Shown: one piece after another, positions 1 to 64,000 of the stretch
Layout of the letters: the number at the start of each line of letters is the position of its first letter
Position numbering within the stretch: the first letter of the stretch is position 1
Assembly: GCF_900115155.1 (NCBI RefSeq)
Contig: NZ_FOVM01000011.1
Location: 1-64,000 of the forward strand
Direction of reading: 5' to 3'
Source: Mycetocola miduiensis
GTDB taxonomy: Bacteria > Actinomycetota > Actinomycetes > Actinomycetales > Microbacteriaceae
Length of the DNA stretch: 64,000 nucleotides
Made by a program: the position numbers and the translations under genes
Notes under the pieces: model-generated
What the model saw: only the letters and a program-made list of their open reading frames with translations
What the model was told of the DNA's origin: nothing
Database searches by the model: none

Positions 1-332
1 GGTTCGCCGCCCGCGGCGTGACGGTCGAACGCGTGCTTTCTGACAACGGCTCTGCCTACAAATCTCACCTCTGGCGCGACACCTGCTCCGAGCTTGGCGT
101 CAAAGCGAAGAAGACCCGCCCTTACCGTCCACAGACGAACGGGAAGATCGAACGCTTCCACCGCACTCTCGCCGACGGTTGGGCATTCAGCAAGCACTAC
201 CCAACGGAATCAGCCCGCCGGAACGCGCTCCCGGCCTGGCTCCACGAATACAATCACCACAGACCCCACACCGCCATCGGAGGCCACCCACCCATTAGCC
301 GGCTAACTAACCTGCCTGTGCAGTACACCTAG
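1..332 (+). CDS. IS481-like transposase, C-terminal part (cut by window start)
   Basis: This is the end of a DDE (rve integrase core) transposase; the reading frame is open from base 3 and the 5' end lies outside the window. Two of the three catalytic acidic residues are visible: Asp in LSDNGSAYKS and Glu in NGKIERFHRTL. The first Asp would lie upstream. The tail HHRPHTAIGGHPPISRL is typical of IS481-family proteins. The stop TAG overlaps the stop of the convergent methyltransferase gene, so the element end must lie at or very near this point. Whether the element is intact cannot be judged from the window. Confidence 0.9.
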   Translation, partial: FAARGVTVERVLSDNGSAYKSHLWRDTCSELGVKAKKTRPYRPQTNGKIERFHRTLADGWAFSKHYPTESARRNALPAWLHEYNHHRPHTAIGGHPPISRLTNLPVQYT

Positions 333-1498
333 GACGCCGGATTCGCCGCCAGGCGCCAGAGCGAGGTCACTTCTGCCGCGCGTGCCGCATACAGCGGGTC
401 CGTGGCATCCGTCGCCCGAGCGTGCGTCGGTCTGGTGTCCATTCGCGCAATCACGGTGAGCCCGGCGTCGTCGATGGCGTCAAGCAGGTCGCCGCGTGAG
501 CGGAGCCCGAACCGTTCAGCGATGTCGGAGATCACGAGCCAGCCTTCGCCGCGGGGTGTCAGGTGCTCGGCCAGCCCGGAGAGGAAGCCGGCGAGCATCT
601 GCCCGTCGTCGTCGTACACGGCGAAGTCCGTTGCGGTCTTCGGTATCGCCGGGATCCACGGCGGGTTGCAGGCGACGATGTCGGCGCGGCCGGGCGGAAA
701 CAGGTTCGCCTGCACGACGGTGACGGAATCCGCGTAGCCGAGGGTCTCGAGGTTCTCGCGCGCGCAAGCGATGGCCCGGGGGTCCATGTCTGTGGCGGTG
801 ATCGAACGGATGCCACGCGAGGCAAGGATCGCAGACAGTACGCCGGTCCCTGTGCCGATGTCGAACGCGGTTGCGGCATCCGGGGGAAGCGGTGCCGTCG
901 CGACGAGGTCGAGGTATTCACCGCGGACGGGCGAGAAGACACCGTAGTGGGGGTGGATCCGGGCACCGAGGGCCGGCACGGGAACCCCCGTCGTGCGCCA
1001 TTCGTCGGCGCCGATCACACCGAGAAGCTCGCGCAACGAGAGGACGGATGCCTCGTTCACGGCGCCCCAGACGTGGGAGGCGGCACGGCGGATGTCGGGG
1101 GAGCGACGGAGCGGGATGGTTCCGTCGGCTGCCAGCGGGACGAGGAGCATGCCCAGGATTGTTGCCCGGCGAAGCGCGTCTTCCCGCGAGCGGTGAAAGG
1201 CGGCGGTGATGTTGTCGTTCTTCGGTCGGGGAGAGTCCGCCAGGCGCCTGCCCATTGCGCTGAGCAGCTGCCTTGCGTTGTGGAAGTCGCCTTTCCACAG
1301 GATGGCGGTTCCCGCTGACGCAAGACTGAACGCCGCCTCAGCCGTCAAGTCCTCGTCGCCGAGTAGAACGGTGGCCGGGGCCGGCCAGCCGCTTTCAGAG
1401 CGCCAGAGGGCTGAGCGAGGAGTGCCGTCTTCCAGCCACGAGATCTGTGCGGGCGCACTGGTTCTGGCGGCTTCGGGGGCGTGCGTCCTCTCGGACAT
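329..1498 (-). CDS. Class I SAM-dependent methyltransferase (HemK/RsmC-like fold)
   Basis: A 389-residue cytoplasmic protein. The C-terminal half is a Rossmann methyltransferase: motif I DIGTGTGVL at about 213-221, an acidic motif II (TATDMDP) and the NPPW motif at 278-281, the signature of N6-adenine/N5-glutamine methyltransferases. The N-terminal 200 residues form an actinobacterial accessory domain (DUF7059-like). Substrate is unknown; rRNA, DNA or protein glutamine are all possible by motif. The gene is monocistronic. Its 3' end abuts the transposase, with the two stop codons overlapping in CTAG, so the last codons may have been altered by the insertion, although the protein looks full length. 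Confidence 0.85.
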   Translation of the reverse strand: MSERTHAPEAARTSAPAQISWLEDGTPRSALWRSESGWPAPATVLLGDEDLTAEAAFSLASAGTAILWKGDFHNARQLLSAMGRRLADSPRPKNDNITAAFHRSREDALRRATILGMLLVPLAADGTIPLRRSPDIRRAASHVWGAVNEASVLSLRELLGVIGADEWRTTGVPVPALGARIHPHYGVFSPVRGEYLDLVATAPLPPDAATAFDIGTGTGVLSAILASRGIRSITATDMDPRAIACARENLETLGYADSVTVVQANLFPPGRADIVACNPPWIPAIPKTATDFAVYDDDGQMLAGFLSGLAEHLTPRGEGWLVISDIAERFGLRSRGDLLDAIDDAGLTVIARMDTRPTHARATDATDPLYAARAAEVTSLWRLAANPAS

Positions 1499-1679
1499 GT
1501 GTCTGCTTTCGGGATTTTTCGCTTGCGCGGGTCCAGTCAGTATCGCACGCCGTTGTGTGCCCGGAATGATCGGGATGAGACGCGCCGGTAATGTTCCGTC
1601 ATCCTCGGCGCTTGGTCATTCGCGACGCTCGATCATTCACGAGGGCGCGGTTCGCTTCGGTGCCGCAGGCAGGGTTTTC

Positions 1680-3095
1680 TTAGCGTTGGAGCCAGTCGGG
1701 TGGGACGACGCGGGGTTTGCCGTTGTCGACGGTGATGGTCCATTCGCCGAAGTCGAGCATGCGGTGGTGGTACCAGCAGAGCAGGATCCCGTTGATCACG
1801 TCGGTTTGTCCGCCGTCTGACCATTCCTGGATGTGGTGTGCTTCGGTGGCTGTGGCGGGGATGGTGCAGTCTTTCACCGCGCAGGTGGGGCCGTCGCGGG
1901 CGATCATGCCGAGGCGTTGGAGCCGGTTGAAGGTGCGGTTCTCGGTGCCGAGCGCGACGAGCGCACCGTCTGGGTCGAGGAACGCGGGAACGGTGCTGGC
2001 GTCGCAGAGGATCTGGCGAATCGTGGAGTACGGCACCGGGTCCTGGATCCCGACGATCGTGCCGGTGCCGGTCTTCTTCTGCAGCACGTCGGCGGTGACG
2101 GTGACGACGACGGTGGGCGCGGCACCGGTGACGGTGGGGGCATCGGTGGAGCGGGCGAGGGAATCGATCATCGCCGCGAACACGTCGGCGCGTTGCTGGC
2201 CCGGTGTGCGGCGATCCTTCGTCAACTCCCGTTCGGCTTCTTCTTGCTCCGCCCGTTCTTGGTTGGACAGGAACCGGGGTGCGGTCCTCGGGGAGAGGAT
2301 CGCGTCGAGCAGGGCGAGCAGTTTCGCTCCGACGTCGATGGTGACTTTGCCGCCGAACCCGATCAACCCGTTCTCCGGGTGCCGGCTGACCCAGAGTTCT
2401 CGTTGCTCGAACGCCGCTTTCGCCCGCGGTTCGATGCCGTCTTCGTCGAGGGCGTCCCGCCACACCCGGGCCTGCACCGCGACGAGGTCCGCCGACAACG
2501 GGGCCCCGCCGGGGTGGGTCGCTCCGGTCGCTTCACCGACCAGGGTGGCTTCGGCGACGGTGAGGGCGTCGACCTTCGCCCGGGGTGCCGCTTTGCCCAG
2601 TTCGGTGCTGATCGTGTCGGCGGTGTCGATGCCGAGCAGTCCCGCCCGGAACGCTTCACCGACGATCGGGAACAACGGCGGTAACGGCAGCCCGGTGTCG
2701 GTGGCCCGGTCGAACACCCGACCGCCGACCCGGATCAGCCGCGACGCGGTGCGGGCGGACACCCCGCTGACCTGCTCGATGAGTTGCGATGCCCGGTGGT
2801 GCCCGTGCCGGGCGGCGAGACCAGCGGAGCCGCGGGCCGGGTCCGAGCGCACCGCGATCTCGTTCGCCACCTCCGCGAGCGTCGCTTCACATCGCCGAAG
2901 TGCACGGGCGGCGTCCGACGCTAATTGCAACAGTTCTTCACCCGACAGCGACCCGAGCAACCCCGGCGAACCAGCGCCGGCAACTCCAACACCGGAAGCG
3001 CTCCCGCGCGCCCCAGACTCCCGCGCCCCAGACTCCCGCGCCCCAGACTCCAATGGCGTCTTCGCCGGGCGGGCCTTCGTTGGCGGGATGTTCAT
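1680..3095 (-). CDS. DUF222 / HNH endonuclease domain protein (13E12 repeat family)
   Basis: A 471-residue protein of the actinobacterial DUF222 plus HNH family, usually present in many copies per genome. The DUF222 helical region spans about residues 50-330. The C-terminal HNH motif contains CAVKDC, EAHHIQEW, an Asn in DVINGILLC, and the final HH in CWYHHRM, all consistent with a metal-dependent nuclease. Its biological role is not established. The N-terminus carries the repeated peptide ESGAR, encoded by a 15-bp tandem repeat, so the first 40 residues are probably disordered. No clear ribosome site precedes the chosen ATG, so the start is uncertain within about 30 codons. Confidence 0.85.
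   Translation of the reverse strand: MNIPPTKARPAKTPLESGARESGARESGARGSASGVGVAGAGSPGLLGSLSGEELLQLASDAARALRRCEATLAEVANEIAVRSDPARGSAGLAARHGHHRASQLIEQVSGVSARTASRLIRVGGRVFDRATDTGLPLPPLFPIVGEAFRAGLLGIDTADTISTELGKAAPRAKVDALTVAEATLVGEATGATHPGGAPLSADLVAVQARVWRDALDEDGIEPRAKAAFEQRELWVSRHPENGLIGFGGKVTIDVGAKLLALLDAILSPRTAPRFLSNQERAEQEEAERELTKDRRTPGQQRADVFAAMIDSLARSTDAPTVTGAAPTVVVTVTADVLQKKTGTGTIVGIQDPVPYSTIRQILCDASTVPAFLDPDGALVALGTENRTFNRLQRLGMIARDGPTCAVKDCTIPATATEAHHIQEWSDGGQTDVINGILLCWYHHRMLDFGEWTITVDNGKPRVVPPDWLQR
3007..3051. repeat. 15-bp tandem repeat (3 copies) inside the DUF222 gene
   Basis: The unit CGCGCCCCAGACTCC occurs three times in perfect tandem. It is in frame and encodes the ESGAR repeats near the N-terminus of the DUF222/HNH protein. 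Copy-number change would lengthen or shorten the protein by five residues without a frameshift. Confidence 0.9.
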
Positions 3096-3162
3096 GCACT
3101 AAGTGAACCAGCGACCACCGACATTGACCCCGCCGAAACCCCCGGTATGAGGCTCCCTGTGG

Positions 3163-3181
3163 ATAAGTCGCACAGACTTAT
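3163..3181. promoter_or_regulatory. Perfect 7-bp inverted repeat upstream of imuA
   Basis: ATAAGTC and GACTTAT are separated by GCACA, in the gap between the DUF222 gene and imuA. It may be an operator or a small hairpin. No regulator can be assigned. Confidence 0.4.
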
Positions 3182-3221
3182 TCGCTTGAGAAATGCGACT
3201 CTCCCGGGCCGTTTCGCCCGA

Positions 3222-3256
3222 TTGACTTAATCGAACGTGTGTTCGACTATTAACGT
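3222..3256 (+). promoter_or_regulatory. SOS promoter with perfect LexA box (box at 3231-3246)
   Basis: TCGAACGTGTGTTCGA is a perfect palindrome of the actinobacterial/Gram-positive LexA consensus (GAAC-N4-GTTC with extended TCG/CGA arms). A -35-like TTGACT at 3222-3227 and a -10-like GACTAT at 3245-3250 lie 17 bp apart, so the LexA box fills the promoter core. The -10 ends six bases before the imuA ATG at 3257, which implies a leaderless transcript. LexA binding here would block transcription until RecA-driven LexA cleavage. Confidence 0.9.
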
Positions 3257-4033
3257 ATGTCCCTGTCCGTCGCTACTCCTCGACCCCCGGTTTTTGCCGG
3301 CGCACCGGCGCCGGTCGAAACCGCTGCGAACCAGGTCGCGGAGTTGCAGGCACGCATCCGGGGAATGCAGCGCACCCGGATAGATTCACACGGGCTACCG
3401 ACATCCCCCGGCATCGCGGAGCTGCTGCCGGGCGGGGTGCTTCGTGCTGGCGCCGCCTACTCGGTCCACGAATCAACCAGTCTCGCCCTCGCCCTCCTCG
3501 CCGGCCCCAGCGCGGCCGGGGCCTGGTGCGGCGTCGTCGGCCTGCCCGCCCTCGGCGTCGAAGCAGCGGCAGCGGCAGGTATCGACCTCGACCGGCTCGT
3601 GCTCGTGCCCGAACCGGGGGAGCAGTGGCTGCAGGTCACAGCAGCCCTCGCCGACGTCGTCACCGTCGTGCTCGCCCGACCGCCGGCCTCGCTCTCCGCC
3701 GCGGAAGTGGCGAGGCTCGGCTCCCGGCTGCGCCAGCGGGGATCCACCCTGGTCGCCCTCGGCGAATGGCCGCAGAGCGAGGCGACGCTGCGGGTGTCAG
3801 ACGACCGGTGGATGGGACTCGGCGACGGCCACGGCTTCCTGGCCGCCCGCCGGGTGACCGTGTCGGTCAGCGGGCGCACACTCACCGGCAAGCCACGGCG
3901 CAAGCAGTTGTGGCTCCCAGACACCGAACAGGTCGTCCGCCCGGCAGGGCTCGCCGGCGTGCCCACCAGGCCCGTGCCCGCCCAGCCCGTGCCCGCCACC
4001 CCCGTGCGATTCGACGAGGCGGCCGTCTCATGA
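3257..4033 (+). CDS. imuA: ImuA-type mutasome accessory protein
   Basis: A 258-residue RecA/SulA-like protein that acts with ImuB and DnaE2 in damage-induced mutagenesis. The core resembles RecA but shows no convincing Walker A lysine motif, as in actinobacterial ImuA'. The motif LLPGGVLRAGAAYSV near residue 55 and the central VVGLPALGVEAAAAAGIDL region match the family. The C-terminal 25 residues are Pro/Val-rich repeats (PVPAQPVPATPV). It begins the operon directly after the LexA box and overlaps imuB by ATGA, so the two are translationally coupled. Confidence 0.9.
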   Translation: MSLSVATPRPPVFAGAPAPVETAANQVAELQARIRGMQRTRIDSHGLPTSPGIAELLPGGVLRAGAAYSVHESTSLALALLAGPSAAGAWCGVVGLPALGVEAAAAAGIDLDRLVLVPEPGEQWLQVTAALADVVTVVLARPPASLSAAEVARLGSRLRQRGSTLVALGEWPQSEATLRVSDDRWMGLGDGHGFLAARRVTVSVSGRTLTGKPRRKQLWLPDTEQVVRPAGLAGVPTRPVPAQPVPATPVRFDEAAVS

Positions 4034-5604
4034 CCGCATCGATGTCACCGGTACGGAGCATCCTCCTCTGGTGCCCGGACTGGCCGACCAACGCCGCTGC
4101 GGCAGAACTCGGTCTCGCCCCTGGCGCCCCGCTTGCCCTGATCGAACGGGGTGACGTGTTCGCCTGTTCAGCGGCGGCCCGCAGCGAAGGGGTGCGTCGC
4201 GGGCTCCGCGTGCGCGAAGCCCAGTCCCGCTGCACCGACCTTGTCGTGCTGCCGTACGACCCGGTGCTCGACCACCGGGTGTTCGAACCGGTCGTGGCCG
4301 CCGTCGAGCAGATCGTGCCCGGTGTCGAGCTCTCCCGCCCAGGCACGTGCGTGATGCGTGCCCGCGGGCCGAGCCGGTATTACGGCGGAGAACGACAGGC
4401 AGCCCAGGCACTGCTCGACACCCTCGCCGGTGTTGGTGTCTCCGATGCGCGGGTGGGAATCGCCGACGGCCCGTTCGCCGCCGAGCAGGCAGCGAAGCTG
4501 CACTCGCCGACGGTGACGGATGCCATCCGCATCGTCCCGGCCGGAAGATCTCCGGAGTTCCTCGCCCCGTTCGGTGTCGAACTCCTTGAGCGCCCCGAAC
4601 TGGCCACGTTGCTGCGCCGGCTCGGCATCCACACCCTCGGCAGTTTTGCCGCGCTCGACGACATGCAGGTCCGTGACCGGTTCGGGCCTCACGGAGTGCT
4701 CGCCCACCGGCTCGCCTCCGGATTCGACCCGAGCGATGTCGACGCCCGGGTGCCTCCCGCCGACCACTCCAGCGTCCTGGAATTCGAACCGCCGCTCGAC
4801 CGGGTCGACCAGATCGCCTTCGCGTTCCGCACCGCCGCCGAAGAATTCGTGGCGAGGCTGCAGGCGTCATCACTCGTGGCGACCGCCATCCGCATCAATG
4901 TCTCCACCGAGAACGGAGACTCCCGGTCTCGCACCTGGTTGCATCCTCGGTGGTTCACAGCCGGCGACGTGCTCGACCGGGTGCGCTGGCAGGTGCAGGG
5001 CGCTGGCCTCGCCGAAAGCGGGCTGAACAGTGCCATCACCCGGCTCCGGGTGGAACCGGAGAGCGTCGACCCGGCAGGCAACCACGAAGCCGGGCTGTAC
5101 GGCGGCGCAACCGATGAACGGATTCACTCGGGCCTCTCCCGGGTGCAGAGCATGGTCGGTCACACCGGAGTGCTCACCGCCCGCATCGCCGGCGGCAGGC
5201 AGCCGTCTGATCGCCGAATCCTCGTGCCGTGGGGCGACCTGCCGCCGGGCGGGGAGGCATCCGTTCGCGCATCGCAGGCGCTGCCCTGGCCGGGCCGGGT
5301 GCCTGGACCACCGCCGGCGACCGTGTTTCCCGAGCGTCGTCGTGTCCTCGTCTCCGGCACTGGAGGTGCTGACGTCGCCGTCGACGACCGGGGCGAGCTT
5401 TCCGCCGTCCCCGTGTCGTTCGCGGAGCCCGGCGGCAGGCCCGGTGCGGTCTCGGCGTGGGCGGGCCCGTGGCCGGTCACCGAACGCTGGTGGGATGCCG
5501 GCGGCCGGCGGCTGAACCGGTTCCAGCTCGTCGATGAGAGTGGGGGAGCCTGGCTCCTCGTCCTCGACGATTCCGGCTGGTGGGCGGAGGCCCGCTATGA
5601 CTGA
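4030..5604 (+). CDS. imuB: ImuB, catalytically inactive Y-family polymerase hub
   Basis: A 524-residue Y-family polymerase homologue. The start is the ATG in the ATGA overlap with imuA; a longer open frame exists upstream but lies over imuA in another frame. The usual catalytic acidic motifs are missing: LLWCPDWP replaces the first Asp motif, and no SxDE is seen where ELSRPG stands. This is the known situation for ImuB, which acts as an adaptor. QALPWPG near residue 416 resembles the beta-clamp-binding QLPLWG of mycobacterial ImuB. Its partners would be ImuA, DnaE2 (next gene) and the sliding clamp. Confidence 0.93.
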   Translation: MTASMSPVRSILLWCPDWPTNAAAAELGLAPGAPLALIERGDVFACSAAARSEGVRRGLRVREAQSRCTDLVVLPYDPVLDHRVFEPVVAAVEQIVPGVELSRPGTCVMRARGPSRYYGGERQAAQALLDTLAGVGVSDARVGIADGPFAAEQAAKLHSPTVTDAIRIVPAGRSPEFLAPFGVELLERPELATLLRRLGIHTLGSFAALDDMQVRDRFGPHGVLAHRLASGFDPSDVDARVPPADHSSVLEFEPPLDRVDQIAFAFRTAAEEFVARLQASSLVATAIRINVSTENGDSRSRTWLHPRWFTAGDVLDRVRWQVQGAGLAESGLNSAITRLRVEPESVDPAGNHEAGLYGGATDERIHSGLSRVQSMVGHTGVLTARIAGGRQPSDRRILVPWGDLPPGGEASVRASQALPWPGRVPGPPPATVFPERRRVLVSGTGGADVAVDDRGELSAVPVSFAEPGGRPGAVSAWAGPWPVTERWWDAGGRRLNRFQLVDESGGAWLLVLDDSGWWAEARYD

Positions 5605-5627
5605 CACCGCTGAAAGGAGGAATTCGC

Positions 5628-8600
5628 ATGGGCTGGCATAACCCTCCGGTGCCGTGGTCCGAGTTCGAACGCGCCCTCTCGGACGCCAGCCGACCCGGTT
5701 CGCCTCCCACCGGGGTGGACGGCGGCGACAGCCCGGCCTGGTCTCGCAAGCGACTGGCTTACATTCCCGAGGCGACCCCCGAGCCCGTCGCCGAAGCGGT
5801 GCCATACGTCGAACTGCACGCCCACTCCAACTTCAGCTTTCTCGACGGTGCTTCATCACCAGAGAAGCTCGTCGAGGAGGCAGCGCGGCTGGGTCTCGAC
5901 GGCCTCGCCCTCACCGACCACGACGGGTTGTACGGCATCGTCCGTCTTGCCGAGGCGGCCGAAGCCCACCCGGGGCTCCGCACGATCTTCGGCGCTGAAC
6001 TGTCGATCGGCCTGAGTAAACCGCAGAACGGCGAACCCGACCCCGAGGGCACCCACCTCGTCGTGCTCGCCCGGCGGGAGGAGGGCTACCACCGCCTCGC
6101 CGGTGCGATCACCGCGGCGCACCTCGCGGCCGGGGCCGAGAAAGGCAAACCCTGCTATGACATCGCCGACCTCGCCTCCGCAGCCGATGGCACCTGGCTG
6201 GTGCTCAGCGGATGCCGCAAGGGCGCGGTCAGGAAGGCGCTCGCCGCCGAGGGCGCAGAAGGCGCGCGACGGGAACTCGCCGAACTCGTCCGGCTGTTCG
6301 GCGACGGTAACGTCGTCGTCGAACTCGTCGACCACGGCAACCCGGAGGACACCACCTCCAATGACACCCTCGCGGCCGTCGCCGCCGAGCTCGGGCTACC
6401 GGTCGTCGCAACGACTGGGGCGCACTACGCAACGCCGGCGCAGTATCCGCTCGCTTCGGCGCTCGCCGCGGTGAGGGCACGGAGAAGCCTCGACGACCTC
6501 GACGGCTGGCTGCCGGCATCCGGTGCCGCACACCTGCGGAGTGGCGCCGAGATGGCCCGCCGGTTCGCCCGTTACCCCGGTGCCGTCGCCCGCACCGTCG
6601 AGATCGCCGACGAGCTGGCCTTCCGGTTGCGCAGCGTGAAGCCAGGGCTGCCGCTCCAGGAGGTTCCGGAGGGCCACACGCCGATGAGCTGGCTGCGGGA
6701 ACTCACCTGGCAGGGTGCTGCGAGACGCTACCCGGATGCCGACGCCTCCGTCACCGAACGGATCCGACGGGAACTCGAGGTGATCGAGCAGAAGGACTTC
6801 CCCGGCTACTTCCTCATCGTCCATGAAATCGTGCAGTTCGCCCGCAGCCGCGGCATCCTCTGCCAGGGCAGGGGATCAGCGGCCAATTCGGCGGTCTGCT
6901 ACCTGCTCGACATCACCGCGGTCGACTCGATCGCCTACGGGTTGCCGTTCGAACGGTTCCTTTCCAGCATGCGTGACGAGGAACCAGATATCGACGTCGA
7001 CTTCGACTCCGACCGGCGTGAAGAGGTGATCCAGCACGTCTACGAGAAATACGGCCGGTTCAACGCCGCCCAGGTGGCGAACGTCATCACCTACCGGCCG
7101 AAGTTCGCGGTGCGCGACATGGCGAAGGCGCTCGGCCACAGCCCAGGGCAGCAGGACGCCTGGTCGAAACAGGTGGAGCGCTGGGGTGCGATCACCTCGA
7201 GCGACGACCACGACATCCCCCAGCCGGTGGTGGATCTCGCCCAGCAGGTGCTGACTTTTCCCCGTCATCTCGGCATCCATTCCGGTGGCATGGTGCTCAC
7301 CGACCGCCCCGTAGGCGAAGTATGCCCGATCGAGCATGCACGGATGGACGGGCGGACGGTGCTGCAGTGGGACAAGGACGACTGCGCCTGGATGGGCCTC
7401 GTCAAGTTCGACCTGCTCGGTCTCGGCATGCTCGCCGCTCTCCAGTACTCCTTCGACCTCGCCGATGAGCACTGCGGGGAACGGTGGGACCTGCAGTCCA
7501 TGCCGAAGGAAGAACAGGGGGTGTACGACCAGCTCTGCCGCGCGGACACCGTCGGCGTGTTCCAGGTGGAGAGCCGGGCGCAGATGGGCATGCTGCCCCG
7601 GTTGCAGCCGAGACGTTTCTACGACCTGGTGATCCAGATCGCGATGGTGCGGCCAGGGCCCATCCAGGGCGGTGCGGTGCATCCGTACATTCGCAGGCGC
7701 ACCGGGGGAGAACCTGTCACCTACCTGCATCCGGATCTTGAACCGGTGCTCAAACGCACCCTCGGGGTTCCGTTGTTCCAGGAGCAGCTCATGCAGATGG
7801 CCATGGTCGTCGGCGGCTGCACCGGTGAGGACGCCGACCTGCTGCGGCGAGCGATGGGCTCGAAGCGGGGCCAGGAGAAGATCGAGTCGCTCAAGGCCAA
7901 GCTTTACGAAGGGATGGCGGCCAACGGGATCACCGGTGAGGACGCCGACACCATCTACCTGAAAATCCAGGCCTTCGCGAACTTCGGTTTCGCCGAAAGC
8001 CACTCGATCAGCTTCGCCCTGCTCGTCTATGCGAGCGCGTGGATGCGGCTTCACTACCCAGCGGCGTTCCTGGCCGCCCTGTTGCGGGCGCAGCCGATGG
8101 GGTTCTACTCGCCGCAGTCGCTCGTCGCGGATGCCACGCGGCACGGTGTGGAGACGTTGCGTCCCGACATCCTGCTCTCCGGGGTGGAGGCGGGGCTCGC
8201 CCTTCGGCGCGGCCGCCAGCGGCCTTGCTCAGGGACCGAAAGTGAGACGAGCCCACCGCACGTAACAGGCCTCGACGCCTGCCTCGACCCGCACCAGCCC
8301 ACGGTCCAGGCTTTTGACCGGTCAGCGCCGTTCGACCCGGCCGAGCACAGACGCGACGGGCGTTACGCGGTCCGGCTCGGGCTCGCCTCTGTCACCTCGA
8401 TCGGCGTCCGCAAGGCGGAGCAGATCGTGGCCGAGCGGGAACGCGGCGGCGACTACCGCGACATGCGTGACCTCTCCCGGCGGGTCGGCCTCAACTCCGC
8501 CCAGCTCGAAGCGCTCGCGGCAGCCGGGGCTTTCGACACGTTCGGGCTGTCGAGGCGAGGCGCGTTGTGGGACGCCGAGCAGGCGTCCCAGGAGCGCCCA

Positions 8601-9068
8601 GACCAGTTGCAGGGCAGCCACCTCACTGTGCAACCTCCGCTGTTCGCCATGCTCACCGACGAAGAGCAGGTGGTCAGCGACCTGTGGTCGACCGGGATCA
8701 CCCCAGACGATCACCCGATCCGGCATGTCCGGAGTGCGCTGGCCGAGCGGGGTGTGAAGAGCGCTGCCCAGCTCAAGACCACCGAATCCGGGCGGAGGAT
8801 CGAGGTCGGTGGTGTCGTGACCCACCGGCAGCGCCCGGCGACGGCGAGCGGCATCACCTTCGTCAACCTCGAGGATGAGACAGGGCTGGTCAACGTGATC
8901 TGCAGTGTCGGTGTGTGGGGGCGTTACCGGAGGACCGCTCGAGAGGCGCCGGCGATGATCGTGCGCGGCATCCTCGAGCGGTCACCTGATGGCATCATCA
9001 ACCTGCTGGCCGACCGGCTCGAGCCTCTCTCGCTCAGCGCCAGGACCCGCTCCAGAGACTTCCAGTGA
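5628..9068 (+). CDS. dnaE2: Error-prone DNA polymerase III alpha subunit DnaE2
   Basis: A 1146-residue C-family polymerase that performs translesion synthesis in the ImuA/ImuB/DnaE2 complex. It has a PHP domain from about residue 60 (VELHAHSNFSFLDG), the polymerase core with GRGSAANSAVCYLLDI and the catalytic pair in PDIDVDFD near 452-459, helix-hairpin-helix elements, and a C-terminal OB fold near 1050-1100 (GITFVNLEDETGLVNVI). The ribosome site AAAGGAGG lies 7 bases before the ATG, 23 bp after imuB. An Arg/Gln-rich stretch around residues 858-878 interrupts a region that is short in many homologues. It is LexA-controlled through the imuA promoter. Confidence 0.95.
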   Translation: MGWHNPPVPWSEFERALSDASRPGSPPTGVDGGDSPAWSRKRLAYIPEATPEPVAEAVPYVELHAHSNFSFLDGASSPEKLVEEAARLGLDGLALTDHDGLYGIVRLAEAAEAHPGLRTIFGAELSIGLSKPQNGEPDPEGTHLVVLARREEGYHRLAGAITAAHLAAGAEKGKPCYDIADLASAADGTWLVLSGCRKGAVRKALAAEGAEGARRELAELVRLFGDGNVVVELVDHGNPEDTTSNDTLAAVAAELGLPVVATTGAHYATPAQYPLASALAAVRARRSLDDLDGWLPASGAAHLRSGAEMARRFARYPGAVARTVEIADELAFRLRSVKPGLPLQEVPEGHTPMSWLRELTWQGAARRYPDADASVTERIRRELEVIEQKDFPGYFLIVHEIVQFARSRGILCQGRGSAANSAVCYLLDITAVDSIAYGLPFERFLSSMRDEEPDIDVDFDSDRREEVIQHVYEKYGRFNAAQVANVITYRPKFAVRDMAKALGHSPGQQDAWSKQVERWGAITSSDDHDIPQPVVDLAQQVLTFPRHLGIHSGGMVLTDRPVGEVCPIEHARMDGRTVLQWDKDDCAWMGLVKFDLLGLGMLAALQYSFDLADEHCGERWDLQSMPKEEQGVYDQLCRADTVGVFQVESRAQMGMLPRLQPRRFYDLVIQIAMVRPGPIQGGAVHPYIRRRTGGEPVTYLHPDLEPVLKRTLGVPLFQEQLMQMAMVVGGCTGEDADLLRRAMGSKRGQEKIESLKAKLYEGMAANGITGEDADTIYLKIQAFANFGFAESHSISFALLVYASAWMRLHYPAAFLAALLRAQPMGFYSPQSLVADATRHGVETLRPDILLSGVEAGLALRRGRQRPCSGTESETSPPHVTGLDACLDPHQPTVQAFDRSAPFDPAEHRRDGRYAVRLGLASVTSIGVRKAEQIVAERERGGDYRDMRDLSRRVGLNSAQLEALAAAGAFDTFGLSRRGALWDAEQASQERPDQLQGSHLTVQPPLFAMLTDEEQVVSDLWSTGITPDDHPIRHVRSALAERGVKSAAQLKTTESGRRIEVGGVVTHRQRPATASGITFVNLEDETGLVNVICSVGVWGRYRRTAREAPAMIVRGILERSPDGIINLLADRLEPLSLSARTRSRDFQ

Positions 9069-9130
9069 CCCGGCGCTGTCTCTTTACGACCGGCGCCACC
9101 GACTCCAAGAACTTTCGATAGACTGGCCGC

Positions 9131-9289
9131 ATGGCTTTCGTCCTCTCCTTCGCGCTGTTCCTGGCTGGCATCTTCCTCTTCTATTTCGCGTTCACCGTCG
9201 AAAGCTTCCAGGCCATCATCTTCTTCGCGGGCATCCTGTCGATCTCGCTGTCCTTCGGTATCCCGGCCCACGTTCTCGCCAGGCGCTAG
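9131..9289 (+). CDS. Small two-helix membrane protein (52 aa)
   Basis: The sequence begins MAFVLSFALFLAGIFLFYF and ends in HVLARR, giving two hydrophobic helices and a short basic tail. No known function. A -10-like TAGACT at 9119-9124 sits exactly six bases before the ATG, suggesting a leaderless transcript of its own, 62 bp after dnaE2. The hydrophobic pattern and the promoter support a real gene. Possible relatives are short actinobacterial membrane proteins of unknown role. Confidence 0.7.
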   Translation: MAFVLSFALFLAGIFLFYFAFTVESFQAIIFFAGILSISLSFGIPAHVLARR

Positions 9290-9321
9290 AACGACCTGCT
9301 AGACGAGGTCGTCGAGCGGCC

Positions 9322-9408
9322 TCACCCGTCAACGGCCAGCAGATGACCCATCCGGTTGCGTTTCGTCCGCAGGTACTCACGGTTGGCCGGGTCTCGCCTG
9401 CGGAAGTC
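9322..9408 (-). pseudogene. C-terminal scrap resembling GTP cyclohydrolase II (RibA)
   Basis: The last 28 codons of a minus-strand open frame read ...PANREYLRTKRNRMGHLL..., which resembles the conserved C-terminus of GTP cyclohydrolase II (usual form NxxYLRTKRDRMGH). The sequence further upstream in all three minus frames shows no recognisable cyclohydrolase domain (zinc cysteines absent). I therefore read it as a remnant left by deletion. The homology rests on about 16 residues, so it is tentative. Confidence 0.4.
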
Positions 9409-9698
9409 TTGAGCTCGGCTGTCGAAGAGTCCGACCGCACCGGAGCGCCGATCGGCGAGACATTGCGCCGTGTCTGCTGGCGCAGAGCCACCCGCAGACG
9501 ATCTGCGGTGCGAACGTCGCGATGCTGCGGGGGGCCGCTGACGGAGTGGGCGAGTGGGACCGCCGGGTCGATTTCGAGCCGCGGGCGGATGGGTACTGCT
9601 GCGTGCACGTTGTGCCTGTTGCCCCCAGATCATCCGAACCGGATGAGTTTGCCGATAGCACGCCGTCCATAAACTGACCCGCGCGTCGTACTGAGCGT
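9409..9698. other. Non-coding stretch between ribA-like scrap and tRNA-Lys
   Basis: Minus-strand frames are open here for 100-150 codons but are Arg/Ser/Pro-rich with no recognisable domain. They are probably decayed coding sequence or chance frames in high-GC DNA. Confidence 0.5.
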
Positions 9699-9770
9699 CG
9701 ATGTCCGCGCTCATGTCGATGTCTGCGCTCATGACGATGTCCGCGGTCAGTACGATCTCTGCGCGCATAC
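9699..9770. repeat. Four imperfect tandem copies of an 18-bp unit
   Basis: Units begin at 9699, 9717, 9735 and 9753; the first is CGATGTCCGCGCTCATGT. The array ends five bases before the 3' end of tRNA-Lys (minus strand), so it lies in the immediate downstream region of the tRNA transcript. Confidence 0.85.
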
Positions 9771-9774
9771 AGGG

Positions 9775-9847
9775 TGGGCCCCGCCGGGCTCGAACCGGCG
9801 ACCCGCGGATTAAAAGTCCGATGCTCTACCAACTGAGCTAGAGGCCC
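9775..9847 (-). tRNA. tRNA-Lys (anticodon TTT)
   Basis: The cloverleaf is complete: acceptor GGGCCTC pairs with GGGGCCC, D arm GCTC...GAGC, anticodon loop CTTTTAA giving TTT, T arm GCCGG-TTCGAGC-CCGGC, discriminator A. CCA is not encoded directly after the discriminator. Confidence 0.97.
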
Positions 9848-9949
9848 CAACACAGTTAATCTACCGGTTCCCGCTGGACGTTGTGACCACCCACACGCAG
9901 TGAGCGCGGAGTACCGTTAACCGTTGCCCATTGCGAAAGGGGAAAACTC

Positions 9950-10579
9950 ATGGCTGACGAGTTCCACAAGCCCACCAAATTTCCCGGCAAAATCTTCGAG
10001 TCGTTCGTCGGCGGGATCGACCCGGCCGAGTCGAGCCGCATCGCCCACGAGACGGCGATGGCGCTGCTCGCGCGAGTTCGCGTCGACCCCGACCCGGATG
10101 TTGTCGAGCGGCTCGTGGCGTACACCGACGAGAACGGCATCGACACGATCGCCGAGCTGTGGTCGCGGGCGACGCCGCGAAGCCTGCCGGGCGCGCTCTG
10201 GCGGATCTACCTGCTGCGGCTGATGATCCGTGAAGACCCGCACGAGTCGAGCTACCTTTTCCAGCGGGGGAGCGAGATCATCGGCACGATCGACCCTGTC
10301 GTGGCCGGAGCGTCGATGCCGACCGGCCCCGACGAGATCATTACCCTCGCCGATCAGATTCTCCGCGGCATCTTCGAAGGCGACTTCGCGGTCGCCCTGG
10401 AGAGAGCGGCAGCGTTCTGCCGGGTGTCAGCGGCAGGCAGTGCGAGCGTCGCCGACGATTCGGATGCCGCCGAACCGACCCGGTCGGCGGCGCTCACCAC
10501 CCGCGCCCTCAGGCTGTCGACCCTCGCCGACGAGCTCTCTAGCTGTGCCAGGCTCTGGCGGCACGAGTCGCTCGACTGA
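9950..10579 (+). CDS. Conserved actinobacterial protein of unknown function
   Basis: A 209-residue soluble, mostly helical protein beginning MADEFHKPTKFPGKIF. No catalytic motif, signal peptide or membrane helix is visible. A purine-rich site (GAAAGGGG) precedes the ATG. Similar proteins in Microbacteriaceae are, to my recollection, sometimes labelled as RNA polymerase beta subunit, but nothing in this sequence supports that label. It sits alone between tRNA-Lys and the PAP2/DGK gene. Confidence 0.75.
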   Translation: MADEFHKPTKFPGKIFESFVGGIDPAESSRIAHETAMALLARVRVDPDPDVVERLVAYTDENGIDTIAELWSRATPRSLPGALWRIYLLRLMIREDPHESSYLFQRGSEIIGTIDPVVAGASMPTGPDEIITLADQILRGIFEGDFAVALERAAAFCRVSAAGSASVADDSDAAEPTRSAALTTRALRLSTLADELSSCARLWRHESLD

Positions 10580-10621
10580 CCCTTACCGCGCGGCCGCGCC
10601 GCTCACTACTACTGTTGCGTT

Positions 10622-12202
10622 ATGAGCCCGAGCCGTTTGGCACATCCGCTTCTTCTCCTGAGGCGGGTCGTCGTCCTGCCCGCCTGGGTTCGGCGCCTTG
10701 ACGCTGCGGCCGGTCGCCGCATCAACGCCAGGAAGGTGCATCCCCTCCTCGATCGGGGATTCGTCCGGCTGTCGCACTTCGCCGACCGGGGTGTCCTCTG
10801 GTTCACCGCTGCTGCCGTCCTCGTCCTGCTGACCCGGTACCGCGCCGCGCTGCGCGGAGTGGCGTCGCTCACGGTGGCCAGCGCGCTCGCCAACCTGGTC
10901 GGCAAGCAGATTTTCGGTGGGGACCGGCCACTTCTCAAGGACATTCCGATCGGGCGCCGCCTCGCGAAGCACCCCGAATCCGGGTCGTTCCCGTCCGGTC
11001 ATTCCGCAAGCGCCGCTGCTTTCGCAACGGGCGTGGCGCTTGAGTCGCCGCAGATCGGGGCGGTGACGGCTCCTGTCGCCGGGGCGGTCGCCTACTCCCG
11101 GCTGCACACCGGTGCGCACTGGCTCTCCGACGTCCTCGGTGGCGTCGCCATCGGGGCAGGCGTTGCTTTCCTCGGCAGGCTACTTGTTCCAGTTCCGCGG
11201 CGCACACCGGAGCGGCACGGCGGAACCCCGACCCCGCTTCCAGCCGCCCCCACCGGGGAGGGATTGTTCCTGGTCCGGAATCGCGCATCCGGTCGCGCCG
11301 TCGTCACCCGACCGGACCCCGCCCCCACTCTGGCCCGCCTGCTGCCCGATGCCCGAATCCACCTCCTCACTGAGGGAGAAGACGTCTCAGCGGTCGTCCG
11401 GGCGGCGCTCGACGCCGAGCCGAGACCCCGCATCCTCGGGGTCTGCGCCGGCGACGGCACAGTGGCATCCGTCGCCCACCTGGCGCGAGAGGCAGGACTA
11501 CCGCTCCTCGTCGTGCCGGGCGGTACGTTCAACCACTTCGCGCGGACCGCCGGCGTGGAGTCCATCGAGGATGCCGTCGGCGCGCTCGCCGCCGGCGAAG
11601 GACTGGTCGTCGACGTCGGCGAATTGCGCCTCGGCACAGGGGAGCCCGAAACGGTACTCAACGCGGCATCCGTGGGGATCTACCCCGACTTCGTTGCCGA
11701 GCGCGAAGAACGCGAAGTCCTTCTCGGCAAATGGGTGGCTGGCATCGTCTCGGCGATCCTCGTGCTGCGGCGAGCGGAACCGGTCGAGCTCGTCCTGGAT
11801 GGCCGCCCGATCCGGGCCTGGTCGCTGTTCGTCGGCATCAACCGCAACCATGCGATCATTCCGGCGCCGCTGCAACGCCGCCGGCTGGACGACGGTGTGC
11901 TCGACATCCGGATCCTGCACGCGCACAGCCGTGCCCACGCGGTCGCCGCTCTGTCGTTCGGCCGGAGGATGAGCGCCATCCTCGCCCGGCTGCGACTGAT
12001 GCCTGTTGGTTCGACCGTTGAGTCGTTCACGGTGGAGAACCTCGTCACAGCAGTACTGCCGCGCGAGGGCCAGGCGCCGGGCTTCGCGCACGACGGCGAG
12101 GTTCAACGCGAGGTGGGCGACGGCGGGATGCCGCTGGGCGGCTACCTCTCGACGGTAAGCATCGTGGAGGGCGGGCTTCGGATCTACGCACCGCACCGGT
12201 GA
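10622..12202 (+). CDS. PAP2 phosphatase / diacylglycerol kinase fusion protein
   Basis: A 526-residue fusion. Residues about 30-190 form a membrane PAP2 phosphatase: PSGHSASAAA contains the active-site His and SRLHTGAHWLSDVLGG the second His/Asp motif, among several hydrophobic helices. Residues about 215-526 form a DAGK catalytic domain with the nucleotide motif CAGDGTVASVA and PGGTFNHFAR. Such fusions are known in actinobacteria and probably act on phosphatidate/diacylglycerol or polyprenyl lipids at the membrane. A -10-like TACTGT at 10610-10615, six bases before the ATG, implies a leaderless mRNA. Confidence 0.9.
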   Translation: MSPSRLAHPLLLLRRVVVLPAWVRRLDAAAGRRINARKVHPLLDRGFVRLSHFADRGVLWFTAAAVLVLLTRYRAALRGVASLTVASALANLVGKQIFGGDRPLLKDIPIGRRLAKHPESGSFPSGHSASAAAFATGVALESPQIGAVTAPVAGAVAYSRLHTGAHWLSDVLGGVAIGAGVAFLGRLLVPVPRRTPERHGGTPTPLPAAPTGEGLFLVRNRASGRAVVTRPDPAPTLARLLPDARIHLLTEGEDVSAVVRAALDAEPRPRILGVCAGDGTVASVAHLAREAGLPLLVVPGGTFNHFARTAGVESIEDAVGALAAGEGLVVDVGELRLGTGEPETVLNAASVGIYPDFVAEREEREVLLGKWVAGIVSAILVLRRAEPVELVLDGRPIRAWSLFVGINRNHAIIPAPLQRRRLDDGVLDIRILHAHSRAHAVAALSFGRRMSAILARLRLMPVGSTVESFTVENLVTAVLPREGQAPGFAHDGEVQREVGDGGMPLGGYLSTVSIVEGGLRIYAPHR

Positions 12203-12525
12203 CGCCGCAGGCTGGTGTCTCTCAATCGAACCGAAGCGAGTGACACAGGACAAATACCGATCCCGCCGCAAGTCAAGTGTGTTCGCGCGGCGAGAACACG
12301 GACTATCGCTCGCCCTCGGTTGCTACACTTGTTCAAGCCGGGCCGCATAACCCCGGGCTCCAATTTTTGCCGCCGCGAGCGGCCTTCCGCCGAGAGGCGT
12401 TTTGCGGCCCGGCACCTTCAGTTAACGCGCGGGTTCGACCGCAGCCGCGGACTCGCGAGGCTGACAGTTCCCTGAGATCCGACATCCGGGGCAAACCAGT
12501 TCACATCCCGCGCCGAATCGCTTGC
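12203..12525. other. Intergenic region before the SigK locus
   Basis: There is no convincing gene. GTGTTC-N9-GAACAC at 12279-12299 is a perfect inverted repeat, followed by a -10-like TACACT at 12324-12329. A weak GC-rich hairpin at 12336-12359 followed by five Ts could be an attenuator or terminator. The lipoprotein gene downstream starts at 12526, so a long leader is possible. Confidence 0.4.
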
Positions 12526-12975
12526 ATGACTTCACTGCTTCGGTTCCGCACCCGCATCGCCCTCCCGGCGGCGCTCGCGCTGTCGCTCGCCGGGCTCAGC
12601 CTCACCGGCTGCGCATCGGGCGAACCCGGATCAACGAAGCCAGGCGGTTCGAGCCCGACATCGTCGGCTGTGAACAGCGACGTCACCCTGGTGAGCCTCA
12701 ACTTCATGCCGGAGACCCTCACGGTCTCTGCCAGAGACACGGTCACCTGGGTCAACGGAGAATCCATCACCCACACCATCACGAGTGGGGCCTTCTCCGA
12801 CGTCGACGAGACCACGGGCCTTCGCGGTAGCGAAACGTCCGATGGCCTCTTCGACGAGCGACTCGGCCAGAAAGGTGGCACGTTCTCGTACACCTTTGAG
12901 ACCGCCGGGACCTACCCATACTTCTGCGACATCCATGACGGCATGAACGCCACCGTGGTCGTCGAAGAGGGATGA
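12526..12975 (+). CDS. Cupredoxin (plastocyanin-like) lipoprotein
   Basis: A 149-residue exported protein: signal peptide, then lipobox LSLTGC with the lipidated Cys near residue 29. The mature part is a blue-copper domain with type 1 ligands visible as His in SITHTITSG, Cys in PYFCDIHDGM, and the following His and Met. It probably carries electrons or copper outside the membrane. The ATG at 12526 gives a proper signal peptide; a longer in-frame extension to 12277 would destroy it. It is first in a cluster with another lipoprotein, sigK and rskA, suggesting SigK control. Confidence 0.9.
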   Translation: MTSLLRFRTRIALPAALALSLAGLSLTGCASGEPGSTKPGGSSPTSSAVNSDVTLVSLNFMPETLTVSARDTVTWVNGESITHTITSGAFSDVDETTGLRGSETSDGLFDERLGQKGGTFSYTFETAGTYPYFCDIHDGMNATVVVEEG

Positions 12976-13049
12976 TCGCCGACGCTGGCGATCGAATCCA
13001 ACCACCCCCGTCACATCCGCCCGCTAGGGCACATTCCAAGGAGAACGTC

Positions 13050-13745
13050 ATGAAAAAGGCAACACCCCTCGTCGGCGCAGCGCTCGCCGCAGCTCTGCTC
13101 CTCTCCGGATGCAGCATGGGCGCCGCGAACGACTCCATGTCGAGCGGTACATCGTCGAGCGACGAGAAAGCCGCCGCCAGCGCCGAAACGGTCGACACTG
13201 TCAACAGTGACGGCGCCGGACTCCGAGCCGGGCTGACCGCGCTATTCAGCGACCACGTCTACCTGGCCGGCGCGGCCATCCACGCCGCCCTCGCCGCAAA
13301 CGGCGACCTGACCGAAGCGAAGACCGCCGGAGCCGTCGCAGCGCTCGACGCCAACTCGGTGGACATCGCCGCCGCCGTCGGTTCGGTCTACCCGGATGCC
13401 GAGGAGCCGTTCCTCGAGTCCTGGCGCGAGCACATCGGGTTCTTCGTCAACTACACGATCGGAAAGGCCACGGGCGACCAGGCCGGAGCCGACGCCGCCG
13501 TTGCCGACCTGACAGAGTACGCGGCAAGCTTCGGCGAGCTGCTCAACTCGGTCGTACCGACCCTCCCGGCGGATGCTGTCGAGGAAGCGCTCGGGATGCA
13601 CGCGACGTCGCTCATCGCGGCGATCGACGCGGACATCGCCGGCGACCCGCAGTACTACACCCTCCTGAAGGAAGCAGCCGGCCACATGCCGATGACCGCA
13701 ACGGCTATCGCAGGCGCCATTGCTGAAGATCAGGACATCGAATAA
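13050..13745 (+). CDS. Helical lipoprotein of unknown function next to SigK
   Basis: A 231-residue lipoprotein: MKKATPLVGAALAAALLLSGC gives a signal peptide with lipobox LLSGC. The ATG at 13050 follows AAGGAG at 13038-13043. The mature protein is Ala-rich and alpha-helical, with two similar halves that may form a helical bundle (one begins SDHVYLAGAAIHAAL, the other contains MHATSLIAAIDADI). Family name not recognised. It lies between the cupredoxin lipoprotein and sigK, so a shared extracytoplasmic role is likely by context only. Confidence 0.85.
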   Translation: MKKATPLVGAALAAALLLSGCSMGAANDSMSSGTSSSDEKAAASAETVDTVNSDGAGLRAGLTALFSDHVYLAGAAIHAALAANGDLTEAKTAGAVAALDANSVDIAAAVGSVYPDAEEPFLESWREHIGFFVNYTIGKATGDQAGADAAVADLTEYAASFGELLNSVVPTLPADAVEEALGMHATSLIAAIDADIAGDPQYYTLLKEAAGHMPMTATAIAGAIAEDQDIE

Positions 13746-13828
13746 CACGTCCCGAACGTGAAGGGCGGGCGACGGTATTAGATCGTCGCCCGCCCGAGCG
13801 GCGTCTGCGTATCGTCGGGGAACCTGAC

Positions 13829-14428
13829 ATGCTAGTTCTTGTGGAAAATGCACAAGGTACCGAGAGCGACGTGGCTGCCGGCCCGTCGACGCTCGAGGAA
13901 CTACTCGGGCGCGTCGCGACCGGAGACCAGCAGGCATTCGCTTCCCTGTACGACCTGCTTGCACCTCGGGTTCTCGGGCTGATCCGCAAGGTGCTGCTTG
14001 ACCATGCCCAGTCCGAGGAAGTCGCACAGGAGGTCTTCCTCGAGATCTGGCAGAACGCTACCCGCTTCGAACCGGGAAGGGGCGCCGCCGCCTCCTGGAT
14101 TCTGACGATCGCCCACCGCCGGGCGATCGACCGGGTCCGGGCATCACAGGCTGGCCGGGACCGAGACGTGAGGATCGGAATCCGGGATTTCCCCACCGCA
14201 TTCGACTCAGTAGCCGAATCGGCGGAGATCTCCGTCGAACACGAGAGAGTGAGCCGGGCCATGGCGAACCTCACCGAGATACAGCGACAGGCTGTCTCTC
14301 TGGCCTACTACGGCGGATACAGCCAAAGCGAGGTGGCCGACATCCTGTCGGTTCCCCTTGGAACAGTGAAGACCCGTCTGCGTGACGGGATGATGAGACT
14401 ACGAGACGAGATGGGGGTGGCATCATGA
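13829..14428 (+). CDS. sigK: ECF sigma factor, SigK type
   Basis: A 199-residue group 4 sigma factor. Region 2 is visible around LLDHAQSEEVAQEVFLEIW and ILTIAHRRAIDRVR; region 4 around LTEIQRQAVSLAYYGGYSQ with the helix-turn-helix SEVADILSVPLGTVKTRL. The pattern and the adjoining RskA anti-sigma gene match mycobacterial SigK. ATGs at 13829 and 13848 are both possible. It overlaps rskA by ATGA, giving coupled translation of sigma and anti-sigma factors. It is expected to be autoregulated and to drive the two upstream lipoproteins. Confidence 0.93.
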   Translation: MLVLVENAQGTESDVAAGPSTLEELLGRVATGDQQAFASLYDLLAPRVLGLIRKVLLDHAQSEEVAQEVFLEIWQNATRFEPGRGAAASWILTIAHRRAIDRVRASQAGRDRDVRIGIRDFPTAFDSVAESAEISVEHERVSRAMANLTEIQRQAVSLAYYGGYSQSEVADILSVPLGTVKTRLRDGMMRLRDEMGVAS

Positions 14429-15342
14429 CCGAGAACCGCGATCCGGCAGAACTCGCGGGAGCGTACGCCCTCGACGCGCTGAGTGCCGACGAGAAGGCAG
14501 AATACGAACGTCACCTCGCCTCGTCCGCCGACGCACGCCGCGAGTCCGAGAGCCTTGCAGCGACCGCGGCAATGCTCGGCTTCGACGCTGACCCGGTCCA
14601 GCCGTCAGCAGGCCTTCGCGCCAGTGTGCTTGACGCGATCGCGTCCACCCCACAACTGCCCGAAATAACGGTCCCTGTTATGGATGCCGCAGGGCCGGTA
14701 GCGGATGCCGCGGCCCCGGCAGTCAGCCAGGCACCGGTCGCAGCGACCGACGAAGGCGCCCCGAAGGCGCAGCCCGTCCGGCCGACGTCACAGCCTGCAG
14801 CACCGACCACCAAGGCCGCCACCGCCCGGTCGGCGTCGGGTAACGCCGAGCGCAAAGCCAGCCGACGGTGGTACACGCAGCCGCTCGCCGCTGTGGCTGC
14901 CGCCGCGGCCCTCGTCGTCGTGCTTCTCGGTGTCAACGGGCTCACCAGCGCGTTCAACAACGGCAATGGCCTCCCCGAGGCGCTGCAGCTCGCGCACATC
15001 AATGCCCAGCCTGACGCCCAGCGGGAGACCGTGAGGCTGACCAACATCAACGACGACAAACGCGTCGTCGCCACTCTGGTCTGGTCGGGGGAGCTCGGCC
15101 AGTCGGCGCTCGTCGTCGACGGACTCGCCTCACTCAGCGACGAACAGATCTACGAGCTCTGGTACATCGGCGAGGACGGGGCTACCCCTGCCGGAACCTT
15201 CAACACGACCGGGACCGGCGACAGCTGGCGGATCCTCGAAGGTGCCATGGAAGCCGGCGACGCCGTCGGCGTGACCGTGGAACCGGCGGGCGGTTCGGAG
15301 CAGCCCACCACAGACCCGCTCATCGTCGTCCACACGGCGTAG
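14425..15342 (+). CDS. rskA: Anti-sigma-K factor RskA
   Basis: A 305-residue single-pass membrane protein. The N-terminal sigma-binding domain (residues 1-75) resembles the ZAS fold (ALDALSADEKAEYERHL) but lacks the zinc cysteines. An Ala/Pro-rich linker follows, then a membrane helix at about 153-172, then an extracellular RskA domain ending near 305 (VDGLASLSDEQIYELWYI). In mycobacteria, regulated proteolysis of RskA releases SigK. Here the outer domain would sit beside the two lipoproteins encoded upstream. Confidence 0.92.
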   Translation: MTENRDPAELAGAYALDALSADEKAEYERHLASSADARRESESLAATAAMLGFDADPVQPSAGLRASVLDAIASTPQLPEITVPVMDAAGPVADAAAPAVSQAPVAATDEGAPKAQPVRPTSQPAAPTTKAATARSASGNAERKASRRWYTQPLAAVAAAAALVVVLLGVNGLTSAFNNGNGLPEALQLAHINAQPDAQRETVRLTNINDDKRVVATLVWSGELGQSALVVDGLASLSDEQIYELWYIGEDGATPAGTFNTTGTGDSWRILEGAMEAGDAVGVTVEPAGGSEQPTTDPLIVVHTA

Positions 15343-15353
15343 CGCAAAACCAC

Positions 15354-15387
15354 GAAAGCAGGAGATCCGATCGGATCTCCTGCTTTC
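15354..15387. terminator. Bidirectional terminator between rskA and pstB
   Basis: A perfect 34-base palindrome: GAAAGCAGGAGATCCGA followed by its exact complement. It lies 12 bp after the rskA stop and 34 bp beyond the pstB stop on the other strand. Confidence 0.85.
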
Positions 15388-15420
15388 TGCTGCCCCCCGG
15401 CCGAACTCGGAACGCGGATG

Positions 15421-16200
15421 TTATCCGAAGCGCCCCGAGACGTAGTCCTCAGTCGCCTGCACGCTCGGCTGAGTGAAAATCGTGTTCGTGTCGTCGTACT
15501 CGATGAGTTTGCCCGGCTTGCCGGTCCCGGCGATGTTGAAGAAAGCGGTGCGGTCAGAAACCCGTGACGCCTGCTGCATGTTGTGGGTGACGATCACAAT
15601 CGTGTACTCGTTTTTGAGTTCCTCGATGAGGTCTTCGATGGCGAGCGTCGAGATCGGGTCGAGGGCCGAGCACGGCTCGTCCATCAGCAGCACGTCCGGT
15701 TCAACGGCAATGGCACGAGCGATGCAGAGCCGCTGCTGCTGGCCACCGGAGAGACTGGAGCCGGGCTTGTCGAGCCGGTCCTTGACCTCTTTCCACAGGT
15801 TCGCTCCCTGAAGTGATTTCTCGACGAGGTCGTCTGCGGTCGACTTCGGCATGCGGCGATTGTTGAGCGTCACGCCGGCGAGAACATTTTCGCGGATCGA
15901 CATCGTCGGGAACGGGTTCGGCCGCTGGAAAACCATGCCGATGTTCCGGCGGACGAGCACAGGGTCGACGCCAGGTCCGTAGAGGTTGTCGCCGTCGACG
16001 AGGACTTCGCCCTCGACGCGTGCGCCGGGGATGACCTCGTGCATGCGGTTGAGCGTGCGGATGAACGTCGATTTGCCGCAGCCGGACGGCCCGATGAAGG
16101 CGGTGACGCTTCGCGGTTCGATGGTGAGGGAGACGTCTTCGACCGCGAGGAACTTGCTGTAGTAGACGTTGAGGTCTTTGACTTCGATGCGCTTGGACAT
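15421..16200 (-). CDS. pstB: Phosphate ABC transporter ATP-binding protein PstB
   Basis: A 259-residue ATPase energising phosphate uptake with PstC/PstA. Walker [11 protein letters not shown]-loop in FQRPNPFP, signature LSGGQQQR, Walker B VLLMDEP and the His switch in VIVTHNMQQ are all present. The start is the ATG of MSKRIEV at 16200; an open frame continues upstream but overlaps pstA in another frame. It is last in pstSCAB, 14 bp after pstA, and ends before a strong terminator. Confidence 0.97.
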
Positions 16201-16214
16201 GGTTTCCTTTGGTG

Positions 16215-17357
16215 CTAACGGCCGAGCTTGGGGGAGAAGGCGCGGGCGACGAGTCTCGCGATGAGGTTGAGTGCCATCACGATGAGGATGAGGGTGAGGG
16301 CGGCAGCCCAGGCGCGGTCGAGGTACGCCTGTGCGTCGGTGCCCTGGCTCACGTATGAGCTGTAGACGAAGACCGGCAGGCTCTGCATGCGGCCGTCGAA
16401 GGGGTTGTAGTTCATGTTTGCGGTGAACCCGGCGGCGACCAGGAGGGGAGCGGTTTCTCCGATAACGCGGGCGATGGCGAGCATGACGCCGGTCGTGATT
16501 CCCGCGATCGAGGTGGGCAGGACCACCTTGAGGATGGTCAGCCACTTGGGTACCCCGAGGGCGAACGCCGCTTCGCGGAGTTCGTTGGGCACGAGGCGCA
16601 GCATCTCTTCGCTTGAGCGGACGACAACGGGGATCATCAGCACGCTGAGCGCAACCGCGCCGGCGATACCGAGCCGGATGCCAGGTCCGAAGAAGATGGC
16701 GAAGAGCGCGTAGGCGAAGAGGCCCGCGACGATCGACGGGATGCCGGTCATGACGTCGACGAAGAACGTGATCGCCCGGGCGAGGGCGCCGCGGCCGTAC
16801 TCCACGAGGTAGATCGACGTGAGCAAGCCGATGGGAACGGAAATGAGCGCGGCGATGCCGGTCATGATGAGCGTTCCGACGATTGCGTGGAGCGCACCGC
16901 CTCCCTCGCCGACGACGTTGCGCATCGACTCGGTGAACAGCTGGACGTCGAACCGTGCCGTACCGCGGGAGAGGACTGTGATGAAGAGCGAGACCAGGGG
17001 CGCCAGTGCGATGATGAACGCGCTGGAGACGAGCGTGGTGACGAGGCGGTCCTTGGCCTGGCGGCCGCCCTCGACGAGGAGGGCGGTGAGGTAGATCGCC
17101 ACGCCGTTGAGCACGCCGGTGAGAACGACCGCGCCCGCGACGTTGAAGCCGCCGCCGGATGCCACCTGAACCAGCGCGAAAATCGCAATGCTCACCAGCA
17201 GCGAGGCGCCGAGGACGATCCACGGGACGCTCTTGCCGAGTCGGCCGCTGGCGTAGACGTTGGGCATCGCTCCGGAGCCGGTGCCTGGTTTCGACCCCTG
17301 GCCGGAACCCGACGCGGGGCCGGATCGCTGGAGCGGGGCAGTTTCTGTCTGTGCCAT
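16215..17357 (-). CDS. pstA: Phosphate ABC transporter permease PstA
   Basis: A 380-residue inner-membrane permease. The C-terminal two thirds is the usual PstA core with the EAA loop ([18 protein letters not shown]). It is about 80-90 residues longer than typical PstA: the N-terminus has a Gly/Ser-rich tail (to about 35) and two extra hydrophobic helices near 45-95. The start codon overlaps the pstC stop by one base (TAATG), so translation is coupled. Confidence 0.95.
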
Positions 17358-18322
17358 TAGTTCGCTCCCGAGAATTCCTTGCGGCGGTTGATGATGTATC
17401 GCGCGATCGCATTCACCGCGAGGGTGATGGCGAACAGCATCAGGCCGGTGGCAATGAGGACGTTGACGTTGAGCCCGTACGCCTCGGGGAAGCTGAGGGC
17501 GATGTTTGCTGCGATAGTGCTCGGGTTCGACGACGTGAGAAGCGCGAAGCTGATGATCCCTGAGGAGGAGAGCACCATGGCCACGGCCATCGTCTCACCG
17601 AGTGCGCGGCCGAGACCGAGCATGGCGGCGGAGACGACGCCGGCGCGGCCGAACGGCAGGACGGTCATGCGGATCATTTCCCACCGGGTCGCGCCGAGGG
17701 CGAGTGCGGCTTCTTCGTGGAGGACCGGAGTCTGGAGGAAGACCTCCCGGCTGAGCGCCGTGATGATCGGGAGGATCATCACCGCGAGGACGACCGCCGC
17801 CGTGAGGATCGTGCGGCCGGTGCCGGAAGCAGGCGGGGCGAAGAGCGGAATCCAGCCAAGATTCTCGGTCAACCAGAGGTAGAACGGCTGCACCAGCGGA
17901 GCGAGCGTGTTTGCGCCCCAGAGGCCGAAGACGACGGAGGGGACGGCCGCGAGGAGGTCGACGACATAGCCGAGGCCCTGGGCGAGCCGGCGCGGCGCGT
18001 AGTGCGAGATGAAAAGGGCGATGCCGATGGCAACGGGGACGGCCATGACGAGCGCGAGCGCCGATGCCCACAGCGTCCCGAAAATCAACGGCCAGACGTA
18101 GGTCCAGAAGGTTTCACCTGACGTGAAGATCGAAATGTCTTCGGGGTTCTCGGTGAGGGCCGGAACGCTCTGCAGCACCAGGAAGGCGGCGACGGCGGCG
18201 AGAGTTGCGAGGATGAGAGCGCCCGCGGTGAGCGTCGATCCCGAGAAAATTCGGTCGCCGAGGCGCTGAACGGGCTTGGAAGGCGGGGCGCTTTCGGTGC
18301 GGGCAACCGCTGGCGACGACAT
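17357..18322 (-). CDS. pstC: Phosphate ABC transporter permease PstC
   Basis: A 321-residue permease with six main membrane helices and the EAA motif [18 protein letters not shown]. The start chosen is [10 protein letters not shown] at 18322; 32 further in-frame codons upstream are possible but have atypical sequence and overlap the intercistronic stem-loop. It pairs with PstA to form the channel and is separated from pstS by 115 bp that contain a large hairpin. Confidence 0.95.
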
Positions 18323-18389
18323 CTGAGGGGTTCCCCCTGGGGTTCGGGTAAAGATGGGCGGGGAGATTACGAGGACCGTAACCGGTGCA

Positions 18390-18425
18390 ACCCCGGTTGT
18401 GACCTGGGCAGGCCACAACCGGGGT
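18390..18425 (-). promoter_or_regulatory. Intercistronic stem-loop between pstS and pstC
   Basis: ACCCCGGTTGTG and CACAACCGGGGT form a perfect 12-bp stem with a 12-base loop, 13 bases after the pstS stop. On the minus strand no T-run follows, so it is better explained as an mRNA-stabilising or partial termination element that keeps the binding protein in excess over the permease. Confidence 0.7.
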
Positions 18426-18437
18426 CAACGGGAGTTG

Positions 18438-19556
18438 TTACTTGATGAGTTCGATGGCTGCCGCGGACTTCTCGGCGATGTCGGACGAGATCGGAGCTGA
18501 GCCGGCGGCTTCCGCGCTGACCTGCTGTCCTTCTTCGCTCACAATATAGCTGAAGTACTCCTTGACGAGCTTGGCCGATTCGGCGTCTTCGTACTCGGTG
18601 CAGCCGATCAGGTAACTGATCAGGACGATCGGGTAGACACCGGCCGCGGTCGATGCGCGGTCGAGCTCGATCGCGAGGTCACCCTCGCCACGGCCTTCAG
18701 CGGCAGGCGACGCGTCGACGATCGCGGCGGCGGCTTCAGCAGAGTACGGGACGTACTCCTCGCCGACCTTCACGGAGACGGTGCCGAGTTCACCGGCGCG
18801 AGACGCGTCGGCGTAACCGATCGTGCCGGTGCCTGTGGTGACCGCGTCGATGACGCCGGAGGTCTGCTGTGCAGCCTCGCCGCCGGTGACGGCATCCGGC
18901 CACACGCCGTCAGCTTCCCAGCTCCACACGTCGGGTGCGGTGACGTTGAGGTAGTCGGTGAAGTTCTCAGTGGTTCCCGAGTCGTCTGCACGGTGGACGG
19001 GAGTGATCGCCTGGTCAGGCAGCTGTGCGTCGGGGTTCTGGGAGACGATGGCGTCGTCGTTCCACTTGGTGATGGTGCCGGCGAAGATGCCTGCGATGGT
19101 AGCCGGGTCGAGGTCGAGGCTGTCGACGCCGTCGAGGTTGAAGACGACGGCAATCGGCGAGATGTACGCGGGGAGTTCGACAAGCCCTGTACCGGGGACG
19201 CACGCTGCGAAGTTGTCTTCGGCGAGTTCCTCGTCCCTGAACGCACGGTCGGAACCGGCGAAAGCGCTGCCGCCGGCGATGAACGTGTCGCGCCCTGCGC
19301 CGGAACCGGCGGGGTCGTACTCAACGGTGACGTCGGCGTGCATTCCCTGGAATGCGGCAACCCAGGCTTCCTGGGCCGACTGCTGCGATGACGCGCCGCC
19401 GCCGACGAGGGTGCCGGTGAGCTCGCTGGCCGCGCTGTCGGTGCCTCCGGCAGCCTGTCCTTCGTTTGCTGCGCAGGAGGTCAGGGTTAGTGCGGCGAGT
19501 GCTGCGACGGCCGCGACGCGGCCGAACTTGGTGAACTTCACGAAAATTGTGTCCAT
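18438..19556 (-). CDS. pstS: Phosphate-binding lipoprotein PstS
   Basis: A 372-residue periplasmic-type binding protein anchored as a lipoprotein: signal helix VAAVAALAALTLTSC, with the lipidated Cys in the lipobox LTSC. Phosphate-contact motifs include GGASSQQSAQEAW, SGAGRDTFIAGG and RADDSGTTENF. It is first in pstSCAB on the minus strand, and a PHO box lies 75 bp upstream. In mycobacterial relatives the operon is activated by RegX3, which is encoded at 29.6 kb here. Confidence 0.96.
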   Translation of the reverse strand: MDTIFVKFTKFGRVAAVAALAALTLTSCAANEGQAAGGTDSAASELTGTLVGGGASSQQSAQEAWVAAFQGMHADVTVEYDPAGSGAGRDTFIAGGSAFAGSDRAFRDEELAEDNFAACVPGTGLVELPAYISPIAVVFNLDGVDSLDLDPATIAGIFAGTITKWNDDAIVSQNPDAQLPDQAITPVHRADDSGTTENFTDYLNVTAPDVWSWEADGVWPDAVTGGEAAQQTSGVIDAVTTGTGTIGYADASRAGELGTVSVKVGEEYVPYSAEAAAAIVDASPAAEGRGEGDLAIELDRASTAAGVYPIVLISYLIGCTEYEDAESAKLVKEYFSYIVSEEGQQVSAEAAGSAPISSDIAEKSAAAIELIK

Positions 19557-19630
19557 TCATTGTGATTTCGGGACGGACCGGTGCAGGCCCACGAAGTACG
19601 TTAGGCATCCGGCTTAACGAGAGTCCCTCA

Positions 19631-19652
19631 CAATGGTGAACGGAAGGTTAAC
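19631..19652 (-). promoter_or_regulatory. PHO box upstream of pstS
   Basis: On the minus strand two adjacent 11-bp direct repeats are seen: GTTAACCTTCC and GTTCACCATTG. They fit the actinobacterial PHO box (tandem 11-mers with the GTTCACC core) bound by PhoP/RegX3-type regulators. Confidence 0.8.
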
Positions 19653-19680
19653 GGCATCCGACGGCTCCCGCGACATCGCC

Positions 19681-20616
19681 TCAGGCGCGCGGTTCGTGGG
19701 TTTCGATCGAGATAATTCCCGAGCTCGGATTCGTCGCGGACAGGTGCACGATGCTGAACGCGCCGGTGGGCAGGTCCGCCGCGCTGGACAGGTAGGAGCC
19801 AGAGAGACTCCCGGTGGCCAGTGCGATTTCCCGCAGGATCTCGGGCAGAACGGGCCCATGGCTGCACAGCACGGCGGTCTTGCGCGATTTCACGCGTTTG
19901 CCGACGACTTTACGGACGTCCGCTTCGCCGCGCTCCCATGCGTCCTGGCTGATCAGATCGGTGCGGCGCAGATCCAGCCCGGACGCCGCGGCGAGGGGCG
20001 CTGCGGTTGTCACGCACCTCACAGCCGTGCTCGAGACGATCCGCCGCACGCCGAACGCCTGCAGCGTCGGCACGATGCTTGCGGCCTGCTCGACGCCGCG
20101 CGCGGTCAGTGGACGCAGGGCGTCCGGTCCCGACCACGCGGATGCCGCAAGCGCCTTACCGTGCCTAAGCGCGATGATTGCGAAGGTGGAGGTGACGCCT
20201 TCCTCGAGCAGCTTCATGAACGTGTCGAGGATTTCGAGGTCGGGGGCATGGCTCAGGTAGGTGCGGGCTTTGCGGGGCAGCACCCACTCCAGGGCGGCCA
20301 CTTCACTGTTCGGCACGAAGGTTGACGACCGGACGGCAGCGTCGCTGACTTCGGCGGCCCAGTAGTGCACGATCTTTTCCCGGCCGGATGACAGCGGGTA
20401 CCGGGAGACTCCGAGGGGCGCCCCGAGCACCACGGCCAGTCCGGTCTCCTCGAGGATCTCGCGTACCGCGGTCTGCGGCAGTGATTCTCCGGGGTCGACC
20501 TTGCCCTTGGGGAGGGAAACATCCGCGTACTTGGTGCGGTGGATGACGAGGATGTGCACTTTGCCGTCGATTCGGCGCCAGCATAATGCGCCCGCTGCGT
20601 AGATCGCCGTCGTCAC
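19681..20616 (-). CDS. mutT1: MutT1-like Nudix hydrolase fused to histidine phosphatase
   Basis: A 311-residue two-domain protein. The N-terminal Nudix domain has the box [20 protein letters not shown] (about residues 38-57). The C-terminal domain is SixA/histidine-phosphatase-like, with HG in [11 protein letters not shown], the [10 protein letters not shown] motif and a late His in [10 protein letters not shown]. Mycobacterial MutT1 has the same architecture and hydrolyses oxidised guanine nucleotides and diadenosine polyphosphates. The gene overlaps ppk by ATGA, reproducing the ppk1-mutT1 neighbourhood of mycobacteria. Confidence 0.9.
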
Positions 20617-22787
20617 CGTCGCGCCCTCGGCCGGCGCCGGAGACTCGTCTTGAGCATCAGCCGATCCTGGATGTCGACGAGCGGAAGGCCGGATTCATCG
20701 GTTGAGTGACGTTCCCAGACGCCGTTCGCATTGAGGTGCCACGTCGACGTGTTGTCGTCCATGGCCGTGTCGAAAAGGCTCGCGATCTCGGCGAGGTGCG
20801 CGGGGGCGGTCAAGCGGACCAGCGCTTCAACCCGGCGGTCGAGGTTCCGGTGCATCATGTCGGCGCTTCCGATGAAGACGTGCGGGTCGCCGTCATTGAC
20901 GAACGAGAAGATCCGGGAGTGCTCGAGGAAGCGACCGAGGATGGAGCGCACGCGAATGGTCTCGCTCATGCCCTTCTGACCAGGTTTGAGCCCGCAGATT
21001 CCGCGCACCCAGATGTCGATCGGCACACCGGCCTGGCTGGCGCGGTAGAGCCCGTCGATGATCGCTTCGTCGACCATTGAGTTGACCTTGATCCGGATCC
21101 CGCTCGGCTTGCCCGCCTCCGCGTTCCGGCGTTCCTGGTCGATGTGCTTGAGCAGGCCCTTCCGCAGGTGGAGCGGAGCGACGAGGAGCCGTTTGAACTT
21201 CTTCTCGATGGCGTACCCGGAGAGTTCGTTGAACAGCCGGGTGAGGTCCTTGCCGACCTGGGCATCCGCGGTGAACAGGCCGAGGTCCTCGTAGATCCGG
21301 CTGGTCTTCGGGTTGTAGTTGCCCGTGCCGATGTGGCTGTAGTGCTTGAGCGTTCCTTTTTCCTCACGGATGACGAGGGCGAGCTTGCAGTGGGTTTTCA
21401 GCCCGACGAGTCCGTACACGACGTGCACACCCGCCTTCTCCAGTTTGCGAGCCCAGGTGATGTTCGCCTGCTCGTCGAAGCGGGCCTTGATCTCAACGAG
21501 CGCGAGGACCTGCTTGCCGGCCTCGGCCGCGTCGATGAGAGCCTCGACGATGGGGGAGTCGCCCGATGTGCGGTACAGCGTCTGTTTGATGGCGAGCACC
21601 TGGGGGTCGGCTGCGGCTTGCTCGAGGAACGCCTGCACGCTCGTGGCGAAGGACTCGTACGGGTGGTGGACGAGGACGTCCTGCTGGGCGATCGCCCGGA
21701 AGATGTCGGCTTTGCTGTTCGGCTCAACCGGCTGGAACTGCGCGACGGTGGTCGGTACGCGCGGCGGGTAACGCAGGTCGGGGCGGTCGATTCCTGACAG
21801 GCTGAACAGGCCGCCGAGGTCGAGCGGTGCGGGGAGGCGGTATACCTCCTGGTCGGTGACGTCGAGCTCACGCACGAGCAGGTCGAGGGTCACATCGTCC
21901 ATGTCCTCGGTGATCTCCAGCCGGATCGGCGGGCCGAACCGGCGTCGGAGGAGCTCCTTCTCCAGGGCCTGGATGAGGTTCTCGGTCTCGTCCTCTTCGA
22001 TTTCGACGTCTTCGTTGCGGGTGACCCGGAAGACGTGGTGCTCGATGATCTCCATGCCGGGGAACAGGTCGCCGAGGTGGTTGGCGATGAGGTCTTCGAG
22101 CGGGATGTATCGCACCGAGTCGAGGGAGGCGGACGGGTCGACCGGCACGAACCGGGGGAGCATCTGCGGGACCTTGAGCCTCGCGAACTCCTGACGACCG
22201 GTTTTTGAGTTACGTACCCGAACGGCGAGGTTGAGTGAGAGCCCCGAGATGTAGGGGAACGGGTGCGCGGGGTCGACGGCCAACGGCATGAGGACGGGGA
22301 AAATCTGCTGTCCGAAGTAGTCCCGAAGGCTCTCGCGGTCGTCGTCGTTGAGAGAGTCCCAGGTGACGACGTTCACGCCTGCGGCGGTGAGGTCCGGTTT
22401 GACCAGTTCGGACCACGCGCGGGCATGGCGGGCCTGGAGTTCGTGCGCCTTGTCGGAGATATCACTGAGCACGTCGGCCGGGGCACGGCCAACGTTCGTG
22501 GGAACAGCGAGTCCGGTGAGCACACGGCGCTTGAGCCCGGCGACACGGACCATGAAGAATTCGTCGAGGTTCGACGCGAAAATGGCGAGGAAGTTGGCCC
22601 GCTCGAGCGTCGGCACCGTCGGGTCTTCAGCCAGCTCAAGGACCCGCTGGTTGAATGCCAGCCAGCTCACTTCCCGGTCGAGGTAACGGCCCTCAGGAAG
22701 CGCTGGATCGTCCCGCTCGAACACCGGGTCGAAGTCGTCGTCGTCGCCGCCGAGTCCCGAGTCATGCGCGATGCTCTGTGTTGCCAT
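20613..22787 (-). CDS. ppk: Polyphosphate kinase 1
   Basis: A 724-residue enzyme making inorganic polyphosphate from ATP. All PPK1 domains are present: N domain ([19 protein letters not shown]), head domain, and two phospholipase-D-like catalytic domains. The phosphorylated His lies in [15 protein letters not shown] and a second His motif near [15 protein letters not shown]. It starts 94 bp after mshD and is coupled to mutT1. GTTCACC at 22804-22810 (minus strand) just upstream resembles half a PHO box. Confidence 0.96.
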
Positions 22788-22881
22788 CCCAACATCTTGT
22801 CACGGTGAACACGGTTACGCGCCAGGTGGCGACGAGCAATGCGGGACTTCTGCTCGCGGTGCGGAGGTGGTGCCGCTCGGA

Positions 22882-23763
22882 TCAGGCTTTTTCTCTCCTG
22901 CGGTACTGCACGTCGACCGCATAATCCGTGAAACCGAGCGAGCGGTACAGCGATACAGCCCGTTCGTTGTCTCCCTCGACGTACAGGGATGCCGTGCGCA
23001 CGCCACGCTCCCTCATCCGCTCGAGTCCGGCAAGCATGAGCGCGCGTCCAAGCCCCTGTCCGGGTTCCCCAACGCCGAGAACGTAGATTTCTCCGTGGTC
23101 GGCGTCGATCTTGAGCCAGTTGTAGCCGAGCAGCCGGCCGGACTCGTTGCGGGCGAGCAGGAAGTCGCCGGCGTCGAACCAGGGTTCCGACTGCCGGGCT
23201 CGGAGATCCTCGACGGTGATCCTGCCCTGTTCTGGGTGGCTCGCGAACACCCGGGCGTTCAGCTCAACCCACTCCGCATCGTCCGTCCCCGGGCTGAACG
23301 ATGTGATGCCCGCGGGAAGAGGGGGGATGTCGGCAGCCGGTGAGAGCGGCATCCGCAGCTGCAGGAGGGTCCGCACCCGGTCGAACGCGAAGCGGGCAGC
23401 AAGCAAACGGGATGCGGGGTGGTCGCCGTGGGCCCAGGCAAGCAGGGAGGGGGGAGCGCTGGCGAGGATCTCCGCGAGCATCGACGAGCCAACGCCGGTG
23501 CCGCGCCACTCCGGGTCGACGACGAACTCGAGTTCGCCGTGGCCGATGAGGGCAGCGCCGACGAGAAGCTCCACCGCGCTCGGCGACTCGGGCGGCGTGA
23601 TGGCGAGGAGCAGCGACCGGGCGCCGGCCTCAGCGTCGATGAGGGCCTGGTCGTTGAACGGGGATGCCCCGTCGACGGCGACGGCGCGGCGAACGAGACG
23701 ATCGAATGCGGCGCGCGGCGCGGCATCCGTGATGTTACGAACGCGCAGGATCGGCTTCGGCAT
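22882..23763 (-). CDS. mshD: Mycothiol synthase
   Basis: A 293-residue double GNAT-fold acetyltransferase that adds acetyl to Cys-GlcN-Ins, the last step of mycothiol synthesis. The C-terminal GNAT domain is clear: [19 protein letters not shown] carries the acetyl-CoA pyrophosphate loop, and the end [19 protein letters not shown] is typical. The N-terminal GNAT half is more divergent ([15 protein letters not shown]). It overlaps the end of glnR by 29 bases, so either translation is coupled or the true start is slightly downstream. Confidence 0.93.
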
Positions 23764-24424
23764 TGTCGTCCTCGTAAACGTTGAAGCGGTAGCCGACGTT
23801 GCGGACCGTTCCGATCAGCTGTTCGAGCTCGCCAAGTTTCGCGCGCAGCCGCCGAACGTGGACGTCCACCGTCCGGGTGCCCCCGAAGTAGTCGTACCCC
23901 CACACCTCGCTGAGCAGTTGTTCACGGGTGAAGACGCGGGACGGGTGCGCGGCCAGGAAGCGAAGCAGTTCGAATTCCTTGTAGGTGAGGTCGAGCGGCT
24001 TGCCTTGGACTTTCGCGGAATAGCTGGCTTCGTCGATGACGACGCCTGACGTCTGGATTTTGGTGCTCGTCTGCTCGAGCGCCTGCCGCCCGATAGCGAG
24101 GCGGATCCGTGCGTCGATCTCGGCAGGCCCGGCCATCTCGACGAGGACGTCGTCAACACCCCAGTCGGCGCTGACAGCGCTGAGGCCGCCTTCGGTGAGG
24201 ATGACGAGGAGCGGAACGGCGATGCCCGTTGTCCGCAGAATCTTGCACAGGGACTTGGCGCCTGCGAGGTCCGTCCTCGCGTCGACCATGATCAGGTCGC
24301 TGGAGGGCGCGTTGACGAGCTGGGCAGGCTGAGCGGGGATCTGCCGCACACGGTGACTGAGCAGGCCGAGTGACGGCAGCACGTCATTGTCGACCTGTGA
24401 GGTCAGAATCAACAGTTGCGCCAC
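23735..24424 (-). CDS. glnR: GlnR-type OmpR-family nitrogen regulator
   Basis: A 229-residue regulator with a receiver-like N-terminus and a winged-helix C-terminus ([37 protein letters not shown]). The sequence follows actinobacterial GlnR closely, including [17 protein letters not shown]. The receiver keeps Asp in LIMVDART, but GlnR is an orphan regulator without a kinase gene. GTG at 24424 is chosen because GGAGG lies six bases upstream; an ATG ten codons earlier would put that site inside the gene. GlnR controls ammonium assimilation and cross-talks with PhoP/RegX3. Confidence 0.9.
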
Positions 24425-24534
24425 GTGTGACCTCCAGTGATTACGTGGACTCATACTAGCTTTCGCTCGGCAACCGATCTGACCGAGCGTGTCAACCGGA
24501 GGCGGAGGAGCGAGTATTCAGGCAAGATAGGAGC

Positions 24535-24825
24535 ATGACTGACGCTCCGATGGCTCCGTCGCGCACCTGGCGCGGCATCTTCGGTGTGTGGGGTGCCGCC
24601 GCCGCGGGAGCCATCCTGGTCGCGGTGTTCGCACCGTCCGGGCTGCACTTCACCTGGCTGTCGATCACATTGGCGGCCTGCACAATGCTCGCGTTCGTCG
24701 TTCAGTTGCTCACCCACCAGAAAATCGGGTTCATCGACCGGCTATCGATCAGCGTCGTCGGAATCCTCGGGATTCTCTCCATCGCCGCGGCCCTGCTCGG
24801 CATCGGTGCACTCTTCCAGGGATAG
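24535..24825 (+). CDS. Small three-helix membrane protein
   Basis: A 96-residue protein with hydrophobic helices at roughly 17-34, 39-59 and 69-92, and a short polar N-terminus MTDAPMAPSRTWR. No family recognised. It is divergent from glnR; AGGAG lies just before the ATG. It is followed closely by a second tiny membrane protein. Confidence 0.75.
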   Translation: MTDAPMAPSRTWRGIFGVWGAAAAGAILVAVFAPSGLHFTWLSITLAACTMLAFVVQLLTHQKIGFIDRLSISVVGILGILSIAAALLGIGALFQG

Positions 24826-24834
24826 ACTGCTGCC

Positions 24835-24948
24835 ATGGACCTCGTCGCACTTGAACTTTTCTTTGTTGGTCTTCTCGGGTTGGCCAGCCTCGCGATTGCC
24901 GGCATCTCGGTCGTCGTGCTCCTCAACCTCTTCCGCGGACAGCGCTGA
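24835..24948 (+). CDS. Single-helix micro-protein (37 aa)
   Basis: The sequence MDLVALELFFVGLLGLASLA continues as one long hydrophobic helix ending in LFRGQR. A -10-like TAGACT at 24823-24828 is exactly six bases before the ATG, the same arrangement as for the small protein at 9131. Function unknown. Confidence 0.6.
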   Translation: MDLVALELFFVGLLGLASLAIAGISVVVLLNLFRGQR

Positions 24949-24962
24949 CGCGAGGCGCGTCG

Positions 24963-25559
24963 ATGTTTGAGATCCCGACCGACCTGCCCGCGGAGCTCGT
25001 GCCGTTGTCCTGGCTCATAGGTGTCTGGGAAGGCACCGGGGTGATCGACTACCCGGCCGGCGAGGGCACCGTGAGTTCAGAGTTCGGCCAGCGCGTGAGC
25101 TTCAGCCACGACGGGATGCCATACCTCAACTACAACGCGTACACCTGGCTCCTCGATGAGGAACACACCGGGCTCACCGCTGAAACCGGCTACTGGCGGT
25201 TGCACCGCCCGCAGCGTGAGGGCGACCCCGGCCCTGCCCTGTTGCCCGCAGTCGGTGAACGCCCTTTCCAGACCGCCGAGGACGTCGAATCCCTCCGCAA
25301 CGACGATGGCGGTTTCGACGTCGAAGTGTCACTGGTTCACCCTGGCGGTGTCAGCGAACTGTACCTGGGTCAGGTTCGCGGTCCGCGCATCGACCTCGCG
25401 ACCGATGCGGTGATGCGCACGGCGGGGGCGAAGGAATACGCCGCTGCCACGCGGCTGTACGGTCTCGTTGAAAACCACCTGCTCTGGGCCTGGGACATCG
25501 CAGCGCTCGGCCAGGATCTTCGCTCCCACGCCTCAGGGCGACTCGCAAAGGTTGACTGA
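24963..25559 (+). CDS. FABP/nitrobindin-like heme-binding beta-barrel protein
   Basis: A 198-residue cytoplasmic protein of the DUF1794/nitrobindin family. The signature LIGVWEGTGVIDYP near residues 18-32 is the GxWxGxG strand motif; conserved YWRLHRP and the late ATRLYGLVENHLLWAWDIA follow. Family members bind ferric heme and react with nitric oxide or peroxynitrite. The stop overlaps the next start (TGATG at 25557-25561), so it is coupled to the YgfZ-like gene. Confidence 0.85.
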   Translation: MFEIPTDLPAELVPLSWLIGVWEGTGVIDYPAGEGTVSSEFGQRVSFSHDGMPYLNYNAYTWLLDEEHTGLTAETGYWRLHRPQREGDPGPALLPAVGERPFQTAEDVESLRNDDGGFDVEVSLVHPGGVSELYLGQVRGPRIDLATDAVMRTAGAKEYAAATRLYGLVENHLLWAWDIAALGQDLRSHASGRLAKVD

Positions 25560-26686
25560 TGACTGTTCCATCTCCGTTCCTGAACCGTCCGGGCGCGGTC
25601 GTGCTTCCTGACGCGGTCGACGCGGGTGTGCCCTCTCATTACGGCAGTCCCAATATCGAACAACGGATGCTCGCCGCGGGTGAGGCGATCGTCGACCTGT
25701 CTAATCGTGGCGTCGTCTCCGTTTCAGGCCCTGACCGGCTCAGCTGGCTCAACTCGATGACATCCGCCGAGCTCACATACCTTCCGGCCGGAGCGTCGAG
25801 GGAGACCCTGTTCCTCGACCCGAACGGGCGTGTCGACTACGCCGCCGGGATTGTCGATGACGGCGAGACCGCCTGGCTTCTCGTCGAGTCCGACGATGTC
25901 CCGCCGCTGGTCGCGTGGCTGAACCGGATGAAGTTCATGCTTCGGGTGGAGGTGGCCGACCGGTCGACCGAGTTCGCGCGCATCGGGCTGATGCCGGGTG
26001 ACGCGCCCCTCGACCTCGCCGTCGCTTCCCCGAACGGTGTTCCCCTGGTCTGGAGCGACCCCTGGCGCGAGGTCGTCACCGGTGGTCATCAATATGCGCA
26101 GGGGGAGCACCCATCAGCTGGCTGGCGCTGGACCGAAGTCCTGGTACCCCGAGAAAAGCTTCCCGCCCTCGCAACGGGAATTCTGCCGGTGGCCGGGTCG
26201 CTCGCGGCCGAAGCACTTCGGGTCGCCGCGTGGCGTCCGAGGAAGGCAACCGAGGCCGACGAAAAAACCATCCCGCATGAACTCGACTGGCTGCGCAGCG
26301 CCGTCCACCTCACGAAGGGGTGCTATCGGGGCCAGGAGACGGTGGCGAAAGTTCACAACCTCGGGCACCCGCCGCGGCGGCTGGTTCTGCTGCATCTCGA
26401 CGGCTCGGACTCGGTCCTGCCGAGTCGGGGCGCGACGGTGCTTACCGAGCGAAATGGCGAGCCAGCATCTGTCGGTACCGTGACGACGGCCGTGATGCAC
26501 CATGAACTTGGGCCGATCGCCCTGGCCGTCATCCGCAGGAACATCGACCAGGTCGCGCACCTCACCGTCGACGAGGACGGCATCTCGATCGCTGCCGCGC
26601 AGCAGGTCATCGTGCCGGCGGATGCCGGCGCCGTCGTCGACGTGCCGCGGTTGCCGAGGCTCGGTGCTGTGCGGCGTACGCCGTAG
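25559..26686 (+). CDS. ygfZ: YgfZ/GcvT-type folate-binding protein
   Basis: A 375-residue tetrahydrofolate-dependent protein that helps assemble or repair Fe-S clusters. The family signature KGCYRGQETVAKVHNLG is intact near residue 260, including the conserved Cys. It has no other glycine-cleavage gene next to it, which separates it from GcvT. It overlaps the nitrobindin-like gene by one base, so the two may be functionally linked through redox chemistry. Confidence 0.9.
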   Translation: MTVPSPFLNRPGAVVLPDAVDAGVPSHYGSPNIEQRMLAAGEAIVDLSNRGVVSVSGPDRLSWLNSMTSAELTYLPAGASRETLFLDPNGRVDYAAGIVDDGETAWLLVESDDVPPLVAWLNRMKFMLRVEVADRSTEFARIGLMPGDAPLDLAVASPNGVPLVWSDPWREVVTGGHQYAQGEHPSAGWRWTEVLVPREKLPALATGILPVAGSLAAEALRVAAWRPRKATEADEKTIPHELDWLRSAVHLTKGCYRGQETVAKVHNLGHPPRRLVLLHLDGSDSVLPSRGATVLTERNGEPASVGTVTTAVMHHELGPIALAVIRRNIDQVAHLTVDEDGISIAAAQQVIVPADAGAVVDVPRLPRLGAVRRTP

Positions 26687-26722
26687 CACGAGCAGTTAGA
26701 TCCGCTCGATAGAGTGGGGGGC

Positions 26723-27472
26723 ATGTCTTTGCCATACACACTCATCCTGCTGCGCCACGGCAACAGCGAATGGAACCAGAAGAACCTGTTCACCGGCTGG
26801 GTAGACGTCCGCCTGAGCGACCTGGGCGTCACCGAAGCCAACCGGGCCGGGGAACTGCTGAACGAGTCGGGCCTCACCCCCGACATCCAGTACACCTCCC
26901 TGCTCACGCGCGCCATCCAGACGGCGAACATCGCACTCGACGTCGCCGACCGCGCCTGGATTCCCGTGAAGCGCAGCTGGCGGCTCAACGAGCGCCACTA
27001 CGGCGACCTCCAGGGCAAGGACAAAGCCCAGACGCTCGCCGAGTACGGCGCAGAGCAGTTCCAGATCTGGCGTCGTTCGTTCGATGTTCCCCCGCCCCCC
27101 ATCGCCGACGACAACGAGTACTCCCAGGTCCACGACCCACGTTATGTCGGAATCGACGGCGAGATCCCCAAGACCGAATGCCTCAAGGACGTCGTCGACC
27201 GGATGCTCCCATACTGGCACTCCGACATCACTGTCGACCTCGCCGCAGGAAAAACGGTCCTCGTCACCGCACACGGCAACTCGCTCCGGGCGCTCGTGAA
27301 GCACCTCGATGGCATCTCCGACGACGAGATCGCATCACTCAACATCCCGACCGGCATCCCGCTCGTCTACAAGCTCGACGAGAACTTCGTGCCGATTGAG
27401 CCCGCCGAGTACCTCGACCCCGAAGCCGCAGCAGCCGGCGCTGCCGCAGTCGCCTCACAGGGCAAGGGCTGA
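26723..27472 (+). CDS. gpmA: 2,3-bisphosphoglycerate-dependent phosphoglycerate mutase
   Basis: A 249-residue glycolytic enzyme interconverting 3- and 2-phosphoglycerate. Catalytic residues are visible: RHGNSEWN (phospho-His near residue 12), [12 protein letters not shown] with the acid Glu, and the second His in [17 protein letters not shown] at 26723 matches family length. A -10-like TAGAGT lies seven bases upstream, suggesting a leaderless or very short leader. A strong terminator follows. Confidence 0.96.
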
Positions 27473-27495
27473 CCCACGCACAGCTGAACCCACAG

Positions 27496-27531
27496 AAAAG
27501 GGGCGCGAACCGAATGGTTCGCGCCCCTTTT
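27496..27531. terminator. Bidirectional terminator between gpmA and phoU
   Basis: AAAAGGGGCGCGAACC pairs perfectly with GGTTCGCGCCCCTTTT around a GAAT loop, with A-run and T-run on the two sides, serving both convergent genes. Confidence 0.95.
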
Positions 27532-27544
27532 GCGTTGCTTGAGG

Positions 27545-28201
27545 TCAGTCTTCGGTTTCCGCGATCCAGTCACCCGTCGAGAGGTACTGGACCTTCTTCG
27601 AGATGGAAACGGCGTGGTCAGCGAAACGCTCGTGGTAGCGCGACGCGAGCGTGGCGTCGACCGTCGCAACGGGCTTTCCCTTCCACGTCTCGCCGAGCAC
27701 CTTGTCGAATACGCTGACGTGCAGCTCATCGACTTTGTCGTCTTCGTTCCGGATCTCTTCGGCCAGGCGGACATCCTGGGTGCGCAGCAGCTCGGTCAAC
27801 TTGTGTGCGATCTCGACGTCGAGTCGCCCCATCTCGACGAACGTCGAACGCAGCCCCTTGGGGACGGCCCGCTCAGGGAAGCGGTACCGCGCGAGTTGCG
27901 CGATGTGCTCTGCCATGTCGCCCATCCGCTCGAGGGACGAGCTGATCCGCAGCGCGCTGACGACGATGCGGAGGTCGCGGGCGACCGGCTGCTGCCTGGC
28001 GAGGATGTTGATCGCCAGCTCGTCGAGTGCGAGGGTGAGCTCATCGATTCGAACGTCGTTCTCGATGACCTCGTCGGCGATAGAGACATCGGACTGGGTG
28101 AAGGCCTGGACGGCGTTGGTGATTGAGATCGCCACGAGTTCCGAAATAGCGACGAGTCGCTCCTGCACCTCGGCCAGCTCTTGCTGGAATACTTCACGCA
28201 T
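27545..28201 (-). CDS. phoU: Phosphate signalling protein PhoU
   Basis: A 218-residue protein of two three-helix PhoU repeats; metal-binding DE-rich motifs are visible (ENDVRIDELTLALDELA and EIRNEDDKVDELHVSVF). PhoU links the Pst transporter to the SenX3 kinase and represses the Pho response when phosphate is ample. The ATG at 28201 follows GGAGAT; a longer frame to 28270 lacks such a site. It is divergent from senX3-regX3. Confidence 0.94.
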   Translation of the reverse strand: MREVFQQELAEVQERLVAISELVAISITNAVQAFTQSDVSIADEVIENDVRIDELTLALDELAINILARQQPVARDLRIVVSALRISSSLERMGDMAEHIAQLARYRFPERAVPKGLRSTFVEMGRLDVEIAHKLTELLRTQDVRLAEEIRNEDDKVDELHVSVFDKVLGETWKGKPVATVDATLASRYHERFADHAVSISKKVQYLSTGDWIAETED

Positions 28202-28382
28202 CTGATCTCCATTCGGATGTCGGGACCTGACGCACCGCTCTCGGGCGTCCGGGGACGAGCCCGCGGCCACTCTGCCGTGCGCAGGTTAACGTTTGGTGGC
28301 GTCCACCTGAACAACGACCCCCCTGCCCCGCTGGGGGCCGTATCCGGCCGAGACGCCACCGCTATGCCTCTAACCTAGTCGT

Positions 28383-29576
28383 ATGGACTCTCCCTGGCTG
28401 CTGGTTGCAGCCGTGCTGCTCGGACTGATCATCGGCAGCGGATTCGCGGCCGCCCTCTTCTATGCGGCCCGCAGGGGAGAACGCGTGGCAAGAGTGGTCA
28501 CACCGTCTGTGCCGGACGGCGTGAGCCAGGTTCTCGACGCCCTGGAAATCGCCGGCATCGTCGTTGACCCGTCCGGCAACGTCGTCAAGGTCTCGCCGGG
28601 GGCGCTTGCCCTTGGCCTCGTCCGCGACGGCAGGATCGCCCACACCGAGATCGGCCGCCTCGCCGATGAGGTCCGGGACACCGGGGTGCCGATCAGCGCC
28701 GATATCGACATCCCGCGTGGCCGGTTCAGCGACGCGACGCTGCACCTCGGCGTCCGCGCCGCTCGCCTGGGGACTCGCTACGTCCTGGTTCTCGCCCAGG
28801 ATCACACCGAGTCGCGCCGGCTCGACGAGGTGCGTCGTGACTTCATCGCCAATATCAGTCACGAACTGAAAACCCCCATCGGAGCGGTCGGTCTCCTCGC
28901 CGAAGCACTCGAACCTGCTGCAGACGACGCCGTGCAGGTGCGCAAGTTCGCTGCCCGCCTCCGCACCGAGGCGTCGCGTCTCGCTCGGCTCACCGGCGAG
29001 ATCATCGACTTGTCCCGGCTGCAGGCCGCTGACGCGCTGCACCAGCCGGAGCTTGTCACGGTCGACCAGGTGGTCGCGGCTGCGCTCGACCAGAACCGGG
29101 TCGCTGCTGAGGCAACAGGCGTTTCCCTCGTCTTCGCCGGGGACAGCGGGGCGCGGGTATACGGCGACGAGGCACTGTTGGTCGTCGCTGTGCACAACCT
29201 CATCGCCAATGCCATCACCTATTCGCCGCCGCGCGGGCGGGTCGGGGTCGGCGTCTCGCGTAAGGGCGGCCTCGTGGAGATCGCCGTCACCGACCAGGGG
29301 GTCGGCATCCCCGAAGACGACCGCGACAGGGTCTTCGAACGGTTCTTCCGCGTGGATCAGGCGAGATCGAGGAACACCGGCGGCACCGGGCTCGGTCTTT
29401 CGATCGTCAAGCACACGGTGCAGAACCACGGCGGCGAGGTCAAGGTGTGGTCTCTTGTGGGCAAGGGGTCGACGTTCACCATCCGGATCCCCGAAGCATC
29501 CGAGAAACCGCTCACCGCCCCGATCCCGGTAACCGGAGCTTCCGCCGCGACGCCGGCACACGACAACGCACGATAG
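28383..29576 (+). CDS. senX3: SenX3-like sensor histidine kinase
   Basis: A 397-residue kinase. One strongly hydrophobic N-terminal helix (about 4-27) is followed by a PAS-like region, the H-box FIANISHELKTPIGAVG with phospho-His near residue 160, and the HATPase N box NLIANAITYSP plus DQGVGIPEDDRDRVFERFFR and GGTGLGLSIVKH. Pair and order (senX3 then regX3, divergent from phoU) match phosphate-starvation signalling in actinobacteria. A -10-like TAACCT ends six bases before the ATG, implying a leaderless mRNA. Confidence 0.93.
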   Translation: MDSPWLLVAAVLLGLIIGSGFAAALFYAARRGERVARVVTPSVPDGVSQVLDALEIAGIVVDPSGNVVKVSPGALALGLVRDGRIAHTEIGRLADEVRDTGVPISADIDIPRGRFSDATLHLGVRAARLGTRYVLVLAQDHTESRRLDEVRRDFIANISHELKTPIGAVGLLAEALEPAADDAVQVRKFAARLRTEASRLARLTGEIIDLSRLQAADALHQPELVTVDQVVAAALDQNRVAAEATGVSLVFAGDSGARVYGDEALLVVAVHNLIANAITYSPPRGRVGVGVSRKGGLVEIAVTDQGVGIPEDDRDRVFERFFRVDQARSRNTGGTGLGLSIVKHTVQNHGGEVKVWSLVGKGSTFTIRIPEASEKPLTAPIPVTGASAATPAHDNAR

Positions 29577-29587
29577 GACCACAGCAC

Positions 29588-30268
29588 ATGACACGCATTC
29601 TCCTCGTGGAAGACGAAGCAGCCCTCAGCGAGCCGCTCGCCTATCTGCTCGGGCGAGAGGGCTATACCATCGACGTCGTCCAGGACGGCCCGAGCGCCGT
29701 CGCCGCGTTCCAGGTCGAGGAACCGGACCTGGTTCTTCTGGACCTCATGCTGCCGGGCATCCCGGGCACGGAGGTGTGCCGTCAGATGCGGGCCGTCTCG
29801 AACGTCCCGATCATCATGCTCACCGCCAAGGATTCCGAGGTGGACATCGTCGTCGGGCTGGAGCTCGGCGCGGACGACTACGTGACCAAGCCGTACTCAA
29901 GCCGTGAACTGCTCGCCCGCATCCGTGCCGTTCTCCGGCGGCGGGGCACCGATGACGAGGTCGACGAGTCGGTCCTCGAGGCGGGCACGGTCCGCATGGA
30001 TCTCGAACGTCACACGGTCGAGGTCAGCGGCAAGGAAACACCCATGCCGCTGAAGGAATTCGAACTGCTCGAGCTGCTTCTGCGCAACGCGGGGCGGGTG
30101 CTCACCCGCGGTCAGCTGATCGACCGGGTCTGGGGGAGTGACTACTTCGGTGACACCAAGACGCTTGATGTGCACATCAAGCGGATCCGTTCCCGGATCG
30201 AGGCAAACCCGTCAGAGCCACGGATGCTCGTCACCGTCCGTGGGCTCGGCTACCGTTTCGAAGCCTGA
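29588..30268 (+). CDS. regX3: RegX3-like phosphate response regulator
   Basis: A 226-residue OmpR-family regulator. The receiver has ILLVEDEAALSE, phospho-Asp in LVLLDLMLPGIPG, Thr/Lys switch residues in IIMLTAKDSE and DDYVTKPYSSREL. The winged helix ends KTLDVHIKRIRSRIE...TVRGLGYRF. It lies 11 bp after senX3. It probably activates pstS through the PHO box at 19631-19652. The close resemblance to mycobacterial RegX3 and the phoU neighbour make the identification firm. Confidence 0.94.
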   Translation: MTRILLVEDEAALSEPLAYLLGREGYTIDVVQDGPSAVAAFQVEEPDLVLLDLMLPGIPGTEVCRQMRAVSNVPIIMLTAKDSEVDIVVGLELGADDYVTKPYSSRELLARIRAVLRRRGTDDEVDESVLEAGTVRMDLERHTVEVSGKETPMPLKEFELLELLLRNAGRVLTRGQLIDRVWGSDYFGDTKTLDVHIKRIRSRIEANPSEPRMLVTVRGLGYRFEA

Positions 30269-30282
30269 CAGAGAACGACAAA

Positions 30283-30310
30283 GCGCGACGCCCGGCAAGG
30301 GGCGTCGCGC
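30283..30310. terminator. Terminator between regX3 and lipoprotein gene
   Basis: GCGCGACGCCC and GGGCGTCGCGC form a perfect stem around a short loop, lying between convergent genes; T-run weak on both sides. Confidence 0.75.
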
Positions 30311-30323
30311 ATTGATCGTTGGT

Positions 30324-30809
30324 CTACTTGGTTGCGCTCGCGGTCTCGGGGACGAGGTCGCTGTACTCCTCGAGCGCGCCATCGAGCACTGGAACGAGGA
30401 TCTCGACGCCGGTCTCGTCGCCGTACTGGAAGAACACTTCGACCATCGAGCCGGCTTCGGCGTGGATGCCCTCGAGGAGGATCGGGTCGTCCTCCGCCGT
30501 GCCGAACGACACGGTGGACTGCTCAGGAATGGCGGTCGTGACGGTCGCGTCCTCGCCCTCCCCGAACTGGATGGACAGCGACTGCGCATCGCCACCGTTT
30601 GTCACGGAGGCCACGAGGTTGCCGTCGGTGCCGTTCTCGTCGACGATGATCATCGCGTTGCGGATCTTCAGGTCGCCGGTGCGGCCGCTGACACCGTCAC
30701 TGGCGTCGTAGTGCTTGGTCGTGGCCTGCGGGGCGACCAGGTTGCACGCGCTGGTGCCCAATACGACGGATGCCGCCAGCACGACGGATGCGATCAAACG
30801 CGCCTTCAC
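30324..30809 (-). CDS. Exported lipoprotein of unknown function
   Basis: A 161-residue lipoprotein. GTG at 30809 is preferred because GGAGG precedes it and it begins the signal peptide directly (VKARLIASVVLAAS), with lipobox GTSAC. The mature domain is beta-rich (LKIRNAMIIVDENGTDGNLV, ATVTTAIPEQSTVSF) and resembles copper-chaperone-like or immunoglobulin-like folds of small actinobacterial lipoproteins, but no metal ligands are evident. It is divergent from carD. Confidence 0.8.
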   Translation of the reverse strand: MKARLIASVVLAASVVLGTSACNLVAPQATTKHYDASDGVSGRTGDLKIRNAMIIVDENGTDGNLVASVTNGGDAQSLSIQFGEGEDATVTTAIPEQSTVSFGTAEDDPILLEGIHAEAGSMVEVFFQYGDETGVEILVPVLDGALEEYSDLVPETASATK

Positions 30810-30963
30810 AGGTCCTCCAAAAACACAGGGGTGCACGCGCAGAAACGGCGCACGGAACGAGTCCGAGTTTAGCCTAGCGAGATCTCACCGCCGCCCACTG
30901 CAGTGCGAACTGTAGTGCATGCCCTCTGTGGTATTCTGGTAGATGCTGAAGGGATACACATCC

Positions 30964-31446
30964 ATGCTTTTTGAGGTTGGCGAAACCGTCGTATACCCCC
31001 ACCACGGAGCCGCAACTATTGCGGAAGTGAAAACTCGGGTCATCAAGGGAGAAGAGAAGCTTTATTTGAAGCTTCGAGTCACCCAGGGTGACCTTGTTAT
31101 CGAGGTGCCCGCTGAGAACGTCGATCTGGTCGGCGTTCGTGATGTCATTGGTAAAGAAGGTCTGGAACGCGTCTTCGACGTGCTCCGTGCGCCGTTCACT
31201 GAAGAGCCCACGAACTGGTCACGCCGCTACAAGGCAAACCTTGAGAAGCTCGCCTCCGGCGATGTCATCAAGGTGAGCGAGGTCGTGCGCGACCTGTGGC
31301 GCCGCGACCAGGACCGCGGCCTCTCAGCTGGCGAGAAGCGCATGCTGGCTAAAGCGCGCCAGATCCTGATCTCGGAGCTCGCCCTCGCGGAGAAGACCGA
31401 CGAGGAAAAAGCTTCGAACGTTCTCGACGAAGTGCTGGCGTCCTAG
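30964..31446 (+). CDS. carD: CarD-type RNA polymerase-binding regulator
   Basis: A 160-residue essential-type regulator that stabilises open promoter complexes, chiefly at rRNA promoters. The N-terminal Tudor-like RNAP interaction domain begins [19 protein letters not shown]; the C-terminal helical domain binds DNA near the -10 ([17 protein letters not shown] with conserved Trp). ATG at 30964 gives the standard length; a GAAGGG site lies upstream. The promoter -10 TATTCT is at 30932-30937. It heads a run with ispDF, cysS and rlmB but is followed by a strong terminator. Confidence 0.95.
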
Positions 31447-31465
31447 CCAGTACTCTGCTCTCGAC

Positions 31466-31502
31466 AAGCTCGATCACCGGGTATCCCGGTGGTCGAGCTT
31501 TT
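31466..31502 (+). terminator. Terminator after carD
   Basis: AAGCTCGATCACCGGG pairs with CCCGGTGGTCGAGCTT (one T-G wobble) around TAT, followed by TT and more Ts. It separates carD from ispDF. Confidence 0.85.
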
Positions 31503-31534
31503 GTCGTCCACGGTGACAGCTAGGCTCGGATGCT

Positions 31535-32716
31535 ATGAATAGTCGCGCTCCGATTGTCGGCGTCGTCGTCGTCGCCGCAGGCAGCGGAACCCGCCTCGGT
31601 GCTGGCCGCCCCAAGGCATTCGTTGAACTTGCCGGGCGCACCGTCCTCGAACGATCGCTAACCTCCGTGTTCGGCATGCAACGCGAAGCGCAGATCGTCG
31701 TCGTTGCTCCGGCCGATCGGGTTTCCGAGGCTGAAGCGATCGCTACACACGCTGCCGGTGTGGCCGCATCATCGATCTCCGTCGTCGCCGGAGGGGACAC
31801 CCGGCAGCAGTCGGTCGCCCTCGGGCTCGCCGCCCTCGACGCGTCGGTTCGCATCGTGCTCATCCACGACGCCGCGCGGGCGCTCACGCCGTCGGCGGTC
31901 TTCGACGCCGTCGTTGCCGGTGTCGCCCAGACAGCGTCAGGGATCGTCCCCGGCATCGCCGTACAGGACACCGTCAAACGCGTTGATGACGATGAAACCG
32001 TCGTCGAGACGGTGGACCGTTCGGAACTCCGCTCCATCCAGACTCCGCAGGGATTCCCTCGCGCCGCACTCGACGACGCCTACGCTGGGGCGACGGTGGA
32101 ACACACCGACGATGCCGCCCTCTTCGCGGCGGCGGGACACACCGTCTCCGTGATCGACGGCGACCAGGCGTCGTTCAAGATCACGACCCCGTGGGACCTT
32201 CGCCGCGCGGAAGGGCTGCTCACAGCGCTTTCCGGGCCCACGGGCATCCGCACCGGGATCGGCACAGACGTGCACGCCTACGACGACGAATCGGAACTGT
32301 GGCTCGCCGGACTGCACTGGCCGGGGGAGCGCGGCCTCTCCGGGCACAGTGACGGCGACCCCGTCAGCCACGCCATCACCGACGCGTTGCTCTCGGCGGC
32401 TGGCCTCGGAGACATCGGCAGCGTGTTCGGCACGAGCGACCCACAGTTCGCCGGTGCGCACGGCGAGGTCTTCCTCGCCTCCACCCGGTCGAGGCTTGAA
32501 GCGGACGGCTTCCTCATCGGCAACGTCGCGGTTCAGCTCATCGGAAACAGCCCCCGGTTCGCGCCACGCCGGTCGGAGGCCGAAGCCCTGCTGACCGGGC
32601 TGCTCGGCGCCCCGGTCAGCATCTCAGCGACGACAACGGACGGCCTCGGGTTCACCGGCCGCGGAGAAGGCGTCTGCGCCATCGCGACGGCGACGGTTTC
32701 ACGCCAGTACTCTTGA
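31535..32716 (+). CDS. ispDF: Bifunctional IspD/IspF enzyme (MEP isoprenoid pathway)
   Basis: A 393-residue fusion. The IspD half (1-235) makes CDP-methylerythritol: AAGSGTRLGAGRPKAF is the nucleotide loop. The IspF half (about 237-393) forms the cyclic diphosphate: IGTDVHAYDD gives zinc ligands Asp/His, HSDGDPVSHAITDALL another His, and TTTDGLGFTGRGEGV the substrate loop. The two steps are not consecutive in the pathway (IspE acts between), but the fusion is well known. It is followed after 3 bp by cysS. Confidence 0.96.
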   Translation: MNSRAPIVGVVVVAAGSGTRLGAGRPKAFVELAGRTVLERSLTSVFGMQREAQIVVVAPADRVSEAEAIATHAAGVAASSISVVAGGDTRQQSVALGLAALDASVRIVLIHDAARALTPSAVFDAVVAGVAQTASGIVPGIAVQDTVKRVDDDETVVETVDRSELRSIQTPQGFPRAALDDAYAGATVEHTDDAALFAAAGHTVSVIDGDQASFKITTPWDLRRAEGLLTALSGPTGIRTGIGTDVHAYDDESELWLAGLHWPGERGLSGHSDGDPVSHAITDALLSAAGLGDIGSVFGTSDPQFAGAHGEVFLASTRSRLEADGFLIGNVAVQLIGNSPRFAPRRSEAEALLTGLLGAPVSISATTTDGLGFTGRGEGVCAIATATVSRQYS

Positions 32717-32719
32717 CGG

Positions 32720-34138
32720 GTGGCAATGCAACTCTATGATTCCCGGGCACAGGCCCTCCGTGACTTCACCCCGCTCGTCCCAGGACGGGTCGGAATGTAC
32801 GTCTGCGGACCGACCGTGCAGTCATCGCCGCACATCGGACACCTGCGTTCGGCGCTGGTCTACGACCAGATGCGCCGCTGGCTCAACTACAAGGGGTTCG
32901 ACGTCACGCTCGTGCGCAACGTCACCGACATCGACGACAAGGTCCTCGTCAACGCCACCGAGAGCGAGGAGTGGTGGGCGCTCGCGTACCGTACCGAGCT
33001 GGAGTTCTCTGACGGTTACCGGGCCCTCGGCATCCTTCCCCCCACCTATGAGCCGCGTGCGACGGCGAGCATCCAACAGATGCACGCCATCATCGAACGT
33101 CTGATCGAGAACTCCCACGCGTATGCAGCCGAGGACGGTTCAGGCGACGTGTATTTCGACGTCCGCAGCTGGCCGGAGTATGGCGCACTGACCCGCCAGA
33201 ACATCGACAGCATGGACGCCGCGACGGACGCCGATCCGCGCGGTAAGCGCGACCCCCGCGACTTCGCGCTGTGGAAAGGTCACAAGCCCGAGGAACCCGC
33301 CTCAGCGGCGTGGCCCAGTCCGTGGGGCGACGGCCGGCCGGGCTGGCACATCGAATGCTCAGCGATGGCGAGCCGCTACCTCGGGGCGGCCTTCGACATC
33401 CACGGTGGCGGCCTCGACCTGCGGTTCCCGCACCACGAGAACGAACTCGCCCAGTCGACCGCTGCCGGTGACCCGTTCGCCGGTTACTGGGTGCACAACG
33501 GCCTCGTCAACGTTCACGGCCAGAAGATGTCGAAGTCGCTCGGCAACTCGGTGTACGCCGCAGATCTGCTCGGCGCCGCCCGGCCGATCGTGGTGCGCTA
33601 CTACCTCGGCCAGGCTCACTACCGGTCAACTATCGACTACCACGACGGTGCGCTCGCAGAAGCGGAGGCAGCGCTCGACCGGATCGAGAGCTTCCTCGAC
33701 CGGGTCAGCCGCAGACTCACCGGCACCCGGTTCGCAGGCACAGGAACGGAGCAGATCCCGGATGCCTTCGCCGCGGCGATGGACGACGATCTGTCTGTCC
33801 CGCAGGCTCTCGCCGTATTGCATGACACAATAAGGCAAGGCAACGCGAGCATCGACGGGGAAGACCTCGCCCGGGCCGCCGCCGCGCAAGGGCAGGTGAT
33901 GGCCATGACCGAAGTACTGGGCATCAACCCGTTCTCGGCCGAATGGTCCCGCGGTCAGGACAAGGCAGCTTCCGGGGTCTTGAACACCCTCGTCGATCAG
34001 CTTCTCGACGAACGCCAGAAAGCCAGGGGGGCACGCGACTTCGCGGCCGCCGACAGAATCCGCGACGTTCTCATAACGGCGGGTATCACGATTGAAGACA
34101 CCTCGACAGGTGCACATTGGAGTATTGATGGCCAGTAA
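32720..34138 (+). CDS. cysS: Cysteinyl-tRNA synthetase
   Basis: A 472-residue class I synthetase. The HIGH motif appears as [14 protein letters not shown] and KMSKS as [12 protein letters not shown]. Zinc ligands are seen in YVCGPTVQ, the HIECSAM segment and [17 protein letters not shown] at 32720 and ATG at 32726 are both possible; the former is three bases after ispDF. The distance to ispDF and overlap with rlmB indicate an operon. The MshC paralogue is ruled out by full CysRS length and anticodon-binding tail. Confidence 0.95.
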
Positions 34139-35147
34139 GGCAGGCCGCCCAGGGGCGGTTCGGAAGACGAAGAAGGGCCCGGCGAAGGGCACGGGCGGCC
34201 TCGGCCGTCGCTCACTCGAGGGCAAGGGTCCGACCCCAAAAGCGGAGGACCGCACCTACCACGCCGCAGGCAAGCGCAAGATCGCCAAGGAGCGCCTGAA
34301 CCAGGCCCAGGCGAAGGCCGGAGGCGCTCGTTCGAGCACCGCTCCGGTCGCCGGCCGGAAGCCCAAGCAGAAGCAGGCCGACGACAGCGAGATCGTCACG
34401 GGCCGCAACTCCGTGCTGGAGGCGCTGCGCGCCAAGATCCCAGCGTCGGCGCTGTACATGGCCACGCGCATCGAATTCGACGACCGGGTGAAGGAAGTCC
34501 TCGCCATCGCGACCGCGCGCGGACTCCCGATCCTCGAAGTTATGCGCCCTGAACTCGACCGCCTGGCCGGGTTCGACTCCGTTCACCAGGGGCTCGCGCT
34601 CAAGGTTCCGCCGTACGAGTACGCTCACCCCAACGATTTGCTCGAGACGGTGATCTCCCGCGGCCAGAAGCCTCTCTTCGTCGCTCTCGACGGCATCACC
34701 GACCCGAGGAACCTCGGAGCGATCATTCGTTCGACGGCGGCGTTTGGCGGACACGGAGTCATCGTGCCTCAGCGTCGCTCTGTCGGGCTGACGGCATCCG
34801 CCTGGAAGACGAGCGCGGGGGCCGCGGCACGCACCCCAGTCGCCATGGCGCCGAACCTGACCCAGACGCTGAAGGCGTTCAAGGCTGCAGGCGTTTTCGT
34901 CATCGGCCTCGACGGCGGCGGAACCACCGACCTGCCTGGTCTCGACCTCGCCGACCGCCCCGTCGTCATCGTGGTCGGGAGCGAGGGTAAGGGACTGTCC
35001 CGTCTCGTCACCGAGACGTGCGACGCGATTGTCTCGATCCCGATCTCTTCGGCGACGGAATCGCTCAACGCCGGCATTGCGGCATCCGTCACCCTCTACG
35101 AAATCTCGAAGTTGCGTTCAGCAAAGGGCGCGGCGAAGAAGAAGTAG
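34128..35147 (+). CDS. rlmB: 23S rRNA 2'-O-methyltransferase (RlmB/SpoU family)
   Basis: A 339-residue SPOUT methyltransferase. An N-terminal basic tail of about 85 residues (Lys/Arg/Gly-rich) precedes the substrate-binding domain (IVTGRNSVLEALRAKIPASA) and the trefoil-knot domain with SpoU motifs ALDGITDPRNLGAIIRS, VVGSEGKGLSRL and ISSATESLNAGIAASVTLYE. ATG at 34128 follows GGAG and overlaps the cysS end by 11 bases, so it is coupled. It methylates guanosine in 23S rRNA; the exact position is inferred from family only. Confidence 0.92.
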   Translation: MASKAGRPGAVRKTKKGPAKGTGGLGRRSLEGKGPTPKAEDRTYHAAGKRKIAKERLNQAQAKAGGARSSTAPVAGRKPKQKQADDSEIVTGRNSVLEALRAKIPASALYMATRIEFDDRVKEVLAIATARGLPILEVMRPELDRLAGFDSVHQGLALKVPPYEYAHPNDLLETVISRGQKPLFVALDGITDPRNLGAIIRSTAAFGGHGVIVPQRRSVGLTASAWKTSAGAAARTPVAMAPNLTQTLKAFKAAGVFVIGLDGGGTTDLPGLDLADRPVVIVVGSEGKGLSRLVTETCDAIVSIPISSATESLNAGIAASVTLYEISKLRSAKGAAKKK

Positions 35148-35177
35148 CGCCACCACGGTGCGGTGATTCGGGTACGT

Positions 35178-35264
35178 CGATCGGTCCCCAAGGGTCGATC
35201 GCTGCACTGATTGGTCCGAAAGGGATGTTCGCGGGCGACGCGAGGCACCCTTTCGGACCGATCG
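35178..35264. repeat. Nested inverted repeats between rlmB and DUF4032 gene
   Basis: GGTCCGAAAGGG (35213-35224) pairs with CCCTTTCGGACC (35248-35259). A competing pair, CGATCGGTCC (35178-35187) and GGACCGATCG (35255-35264), shares the right arm. It could act as a terminator for the two convergent genes or be a small repetitive palindromic element. Confidence 0.7.
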
Positions 35265-35311
35265 TCGAGGCCCCGATCGGTTGAGCCGCGGGGGCGTTGC
35301 GCGATCGCGCC

Positions 35312-36601
35312 TCAGACGCGGTCGCGCCAGTTCACCTCGTCCGCGGCCTCGACGACGTCGATTGGCACGGTGACGGAACCCGTCGGCGGCGCGATCACGG
35401 TTGCCTCGTCGCGGCGGTGGCGCAGGATGTCGTTGATGTACTTGGTCAGCGCCTCGGACAGCGGGATGTCCCTGCCTTCTTTCTGTGACAGGAACCAGCG
35501 GTGCTCGAGCAGCTGGTGGAACACCTCGGCGGGCTCCAGCTTTCCCTTGAGGTCGCGTGGGATCGACTTCACCACCGGCTCGAAGACGCGGATGAGCCAC
35601 TCGTGCGCCATCATCTCCTCGTCCATGTTCGACTTGCCGAACGTGGCGCCGTACGAGTCCAGGTCGTTCAGCAGGCGGCGGGCCTGGTTCTCGCCCGTGT
35701 CGAGCCCGGTGAGACGAAGCAGGCGGCGCTGGTGGTGGCCGGCATCGACGACTTTAGGCTGGATCTTGACGCGGGACCCGGTTTCGTCGGTCTTGATGGC
35801 GAGCTCCTCGATGTCGAAACCGAGGGCATTCAGCCGGTCGACCCGCTCGTTGATCCTCCACCGTTCACTGGATGAGAAGATCTCCGATCCGGTGAGTTCG
35901 GTCCACAATGACCGGTAGGCGGCCACGATGCCGTCGGACAGTTTGATCGGATCGAGGTCGTCGTCGACCCGGCCGCCGGCCTCGAGGTCCATGAGCTCGC
36001 CGGCGATGTTGACGCGGGCGATCTCGAGGTCGTTCTCGCGCTGGCCGTTAGAAAGGCCGCCGGAGTAGAGCTTGCCGGTCTCAGCGTCGACGAGGTACGC
36101 GGCGAACGCGCCGGCATCCCGGCGAAAGAGCGTGTTGGAGAGCGACACGTCGCCCCAGAAGAACCCGGCTATGTGCAGTCGCACAAGGAGAACGGCCAGG
36201 GCGTCGACAAGGCGACCAGCGGTGTCTGGGCGCAGTTGCTGGGAGAAGAGTGCCCGGTAGGGGAGTGAGAACTTCAAGTGTCGGGTGACGAGCGCGCTCG
36301 GCAGCGGGTCGTTGGAGGCGTCTGAGCGGCCGGTGATGACCGCGACCGGTTCGACGCAGGGGATGTCCAGCCGCTGCAGTGTGCGCAGCATGTCGTACTC
36401 GCCACGCGCCATCTCCGTGGTGGTTTCCTTGACGGCGACGACGTACCCGGACAGGTTCGCGAACCGTACCAGGTGTCGTGAGATGCCCTTGGGAAGTGAC
36501 GCGATGGTGTCGTTCGGCCAGTCCTCGAGGGGAAGATCCCAGGGGAGGTCGAGAAGCGCGGGATCGACGGTGGCCGCTGTGATGTTGAGTGATGCGCTCA
36601 T
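35312..36601 (-). CDS. DUF4032 protein with kinase-like fold
   Basis: A 429-residue conserved actinobacterial protein. The N-terminal half resembles lipopolysaccharide-kinase/protein-kinase folds: a Lys in VAVKETTTEMARGEYD, and HIAGFFWGDVSLSNTLFRR resembles a catalytic loop with Asp and Asn, followed by YLVDAETGKL. The C-terminal DUF4032 part ends near YINDILRHRR. Substrate is unknown. The start is the ATG at 36601; longer open frame upstream overlaps the transporter gene. A terminator separates it from the ABC ATPase gene. Confidence 0.85.
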   Translation of the reverse strand: MSASLNITAATVDPALLDLPWDLPLEDWPNDTIASLPKGISRHLVRFANLSGYVVAVKETTTEMARGEYDMLRTLQRLDIPCVEPVAVITGRSDASNDPLPSALVTRHLKFSLPYRALFSQQLRPDTAGRLVDALAVLLVRLHIAGFFWGDVSLSNTLFRRDAGAFAAYLVDAETGKLYSGGLSNGQRENDLEIARVNIAGELMDLEAGGRVDDDLDPIKLSDGIVAAYRSLWTELTGSEIFSSSERWRINERVDRLNALGFDIEELAIKTDETGSRVKIQPKVVDAGHHQRRLLRLTGLDTGENQARRLLNDLDSYGATFGKSNMDEEMMAHEWLIRVFEPVVKSIPRDLKGKLEPAEVFHQLLEHRWFLSQKEGRDIPLSEALTKYINDILRHRRDEATVIAPPTGSVTVPIDVVEAADEVNWRDRV

Positions 36602-36616
36602 GGTGGTTAAACAGTA

Positions 36617-36653
36617 GCGCCGGCTGACTGGGCAGGACCCATTCAGCCGGCGC
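36617..36653 (-). terminator. Terminator after the sugar-ABC ATPase gene
   Basis: GCGCCGGCTGA and TCAGCCGGCGC form a perfect 11-bp stem with a 15-base loop, 9 bp past the stop at 36663. A short T-run follows on the minus strand. Confidence 0.75.
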
Positions 36654-36662
36654 GGGAACTGT

Positions 36663-37766
<1,104 letters not shown>

Positions 37767-38047
37767 GTTTTTCTCCTTCACCGGCAGGTACGTGCCGGAC
37801 GATCCGAGTGAATGGAATCATGCGTTGCGTGCTGCATTGCATGCGCGCGACCGGGCTGACGTCCGGTTGCGAGATCTTAGTATGGCAGAAAGCACCCCGG
37901 AACGCGCGGGTTCGCGGTGATTCACCCGCCTGCCGCTTCCAGCATCCGTTTGGGAATTTCCCAGTGTGCGCAACTACGATCGGTGGATGTTGAATTCTGC
38001 AGCGAAGCTGAAGCCGACTGCCTACTGACCGACCGAAGCGAGGATTC

Positions 38048-38980
38048 ATGGACAACGACGCACCGGAAGTTCTTCCGACGAAGAACCAGCGTCGTCAGGC
38101 GACCCGTGAGAAGGCGAAAGAACTCCGGGATGCGCAACGCAAGCAGGAGAAGCGCAAACGTGCCTTCTTGCAGGGTGGCATCCTGGTCGTCGTCATTGCC
38201 ATCGTCGCCGGGGTGGCTTTCATCCTCACCAGCGCGATCCGTCCCCCAGCGCCAGGACCGATGAATATGGCCAGCGACGGCATCGTCATCGGAACAGATC
38301 TCCAGGCCGTCGAGACCCCGGCTCTCGCCGCCGGAGCAGCGCCCGTTTCGACCTCCGTCGATGCGAACGTGCCGAACATCCGGATCTACGTCCACTACCT
38401 GTGCCCGGTCTGTGGTCAGTTCGAAAAGGCCAACGCCGAACAGCTCGCCACCTGGGCTGAGAACGGCACCGCCACGGTCGAATACCACCCGATCGCTATC
38501 CTCACCGGGCGTTCTGCCGGATCGCAGTACTCGCTGCGTGCCGCCAACGCGGCTGCCTGCGTTGCCAACTACGCGCCGGACAGCTTCTTCGCCTTCAACA
38601 CCCTGATGTTCGACAAGCAGCCGGAAGAGGGAACCGAGGGCCACTCCAACGACGACCTCAAGAAGATCGTCGCGGATGCGATCAAGACCGACGCAGGAAC
38701 GGCCACGGCCGGCCCCGTCCAGACCAACATCGCAAAGTGCATTGACGACGCAAGCTACAAGGCGTGGGTGCAGTCGGCCACTGACCGGGCGACCACCGAG
38801 CCCGTGCCCCATTCCTCGCTCGACAAGGTCAAGGCGACTCCTACCGTTCTGGTCAACGACAAGCAGTACACGGGTTCGATCACCGATGAGAAGGAATTCC
38901 AGGCCTTCGTGCTCTCGGTCGCGAGCGAGACGTACGCCAAGTCCAGCCCGAGTCCATCCCCTTCGGCGCCAGCCCAGTAG
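38048..38980 (+). CDS. Membrane-anchored DsbA-like thiol oxidoreductase
   Basis: A 310-residue protein: basic, coiled N-terminus (about 10-40), membrane helix at 43-62, then an extracellular thioredoxin fold of the DsbA_2/thioredoxin_4 type with CPVC at 119-122 and the cis-Pro loop in KATPTVLVND. The C-terminal tail is Ser/Pro-rich. It probably oxidises or isomerises disulfides outside the membrane, partnering a VKOR or DsbD-like protein encoded elsewhere. It is divergent from the ABC ATPase gene. Confidence 0.9.
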   Translation: MDNDAPEVLPTKNQRRQATREKAKELRDAQRKQEKRKRAFLQGGILVVVIAIVAGVAFILTSAIRPPAPGPMNMASDGIVIGTDLQAVETPALAAGAAPVSTSVDANVPNIRIYVHYLCPVCGQFEKANAEQLATWAENGTATVEYHPIAILTGRSAGSQYSLRAANAAACVANYAPDSFFAFNTLMFDKQPEEGTEGHSNDDLKKIVADAIKTDAGTATAGPVQTNIAKCIDDASYKAWVQSATDRATTEPVPHSSLDKVKATPTVLVNDKQYTGSITDEKEFQAFVLSVASETYAKSSPSPSPSAPAQ

Positions 38981-39002
38981 CGGGCCGGCGTAGCAGGACC
39001 GG

Positions 39003-40343
39003 TTAGATCTTCTCGTCCCGTTTGCGGCCCAGCCGCACCTGGACACCCATCAGGGGGCCGACGAACCGGCGCTGGATCCGTCGCGCGGGCCCGAGCGCGT
39101 TCTGCACCAGGTACTGGCCGAGCAGCGCGCCAGCGGCGAGGGCGACGGCGACGGATGCTGCCTCGAGCATGCTGAGCAGCCCATCGATCGAGCCTGCGCT
39201 CAGTTCGAGCAGGCCGCGGAACAGGATCAGGCCGGGCACGAGCGGCACGAGAGCTGAGACGACGAGGGGCAGCGGCGGCGTGCGGACGATGCGGGACGCC
39301 ACCGCGGAGAGCACACCGACGATGACGGCTGCGGATGCGGCCGACCAGCCAACGCCGAACTGTGCGGCGATCCCGCCGGTGTACACCAAGTACGCCGCGA
39401 TACCGAGCACGCTGACCGCCCAGATGGCCCGAGGCGGAACTTCCACGGCGAGAGCGAAGCCGATGATGGTGACAACGGCTGCGACAAGCAGAAGGGGCAG
39501 ATCCGAGAACGTCGGCGCCATGTACGGTGCGATGTCGAGCACGAGGCCGAACCGGGCCAGCAGCATCGTGGTGCCGGCCACGCCGGCGACGAGGCCGCCG
39601 GTGATCAGGAGCGCTTCGAGAACGCGCGCTGTCCCTGTGACGTAGAAACCCGTGAGCACGTCCTGGACGGCGCCGAATGACGTCACACCAGCCAGCAGCA
39701 TGATGATCGTTGCGACGACCACCAATGAGGAGTTCGCGGTCGGGTCGATGTAGTGAACCACCGCGGCGACGAGAGGCCCGACGGCGCCGCCCGCAAGGTT
39801 CTGGTAGAAGACCGACATGCGGGTCTTCGCGAGCTTGCTGGTGAGCAGGTCGACGAAGAACGTGGCGGCGAACGCGGCCACGACGACGAGCGGCCCGCCC
39901 CCGAGCAGGAACGCAGCGCCCGCTCCGACGAGGCTCCACCCGACCCGTCGCACGGGCCAGGGGTAGATCGGCCTGGCGGTGATGATGCTGTTCACCCGGA
40001 GCCGGGCTTCGACGAGGGGGAGTGGGTCGTGCAGGAGTTCGCCGATGAGAGTCGAGGTGTTCGTGAGCCTCGTGTAATCGAGCGTCCGGTACTTCACATT
40101 TCTCGAGCGCGTGATCGTGTCGTTGGACGCGGGGTCGTCCCAGGTCAGCGTGATTACGGTGTGCGTGACATCCGCTTCGCACCCCTTCAAACCGTATGCC
40201 CGCGTCACCGCGAGCATCGTCGCGGTCGCATCCTCTGCACTCGCGCCGGAGGCGAAGATGACCTCACCGCAGCGGATCGCGAGATCGAGGACACCGCGCC
40301 CGGTGCGTTCGGTGACGGACGGTGCGGTGGACTGCTCGGGCAT
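39003..40343 (-). CDS. thrE: Threonine/serine exporter, ThrE family
   Basis: A 446-residue transporter. Residues 1-160 form the cytoplasmic N-terminal ThrE domain (CGEVIFASGASAEDATATMLA), followed by about ten hydrophobic helices in two blocks (ThrE and ThrE_2). The ribosome site GAGGAAC lies a few bases before the ATG. In Corynebacterium ThrE exports threonine and serine. It stands alone, convergent with the DsbA-like gene and divergent from tRNA-Thr; the nearness to tRNA-Thr is probably coincidence. Confidence 0.9.
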   Translation of the reverse strand: MPEQSTAPSVTERTGRGVLDLAIRCGEVIFASGASAEDATATMLAVTRAYGLKGCEADVTHTVITLTWDDPASNDTITRSRNVKYRTLDYTRLTNTSTLIGELLHDPLPLVEARLRVNSIITARPIYPWPVRRVGWSLVGAGAAFLLGGGPLVVVAAFAATFFVDLLTSKLAKTRMSVFYQNLAGGAVGPLVAAVVHYIDPTANSSLVVVATIIMLLAGVTSFGAVQDVLTGFYVTGTARVLEALLITGGLVAGVAGTTMLLARFGLVLDIAPYMAPTFSDLPLLLVAAVVTIIGFALAVEVPPRAIWAVSVLGIAAYLVYTGGIAAQFGVGWSAASAAVIVGVLSAVASRIVRTPPLPLVVSALVPLVPGLILFRGLLELSAGSIDGLLSMLEAASVAVALAAGALLGQYLVQNALGPARRIQRRFVGPLMGVQVRLGRKRDEKI

Positions 40344-40426
40344 ACGTGTTCCTCGTTGTGGTGATGTCCTCCAAGGATGTCATGGCCAGATGAACGACAG
40401 GGGTTCGTTATGATTGACGAGCACAC

Positions 40427-40503
40427 GCCGCCTTAGCTCAGTTGGCCAGAGCAGCGCACTTGTAATGCGCAGGTCGTCGGTTCGAATCCGACAGGCGGCT
40501 CCA
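40427..40503 (+). tRNA. tRNA-Thr (anticodon TGT), CCA encoded
   Basis: Acceptor GCCGCCT pairs with AGGCGGC; D arm GCTC...GAGC; anticodon loop CTTGTAA gives TGT; T arm GTCGG-TTCGAAT-CCGAC. The body ends at 40500 and CCA follows at 40501-40503. Confidence 0.97.
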
Positions 40504-40552
40504 TCACGTCCCGCGCCGGTTGTGGGGTCGCAGTCCGCCCGTCGCAGCAGGC

Positions 40553-40779
40553 TCAGAGAACTACTGGTTCGGGCAGTGCGGATGCGTCGGATCGCGGCTG
40601 CAGCCTCGCGACCAATTCTCCGCGGCTGCGGACCCCGACCTTTGCGAAGACCGACTTCAGATGATCCTGCACTGTGTTGGCGGTGACGAAGAGGTGAGCG
40701 GCGATGACCGTCGTCGGATACCCGGCGATGACCTGGCGGCTGACCTCGCGTTCGCGAGGCGACAGGCCGTGCCGGCGAC
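40553..40779 (-). pseudogene. LuxR-type HTH remnant, N-terminal part deleted
   Basis: On the minus strand the frame reads LSPREREVSRQVIAG, then TTVIAAHLFVTANTVQDHLK, then SVFAKVGVRSRGELVARL, a complete LuxR (GerE) helix-turn-helix ending in a normal TGA at 40553. The rest of the regulator is absent: the sequence changes abruptly near 40770-40785 into the cupin gene on the other strand. It has no start codon of its own and is read as a 3' remnant. It lies immediately after tRNA-Thr. Confidence 0.8.
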
Positions 40780-40821
40780 GGGGCAGAGATCCACGCGCCC
40801 GACGCCACCCTCACGGTCAAG

Positions 40822-41208
40822 GTGGACAGCGGACATACGGACGACTCCTACGAGATCTTCGAGGTCGACGCGCCCCGCGATGACCCCACGCCACTTCATC
40901 GCACAGGATGGGCGAAGACCTATTACGTTCTCCAGGGCAGGATGCTGGTCCAGGTCGACGACGAACGTTTCGACCTCGGGCCAGGCTCCGTGATCGCTAT
41001 TCCGCCTGGCGCTCTGCACACCTTCACCGTGCTGACTCCGACGGCGAAATTCCTGGTGTTCAGCATGACCGGCGCTATGGGCCGGTTCCAGGCGGACCTC
41101 GACGCGTCAATGCCTCGTGGACGGCCGCTCGGAGAAACGATGCCGGCGATTGAAGAGGTCCTCAGCCGCCACGATGTGTCGATCGACGGGGCGAAGGTTT
41201 CGCAATGA
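40822..41208 (+). CDS. Cupin-domain protein, probably 5'-truncated
   Basis: A 128-residue single cupin. The barrel motifs are visible: GWAKTYYVLQGRMLVQVDDE and PGSVIAIPPGALHTFTVL with the metal-type His. The frame remains open and cupin-like upstream of the GTG (AEIHAPDATLTVKV from about 40783), then meets the LuxR remnant, so the natural N-terminus appears to be lost by deletion. Expression from a GTG at 40822 would still give most of the barrel. Function is unknown. Its stop overlaps the start of a 26-codon frame. Confidence 0.7.
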   Translation: MDSGHTDDSYEIFEVDAPRDDPTPLHRTGWAKTYYVLQGRMLVQVDDERFDLGPGSVIAIPPGALHTFTVLTPTAKFLVFSMTGAMGRFQADLDASMPRGRPLGETMPAIEEVLSRHDVSIDGAKVSQ

Positions 41209-41285
41209 CCTGGCTTGCCTGGTTCTTCGCCTCAGTGGACGCCCAGGGCCTTCCACCGCTCATCGCGCTGGTCGCCACCGTGTGA
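41205..41285 (+). CDS. Possible 26-aa hydrophobic peptide
   Basis: The frame MTWLAWFFASVDAQGLPPLI continues to TVTGA at 41285 and overlaps the cupin stop by ATGA. It could be a coupled micro-peptide or the start of a deleted membrane gene. Support is limited to the overlap and hydrophobic composition. Confidence 0.3.
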   Translation: MTWLAWFFASVDAQGLPPLIALVATV

Positions 41286-41360
41286 CAAGCCAGAGCATCC
41301 GTTCGGCGGATGTTTCGGACACCTCCGCAGAGGGAGCAAGATAGTAGGTGGGGAACGCCG

Positions 41361-41376
41361 GCGGGGCTCGCCCCGC
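41361..41376 (+). promoter_or_regulatory. Leader hairpin before the DMT transporter gene
   Basis: GCGGGGC and GCCCCGC form a perfect stem with a tiny loop, 17 bases before the ATG at 41394 and just before a GGGAG site. It may tune translation; no riboswitch class recognised. Confidence 0.35.
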
Positions 41377-41393
41377 TGACACCCGGGAGTCGC

Positions 41394-42422
41394 ATGTCCG
41401 TTCGGAAGGTCGCCGATTCGGTCACCTCCTCGGGGGTGCCGGCTCATTCCCCGACGTCCGACGCTCGAGTTCCACTGGTACTCGCGATCAGTCTCGCTGC
41501 GGCCTGTGGTGCTCTCGCGGCCGTCCAGACCCGGATCAACGGGGCGCTCGGGCTTGCGATCGGCGACGGTGTCGTCGCGGCCGCCATCTCCTTCGGCTCA
41601 GGCCTGGTCATTCTTCTGGTCTGCCTGCTCTTCGCGCGGAGTGGACGACGCGGGCTGCTCGCCGTCGCCGGGGCGCTCCGGGAACGCAGCATGCCGTGGT
41701 GGACAGTCCTCGGCGGAGTATCCGGTGCGTTCCTCGTGCTTTCCCAGGGTGTCACCGGCGCCGTGATCGGGGTCGCCCTCTTCAGCGTCGCACTCGTTGC
41801 CGGCCAGACTGTTTCGGGCCTGATCCTGGACCGGATCGGCTTCGGGCCCCACGGACGTGTGGCGACGACCTGGCCCCGGCTGCTCGGGGCGGCGCTCGCC
41901 GTGGCAGCCGTGCTCTGGTCGGTGTCAGGTCAGATCGGCGGGGATTTGCCGCTGTGGATGCTCACCATGCCGCTGCTCGCCGGGTTCGGCACCGGCTGGC
42001 AGTCGGCGGTCAACGGGCGGGTTCGCTCGCGGGCGCAGAGTGCGTTCGCCGCGACTTTCATCAACTTCATCGTGGGGACGTGCGCCCTCGTCGCCGTCAT
42101 GCTCGGCCGGGCGCTGTTCGTCGGCTGGCCGGACCAGCTGCCCTCTGAACCCCTGCTCTATATCGGCGGTGCGATCGGTTGTATCTTCATCGGCGTCAAC
42201 GCGTTCCTGGTGTCGCACACCGGCGTGCTGATCCTCGGGCTTGGCACTGTGGCTGGTCAGCTGGTCGGCTCCGTCCTTCTCGACGCCGTCGCGCCAGGCG
42301 GGGCGGGGCTCGCCTTCTCCACGGTGGGTGGTGCGGCCCTCGCGCTTGTCGCTGTCTGCGTGGCAACGCTTCGGTCGCCGGCAACAACCCGGAGAACCCG
42401 GCAAGCTACAGCTCGGAAATGA
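41394..42422 (+). CDS. DMT-superfamily transporter (YdcZ/DUF606 type)
   Basis: A 342-residue membrane protein with about ten hydrophobic helices in two similar halves; both repeats show the family pattern (AVQTRINGALGLAIGDGVVA and FGTGWQSAVNGRVRSRAQSA). ATG at 41394 follows CGGGAG and gives a polar N-terminus of 28 residues. Substrate is unknown; family members are small-molecule exporters. It ends 17 bases inside the convergent nitroreductase gene. Confidence 0.87.
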   Translation: MSVRKVADSVTSSGVPAHSPTSDARVPLVLAISLAAACGALAAVQTRINGALGLAIGDGVVAAAISFGSGLVILLVCLLFARSGRRGLLAVAGALRERSMPWWTVLGGVSGAFLVLSQGVTGAVIGVALFSVALVAGQTVSGLILDRIGFGPHGRVATTWPRLLGAALAVAAVLWSVSGQIGGDLPLWMLTMPLLAGFGTGWQSAVNGRVRSRAQSAFAATFINFIVGTCALVAVMLGRALFVGWPDQLPSEPLLYIGGAIGCIFIGVNAFLVSHTGVLILGLGTVAGQLVGSVLLDAVAPGGAGLAFSTVGGAALALVAVCVATLRSPATTRRTRQATARK

Positions 42423-42939
42423 GCGACTCCGCGTCAACGGGCTTGCGTGAGCCCGGTTTGGCGTCAGCAGGCACTCCACCGACGTAGAGCCAGCCCAGCA
42501 GTTGCTCGTTCTTCGCAAGTTTGTGCATCTTGCGCACCGGTCTGGACCGCGTGTACGTGCCGCTGCGCCAGAAGACGCCCCAGCCGGCGTCGTGAAGCAA
42601 CAGGCTGAGCATGTGGGCAACGCCGGACGCGACAGCTTCCTGCTCCCAGGCGGGGACCTTCGAATTCTTCTTCACCGTCACCACGATGGCGATCAAGAGC
42701 GACGCGCGCAGCGGCTTGGTCGACGGATGCTTGTCGCCCTCCGCCTTCGCGATCGCAGCTCCGAGCTTCTCGCGTGCCCGCCCGCGCAACTCGATCAGCC
42801 GCCACGGCCGCAGGGCGCTGTGGTCGGCGACGCGGGCGGATGCTGCGACGAGAGGAAGTAGTTCCTCGTGCGTCGGAGCATCCGCTGTTACCCGCGACCA
42901 GGACCTGCGCCCGGCGACGACGTCGACCAGTTTCGTCAC
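42406..42939 (-). CDS. Nitroreductase-family FMN oxidoreductase
   Basis: A 177-residue nitroreductase-like protein, close to the compact YdjA class. Conserved parts are the N-terminal RRSWSRVTADAP (FMN phosphate contact), HSALRPWRLIEL, the central EAVASGVAHMLSLLLHDAGWG and the C-terminal GWLYVGGVPA. The substrate is unknown. It is followed one base later on the same strand by no gene; msrB lies directly upstream with a 1-base gap, suggesting a redox-repair pair. Confidence 0.88.
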   Translation of the reverse strand: MTKLVDVVAGRRSWSRVTADAPTHEELLPLVAASARVADHSALRPWRLIELRGRAREKLGAAIAKAEGDKHPSTKPLRASLLIAIVVTVKKNSKVPAWEQEAVASGVAHMLSLLLHDAGWGVFWRSGTYTRSRPVRKMHKLAKNEQLLGWLYVGGVPADAKPGSRKPVDAESLISEL

Positions 42940-42940
42940 G

Positions 42941-43342
42941 TTACTCGACGGGTGCGAAGTTCAGTGCCAGCGAGTTCATGCAGTAGCGATCGCCGGTCGG
43001 GGTGCCGAATCCGTCGTCGAAGACGTGGCCGAGGTGTGAATCACATGTGGCGCAGCGCACCTCTGTGCGGACCATTCCCAGCGAGTTGTCCTCGATGAGC
43101 TTGACAGCCTCCGGCCGCACGGACTCGTAGAAGCTCGGCCAGCCGCAACCGGAGTCGAACTTCGTACCGCTCTTGAAGAGCTCGGCGCCACAGGCTGCAC
43201 AGGTGTACAGACCTGAGCGGCTCTCGTCGAGCAGTTCTCCGGTCCACGGGCGCTCGGTTGCTGCTTCACGCAACACGGCGTACTGCTCCGTCGTCAGCTC
43301 CTGGCGCCACTCTTCGTTGCTCTTGTTCACAGGCTGCGTCAT
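42941..43342 (-). CDS. msrB: Peptide methionine-R-sulfoxide reductase
   Basis: A 133-residue MsrB that reduces methionine-R-sulfoxide in proteins. Zinc ligands appear in YTCAACGAELF and RCATCDSHLGH, the substrate motif in GCGWPSF, and the catalytic Cys in DRYCMNSLAL. ATG at 43342 follows GAGGAG with suitable spacing; an ATG four codons upstream lacks one. The stop is one base from the nitroreductase start, so the two are co-transcribed. Confidence 0.95.
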   Translation of the reverse strand: MTQPVNKSNEEWRQELTTEQYAVLREAATERPWTGELLDESRSGLYTCAACGAELFKSGTKFDSGCGWPSFYESVRPEAVKLIEDNSLGMVRTEVRCATCDSHLGHVFDDGFGTPTGDRYCMNSLALNFAPVE

Positions 43343-43549
43343 TGTGCTCCTCACGGGTTGATGCTTGCTCCTTATCTAACCCCTTCCGAGGCGAACGTGT
43401 TCCCGGTTGGTGTTCAGGCTGCGTAACAAACCTGGGGATCCGTTGCTCGTTCTGGGATGCGCACGGTGTGTCGGGCTCCGTGAAACACGCACAGCTTAGG
43501 ATTGCAGCACGGCCGAGGTCAGGCGAAACAGATTCTTCAGCGGTGGTGA

Positions 43550-43840
43550 ATGATGAACGACAATCAGCACAAATCGACACACGGCCACGACGAACCGCTG
43601 GGGGAGCGCGACCTCGCGATCCTCGAGTTCGAGAATCGCTGGTGGCAGCACGCCGGGCAGAAGGAAGAGGCTGTGCGCGCCGCGTTCGGTTTCTCGCCCA
43701 CGCGCTACTATCAATTGTTGGGCGTACTCATTGATTCGCCCGCAGCACTTGTGCACGATCCCCTCCTGGTCAAGCGCCTGCAAAGGCTGCGCGACACACG
43801 GCAGGCCGCACGCCGGGCGCGCGCCAGGAACGCCGATTAG
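43550..43840 (+). CDS. DUF3263 protein (small HTH-like)
   Basis: A 96-residue protein of the actinobacterial DUF3263 family. The core LGERDLAILEFENRWWQHAG followed by REAFGFSPTRYYQLL-like sequence suggests a small helical DNA-binding fold; the C-terminus is Arg-rich. Its function is not established. It lies 74 bp before the LytR_C gene, a neighbourhood that is common in actinobacteria. Confidence 0.85.
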   Translation: MMNDNQHKSTHGHDEPLGERDLAILEFENRWWQHAGQKEEAVRAAFGFSPTRYYQLLGVLIDSPAALVHDPLLVKRLQRLRDTRQAARRARARNAD

Positions 43841-43914
43841 ACAAGCGGCGCCCTGGGCCGGATCGATGCCAGCACACCGCCTGACCGCGACACAGAGGAC
43901 CTGAGACCACCGAC

Positions 43915-44484
43915 ATGGCACACCACTTCGCCAAGGACAGGTTCGACGAAGTCCCCGCTGATCTGAAGCGGGTCGGCGCCCATCGGGCACCAGTGCCGCC
44001 GGGCCGAGGTTGGTCGCTGTTCCTCTGGGCCGCGCTGGCAACACTGGTGCTTGTCACGGCTGGGATCGTCGGGCTGACCCTGCTCGGCGACCGCCTCAAC
44101 TTTGCCGACAACTCGACTCCGGCGGCCAGCGCTTCCGAGAGCGTCGAAACGCCCACGGCTGTTGCCACGATCGACCCGGACGCCATGGTCACCGTGCTCA
44201 ACGGGACCGAGACTCGGGGGCTGGCCACCGAAGCCATCGAGAAGCTCAACGAAGCTGGCTGGACGCAGAGCATCACGCCGGGAAATGCCTCGGCCACGGA
44301 TGTCGAGACGACGACTGTGTACTACGCAGATCCGTCGCAGGAAGGCGCGGCCCGCGGTCTCGCCGAGGGGCTTGGCGTGGGAAACATCCAGATGTCGACC
44401 CAGTTCCAGATTCCGGCGGAGGAGGGCGAGGAACCCATCATGCAGCTCACCGTCGTGCTCGGCAGCGACTTCGCCGCGCGATAG
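43915..44484 (+). CDS. LytR C-terminal domain membrane protein
   Basis: A 189-residue protein with one membrane helix (about 33-57) and an outer LytR_C domain from about 85 (MVTVLNGTETRGLATEAIEK, then GWTQSITPGNASATD). It lacks the LCP catalytic domain, so it is probably a cell-wall-associated accessory protein. Pairing with DUF3263 suggests a cell-envelope role by context only. Confidence 0.85.
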   Translation: MAHHFAKDRFDEVPADLKRVGAHRAPVPPGRGWSLFLWAALATLVLVTAGIVGLTLLGDRLNFADNSTPAASASESVETPTAVATIDPDAMVTVLNGTETRGLATEAIEKLNEAGWTQSITPGNASATDVETTTVYYADPSQEGAARGLAEGLGVGNIQMSTQFQIPAEEGEEPIMQLTVVLGSDFAAR

Positions 44485-44588
44485 CATCCGCCGGGAAATG
44501 CCCCTCGGGCGCGGTCAGGCCCGCGTCGGCTGGGAAAAATTCCGCACATCCAGCGCCAAACCCCTGTTGGGGCCGCAGTTCTCCTCGC

Positions 44589-44726
44589 TAGTATCTGGAA
44601 CTGGTCATCATTGTGCGCCGCCGAACGCCCCAGGCAACCGAGGTCAGCACGATTGCCGGGCCTTGGTACGGCAGACCCGGGCTGGCGCCTGCCTGCACGG
44701 AGTGAACACAGCAATGGGAGTAACAC
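44589..44726 (+). promoter_or_regulatory. cspA promoter and long 5' leader
   Basis: A -10-like TAGTAT at 44589-44594 would start a transcript about 125 bases before the cspA ATG at 44727. Long structured leaders are typical of cold-shock genes. GGGAG precedes the ATG. Confidence 0.5.
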
Positions 44727-44930
44727 ATGGCGAACGGAACCGTGAAGTGGTTCAACGCTGAAAAAGGCTACGGCTTCATCACCGTCGACGGCGAAGGTCA
44801 GGACGTCTTCGTCCACTATTCGGCTATCGACAGCTCAGGATACAAGTCTCTCGAAGAAGGCCAGCAGGTCAGCTTCGAGATCGGCACAGGGGCCAAGGGC
44901 CCGCAGGCGGAGGCCGTGCGTCCCGCCTGA
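44727..44930 (+). CDS. cspA: Cold-shock protein CspA family
   Basis: A 67-residue single cold-shock domain that binds single-stranded nucleic acid and acts as an RNA chaperone. RNP1 is KGYGFITVD and RNP2 VFVHYSAI; the start [18 protein letters not shown] is canonical. It has its own terminator and lies 206 bp before groEL. Confidence 0.97.
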
Positions 44931-44952
44931 GTTGCGCGTTTCGCCCTGCGAT

Positions 44953-44975
44953 GCCGCTCACACTGTGTGGGCGGC
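44953..44975 (+). terminator. Terminator after cspA
   Basis: GCCGCTCACA pairs with TGTGGGCGGC (one T-G wobble) around CTG, 22 bp after the cspA stop; the T-run is weak. Confidence 0.55.
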
Positions 44976-45073
44976 GTCGTTGCGTTATGCGGGGTTCGTG
45001 CCCCACCGGTCGCGCGAGTTGCTTGGTGATGGGTGCGAGCTTGCACTCCCTGAGGGAGAGTGCCAGAATCGTG

Positions 45074-45100
45074 TTAGCACTCGCATTCGTAGAGTGCTAA
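45074..45100 (+). promoter_or_regulatory. CIRCE operator (HrcA site) before groEL
   Basis: TTAGCACTC and GAGTGCTAA are separated by exactly nine bases, the perfect CIRCE consensus, 36 bp before the groEL ATG. HrcA binding here represses until heat shock. Confidence 0.97.
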
Positions 45101-46756
<1,656 letters not shown>

Positions 46757-46785
46757 GCACCGCCTTCTCAGTTCAAGCAGCTCGC

Positions 46786-46823
46786 AACAGCGGGGCGTCT
46801 CCTTCGGGAGGCGCCCCGCTGTT
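46786..46823 (+). terminator. Terminator after groEL
   Basis: AACAGCGGGGCGTCTCC pairs with GGAGGCGCCCCGCTGTT (one T-G wobble) around a TTCG tetraloop, followed by CGTTGT. Confidence 0.9.
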
Positions 46824-46854
46824 CGTTGTCGGCGCTCTTGCCGCCATAGGTCGG

Positions 46855-47145
46855 TCAGATGCGGAAGAGGTCGGTGTTCGACCGCTCAATCTCGGAGTAC
46901 TGGGTGCCGGCCCTCGCCAACGCTGTGTTGATGGTGACGGCGCTCTCCTCGACCCGGCGCTGGGTGCCCCGCCAGTCGGCGACGACGCCCTGGAACGCAT
47001 TCGACGCCTCGCCGGTCCAGGTCGACTGAAGCTCAGTCAGTTGGTGCATCATCGCCTGCACTTCCGCCTGGATCGTTTCGATCCGGGCGCGGACCGACCC
47101 CGTGGTCCCCATCATGATGTCGCTGTCAACCTGGTACCTGGTCAT
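46855..47145 (-). CDS. Orphan WXG100 (ESAT-6-like) protein
   Basis: A 96-residue helical-hairpin protein. The WXG turn is WTG at 43-45, and a YxxxE type VII secretion-like signal (YSEIE, 83-87) follows the second helix, which supports export through an ESX/T7SS. No EccC, EccD or toxin gene is within the window, so it is an orphan. GGAGG six bases before the ATG supports the start. The gene reads towards the groEL terminator. Confidence 0.92.
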   Translation of the reverse strand: MTRYQVDSDIMMGTTGSVRARIETIQAEVQAMMHQLTELQSTWTGEASNAFQGVVADWRGTQRRVEESAVTINTALARAGTQYSEIERSNTDLFRI

Positions 47146-47327
47146 GGACGTCCTCCGTCAGGATCCGGATGCGCCGTGCGCAGCATCCGATCGTCCGACG
47201 GTAGGCGCGAACGAGGCGGCATCCGGCTCGCCCGCCTGATGGTGGAGAACCGGCACGGACGCGGTCACTGGGAGGGGCCGCGGGCGGCGTGCTGCTCGGT
47301 CGGTAGCGGCTGGAGTTTGCGGTGAAG

Positions 47328-47406
47328 TTTGACCCTTTGTGGCCGAGCAACGGCGGTTCGACCATAAACGCCCGAGCGACTGCTTCGACCGTTAGTGCCC
47401 GAGCAA
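47328..47406. repeat. Three imperfect 23-bp direct repeats
   Basis: Units begin at 47328, 47357 and 47384 (spacing 29 and 27). The second is TTCGACCATAAACGCCCGAG plus CGA; all share TTYGACC and GCCCGAGCRA-like ends. CCCTTTG (47333-47339) and CAAAGGG (47404-47410) flank them as an inverted pair. They lie about 180 bp upstream of the WXG100 gene and just past the kinase gene end. Confidence 0.75.
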
Positions 47407-47424
47407 AGGGGCGCCCGGATGTCG

Positions 47425-49143
47425 TCAGCCGACGGCAGGTGCGGCAGGCGGCTCGGCCAGCGGCAGCTCGATGCGGAACGTCGCCCCGCCGCCCGGAGTC
47501 TCGGAGACCGAGACAGTTCCGTGGTGGGCTGCCACGATCGACGAGACGATGGCGAGCCCAAGTCCGGACCCCCCGGTTTCGCGGGTGCGCGACGTGTCCG
47601 CCCGCCAGAAGCGCTGGAAGATCTTCTCCCGGATCTGCGGCGGAACACCGTCGCCATGGTCGATGACCGCAATCGTCGCGGTGCCGGTGTGGGGATTAGC
47701 CGACACGCCGATCTCGAGCGGGCTGTTCTCGGGGGTGAACCGGAGCGCGTTGCCGACCAGGTTGGTCACAACCTGGCGCAGTTTGTTCTCCTCGCCGAGC
47801 ACGATGGCCGGCACTTCGGGGGCCGGTTCGGGCGCGACAGTGTGACCGGTGTCGACCGTGGCGCCGCCGACGTCCTTCTCTGACCCCTTTCGCGGCCGAC
47901 GCTGACGCAGCCGGGCGAGAGTCGCGCCGGCGAAGGCGATCGGTCGTGTCGGAGTGGTTTCTTCTTCCGGCCGGGGCGGACGGTTGACGGCGGGGGCCGG
48001 GGCTGCGGGTTCCGTTGCAGGCTGGGGTGCGGTTTCCGTCGCGGGTGGGTGATCGACGATGACGGTCACCGTGCGGCGAGGAGACGACGCGTTCGCGTCG
48101 AGGGCTGCGTCCCTGGCGATGGGGGAGAGGTCCACGGGGGTCATCACCATGGGCTTGGTTTCGTCGAGTCGGGCCAGTTCGAGCAGGTCCTCGACCAGCC
48201 CGCCCATCCGGATCGCTTCTTTCTCGATCCGATCCATGGCCTGGGTGAGGTCTTCGGAGTTCTGCAGCGCTCCCATCCGGTACAACTCGGCGTAGCCCCG
48301 CACGGTTACCAGGGGCGTGCGCAATTCGTGGCTCGCGTCGCCGACGAAGCGTCGCATCTGCTCGATGGTGCGGGCACGGTCGGAGAATGCCTGGTCAATG
48401 CGCGCGAGCATGGTGTTGAGCGAGCGGTTGAGCCGGCCGACCTCCGTGTTCGGCGTCGCCACAGCGAGACGCTGGCTGAAGTCACCGTCTGCGATCGCCG
48501 CCGCCGTGTGTTCGACCTCGCGAAGCGGGTGGAAGGTGCTGGTGACGAGAAGCCGGGTGAGGAGGGCGCCGATGATGATGACGCCGAGTCCGAGGCCGAA
48601 GAAGATCGTCAGGTAGGTGGCGATGATCGTTTCGGTTTCGCGCATCGAAATGGCCACGAGGACCACTCCGATGCTGCCCTGGTGATCCCACTGATAGGGC
48701 ACGACGACGGCGTGATACGTCGTCTTTCGGTCGAGGCTCCTCAGCTCGAACACCCCGTCGCTCTTGACCGCAGTGGACAGCTCGAACGTCGGGCTGATAT
48801 CGGGCAGTGAATGCTCCGGCCGGTCCTGCCAGGTCGCCGCGCGCAACCGGCCATCAGCATCGTAGATCGCGGTGAAGTAGTCAGACGACATCGCGTCCTT
48901 GACCATGTCGCCGGCGTTGTCGGCCTCGGCGCTGCTGTCCAGTCCCACGAACCCGGGCGGCACAGGAGACTGCGCTGCCGAGATGAGGTCGGTGTCGACC
49001 TTGTCGACGAGCGCCGGCCGCAGCATCACAACGGTGCCCACACCGGCGATGAGCAGCCCGAAGGTCAGGACGAGCACGGTCACGCCGGTGATCTTCGTCC
49101 GCAGTGAAATCGCGTTCCACCACTCGGCTACTGGATCGTGCAT
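47425..49143 (-). CDS. Sensor histidine kinase with Pro-rich insert
   Basis: A 572-residue membrane kinase: helix at about 18-40, outer sensing domain 41-172, second helix 173-200, HAMP, H-box VGDASHELRTPLVTV with phospho-His 272, N box VVTNLVGNALRFTP near 459-471, and G boxes DHGDGVPPQIREKIF and GGSGLGLAIV. Residues about 366-446 form a Pro/Ala/Thr- and Arg-rich insert between the dimerisation helices and the N box, longer than in related MprB/TcrY kinases. It lies 15 bp after its regulator gene. Confidence 0.9.
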   Translation of the reverse strand: MHDPVAEWWNAISLRTKITGVTVLVLTFGLLIAGVGTVVMLRPALVDKVDTDLISAAQSPVPPGFVGLDSSAEADNAGDMVKDAMSSDYFTAIYDADGRLRAATWQDRPEHSLPDISPTFELSTAVKSDGVFELRSLDRKTTYHAVVVPYQWDHQGSIGVVLVAISMRETETIIATYLTIFFGLGLGVIIIGALLTRLLVTSTFHPLREVEHTAAAIADGDFSQRLAVATPNTEVGRLNRSLNTMLARIDQAFSDRARTIEQMRRFVGDASHELRTPLVTVRGYAELYRMGALQNSEDLTQAMDRIEKEAIRMGGLVEDLLELARLDETKPMVMTPVDLSPIARDAALDANASSPRRTVTVIVDHPPATETAPQPATEPAAPAPAVNRPPRPEEETTPTRPIAFAGATLARLRQRRPRKGSEKDVGGATVDTGHTVAPEPAPEVPAIVLGEENKLRQVVTNLVGNALRFTPENSPLEIGVSANPHTGTATIAVIDHGDGVPPQIREKIFQRFWRADTSRTRETGGSGLGLAIVSSIVAAHHGTVSVSETPGGGATFRIELPLAEPPAAPAVG

Positions 49144-49158
49144 GTACCTGTATTCGGC

Positions 49159-49848
49159 TTAGGTCCTCGCTGTCTTCAGCATGTAGCCGAATCCGCGCTT
49201 GGTCTGGATGAGCGGTTCAGTCGAGAACTGGTCCAGCTTGCGTCGCAGGTAGGAAATGTAGCTCTCGACGATGCCCGCATCGCCATTGAAGTCGTACTCC
49301 CATACGTGGTCGAGAATCTGCGCCTTGCTCAGCACCCGGTTGGGATTGAGCATGAGGTACCGCAGAAGCTTGAACTCGGTCGGGCTCAACTCGATGGGCG
49401 TTTCGCCGACGAGAACCTCATGGGTGTCCTGATCCATGGTGAGTTCGCCTGCGCGGATGACGGCATCCTCATCAGCATGCATTGTGCGCCTGAGGATTGC
49501 CTTGATGCGGGCCACGATTTCGTCGAGGCTGAACGGTTTGGTGACGTAGTCGTCGCCGCCGACCGTGAGGCCCATGATCTTGTCTTCGGTGTCGTCCTTC
49601 GCCGTGAGGAAGAGGATCGGCGCGGTGTATCCAGCGGATCGCAGGCGTTTGGTGACGCCGAAGCCGTTCATGTCCGGCAGCATGACGTCGAGGATGATGA
49701 GGTCCGGCTCTTCTTCGAGCACGGCTGAGATGGCCTGGGCACCGTTCCCGACCGCGCGCACGGCGAAGCCGGCGAAGCGGAGACTTGTGGTGAGCAGGTC
49801 GCGGATGTTCGGTTCGTCATCGACGATGAGAATGCGTGGTCCAGTCAT
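49159..49848 (-). CDS. OmpR-family response regulator
   Basis: A 229-residue regulator of the MprA/TcrX type. Receiver motifs are ILIVDDEPNIRD, phospho-Asp in LIILDVMLPDMNGFG, Thr in ILFLTAKDDTED and Lys in DDYVTKPFSLDEI. The winged helix includes LSPTEFKLLRYLMLNPNRVL and VESYISYLRRKLD. A -10-like GATACT is six bases before the ATG, suggesting a leaderless mRNA. It is the partner of the following kinase; the signal is unknown. Confidence 0.92.
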   Translation of the reverse strand: MTGPRILIVDDEPNIRDLLTTSLRFAGFAVRAVGNGAQAISAVLEEEPDLIILDVMLPDMNGFGVTKRLRSAGYTAPILFLTAKDDTEDKIMGLTVGGDDYVTKPFSLDEIVARIKAILRRTMHADEDAVIRAGELTMDQDTHEVLVGETPIELSPTEFKLLRYLMLNPNRVLSKAQILDHVWEYDFNGDAGIVESYISYLRRKLDQFSTEPLIQTKRGFGYMLKTART

Positions 49849-49986
49849 ACGACCAGTATCTGCGTGTTAGCTGCTACTTTCCTGAACGTCACCCATACGT
49901 GGTGTGGACCTGTCGCCAGAGAACGGATGCCCCACTCGCGCGCTCCGGCATGTCACTGATGGACGCGGGTGCGGCACGATGGACTC

Positions 49987-50910
49987 ATGACGAAGCCACC
50001 GCCGGCAGGCGCCGCCAAAATGCCGGAGTTCATCTCCCCGGTCCGGACAATCGGACAGCGCACATTCGACTTTTCGCGGCAGGTCGTTGTGATGGGGATC
50101 GTCAACAGGACGCCGGATTCGTTCTATGACCGCGGCAGCACATTCGGCCTAGACGCGGCCGTGGCCGCCGCTCTGGCGGCGGTTGCCGACGGCGCCGAAA
50201 TGGTCGACGTCGGGGGAGCGCCGTTTGCACCAGGACCGGAGATATCGGTCCAGGCGGAGATCGACCGGGTGGTGCCCGTCATCGCGGCCGTGCGGGCGGA
50301 ATCCGACGTCGTCATCTCGGTCGACACCTTCCAGCCCGACGTCGCGCGGGCGAGCATCGATGCGGGCGCGGATCTCATCAACGACACCACGGGCCTGCGG
50401 GACCCCAGCATGGTCGCCGTTCTCGCGGACACGACGGCTGGGGTCGTCATCACCCACAGCCTCGCTGAACCACGTACCCCATTCGCCCGTCCGCAGTACG
50501 CCGACGTCGTCGCTGAAGTCAGGACATTTCTGGCCGGGCGCGTCGACGCTGCGCTGGCCGCCGGGATCTCGGCCGACCGGATCCTCATCGACCCCGGGCA
50601 CGACCTGAACAAGAACACCCTTCACTCCCTGGAACTGACCCGGCGCTTCGCCGAGATCGCGGACCTGGGCTATCCGGTGCTCGCCGCAGTGTCGAACAAG
50701 GACTTCGTCGGTGAGACGCTCGACCGGGAACGCGGGGAGCGAGTTTCCGGATCGCTCGCCGCGGCGGTTGTCGCTGTTCTCAACGGGGCGAGGATTCTCC
50801 GGATGCACAACGTCGGCCCGGCCGTCGATGCCGCACGCATGACCGAAGCGATCCTCGGATTTCGGCAACCGGCGTACCTGCGCCACAACACGGGGGAAAA
50901 CAATGACTGA
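49987..50910 (+). CDS. folP2: Dihydropteroate synthase paralogue, FolP2 type
   Basis: A 307-residue TIM barrel of the DHPS family. The N-terminal signature reads VVVMGIVNRTPDSFYDRGST rather than the NVTPDSFSDGG of true FolP1, which is the form seen in mycobacterial FolP2, a paralogue reported not to have DHPS activity. Other motifs are SVDTFQPDVARASIDAGADL and the KDFVGETL segment. ATG at 49987 is chosen; other starts are close. It overlaps the reductase gene by eight bases. Confidence 0.85.
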   Translation: MTKPPPAGAAKMPEFISPVRTIGQRTFDFSRQVVVMGIVNRTPDSFYDRGSTFGLDAAVAAALAAVADGAEMVDVGGAPFAPGPEISVQAEIDRVVPVIAAVRAESDVVISVDTFQPDVARASIDAGADLINDTTGLRDPSMVAVLADTTAGVVITHSLAEPRTPFARPQYADVVAEVRTFLAGRVDAALAAGISADRILIDPGHDLNKNTLHSLELTRRFAEIADLGYPVLAAVSNKDFVGETLDRERGERVSGSLAAAVVAVLNGARILRMHNVGPAVDAARMTEAILGFRQPAYLRHNTGENND

Positions 50911-51658
50911 ACCAGGCATTTCGTTGCTCGGCACGGGCATGACACTCAGCGACGACGAAATCGCCGTCCTCTACGCGGTTGACGACCGATCTGCGCCGTG
51001 GCTCCGGGTGAACTTCATCTCGAGCATCGACGGCGCAGGCACCCACGACGGCCTGACCGCGGGTCTTGGCACGCCGGCTGACAAGCGGGTTTTCGACATT
51101 CTCCGGCGACTCTGCGATGTCGTTCTCGTCGGCGCTGGCACCGTGCGGGCCGAGGGCTACGGTCCGATGCGACTCGACGAGCCTGCCGTGCACTGGCGAC
51201 GGGGGCACGGACTTTCCGACCAGCCCGTTTTCGCGATTGTCTCGGCCGGGCTGGGTCTCGACCCCGGGCACCGGATCTTCACGGAGGCCCCGGTGCGACC
51301 GATCGTCCTTACCGGGGAGGCGGCGTCGCGGGAGCGTCGCACCGCGCTCGCCGAGGTCGCGGACGTTCTCGTCGCCGGCGACGAGAACGTCGACCCCCGA
51401 CGGATGCGGTCGCTCCTTGCCGGCCGCGGGCTCACGCAGGTGCACTCGGAGGGTGGACCTTCTCTGTTCGGCGACTTCCTCAGGGAGGATGCCGTCGACG
51501 AGGTATGCCTGACGATCAGCCCTTTCGCAGAGGGCCCGGGCGCCGGCCGGATCGTCGCAGGGGCGCCGACGGATATCCAGCGACCGATGATGCTCGCCCA
51601 TGTGCTGAGTTCCGACGGAACGCTGCTGCTGCGCTACCTGCGCCAGCCAGAGGGCTGA
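50903..51658 (+). CDS. RibD C-terminal-like pyrimidine reductase
   Basis: A 251-residue reductase of the RibD_C/DHFR-like superfamily. Recognisable parts are RVNFISSIDGAGTHDGLTAG, the NADPH-loop DVVLVGAGTVRAEGYGP and LTQVHSEGGPSLFGDFLRED. No deaminase domain is attached, so it is a stand-alone reductase; the substrate could be a riboflavin- or pterin-type compound. The eight-base overlap with folP2 indicates co-translation and hints at a shared pterin or flavin role, but the pathway is unproven. Confidence 0.87.
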   Translation: MTEPGISLLGTGMTLSDDEIAVLYAVDDRSAPWLRVNFISSIDGAGTHDGLTAGLGTPADKRVFDILRRLCDVVLVGAGTVRAEGYGPMRLDEPAVHWRRGHGLSDQPVFAIVSAGLGLDPGHRIFTEAPVRPIVLTGEAASRERRTALAEVADVLVAGDENVDPRRMRSLLAGRGLTQVHSEGGPSLFGDFLREDAVDEVCLTISPFAEGPGAGRIVAGAPTDIQRPMMLAHVLSSDGTLLLRYLRQPEG

Positions 51659-51661
51659 GTT

Positions 51662-53539
51662 CTACTTCAGGGCGATGATGCTCGACAGTGGAAGGGTGCG
51701 CTCGATGTCGGCTTTCTTGTCGCGTCCGCGCAACCGGCCCCCTGACACGCCGGTCGGTTCGAGCACGAAGTCCATCGGGCCCGAACGCGGCACTTCGACG
51801 GTGATCGTGACGGTCTGTTTCGCACGAATCGCCGCGTCGAGCTGGCGCGCGATCCAAGCCAGGTCGGTCCCTTCGGATGTATCGCCCTCGACCTCGCGGA
51901 GCCGGTTGATCAAAATCCCATGGTCGGGAAGTTCGGGCTCAGGTTCGACCGGCGGCGCCACGCGGCGGCGGCGCAGGCCGATGAGTTCACCGGAAGCGGT
52001 CTCGGCGGCGACGGGGTACCGTGCGTCGCTGATCGCCCAGAACACGTCCTCCAGGTCGAGCCGGGAAAGCATCCGGTTCGCATCCGACCGTCGTAACCCG
52101 AGCGCGTTGAGTGCTTGGTCGCCGTCGAGCATGCCGATCAGGCTGCTGTCGTCGGCACGAACGTACGTTCTCGCGGAGACGGCATCCGGGTGATTGACGG
52201 GGATCGAACCGACCCGGATGGCGCCGAACCGTGCCGCAGCCTGCGAGATGAGGGAATGGACGGGCTCGGGGACACCGGTCAGCGAGAGCGAGGAAAGGAA
52301 GTCCAGCATGTCTGCCGCCGTGTCGCCGGCAGACAAAGCCCGGTTGACGCTCTCCACTGAGAGGCGGTAGCTGAAAGCCTGCGCGCGTCCCTCGAGGTCG
52401 GCGAACGTGCGGAGCCGCAGGTCGAGTTCCGGTTGAAGAGGGCCAGGCGCGATGACGGTCAGGTCGTGCTGGAGGTAAACCTGGCTGACGTGGGTCGGAA
52501 AGTGGGAGGCCATCGCGGTCGCAGCGGTTGCGGCATCCGTTTCGAGCAGGATCCGACCGGCGGTGCTGGGCACCTGGGCGTCGGCAGATGGGCCGCTCGT
52601 GATGCCGAGCATCGTGGCCTGTTCGGTTACGCGGGCGACCTGGTTACGGATCCAGTCGCCGCCTGCTGGGTACAGCCAGTGTGCGTAGTCGTGTAGCGCA
52701 GGACCCCAGGTGGAGCGCGTGCGTCCGCGGAGCACGGTGCGTACCTGGGAGGGAAGCGCGTCGAGCCACGCGGCGGCAAGAATGCGCCAGCGTTCTGCGG
52801 CAGTGAGGGCGAGCCAGTTTTCGCCGGCCGGGGCGGTGAGCCAGAGCCCGGGCACATGGCTCACGAGGCCGGCGCGAACCGAGAGGTCGAGATGGGCGTC
52901 GATTGTGTGCCCAGGGACCTGCATGACGGTCGCCAGTCGCTTGCGTTCGGGAAGCGCCGGCCCGCCCTTGCCCAACTCACGCGCGGGATTGATGAGGAGC
53001 TCCAGGAGCAGTTCGCCGCACGCTGAGGTGGTCTGGAACGCCTGCTCCGCCGCGCTCATGTCGGTCAGGGCGTGTGCGGCCTCGGACGCAGCCGCCGGAA
53101 GGGACGGGGCCGGAGCGGATGCCAGTTCCACCGCGATCGGGACACCTGCAATCGCCCAGCTGGCCAGAACCGCTTCGACGGCGTCGATGGAGACGTAGCC
53201 GCCGTCGACGCGCGAGAGGAGGGCTCGGTCGGCGGCGAACGACGCACGTTTCTCCACGTCGGCGACATCGACATCCGCGGCGCCCAACCCGGAGAGCCGG
53301 TCGACGATCTGTTCGGCAGGAAGCGGAGTCGTCGTCGCGGCCGCAAGCACACTGAGGGTTTGGCGGTCCAGGCGCTGAAGAGCGCTCCGGATACTTGACG
53401 GGTCGAGCAGAAGCTCGGCCAGGTCGAAGAAATCCTCCGCCCGTGCGGCGGACGCCACGCGGCGGTCGATGAGCAACTCCTCGAGCGTAGCGTCCGGTAG
53501 AGCCCGGAGATTGCCTGCGAGAGTGAGGATGTCAGTCAT
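51662..53539 (-). CDS. Helicase C-terminal-domain (XPB/Ssl2-like) protein
   Basis: A 625-residue actinobacterial protein. The N-terminal 300 residues are helical winged-helix-like (MTDILTLAGNLRALPDATLE...), and the central part carries the helicase-conserved C-terminal-3 region (VYLQHDLTVIAPGPLQPELD). No Walker A motif is present, so it is not a helicase by itself; relatives sit beside an XPB helicase gene, which is not seen in this window. It reads convergent with the RibD-like gene, three bases apart. Confidence 0.82.
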   Translation of the reverse strand: MTDILTLAGNLRALPDATLEELLIDRRVASAARAEDFFDLAELLLDPSSIRSALQRLDRQTLSVLAAATTTPLPAEQIVDRLSGLGAADVDVADVEKRASFAADRALLSRVDGGYVSIDAVEAVLASWAIAGVPIAVELASAPAPSLPAAASEAAHALTDMSAAEQAFQTTSACGELLLELLINPARELGKGGPALPERKRLATVMQVPGHTIDAHLDLSVRAGLVSHVPGLWLTAPAGENWLALTAAERWRILAAAWLDALPSQVRTVLRGRTRSTWGPALHDYAHWLYPAGGDWIRNQVARVTEQATMLGITSGPSADAQVPSTAGRILLETDAATAATAMASHFPTHVSQVYLQHDLTVIAPGPLQPELDLRLRTFADLEGRAQAFSYRLSVESVNRALSAGDTAADMLDFLSSLSLTGVPEPVHSLISQAAARFGAIRVGSIPVNHPDAVSARTYVRADDSSLIGMLDGDQALNALGLRRSDANRMLSRLDLEDVFWAISDARYPVAAETASGELIGLRRRRVAPPVEPEPELPDHGILINRLREVEGDTSEGTDLAWIARQLDAAIRAKQTVTITVEVPRSGPMDFVLEPTGVSGGRLRGRDKKADIERTLPLSSIIALK

Positions 53540-53557
53540 CTGCAGTCAGTTTCCCGG

Positions 53558-53836
53558 TCAGTGCTCCGGCTGGTCCCGGCGGGATTCACGCGCACGCCGA
53601 ACAGCACTGGAGATCATGAGGATGATGAGGAGGACGATCGCGAGCGGAAGGCCGATGTACGGGACCATCACGACGACGGGCCAGAGTCCGCTGGCGAAGT
53701 CATCCGATCCCATGCCCTGCATCGTGCCGACCATGATCGCGATGAACGTCGCGACAGAGAGGAGGACGAGCGCGAGGAGCATGAACGCCAGGACCCGTTC
53801 GAGGCGGCTGACGTTGTGCTTTTGAGGATCGGTCAC
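53558..53836 (-). CDS. Small two-helix membrane protein
   Basis: A 92-residue protein with helices at about 14-37 and 50-75, an Asp-containing loop, and a basic C-terminus RRARESRRDQPEH. Function unknown. It precedes the helicase-C gene by 18 bp on the same strand, so they may be co-transcribed. Confidence 0.8.
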   Translation of the reverse strand: MTDPQKHNVSRLERVLAFMLLALVLLSVATFIAIMVGTMQGMGSDDFASGLWPVVVMVPYIGLPLAIVLLIILMISSAVRRARESRRDQPEH

Positions 53837-54016
53837 AGTTCTCAGGTTATCGGCATACCGCGCCCATCCCCAATGATGAGGAAGGTGCCGGGGAATCCGC
53901 AGACGCTCTAAGCTGGAGGGGCGGGAGTTCTCCCGTTCGCCTGCGGCTCCTGCCGGGGCGACAGCACCGCACGCCGGCTCGTGGCCGGCGTGTCCAGTTC
54001 ACAGCGAGGTTCGTCC

Positions 54017-54400
54017 ATGCCCACCGGCAAGGTTAAGTTCTACGACGACGAGAAGGGCTTCGGCTTCATCTCGAGCGACGATGGCCAGGAAGTCTTCCTG
54101 CATGCCTCGGCTCTGCCCGCAGGCGTGACCTCCGTCAAAGCAGGTACCCGCCTTGAGTTCGGTATCGCCGACGGCAAGCGTGGAGTGCAGGCGCTCTCGG
54201 TTCGGATGCTCGACGCTCCGCCGAGCCTCGTCAAGATGAAGCGCAAGCCCGCGGACGACATGGCGATCATCGTCGAAGACCTCGTGAAGCTGCTCGACGG
54301 CCTCGGAGGAGACCTCCGAAGGGGCCGCTACCCCGACAACGCCCACAGCCGCAAGGTTGCACTGTTGCTGCGACGCGTGGCCGACGAACTGGACGCGTGA
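54017..54400 (+). CDS. Cold-shock domain protein with C-terminal extension
   Basis: A 127-residue protein. Residues 1-67 form a cold-shock domain (MPTGKVKFYDDEKGFGFISS, RNP2 VFLHASAL). The extra 60 residues include DDMAIIVEDLVKLLDGLGG and end in RKVALLLRRVADELDA, probably a helical pair for dimerisation or partner binding. ATG at 54017 is chosen over an upstream in-frame ATG because the domain then begins normally. It is coupled in arrangement to the DUF3027 gene. Confidence 0.93.
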   Translation: MPTGKVKFYDDEKGFGFISSDDGQEVFLHASALPAGVTSVKAGTRLEFGIADGKRGVQALSVRMLDAPPSLVKMKRKPADDMAIIVEDLVKLLDGLGGDLRRGRYPDNAHSRKVALLLRRVADELDA

Positions 54401-54447
54401 TCGCTGCGCCAGGCTGGGCCCGCCGTCTTTTCCAGAGGAGCACTCCG

Positions 54448-55431
54448 ATGACAACCACTGAGAACTCCACTATCGATCCGACGCACGAGCCATCAATCTC
54501 CGCCGAGAACGTGTCGGAGACCACCATTCGACCCCAAACGGGCACGATGGGTGAAGCAGAGGCCCCTCACGACGCGGATGCTGACGTGCGAGAAGCTGGA
54601 ACAGGCAGACGCGACGTGCCGACCGTCCCGGTCGATTCGCCGGCGGTTGAGGTTGCTCCCGAATCCGGCCGTACGGCTGAGGGCACCGGCGAAACAGCGG
54701 ATGCCGCTGGAGAAGCCACCGCAGAACTCGCCGTTGAACGACCGGCGCCGGTCGCCGACGAGGTCTTGCTTGCATCAGTCGACGTTGCTCGCGCCGCACT
54801 GCTCGAGGTGACACCGGCCGAGACGATAGGCGAACCCGTGGGTCACCTGGCGGAGGACGATCATGTTCTCTCGCTCTTCTTCGACAGCAAGTTGCGCGGG
54901 TACCCCGGGTGGCACTGGACGGTCACCCTCTCCCGCGCCGGCGACGAGAACACTGTGACCGTGCTTGAGACAGAGCTCATGCCGGGCGAGACCGCCCTGC
55001 TCGCCCCGGAATGGGTGCCGTGGTCTGAGCGCCTCGCCGATTACCAGGCCAGTCAGGAAGTAGCGGAGAACGAGGCAAAAGCCCTCGCTGAAGCTGCCGC
55101 GGTTCTCGACGAGAGCGACGACGACGATGACGAAGCCGAGTTCAGCATCCTGCATGCTGGCGATGTCGATGGCGTCGATGTTGACGAAATCGACGACGAC
55201 GAATTGGATGATGACGAGTCGGACGATGACGAGTCGGACGATGACGGCGACGATGATGACGACGAAGAGTCGGACGATGACGACGACGACGAAGAGTCGG
55301 ACGATGACGACGACGACGAAGAGTCGGACGATGACGATGACGATGACGATGACGACGATGACGATGACGACGACGACGACGATGACGACAACGACGACGA
55401 CGATGACGAAGGACTCGACCGCAGTTACTGA
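54448..55431 (+). CDS. DUF3027 protein with poly-Asp tail
   Basis: A 327-residue protein. The central DUF3027 domain (about 108-210) contains HVLSLFFDSKLRGYPGWHWT and LAPEWVPWSERL. The N-terminal 100 residues are acidic and low-complexity; the C-terminal 110 residues are almost entirely Asp, Glu and Ser, ending in a run of more than 20 Asp. ATG at 54448 follows AGAGGAG. It lies 47 bp after the cold-shock fusion; a joint nucleic-acid role is a reasonable inference but unproven. Confidence 0.87.
   Translation: MTTTENSTIDPTHEPSISAENVSETTIRPQTGTMGEAEAPHDADADVREAGTGRRDVPTVPVDSPAVEVAPESGRTAEGTGETADAAGEATAELAVERPAPVADEVLLASVDVARAALLEVTPAETIGEPVGHLAEDDHVLSLFFDSKLRGYPGWHWTVTLSRAGDENTVTVLETELMPGETALLAPEWVPWSERLADYQASQEVAENEAKALAEAAAVLDESDDDDDEAEFSILHAGDVDGVDVDEIDDDELDDDESDDDESDDDGDDDDDEESDDDDDDEESDDDDDDEESDDDDDDDDDDDDDDDDDDDDDNDDDDDEGLDRSY
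55118..55410. repeat. GAY-rich low-complexity repeat in the DUF3027 gene
   Basis: The coding DNA repeats GACGAT/GACGAC, and a 27-bp unit containing GACGAAGAGTCGGACGATGA recurs near 55260-55330. Repeat number may vary between strains, changing the acidic tail length in frame. Confidence 0.85.
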
Positions 55432-55473
55432 GCGACGCTCCTCCTGGGCGATACGTCCAGAAACGTCAACGTA

Positions 55474-55513
55474 AACAAGAACGGCCCCCTCCGCGGAGGG
55501 GGCCTCTCTTGTT
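55474..55513. terminator. Terminator between DUF3027 gene and serC
   Basis: GGCCCCCTCCG and CGGAGGGGGCC form an 11-bp perfect stem, extended after a small bulge by AACAAGA and TCTTGTT. It serves the two convergent genes. Confidence 0.9.
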
Positions 55514-55524
55514 GCCCTTGGGCT

Positions 55525-56760
<1,236 letters not shown>

Positions 56761-56763
56761 TCA

Positions 56764-57459
56764 ATGACAGATCTGATTGACACCACCGAGATGTACCTCC
56801 GTACGATTCTTGAGCTGGAAGAAGAGAACATCGTGCCCCTGCGGGCACGAATCTCCGAGCGGCTTGGGCACTCGGGTCCGACGGTGTCTCAGACGGTTGG
56901 CCGGATGGAACGTGATGGCCTCGTCGTGGTCTCCGGTGATCGCCACCTCGAATTGACTGGTCCTGGCCGGCGCAAAGCGGTGCATGTGATGCGCAAGCAC
57001 CGCCTCGCGGAACGGCTGCTCAGCGACGTCATCGGACTGGAGTGGGAATTCGTCCACGAAGAAGCCTGTCGTTGGGAACACGTGATGAGCGAGCAGGTCG
57101 AGCGGAAGCTCCTCGCCATGCTCGACCACCCCACTGAGTCGCCGTACGGGAACCCGATCCCCGGCCTCGATGAACTGGGTGATACCCCGGCCGGAACCTT
57201 TTCGCACGGTGTCACGAGCCTCGTGGAACTGGTCCGCGGTGCCGTCGGGCCGACCACTGCCACGATCCGTCGCCTCGGTGAACCGGCCCAGGTCGACCCC
57301 GAACTCCTGCTCCAGCTCAAACAGGCCGGTGTGATGCCCGGCAACATCGGCGTGTTCTCCGCCGTCGGGTCCTACGTTCTGGTTCGGGTTGAGGGCTTTG
57401 GCGGCGGCCTCGAACTGCCCAATGAGGTGGCTGGGCACATCTTCGTCCAGGACGCGTAA
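56764..57459 (+). CDS. DtxR/IdeR-family metal-dependent repressor
   Basis: A 231-residue regulator. The winged helix comprises TTEMYLRTILELEEENIVPL and ARISERLGHSGPTVSQTVGR; the metal-binding/dimerisation domain has HRLAERLLSDVIGLEWEFVH, EACRWEHVMSEQVE with ligands Glu/Cys/His, and TESPYGNPIPG. The C-terminal SH3-like domain is present. The Cys102-type ligand (EEACRWEHV) fits DtxR/IdeR. ATG at 56764 follows CTGGGGAG. It probably senses iron or manganese. Confidence 0.92.
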   Translation: MTDLIDTTEMYLRTILELEEENIVPLRARISERLGHSGPTVSQTVGRMERDGLVVVSGDRHLELTGPGRRKAVHVMRKHRLAERLLSDVIGLEWEFVHEEACRWEHVMSEQVERKLLAMLDHPTESPYGNPIPGLDELGDTPAGTFSHGVTSLVELVRGAVGPTTATIRRLGEPAQVDPELLLQLKQAGVMPGNIGVFSAVGSYVLVRVEGFGGGLELPNEVAGHIFVQDA

Positions 57460-57525
57460 AGACAGGGCATCCAGCCCCGTCGCGTGGCCTCGCTCACGGT
57501 CACTGAGGCAGCCACCAGAATCTGT

Positions 57526-57576
57526 CGTTACCAATTCGTTAGAAATGTCTGGCTTTTTGGTGACAAATCGGTAACG
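57526..57576. promoter_or_regulatory. Two MtrA-like boxes upstream of the NlpC/P60 gene
   Basis: Minus strand at 57526-57542: CTAACGAATTGGTAACG, a direct repeat with 11-bp spacing. Plus strand at 57560-57576: GTGACAAATCGGTAACG, another such repeat. The pattern resembles MtrA-type direct repeats that control cell-wall hydrolase genes in actinobacteria. A -10-like TAGCCT follows at 57583-57588. Confidence 0.55.
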
Positions 57577-57588
57577 ATCACGTAGCCT

Positions 57589-57733
57589 CGGATAAGTCCG
57601 AAGGTCGCAAGTCGATCGCAGGACCCGGTGCCGGGCGTCTCACTCGCTCGTCTCCCTGTGCCGGTAAACCCGATATTTGTTGCGGACGAGGCAGTTTCCC
57701 TAAAGGCTGTGCGAGGCGCCGGAGGTTTTTACC
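57589..57733 (+). promoter_or_regulatory. Structured 5' leader of the NlpC/P60 gene
   Basis: The leader is about 140 bases long. TCGGA-TAAG-TCCGA at 57588-57601 forms a hairpin, CCCGG-TG-CCGGG at 57624-57635 another, and GGAGG at 57721-57725 precedes the TTG start. Cell-wall hydrolase genes in actinobacteria are often preceded by a cyclic-di-AMP riboswitch, but its conserved motifs are not evident here. Confidence 0.4.
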
Positions 57734-58636
57734 TTGGCCAATTCTACTGATCCTGGCGCGCTCGGGAAATCGTTGCAGCCTTCGGGCTCCGGAACCGTTG
57801 CGAACCAGGCCGCGGTCTCTCCACGCCTCGCGGCTCCGCGTCGCGCGGCGACACCCACCCCGTCATCCGCGCCAACGCCGAAAGCGCCAGTCAAATCAGG
57901 CTGGCGGGGGTGGCGGTCGACGGCCATCATGGCGCTCGTCGTCCCCGGCCTGTTCGCCACCATGGCGCTGCCGGCATACGCATTCACGCCGGCAACGGAT
58001 GCGGCGGGCAACTCGTCACTCCAGTCCCTGAAGGAAGCCGGGGCGCAGTCCCTTTCTGTCGACGCGGGCGTCGCCGCCAACGCCGTCGCAAGGGATGGTT
58101 ACTCGGCCACGACGGAAGCCGAACTGGCCGCAGCCAACGCGGCTGCCGCGGCGGCCAAGGCCGCTGCCGACGCTGCAGCAAAAGCCGCGGCGGACGCCGC
58201 GAACGCCGCAGCCCAGCGCGCCACGTTCACGAACACCCAGAAGAGCTTCTCCGGGCCGTCGGCTGAGGACCTGGTGAAGGCGCCGCCGTACCCCAACTTC
58301 AGCCTCTCGCAGGTCTACTCGGTTGCGCTGCAGTACCAGGTAGTGCCTTACGTGTACGGCGGAGCGACACCTGCAGGCTTCGACTGCTCAGGTTTCGTGA
58401 AGTACGTCTACGCCCAGTTCGGCGTCAACATGCCGCACTCGTCGACTGCCCAGGGCAACATGGGAACCCGGATCTCGATCGAGGACGCCGTCCCGGGCGA
58501 CCTCATCGTGAGCGCCGGTCACATCGGCTTCTACGCCGGCGACAATAAAATCCTTCACGCCTCGCGCCCAGGAACACCGCTGCGCATCGGCCCGATCTAC
58601 GCGGATAACTGGTGGGTCGTCCGCATCGGGATTTGA
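57734..58636 (+). CDS. NlpC/P60 cell-wall peptidase
   Basis: A 300-residue exported hydrolase. The start is TTG, supported by GGAGG eight bases upstream. The N-terminal 60 residues are Ser/Pro/basic, followed by a signal/anchor helix (MALVVPGLFATMALPAYAF) and an Ala-rich coiled linker (AAANAAAAAAKAAADAAAKA). The NlpC/P60 domain has catalytic Cys218 (GFDCSGFV), His263 (GHIGFYAG) and His275 (LHASRPG). It probably cuts peptide cross-bridges during growth. MtrA-like sites upstream fit this role. Confidence 0.93.
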   Translation: MANSTDPGALGKSLQPSGSGTVANQAAVSPRLAAPRRAATPTPSSAPTPKAPVKSGWRGWRSTAIMALVVPGLFATMALPAYAFTPATDAAGNSSLQSLKEAGAQSLSVDAGVAANAVARDGYSATTEAELAAANAAAAAAKAAADAAAKAAADAANAAAQRATFTNTQKSFSGPSAEDLVKAPPYPNFSLSQVYSVALQYQVVPYVYGGATPAGFDCSGFVKYVYAQFGVNMPHSSTAQGNMGTRISIEDAVPGDLIVSAGHIGFYAGDNKILHASRPGTPLRIGPIYADNWWVVRIGI

Positions 58637-58682
58637 TCGTCCGGGTGCTGTCCATTCGGGAACAGTCCTCGAAACGACACAG

Positions 58683-58716
58683 AATCGGTGTGCCTCCGTG
58701 CGGAGGCACACCGATT
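58683..58716 (+). terminator. Hairpin after the NlpC/P60 gene
   Basis: AATCGGTGTGCCTCCG and CGGAGGCACACCGATT form a perfect 16-bp stem around TG. No T-run follows; instead the 3' arm is part of a tandem repeat. Confidence 0.75.
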
Positions 58717-58743
58717 GTGGGTTACACACCGATTGTGGGTTAC
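58708..58743. repeat. 18-bp perfect tandem duplication
   Basis: ACACCGATTGTGGGTTAC occurs twice in tandem (58708-58725 and 58726-58743). The first copy includes the 3' arm of the preceding hairpin. Confidence 0.9.
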
Positions 58744-58990
58744 ATTAAAGCCCTGACCTTTGGAAAGTGCGGGAAGCTCATGGTTCGAATACCCAGAATC
58801 CACACCACGGATGCTTGCGGTTGCCTCGAAACAGGGCCCGCCGGCTACTCATGTCACTGCCGCTCGTCGGCCGTGGAAAGGCGCTGTCTGTAAAGACGGC
58901 GCCTTTTTTTGTGCCCGGATCCAGTTCTTCCCTCGGTCGGAGACAACCGAATGACCGTGAAGCCGTCACGGCGATTTGAGAGGAACCGAC
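58744..58990. other. Intergenic stretch ending in a strong terminator
   Basis: No protein frame is convincing. A hairpin at 58877-58907 (AAAGGCGCTGTCT with AGACGGCGCCTTT, loop GTAA) runs into seven Ts to 58910, a strong intrinsic terminator. It lies about 240 bp beyond the NlpC/P60 stop, so it might end a small non-coding RNA. Confidence 0.5.
58877..58910 (+). terminator. Intrinsic terminator with T-run
   Basis: Stem AAAGGCGCTGTCT/AGACGGCGCCTTT with one T-G wobble, loop GTAA, followed directly by Ts. It separates the NlpC/P60 region from the HNH gene. Confidence 0.9.
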
Positions 58991-59491
58991 ATGCGCACAC
59001 TGGTGTTGAACGCCGGGTACGAACCCCTTGCCATCGTTTCATTCCGTCGAGCGCTTGTGCTCGTGATGAATCACAAGGCATCCATCGTCGAAATCGACAC
59101 CGGCCACCCGGTGTGGGCGACAGACGGTGCGCATGACCGCCCATCCGTCATCGTGCTGAGCCGATACGTGAAGATTCCGAATTCGCGCCGCGTGCCGGTC
59201 ACCCGACGTGGCGTGCTGCGTCGCGACGCGAACCGGTGCGGGTATTGCGGCACGGCAGCGTCGACCATCGACCACATCCTGCCCCGTTCCCGAGGGGGAG
59301 CAGACTCGTGGGAGAACCTCGTCGCGTGCTGCCTGCGCTGCAACAACGCGAAGAGTGACAGGACCCCGGGCGAAATGGGTTGGTCGCTGCGCACGAAACC
59401 GCGGATGCCGTACGGCCCGACCTGGGCGGTTCGCGGAGCAGAGCGAGCGACTCCGCTGTGGGACCAGTACCTCACACCGGCGGCAGCCTGA
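58991..59491 (+). CDS. HNH endonuclease (small actinobacterial type)
   Basis: A 166-residue protein. The N-terminal region (MRTLVLNAGYEPLAIVSFRR) is characteristic; the HNH motif includes RCGYCG and CLRC zinc pairs and DHILPRSRGGADSWENLV. Its physiological role is unknown. ATG at 58991 follows GAGAGGA; an in-frame ATG five codons earlier lacks a site. It lies beyond a strong terminator, so it has its own promoter. Confidence 0.9.
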   Translation: MRTLVLNAGYEPLAIVSFRRALVLVMNHKASIVEIDTGHPVWATDGAHDRPSVIVLSRYVKIPNSRRVPVTRRGVLRRDANRCGYCGTAASTIDHILPRSRGGADSWENLVACCLRCNNAKSDRTPGEMGWSLRTKPRMPYGPTWAVRGAERATPLWDQYLTPAAA

Positions 59492-59494
59492 GCT

Positions 59495-59875
59495 CTAACC
59501 TTTGGACTGGGACAGGCAGACGAAGTTTCCTTCGGAGTCCTTGAACCAGGCGCCGTACTCGTCCCCGTACTCGGCGACACCATCCACGGTCTTGAGGTCG
59601 CCGGAGTCGTACTCTTCGAAGGTGACTCCGGCGCTCTTCAGCTGGTCCATGGTGGCTCGGATGTCGGTCACGGCCCAACAGATCTGAGTGTTCTGGGCCG
59701 TACCGGCGTTGGGGGTCCGATAGATCAGCAGGTCAGGGGCGTCGGCAGAGCCGTAGATCAGGTTATCGTCGTCCTCCCGGGTCGGCTCCAGGCCGAGTTT
59801 GTCGCGATAGAAGTCGCGGGCGCGAGTGATATCGGAGGCAGGCAGGACGGTATATGAATCGGACAATTTGAGCAT
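59495..59875 (-). CDS. VOC-family (glyoxalase/bleomycin-resistance) protein
   Basis: A 126-residue vicinal-oxygen-chelate protein with two beta-alpha-beta-beta-beta units: LPASDITRARDFYRDKLGLE in the first, CWAVTDIRATMDQLKSAGVT and KDSEGNFVCLSQSK in the second. Metal ligands are not clear, so the enzyme activity is unknown. GGAG lies upstream of the ATG. Confidence 0.88.
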   Translation of the reverse strand: MLKLSDSYTVLPASDITRARDFYRDKLGLEPTREDDDNLIYGSADAPDLLIYRTPNAGTAQNTQICWAVTDIRATMDQLKSAGVTFEEYDSGDLKTVDGVAEYGDEYGAWFKDSEGNFVCLSQSKG

Positions 59876-60089
59876 GATGTCAGCTCCAGGTTCTTCGGCC
59901 GGAACGACGTGGGGTGTTGTCGCCGGTCTGGTGGGACTGGTCGGGACAGGGGAGGGGAAGACGTCTCGCTCTGCCGGATACCGATCCGAAGAGCAGGGCG
60001 CCGCGAATCACCGTGTTTCATCCGGAATGGTACGCCAGAGCGGTCACGGCGCACAGGGGGTTTTCGGCTCCGCTAAACTGGCGGAGTCA

Positions 60090-60164
60090 GCCTCTGTAGC
60101 TCAACGGAAGAGCACCTCCGTCCTAAGGAGTTGGTTGGGGGTTCGAATCCCTCCAGGGGCACCA
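60090..60164 (+). tRNA. tRNA-Arg (anticodon CCT), CCA encoded
   Basis: Acceptor GCCTCTG pairs with CAGGGGC; D arm GCTC...GAGC; anticodon loop GTCCTAA gives CCT; T arm GGGGG-TTCGAAT-CCCTC. CCA follows the discriminator A at 60161. Confidence 0.95.
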
Positions 60165-60308
60165 GGAAAATTGGCCAGCGGCCCTCTTGCGCTGTGTACG
60201 CACCGGGGCCATACACGGCTGCAGCAGAGCTTGTTCTGACAGCCTGCACCCGTTCCCGACTCGAGCGCTCCCCAGTGCAAGCCCTCCACCAAGTCACGGA
60301 GGCTTCGC

Positions 60309-60863
60309 ATGTCCATGTCTACGTCCACGTCCACGTTCTCGCGAGTGCTGACCCTCGCCATCGTCGCGACGGCCGGCGTCCTCACTCCGTCGATCGCCGG
60401 CACCCCCCGCCGAGGCACATCCGCCCGTCGGGACCGACCCGGCTGTGATCACCGAGTGGGACGCGATCGCCACCCGCACCATCTTCACGGAGAACGCAAC
60501 TCCTTCCTTCCTTTCGCGGTTCCCTGGTTGGGCTTCGTTTGTCCGCTGGCGCTCAAGTCGGCAACGCAATTCGACCTCCCCGAGCCGTACCCGCTCGACA
60601 GTGAGGCTTACCCGCGTGACCGGGTCGACATCCAATGTCTTCGGCTACCTGTTCGGCGAGAATTCTCTCGACATCGACGCACCGGCCCTCGTGGACTCGA
60701 CGACGACGAGGCATTACGACAGCACGGACGTCTGGGATCAGGATGCCATGAACGCACGAGTCTGGCTCGGGCTCCATTTCCGTGCCTCGATGGGATTCGC
60801 GAACGAGGTCGCGCACAACGTGTCTGACGAAGTGATCAGGACGCATTTCCGGCCGGTGAACTG
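60309..60863 (+). pseudogene. Vanadium-haloperoxidase/PAP2-like gene, frameshifted and internally deleted
   Basis: The ATG at 60309 follows GGAGG and gives a signal peptide (VLTLAIVATAGVLTPSIA). A C6 run at about 60403 shifts the frame; the family N-terminus AVITEWDAIATRTIFTENAT then appears in the second frame. The next family segment SATQFDLPEPYPLDSEAYPR lies back in the first frame, and the C-terminal part MNARVWLGLHFRASMGFANE in the second again. Only about 180 of an expected 400+ residues remain, and the catalytic core is absent. It lies 145 bp after tRNA-Arg. Confidence 0.8.
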
Positions 60864-60974
60864 ACCGTTCGACGGGTTCGCCGCTGAACTGCAGATTCGG
60901 TGACGACCCCGTTTGCGATTTCCTGAATAAACAAGCTGGGCTCCTTTCGTCGTCACGGTGAATAGGCTGGGGCG

Positions 60975-61679
60975 ATGTATCACCGCCCGGAGGTCCCCAG
61001 CGAAACGTTCCGGGATGCCGCCGGACGTGCCATCCCGTACGGGGCCCGGTGGGGGAGCGACGCGCCACCGGATAACGCCTACAGCGTTGACTCCCACCCC
61101 GAGCGATTTGCTCCGGTTCACCTCGCCGCCGACGCGCTCATAGCCCACTTGACAGATACGTTCGAGGTTATCGTCGAGCACACCCTTGCTGCGACGGATG
61201 ACCTGCTCCGTCCTGTTACTGACGCGGTCCGGGCCGTTCGTCTGACGCCTGCGTCTGCCGAGGCGGCATCACTGACCTTCGTCTTCACCTCATACCCCGG
61301 CGTACTGCTGCATGCGGGACTGCTGAACGACTTCAGTTACCCCGTCTGCGGATGCGACGCGTGCGATGAGACGTGGCAGTCGGTGGCCGCCGAAATGGAG
61401 TGGCAGGTTCTGGCGGTCGCCGGCGGAGGTTATCGCGAGACGTGGCGGCCGGGGCTCCTGCCGAGCGTGACTTTCTCACTTGACGCTGTGGACGGCAGCC
61501 AGGGCATGAGCGGCGAGAACCGAGCCGCCGACGTGCCCCGCCAACCGACTGGCCGCGGCGAAGAGTCGGCTGCGCGGCATCGGACAGGCATGGAAGCCGT
61601 GGTCGCCGCGTCCGTCAGCCATTTGAACGCTCCTTGTGGCAGCACTCGACCCGCAACAAGTCAGCGGCCAGGATACTGA
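60975..61679 (+). CDS. DUF6226 family protein
   Basis: A 234-residue cytoplasmic protein of an actinobacterial family without known function. The core FRDAAGRAIPYGARWGSD and CGCDACDETWQSVAAEMEWQ is distinctive; the clustered Cys in CGCDACD may bind metal. The C-terminal 70 residues are low complexity. A -10-like TAGGCT at 60963-60968 stands six bases before the ATG, so the mRNA is probably leaderless. Confidence 0.8.
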   Translation: MYHRPEVPSETFRDAAGRAIPYGARWGSDAPPDNAYSVDSHPERFAPVHLAADALIAHLTDTFEVIVEHTLAATDDLLRPVTDAVRAVRLTPASAEAASLTFVFTSYPGVLLHAGLLNDFSYPVCGCDACDETWQSVAAEMEWQVLAVAGGGYRETWRPGLLPSVTFSLDAVDGSQGMSGENRAADVPRQPTGRGEESAARHRTGMEAVVAASVSHLNAPCGSTRPATSQRPGY

Positions 61680-61680
61680 C

Positions 61681-61821
61681 ATGGAAATCTCCGGGGGCAC
61701 AGGCATCAGCGGGCCTAGGGCGGGCAGCGAAGCGGAAGGCGGGCCAGCGCCGACTCGCCTTCGGGGAAGCCGCTCGGCATCCGTTCTCGCAATAGTGGCT
61801 GGACTTCTGCTCGAACTATGA
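61681..61821 (+). CDS. Possible 46-aa small protein
   Basis: An open frame starts with MEISGGTGISGPRAGSEAEG one base after the DUF6226 stop and ends with a short hydrophobic stretch (VLAIVAGLLLEL). It could be a coupled small membrane protein or a truncated gene start. There is no ribosome site; support is weak. Confidence 0.25.
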   Translation: MEISGGTGISGPRAGSEAEGGPAPTRLRGSRSASVLAIVAGLLLEL

Positions 61822-61942
61822 ACCCTGTTACAGCGGCAGCAACGGCTGCTCAGGCGGCGGATAGCCCACGAACACAGCCAACTCGGCGAAAAACCGGTGA
61901 TGCTACCGGCATTTCATACCGCGAGCGCTTAGGGTGTGGGTT

Positions 61943-64000
61943 GTGTGGCGGCTAGACAAGAAACCAGATGCGCGTGATTTTGAGATCGACGACGCAAATA
62001 CTTCGCTTGCGCTCTCGGTCACCAGTCCGACCGGCCTGAGCGTCGGCGACCCGAACTTCGCGGTGGCAAACGTGGCAGACACGGAACGGCAGCGGTGGCG
62101 CGACCAGCTGGCAGCGGTGGGTGGACGTTCACCCCTTCTGCACTTCATCGACGAACCCCGCACCCGGATCGAGCTGAGTTCGACGCACCCCGGCGGCCTT
62201 CCCCAGTTCATCACCGGGCACTCCACCCTGCTCTCGAACCTCATCCGCGATGAGCTCGCTCTCCGGAGTGCCAAGGCCGCTGCCGACCAGATCACCGTCA
62301 AGGGCATCGAACTTCGCACGGTCCGCGGCATCGAGTCCGTCCACCTCGCCATCGGCCTGGCCCAGTGGCGCAACAACGGCGAAGACTTCTCCGCCCCCGT
62401 TCTCCTCCGTCCTGTTGCCATCCGGCGCTACGGTCGCGACTTCGAGCTCAAGCTCAAGGGAGCACCGTTCCTCAACCCGGAGCTGGCCCGCGCGCTCCAC
62501 GAGCAGTACCGGATCACCCTCGACGCTGAGGCTTTCGAAGCGCTCGCCGTCACCAACGGAGTCTTCAAACCGCAACCGGTGATCGACCGGCTCCGCGGCC
62601 TGACCCAGCACCTCGAGTGGTTCAGCGTGCAGCCACGGCTCGTCGTGTCGTCGTTCGCGGATGTCGGGAACGCGCTGGCTCGAGACGCAGGCGACCTCGA
62701 GCATCCCGTCCTCGACGCACTCGCCGGTAACCCTGGTGCGCGTCGGCTCGTCGAAGGCCTGTTCAGCCCGGTGGATGCCATCGGCCAGGACGAGCGCCCC
62801 CCGGCCACAGACACCCTGCTTCTCGACGCGGACACCGAGCAGGAGAATGTGATTGCACAGATCTCCGCCGGGCATTCCATCGTCGTAACCACGCTCCCTG
62901 GCACCGGTGGAACCCAGACCGTCGTCAACGCGATCGGCGCCCTCGTCGCCCAGCACAAGCGGGTACTTGTCGTCAGCGCCAGGCGTTCAAGCCTCGACGG
63001 CATCCGACACCGTTTCAGCAAGGTCGGGCTCCCCGGCTTCACCGTCAGCCCGGCAACGATCCGGCGCGACCTCATCCAGGCGATCTCACGTAACGAGAAG
63101 GCTGTCGCTCCCAAGGTCGCCGACGTCGACGACGCCCTCGTGCGCCTGCGCAAGGTGCTCCTCGACTACCGCGGTTCGCTCGGCCGCGTCGACAGTGGCC
63201 TCGGCGTCAGCGTGATCGACGCGCTTGAAGCCCTGACCAGGCTCGGGAACCTCCCGGTTCCTCCGACGACATCGGCACGACTCGACGTCGCTTCCCTCGA
63301 GAAGCTCGCCGGCAATCGTGGGGTCACCGCGCGCAAGCTGGCGACCGCGGCCGCCCTCGGCGAGTTCCAGTACGGCCCCGACGACTCTCCCTGGTACGGC
63401 GCACAGTTCGCCAGCACCCGGCAGGCGAAGGCAACCCATGATCTCGCAAAGAAGCTGCATCGCACCGAACTTCCCCGGCTGCTCGAGCGTGGCTTCGAAC
63501 TCATCGGTCAGACCCGCATGCGCGCATTCGAGTCCGTTGAAGAACTCGGCATCTACCTGCGCCTGCTCCTCGACGTGCGTGAAACCCTCGACAAGTTCCA
63601 GCCGAGCGTCTTCGACCGGTCGCTCGGCGAGCTGATCGCCGCGACGAGCAACCGGCGGGATGCCCCGGCCATGTCAGGCGCGAACCGTCGCCGCCTCAAG
63701 AAACTCGCGCGCGAATACGTGCGCCCCGGGGTTCATATCGCGGACATGAACGCGGCCCTTCACCGCATTCAGCAACAGAGGACCCTGTGGCAGCGTTACG
63801 TCGCCGCTGGGGTGACCCCCGAGGTTCCGCTCGGCATCGCCGACGTGCAAGTCGCCTACCAGCGCGTGGTCGAAGATCTGAGCAAACTCGACGTCCCGCT
63901 CGGTCGCCACAAATCCGAGCCCCTGGTCTCGTTGCCAGTCAAGGAACTCATTCGCCTGCTCTCCGGCCTCGCCGCCGACTCCCAGGTGATGGAGAACCTC
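61943..64000 (+). CDS. AAA-type helicase-like protein, N-terminal 686 codons (cut by window end)
   Basis: A large actinobacterial superfamily-1-like gene that remains open to the right edge. GTG at 61943 is chosen: a -10-like TAGGGT ends seven bases upstream, implying leaderless translation; GTG at 61934 is possible. Residues 1-300 form a family-specific domain. The nucleotide loop at 319-326 reads PGTGGTQT, with Gln where the Walker A lysine is expected, as seen in relatives. Motif KRVLVVSARRSSLDGIRHR follows. The remaining helicase motifs lie beyond the window. Confidence 0.9.
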   Translation, partial: MWRLDKKPDARDFEIDDANTSLALSVTSPTGLSVGDPNFAVANVADTERQRWRDQLAAVGGRSPLLHFIDEPRTRIELSSTHPGGLPQFITGHSTLLSNLIRDELALRSAKAAADQITVKGIELRTVRGIESVHLAIGLAQWRNNGEDFSAPVLLRPVAIRRYGRDFELKLKGAPFLNPELARALHEQYRITLDAEAFEALAVTNGVFKPQPVIDRLRGLTQHLEWFSVQPRLVVSSFADVGNALARDAGDLEHPVLDALAGNPGARRLVEGLFSPVDAIGQDERPPATDTLLLDADTEQENVIAQISAGHSIVVTTLPGTGGTQTVVNAIGALVAQHKRVLVVSARRSSLDGIRHRFSKVGLPGFTVSPATIRRDLIQAISRNEKAVAPKVADVDDALVRLRKVLLDYRGSLGRVDSGLGVSVIDALEALTRLGNLPVPPTTSARLDVASLEKLAGNRGVTARKLATAAALGEFQYGPDDSPWYGAQFASTRQAKATHDLAKKLHRTELPRLLERGFELIGQTRMRAFESVEELGIYLRLLLDVRETLDKFQPSVFDRSLGELIAATSNRRDAPAMSGANRRRLKKLAREYVRPGVHIADMNAALHRIQQQRTLWQRYVAAGVTPEVPLGIADVQVAYQRVVEDLSKLDVPLGRHKSEPLVSLPVKELIRLLSGLAADSQVMENL

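Follow-up and report, generated by a model that had tools for sequence, protein, structure and literature searches.

The window, a 64,000-nt stretch of the Mycetocola miduiensis genome, contains a block of four genes read in one direction, in the order cup, hel, sigK and rskA, at positions 12526 to 15342. The first gene, cup (12526 to 12975, plus strand), encodes a plastocyanin-like blue-copper lipoprotein of 149 amino acids, and the second, hel (13050 to 13745, plus strand), encodes an all-helical lipoprotein of 231 amino acids. These are followed by sigK (13829 to 14428, plus strand), encoding an extracytoplasmic function (ECF) sigma factor, and rskA (14425 to 15342, plus strand), encoding an anti-sigma factor; according to the ORF coordinates, the sigK and rskA reading frames share 4 nt. 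An earlier note on this DNA had described a SigK-RskA pair beside a cupredoxin lipoprotein and a helical lipoprotein of no recognized family, and we found all four reading frames at that place. Between hel and sigK lies a GC-rich hairpin (13763 to 13795, plus strand; 14-bp stem, 5-nt loop) that lacks a U run. This hairpin is kept in three Mycetocola genomes, and no shuffled sequence folded equally well; it could cause the lipoproteins to be made in excess over their regulators. A terminator-like inverted repeat at 15354 to 15387, reported on the minus strand by the repeat search, separates rskA from convergent pst genes, and the region held two terminator-like sites against 2.1 expected by chance. 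Upstream of the block is a PAP2-DAGK gene (ORFs and Pfam), and the convergent downstream genes are an ABC ATPase gene and three others, named from their sequences as pstB, pstA, pstC, and pstS. The flanks identified here are not copper genes.

Cup matched the plastocyanin/azurin family (PF00127) at E = 1e-11 with 45.6 bits, exceeding the family cut-off of 21.2. From the sequence, its lipobox cysteine is Cys29 and its type 1 ligands are H83, C134, H137, and M140. The C-x2-H-x2-M pattern and the upstream histidine were present in all 25 Cup sequences checked, a set that did not include L085, L097, L099, and L101. Cup thus carries the His-Cys-His-Met set within a cupredoxin family and is a predicted type 1 copper protein. 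Like the members of PF00127, it passes the family cut-off with the full ligand set; unlike them, it has a lipobox and is linked to an ECF sigma factor and to hel. Cup was also hit by the NCBIfam models for plastocyanin, amicyanin, and halocyanin, in each case below the cut-off of the model.

In contrast to Cup, the window Hel did not reach the cut-off of any Pfam or NCBIfam model, nor did any of the Hel relatives scanned. Its lipobox cysteine is Cys21 (from sequence), and alignments showed four histidines, H69, H128, H184, and H212, to be invariant in 29 sequences and again in a diverse set of 13. From roughly residue 53 onward, AlphaFold predicts with confidence a domain built entirely of helices, in which three of these histidines lie in separate helices and H212 lies at the junction of two. 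Structure comparisons gave no significant match to a known fold or solved relative: the best Foldseek hit had an E value of 0.11, and the best VIA-align hit (Z = 9.6) was to a designed protein and fell below that tool's level for helical bundles. An internal duplication was likewise unsupported when the two halves were compared (hhalign probability 8.8 over 27 columns). The WKL family lipoprotein model NF053527 did not match the window Hel and gave a weak match (E = 8.2e-6) to half a Hel domain of L022, a relative with tandem domains, where it scored 25.8 bits and the cut-off is 105. Hel is therefore a conserved protein that has no curated model.

The window SigK scored 271.9 bits against NCBIfam NF007228 (cut-off 226). 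RskA, encoded directly after it, scored 87.7 bits against PF10099 (cut-off 29.4) and was also over the cut-off of NF052375, while RskA_N was slightly below its cut-off. Neither window protein contains a cysteine, and no more than one cysteine was found in any of 85 SigK domains tallied. An excerpt of PMC7509140 gives the Cys133/Cys183 pair as present in 94% of ECF18 and 56% of ECF19 proteins; the pair is common in the SigK family without being obligatory. Because SigK and RskA of the window lack cysteines, the two-cysteine redox switch of mycobacterial SigK cannot act here, and redox sensing through a SigK disulfide was ruled out. Regulated proteolysis of RskA has been reported in M. tuberculosis (PMC7509140, in excerpt).

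Alignment of the cup upstream regions at the start codon yielded the motif CAAWCC-N15-CCGAAY-N7-ATG. In the window, this corresponds to a SigK-type −35 box, CAAACC (12492 to 12497, plus strand), at a position conserved across orthologous loci, and a −10 box, CCGAAT (12513 to 12518, plus strand), which is separated from the −35 box by 15 nt and from the ATG by 7 nt and is backed by both the orthologous loci and the family-wide motif. Of 29 sequences (the window and 28 loci), 24 had the exact motif before cup, and none of the 29 contained a second exact match. In L076, L079, L085, and L097, both spacings and the −10 box were unchanged and the −35 box differed at one or two positions; the motif was absent before cup in Amycolatopsis (L101). 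Since the 15 nt between the boxes vary, the motif represents a footprint rather than general similarity. A −10 box only 7 nt ahead of the start codon suggests that the predicted cup transcript is leaderless.

We then considered how the motif is distributed more widely. The exact motif with a start codon occurred in 85 of 299 family genomes, and a control read backwards gave 0 in every row listed. Of 118 sites listed, the surroundings were taken for 90, of which 89 were unique, and 40 of these lay upstream of sigK. Others preceded SGNH-hydrolase-like (7), alpha/beta-hydrolase-like (5), GtrA-like (4), and DUF4383-like (3) genes, cup (2), and genes for small secreted proteins (2), the hydrolase, GtrA, DUF4383, and small-protein labels being assigned by eye; a further two scored as pstB, three fell inside a matched gene (sigK in two cases), and 21 had no assigned downstream gene. 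We also compiled 63 SigK loci that lack cup-hel, comprising 60 hand-picked places, with genomes carrying cup-hel left out, and three sister Mycetocola. With either form of the −35 box, the motif lay within 400 nt upstream of sigK in 33 of the 63 (control, 0). In 14 of the 63, a match lay inside the sigK coding sequence, so a motif match need not be a promoter; these matches, like the two among the 89 sites, were taken as coding coincidence, with a QTAxRFxPN-like stretch in the examples read. Elsewhere in the window genome, there was one further exact motif with a start codon (G000:C7), opening an ORF of only 14 amino acids.

The related form CCATCC-N15-CCGAAC preceded hel in each of nine tandem-hel loci from three other families of the order. 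Outside the order, it was exact in none of 19 hel loci and had one mismatch in 2 (the scan left out L016, L017, L025, L029, L032, and L040 to L044). Given this result and the absence of the motif before cup in L101, the pair evidently exists without this promoter in some lineages. At the level of the class, CCATCC-N15-CCGAAY was found in 103 of 148 genomes with a few control matches, and the window genome had one such site, on C4. CCATCC and CCGAAT are the SigK boxes of mycobacteria. The motif is conserved upstream of a target (cup) and upstream of sigK in relatives, as in a SigK regulon. According to the excerpted text of PMC7509140, conservation of SigK sites is high across the Actinobacteria, and the mpt70 promoter of M. 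tuberculosis can be used by SigK proteins of other species. On the evidence of sequence, the lipoprotein genes therefore stand behind a SigK-type promoter, as the dependence on SigK proposed in the earlier note would require, and SigK very probably controls cup-hel.

The cup-hel-sigK-rskA block recurs among relatives. Among 150 family genomes, 13, counting that of the window, had a Hel match at E = 0.001, and in 11 of them the match reached 1e-31 or better; the closest named relatives are Mycetocola. Scanning named genomes with ten Hel sequences yielded 28 loci. Upstream cup was present in 27 of these, downstream sigK and rskA in 21, and all four genes in 20, which makes the four-gene block more than chance and bears out its supposed conservation in other actinobacteria. 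The Naasia locus (L097) retains the promoter-like site and hel, but its cup is either truncated or absent. A gene for a protein with four transmembrane segments accompanies cup-hel in 20 of the 28 loci. It is not in the window's block, and a search run without a positive control returned no match to it in the window genome.

Cup-hel might nonetheless be made from another promoter and merely sit beside sigK, given that 7 of the 28 loci have cup-hel without an adjacent sigK and that the hairpin downstream of hel could mark the boundary of two transcription units. However, 6 of these 7 loci keep the exact motif before cup, and a SigK match was found elsewhere in each of the 7 genomes, although the Amycolatopsis match is only 49% identical. 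More broadly, all 16 genome entries searched, those of the 7 separated loci included, contained a SigK match (two of the entries, G075 and G971, evidently represent a single genome). The sigK gene of G075, at a distance of about 60 kb from cup-hel, also has this motif, again with 7 nt between the −10 box and the ATG. We consider such a chance neighborhood very improbable and favor control of cup-hel by SigK.

In sister Mycetocola, the place of cup-hel is taken by other genes. No Hel match was found in G002 and G149 by the family genome scan, or within 14 kb around sigK in G872. In all three, the slot before sigK-rskA-pst is occupied by two divergently oriented genes, one for a fasciclin lipoprotein and one for DipZ, a protein with DsbD-type membrane and thioredoxin-like domains. 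The neighbor found upstream in the window (9950 to 10579) is common to all three genomes, and PAP2-DAGK is common to two of them, not being found in G872. A SigK-type site precedes dipZ in G872 and the fasciclin gene in G149; none was detected at that stringency in G002. Among the M. tuberculosis SigK targets named in an excerpt of PMC3078919 are mpt83, dipZ, and mpt70. Since the slot in sister Mycetocola holds fasciclin and DipZ genes, cup-hel appears as an alternative cargo that replaces the classical one. Across loci, fasciclin or DipZ genes lay near sigK in 22 of the 63 loci without cup-hel versus none of the 28 cup-hel loci. The window genome yielded neither a fasciclin (PF02469) nor a DipZ gene; among other carriers of cup-hel, Mycetocola G086 has one fasciclin gene on another contig, and G074 and G083 have fasciclin genes elsewhere in the genome.

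Compared with the mycobacterial mpt83-sigK-rskA cassette and the mpt70-dipZ-mpt83 targets, as excerpted from PMC7509140 and PMC3078919, the window shares a SigK-RskA pair beside a surface lipoprotein gene with a SigK promoter, and the fasciclin-DipZ version of the cassette sits in the same slot of the sister Mycetocola. The window differs from the cassette outlined in those parts of PMC7509140 in that a cupredoxin and an uncharacterized helical lipoprotein form the cargo in place of a fasciclin lipoprotein, SigK has no cysteines, and the promoter has a CAAWCC −35 box and is apparently leaderless. When cargo labels assigned by us were placed on a quick SigK tree, the cup-hel label required 7 changes, at least 3 of them forced by starred branches; the tree is poorly resolved and hints that cup-hel cargo has been exchanged repeatedly. 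The same tree splits the six Mycetocola. However, the approximately unbiased (AU) test does not reject a single Mycetocola clade (P = 0.80), nor does it for pstB (P = 0.78), and we do not claim that sigK-rskA moved horizontally with its cargo within Mycetocola.

Beyond the family, Hel was matched in 32 of 396 genomes of the phylum, a few of them marginally, and its relatives reach Bacillota. In loci L016 to L044, 22 of 30 hel ORFs encode two domains. We read 21 further hel neighborhoods, namely L101 and 20 hand-picked loci (L242 to L261, of which L260 belongs to the same family as the window). A Cup-like frame adjoined hel in 13 of the 21 and lay 2.3 kb away in one more. An ECF sigma factor frame was within 1.2 kb of hel in seven: L243, L250, L255, L257, L258, L259, and L261. 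By clustering and by eye, RskA-like genes stood beside hel in L250, L255, L257, and L259, with the sigma factor, RskA, Hel, and Cup genes all together in L250. Hel does not always have a neighboring cup, since in L257, L258, L259, and L261 a sigma factor gene adjoins hel and a Cup match is absent.

In Bacillota, a tandem hel adjoins a plastocyanin gene on a mobilizable plasmid of Planococcus versutus, and a P. lenghuensis plasmid carries hel without a plastocyanin gene. The Planococcus plasmid proteins, annotated as "copper amine oxidase," consist of tandem Hel domains with 34 to 38% identity to the window Hel and all four histidines aligned; they differ from it in having two domains and, by eye, an LPxTG-like C terminus. 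No amine oxidase model was among the matches listed for these proteins or for the window Hel, so the label looks wrong. The cup-hel pair therefore seems wider than its SigK control, and because hel is paired with plastocyanin-like genes in two phyla, a role in copper or redox chemistry can be tested directly.

Together, these data are consistent with the following chain of events. By analogy with its family, RskA would hold SigK at the membrane until a signal arrives. Freed SigK would then transcribe cup-hel as a leaderless mRNA from the conserved boxes at 12492 to 12518, and read-through past the hairpin may also supply sigK-rskA, although a separate copy of the motif precedes sigK in many relatives. 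Cup and Hel would be made together and anchored outside the membrane. Judging from its ligands, Cup may carry electrons or copper, cycling one copper between two oxidation states. The invariant histidines and the recurrent pairing suggest that Hel is a docking or metal-binding partner of Cup that could hold metal or heme. We regard this chain as a whole, a SigK-RskA cassette in which fasciclin-DipZ has been replaced by cup-hel, as somewhat better than an even bet, and we lean toward the view that Cup and Hel act jointly in copper or redox chemistry. The most likely predicted role of the pair is to handle copper, or to carry out copper-based redox reactions, at the cell surface. The regulatory half of this proposal is strong, and the biochemical half is a reasoned guess.

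Two other functions for the pair have to be weighed against this proposal. Cup and Hel, switched on by SigK, may bind or buffer extracytoplasmic copper for chaperoning, storage, or detoxification. The type 1 ligands of Cup, the four invariant histidines of Hel that align in Planococcus, and the lipobox on both proteins are compatible with this, but a complete type 1 copper site fits electron transfer better than storage, and the PAP2-DAGK and pst flanks give no hint of copper metabolism; we consider copper handling of this kind unlikely. Alternatively, one or both lipoproteins could contact the outer domain of RskA and report the redox or copper state, serving as the input of the switch. Hel is indeed tied to sigK by position and promoter, in the window's family and in other families of the order. 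However, the cargo varies (fasciclin-DipZ, cup-hel, or neither) while rskA stays, as expected if the cargo is the output, and beyond the order, cup-hel mostly occurs without an adjacent SigK-like gene. Such a feedback sensor is, in our estimation, improbable, more so than copper buffering. The earlier note had envisaged a surface redox or copper-sensing circuit. Its surface copper or redox role is plausible in view of the type 1 ligands, the four histidines of Hel, and the plastocyanin-like genes beside hel in distant taxa, but copper sensing is without support, as nothing found ties the signal to copper.

Our preferred reading thus remains that cup-hel is an output of SigK. More speculatively, Hel might found a new family of metalloproteins, binding copper or heme through its four histidines and docking with plastocyanin-like proteins at the surface of Actinomycetota and Bacillota, and the basic task of SigK-RskA might be to control redox proteins of the cell surface, fasciclin-DipZ and cup-hel being outputs that can replace each other; we put this forward tentatively, as a possibility that we would not yet bet on.

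The locus is a real, conserved, and new version of the SigK-RskA cassette, carrying an uncharacterized but widespread protein, Hel. No report joining SigK or RskA with a cupredoxin was seen in the open-licence literature searched, and an earlier mention may exist. To our knowledge, the purpose of the mycobacterial SigK regulon is still unclear. Environmental Microbacteriaceae, in which the SigK cargo is naturally swapped and the promoter is predicted with single-base precision, are a simple setting for finding the signal that frees SigK and the features that its outputs have in common. The cassette could thereby help to show what the SigK-RskA switch is for.

Just upstream of the promoter of cup, the plastocyanin-like lipoprotein gene, we observed an AGTnnnCTG-like element (window 12466-12474) ∼17 nt 5′ of the −35 box. 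By eye, an upstream alignment placed such an element at the matching position in many other cup loci; it is perhaps an activator site. Between hel, the helical lipoprotein gene, and sigK lies a GC-rich hairpin with a perfect 14-bp stem and no U run (window 13763-13795), which was kept in three Mycetocola and has a possible role in transcript processing or partial termination. In the plastocyanin-like protein adjoining hel on a Planococcus plasmid (L384:4068-4580), the Cys-His-Met segment precedes the other His segment, an order that would fit a gene rearrangement or a circular permutation of the protein.

A second SigK-type site of the window genome, CAAACC-N16-CCGAAT (L132; G000:C6:232892-232919, minus strand), is followed ∼50 nt later by a gene labeled DUF4383-like by eye. 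Similar genes, likewise labeled, were detected downstream of SigK-type sites in two other Mycetocola genomes (G086 and G872) and in G075, where site and gene adjoin sigK. Codons within sigK itself spelled the promoter motif in 14 of 63 loci from the range L318-L383; such matches either mislead motif searches or mark a site inside the gene.

In other Microbacteriaceae (L152-L241), genes assigned by eye as SGNH-hydrolase-like, alpha/beta-hydrolase-like, and GtrA-like also lie downstream of the motif with a start codon. These genes would form a SigK regulon, of which a literature search of open-licence papers found no description. In genome G847, a SigK-type site (L157:1501-1537) precedes a lipoprotein gene whose product carries His in its N-terminal linker, possibly another metal-related target.
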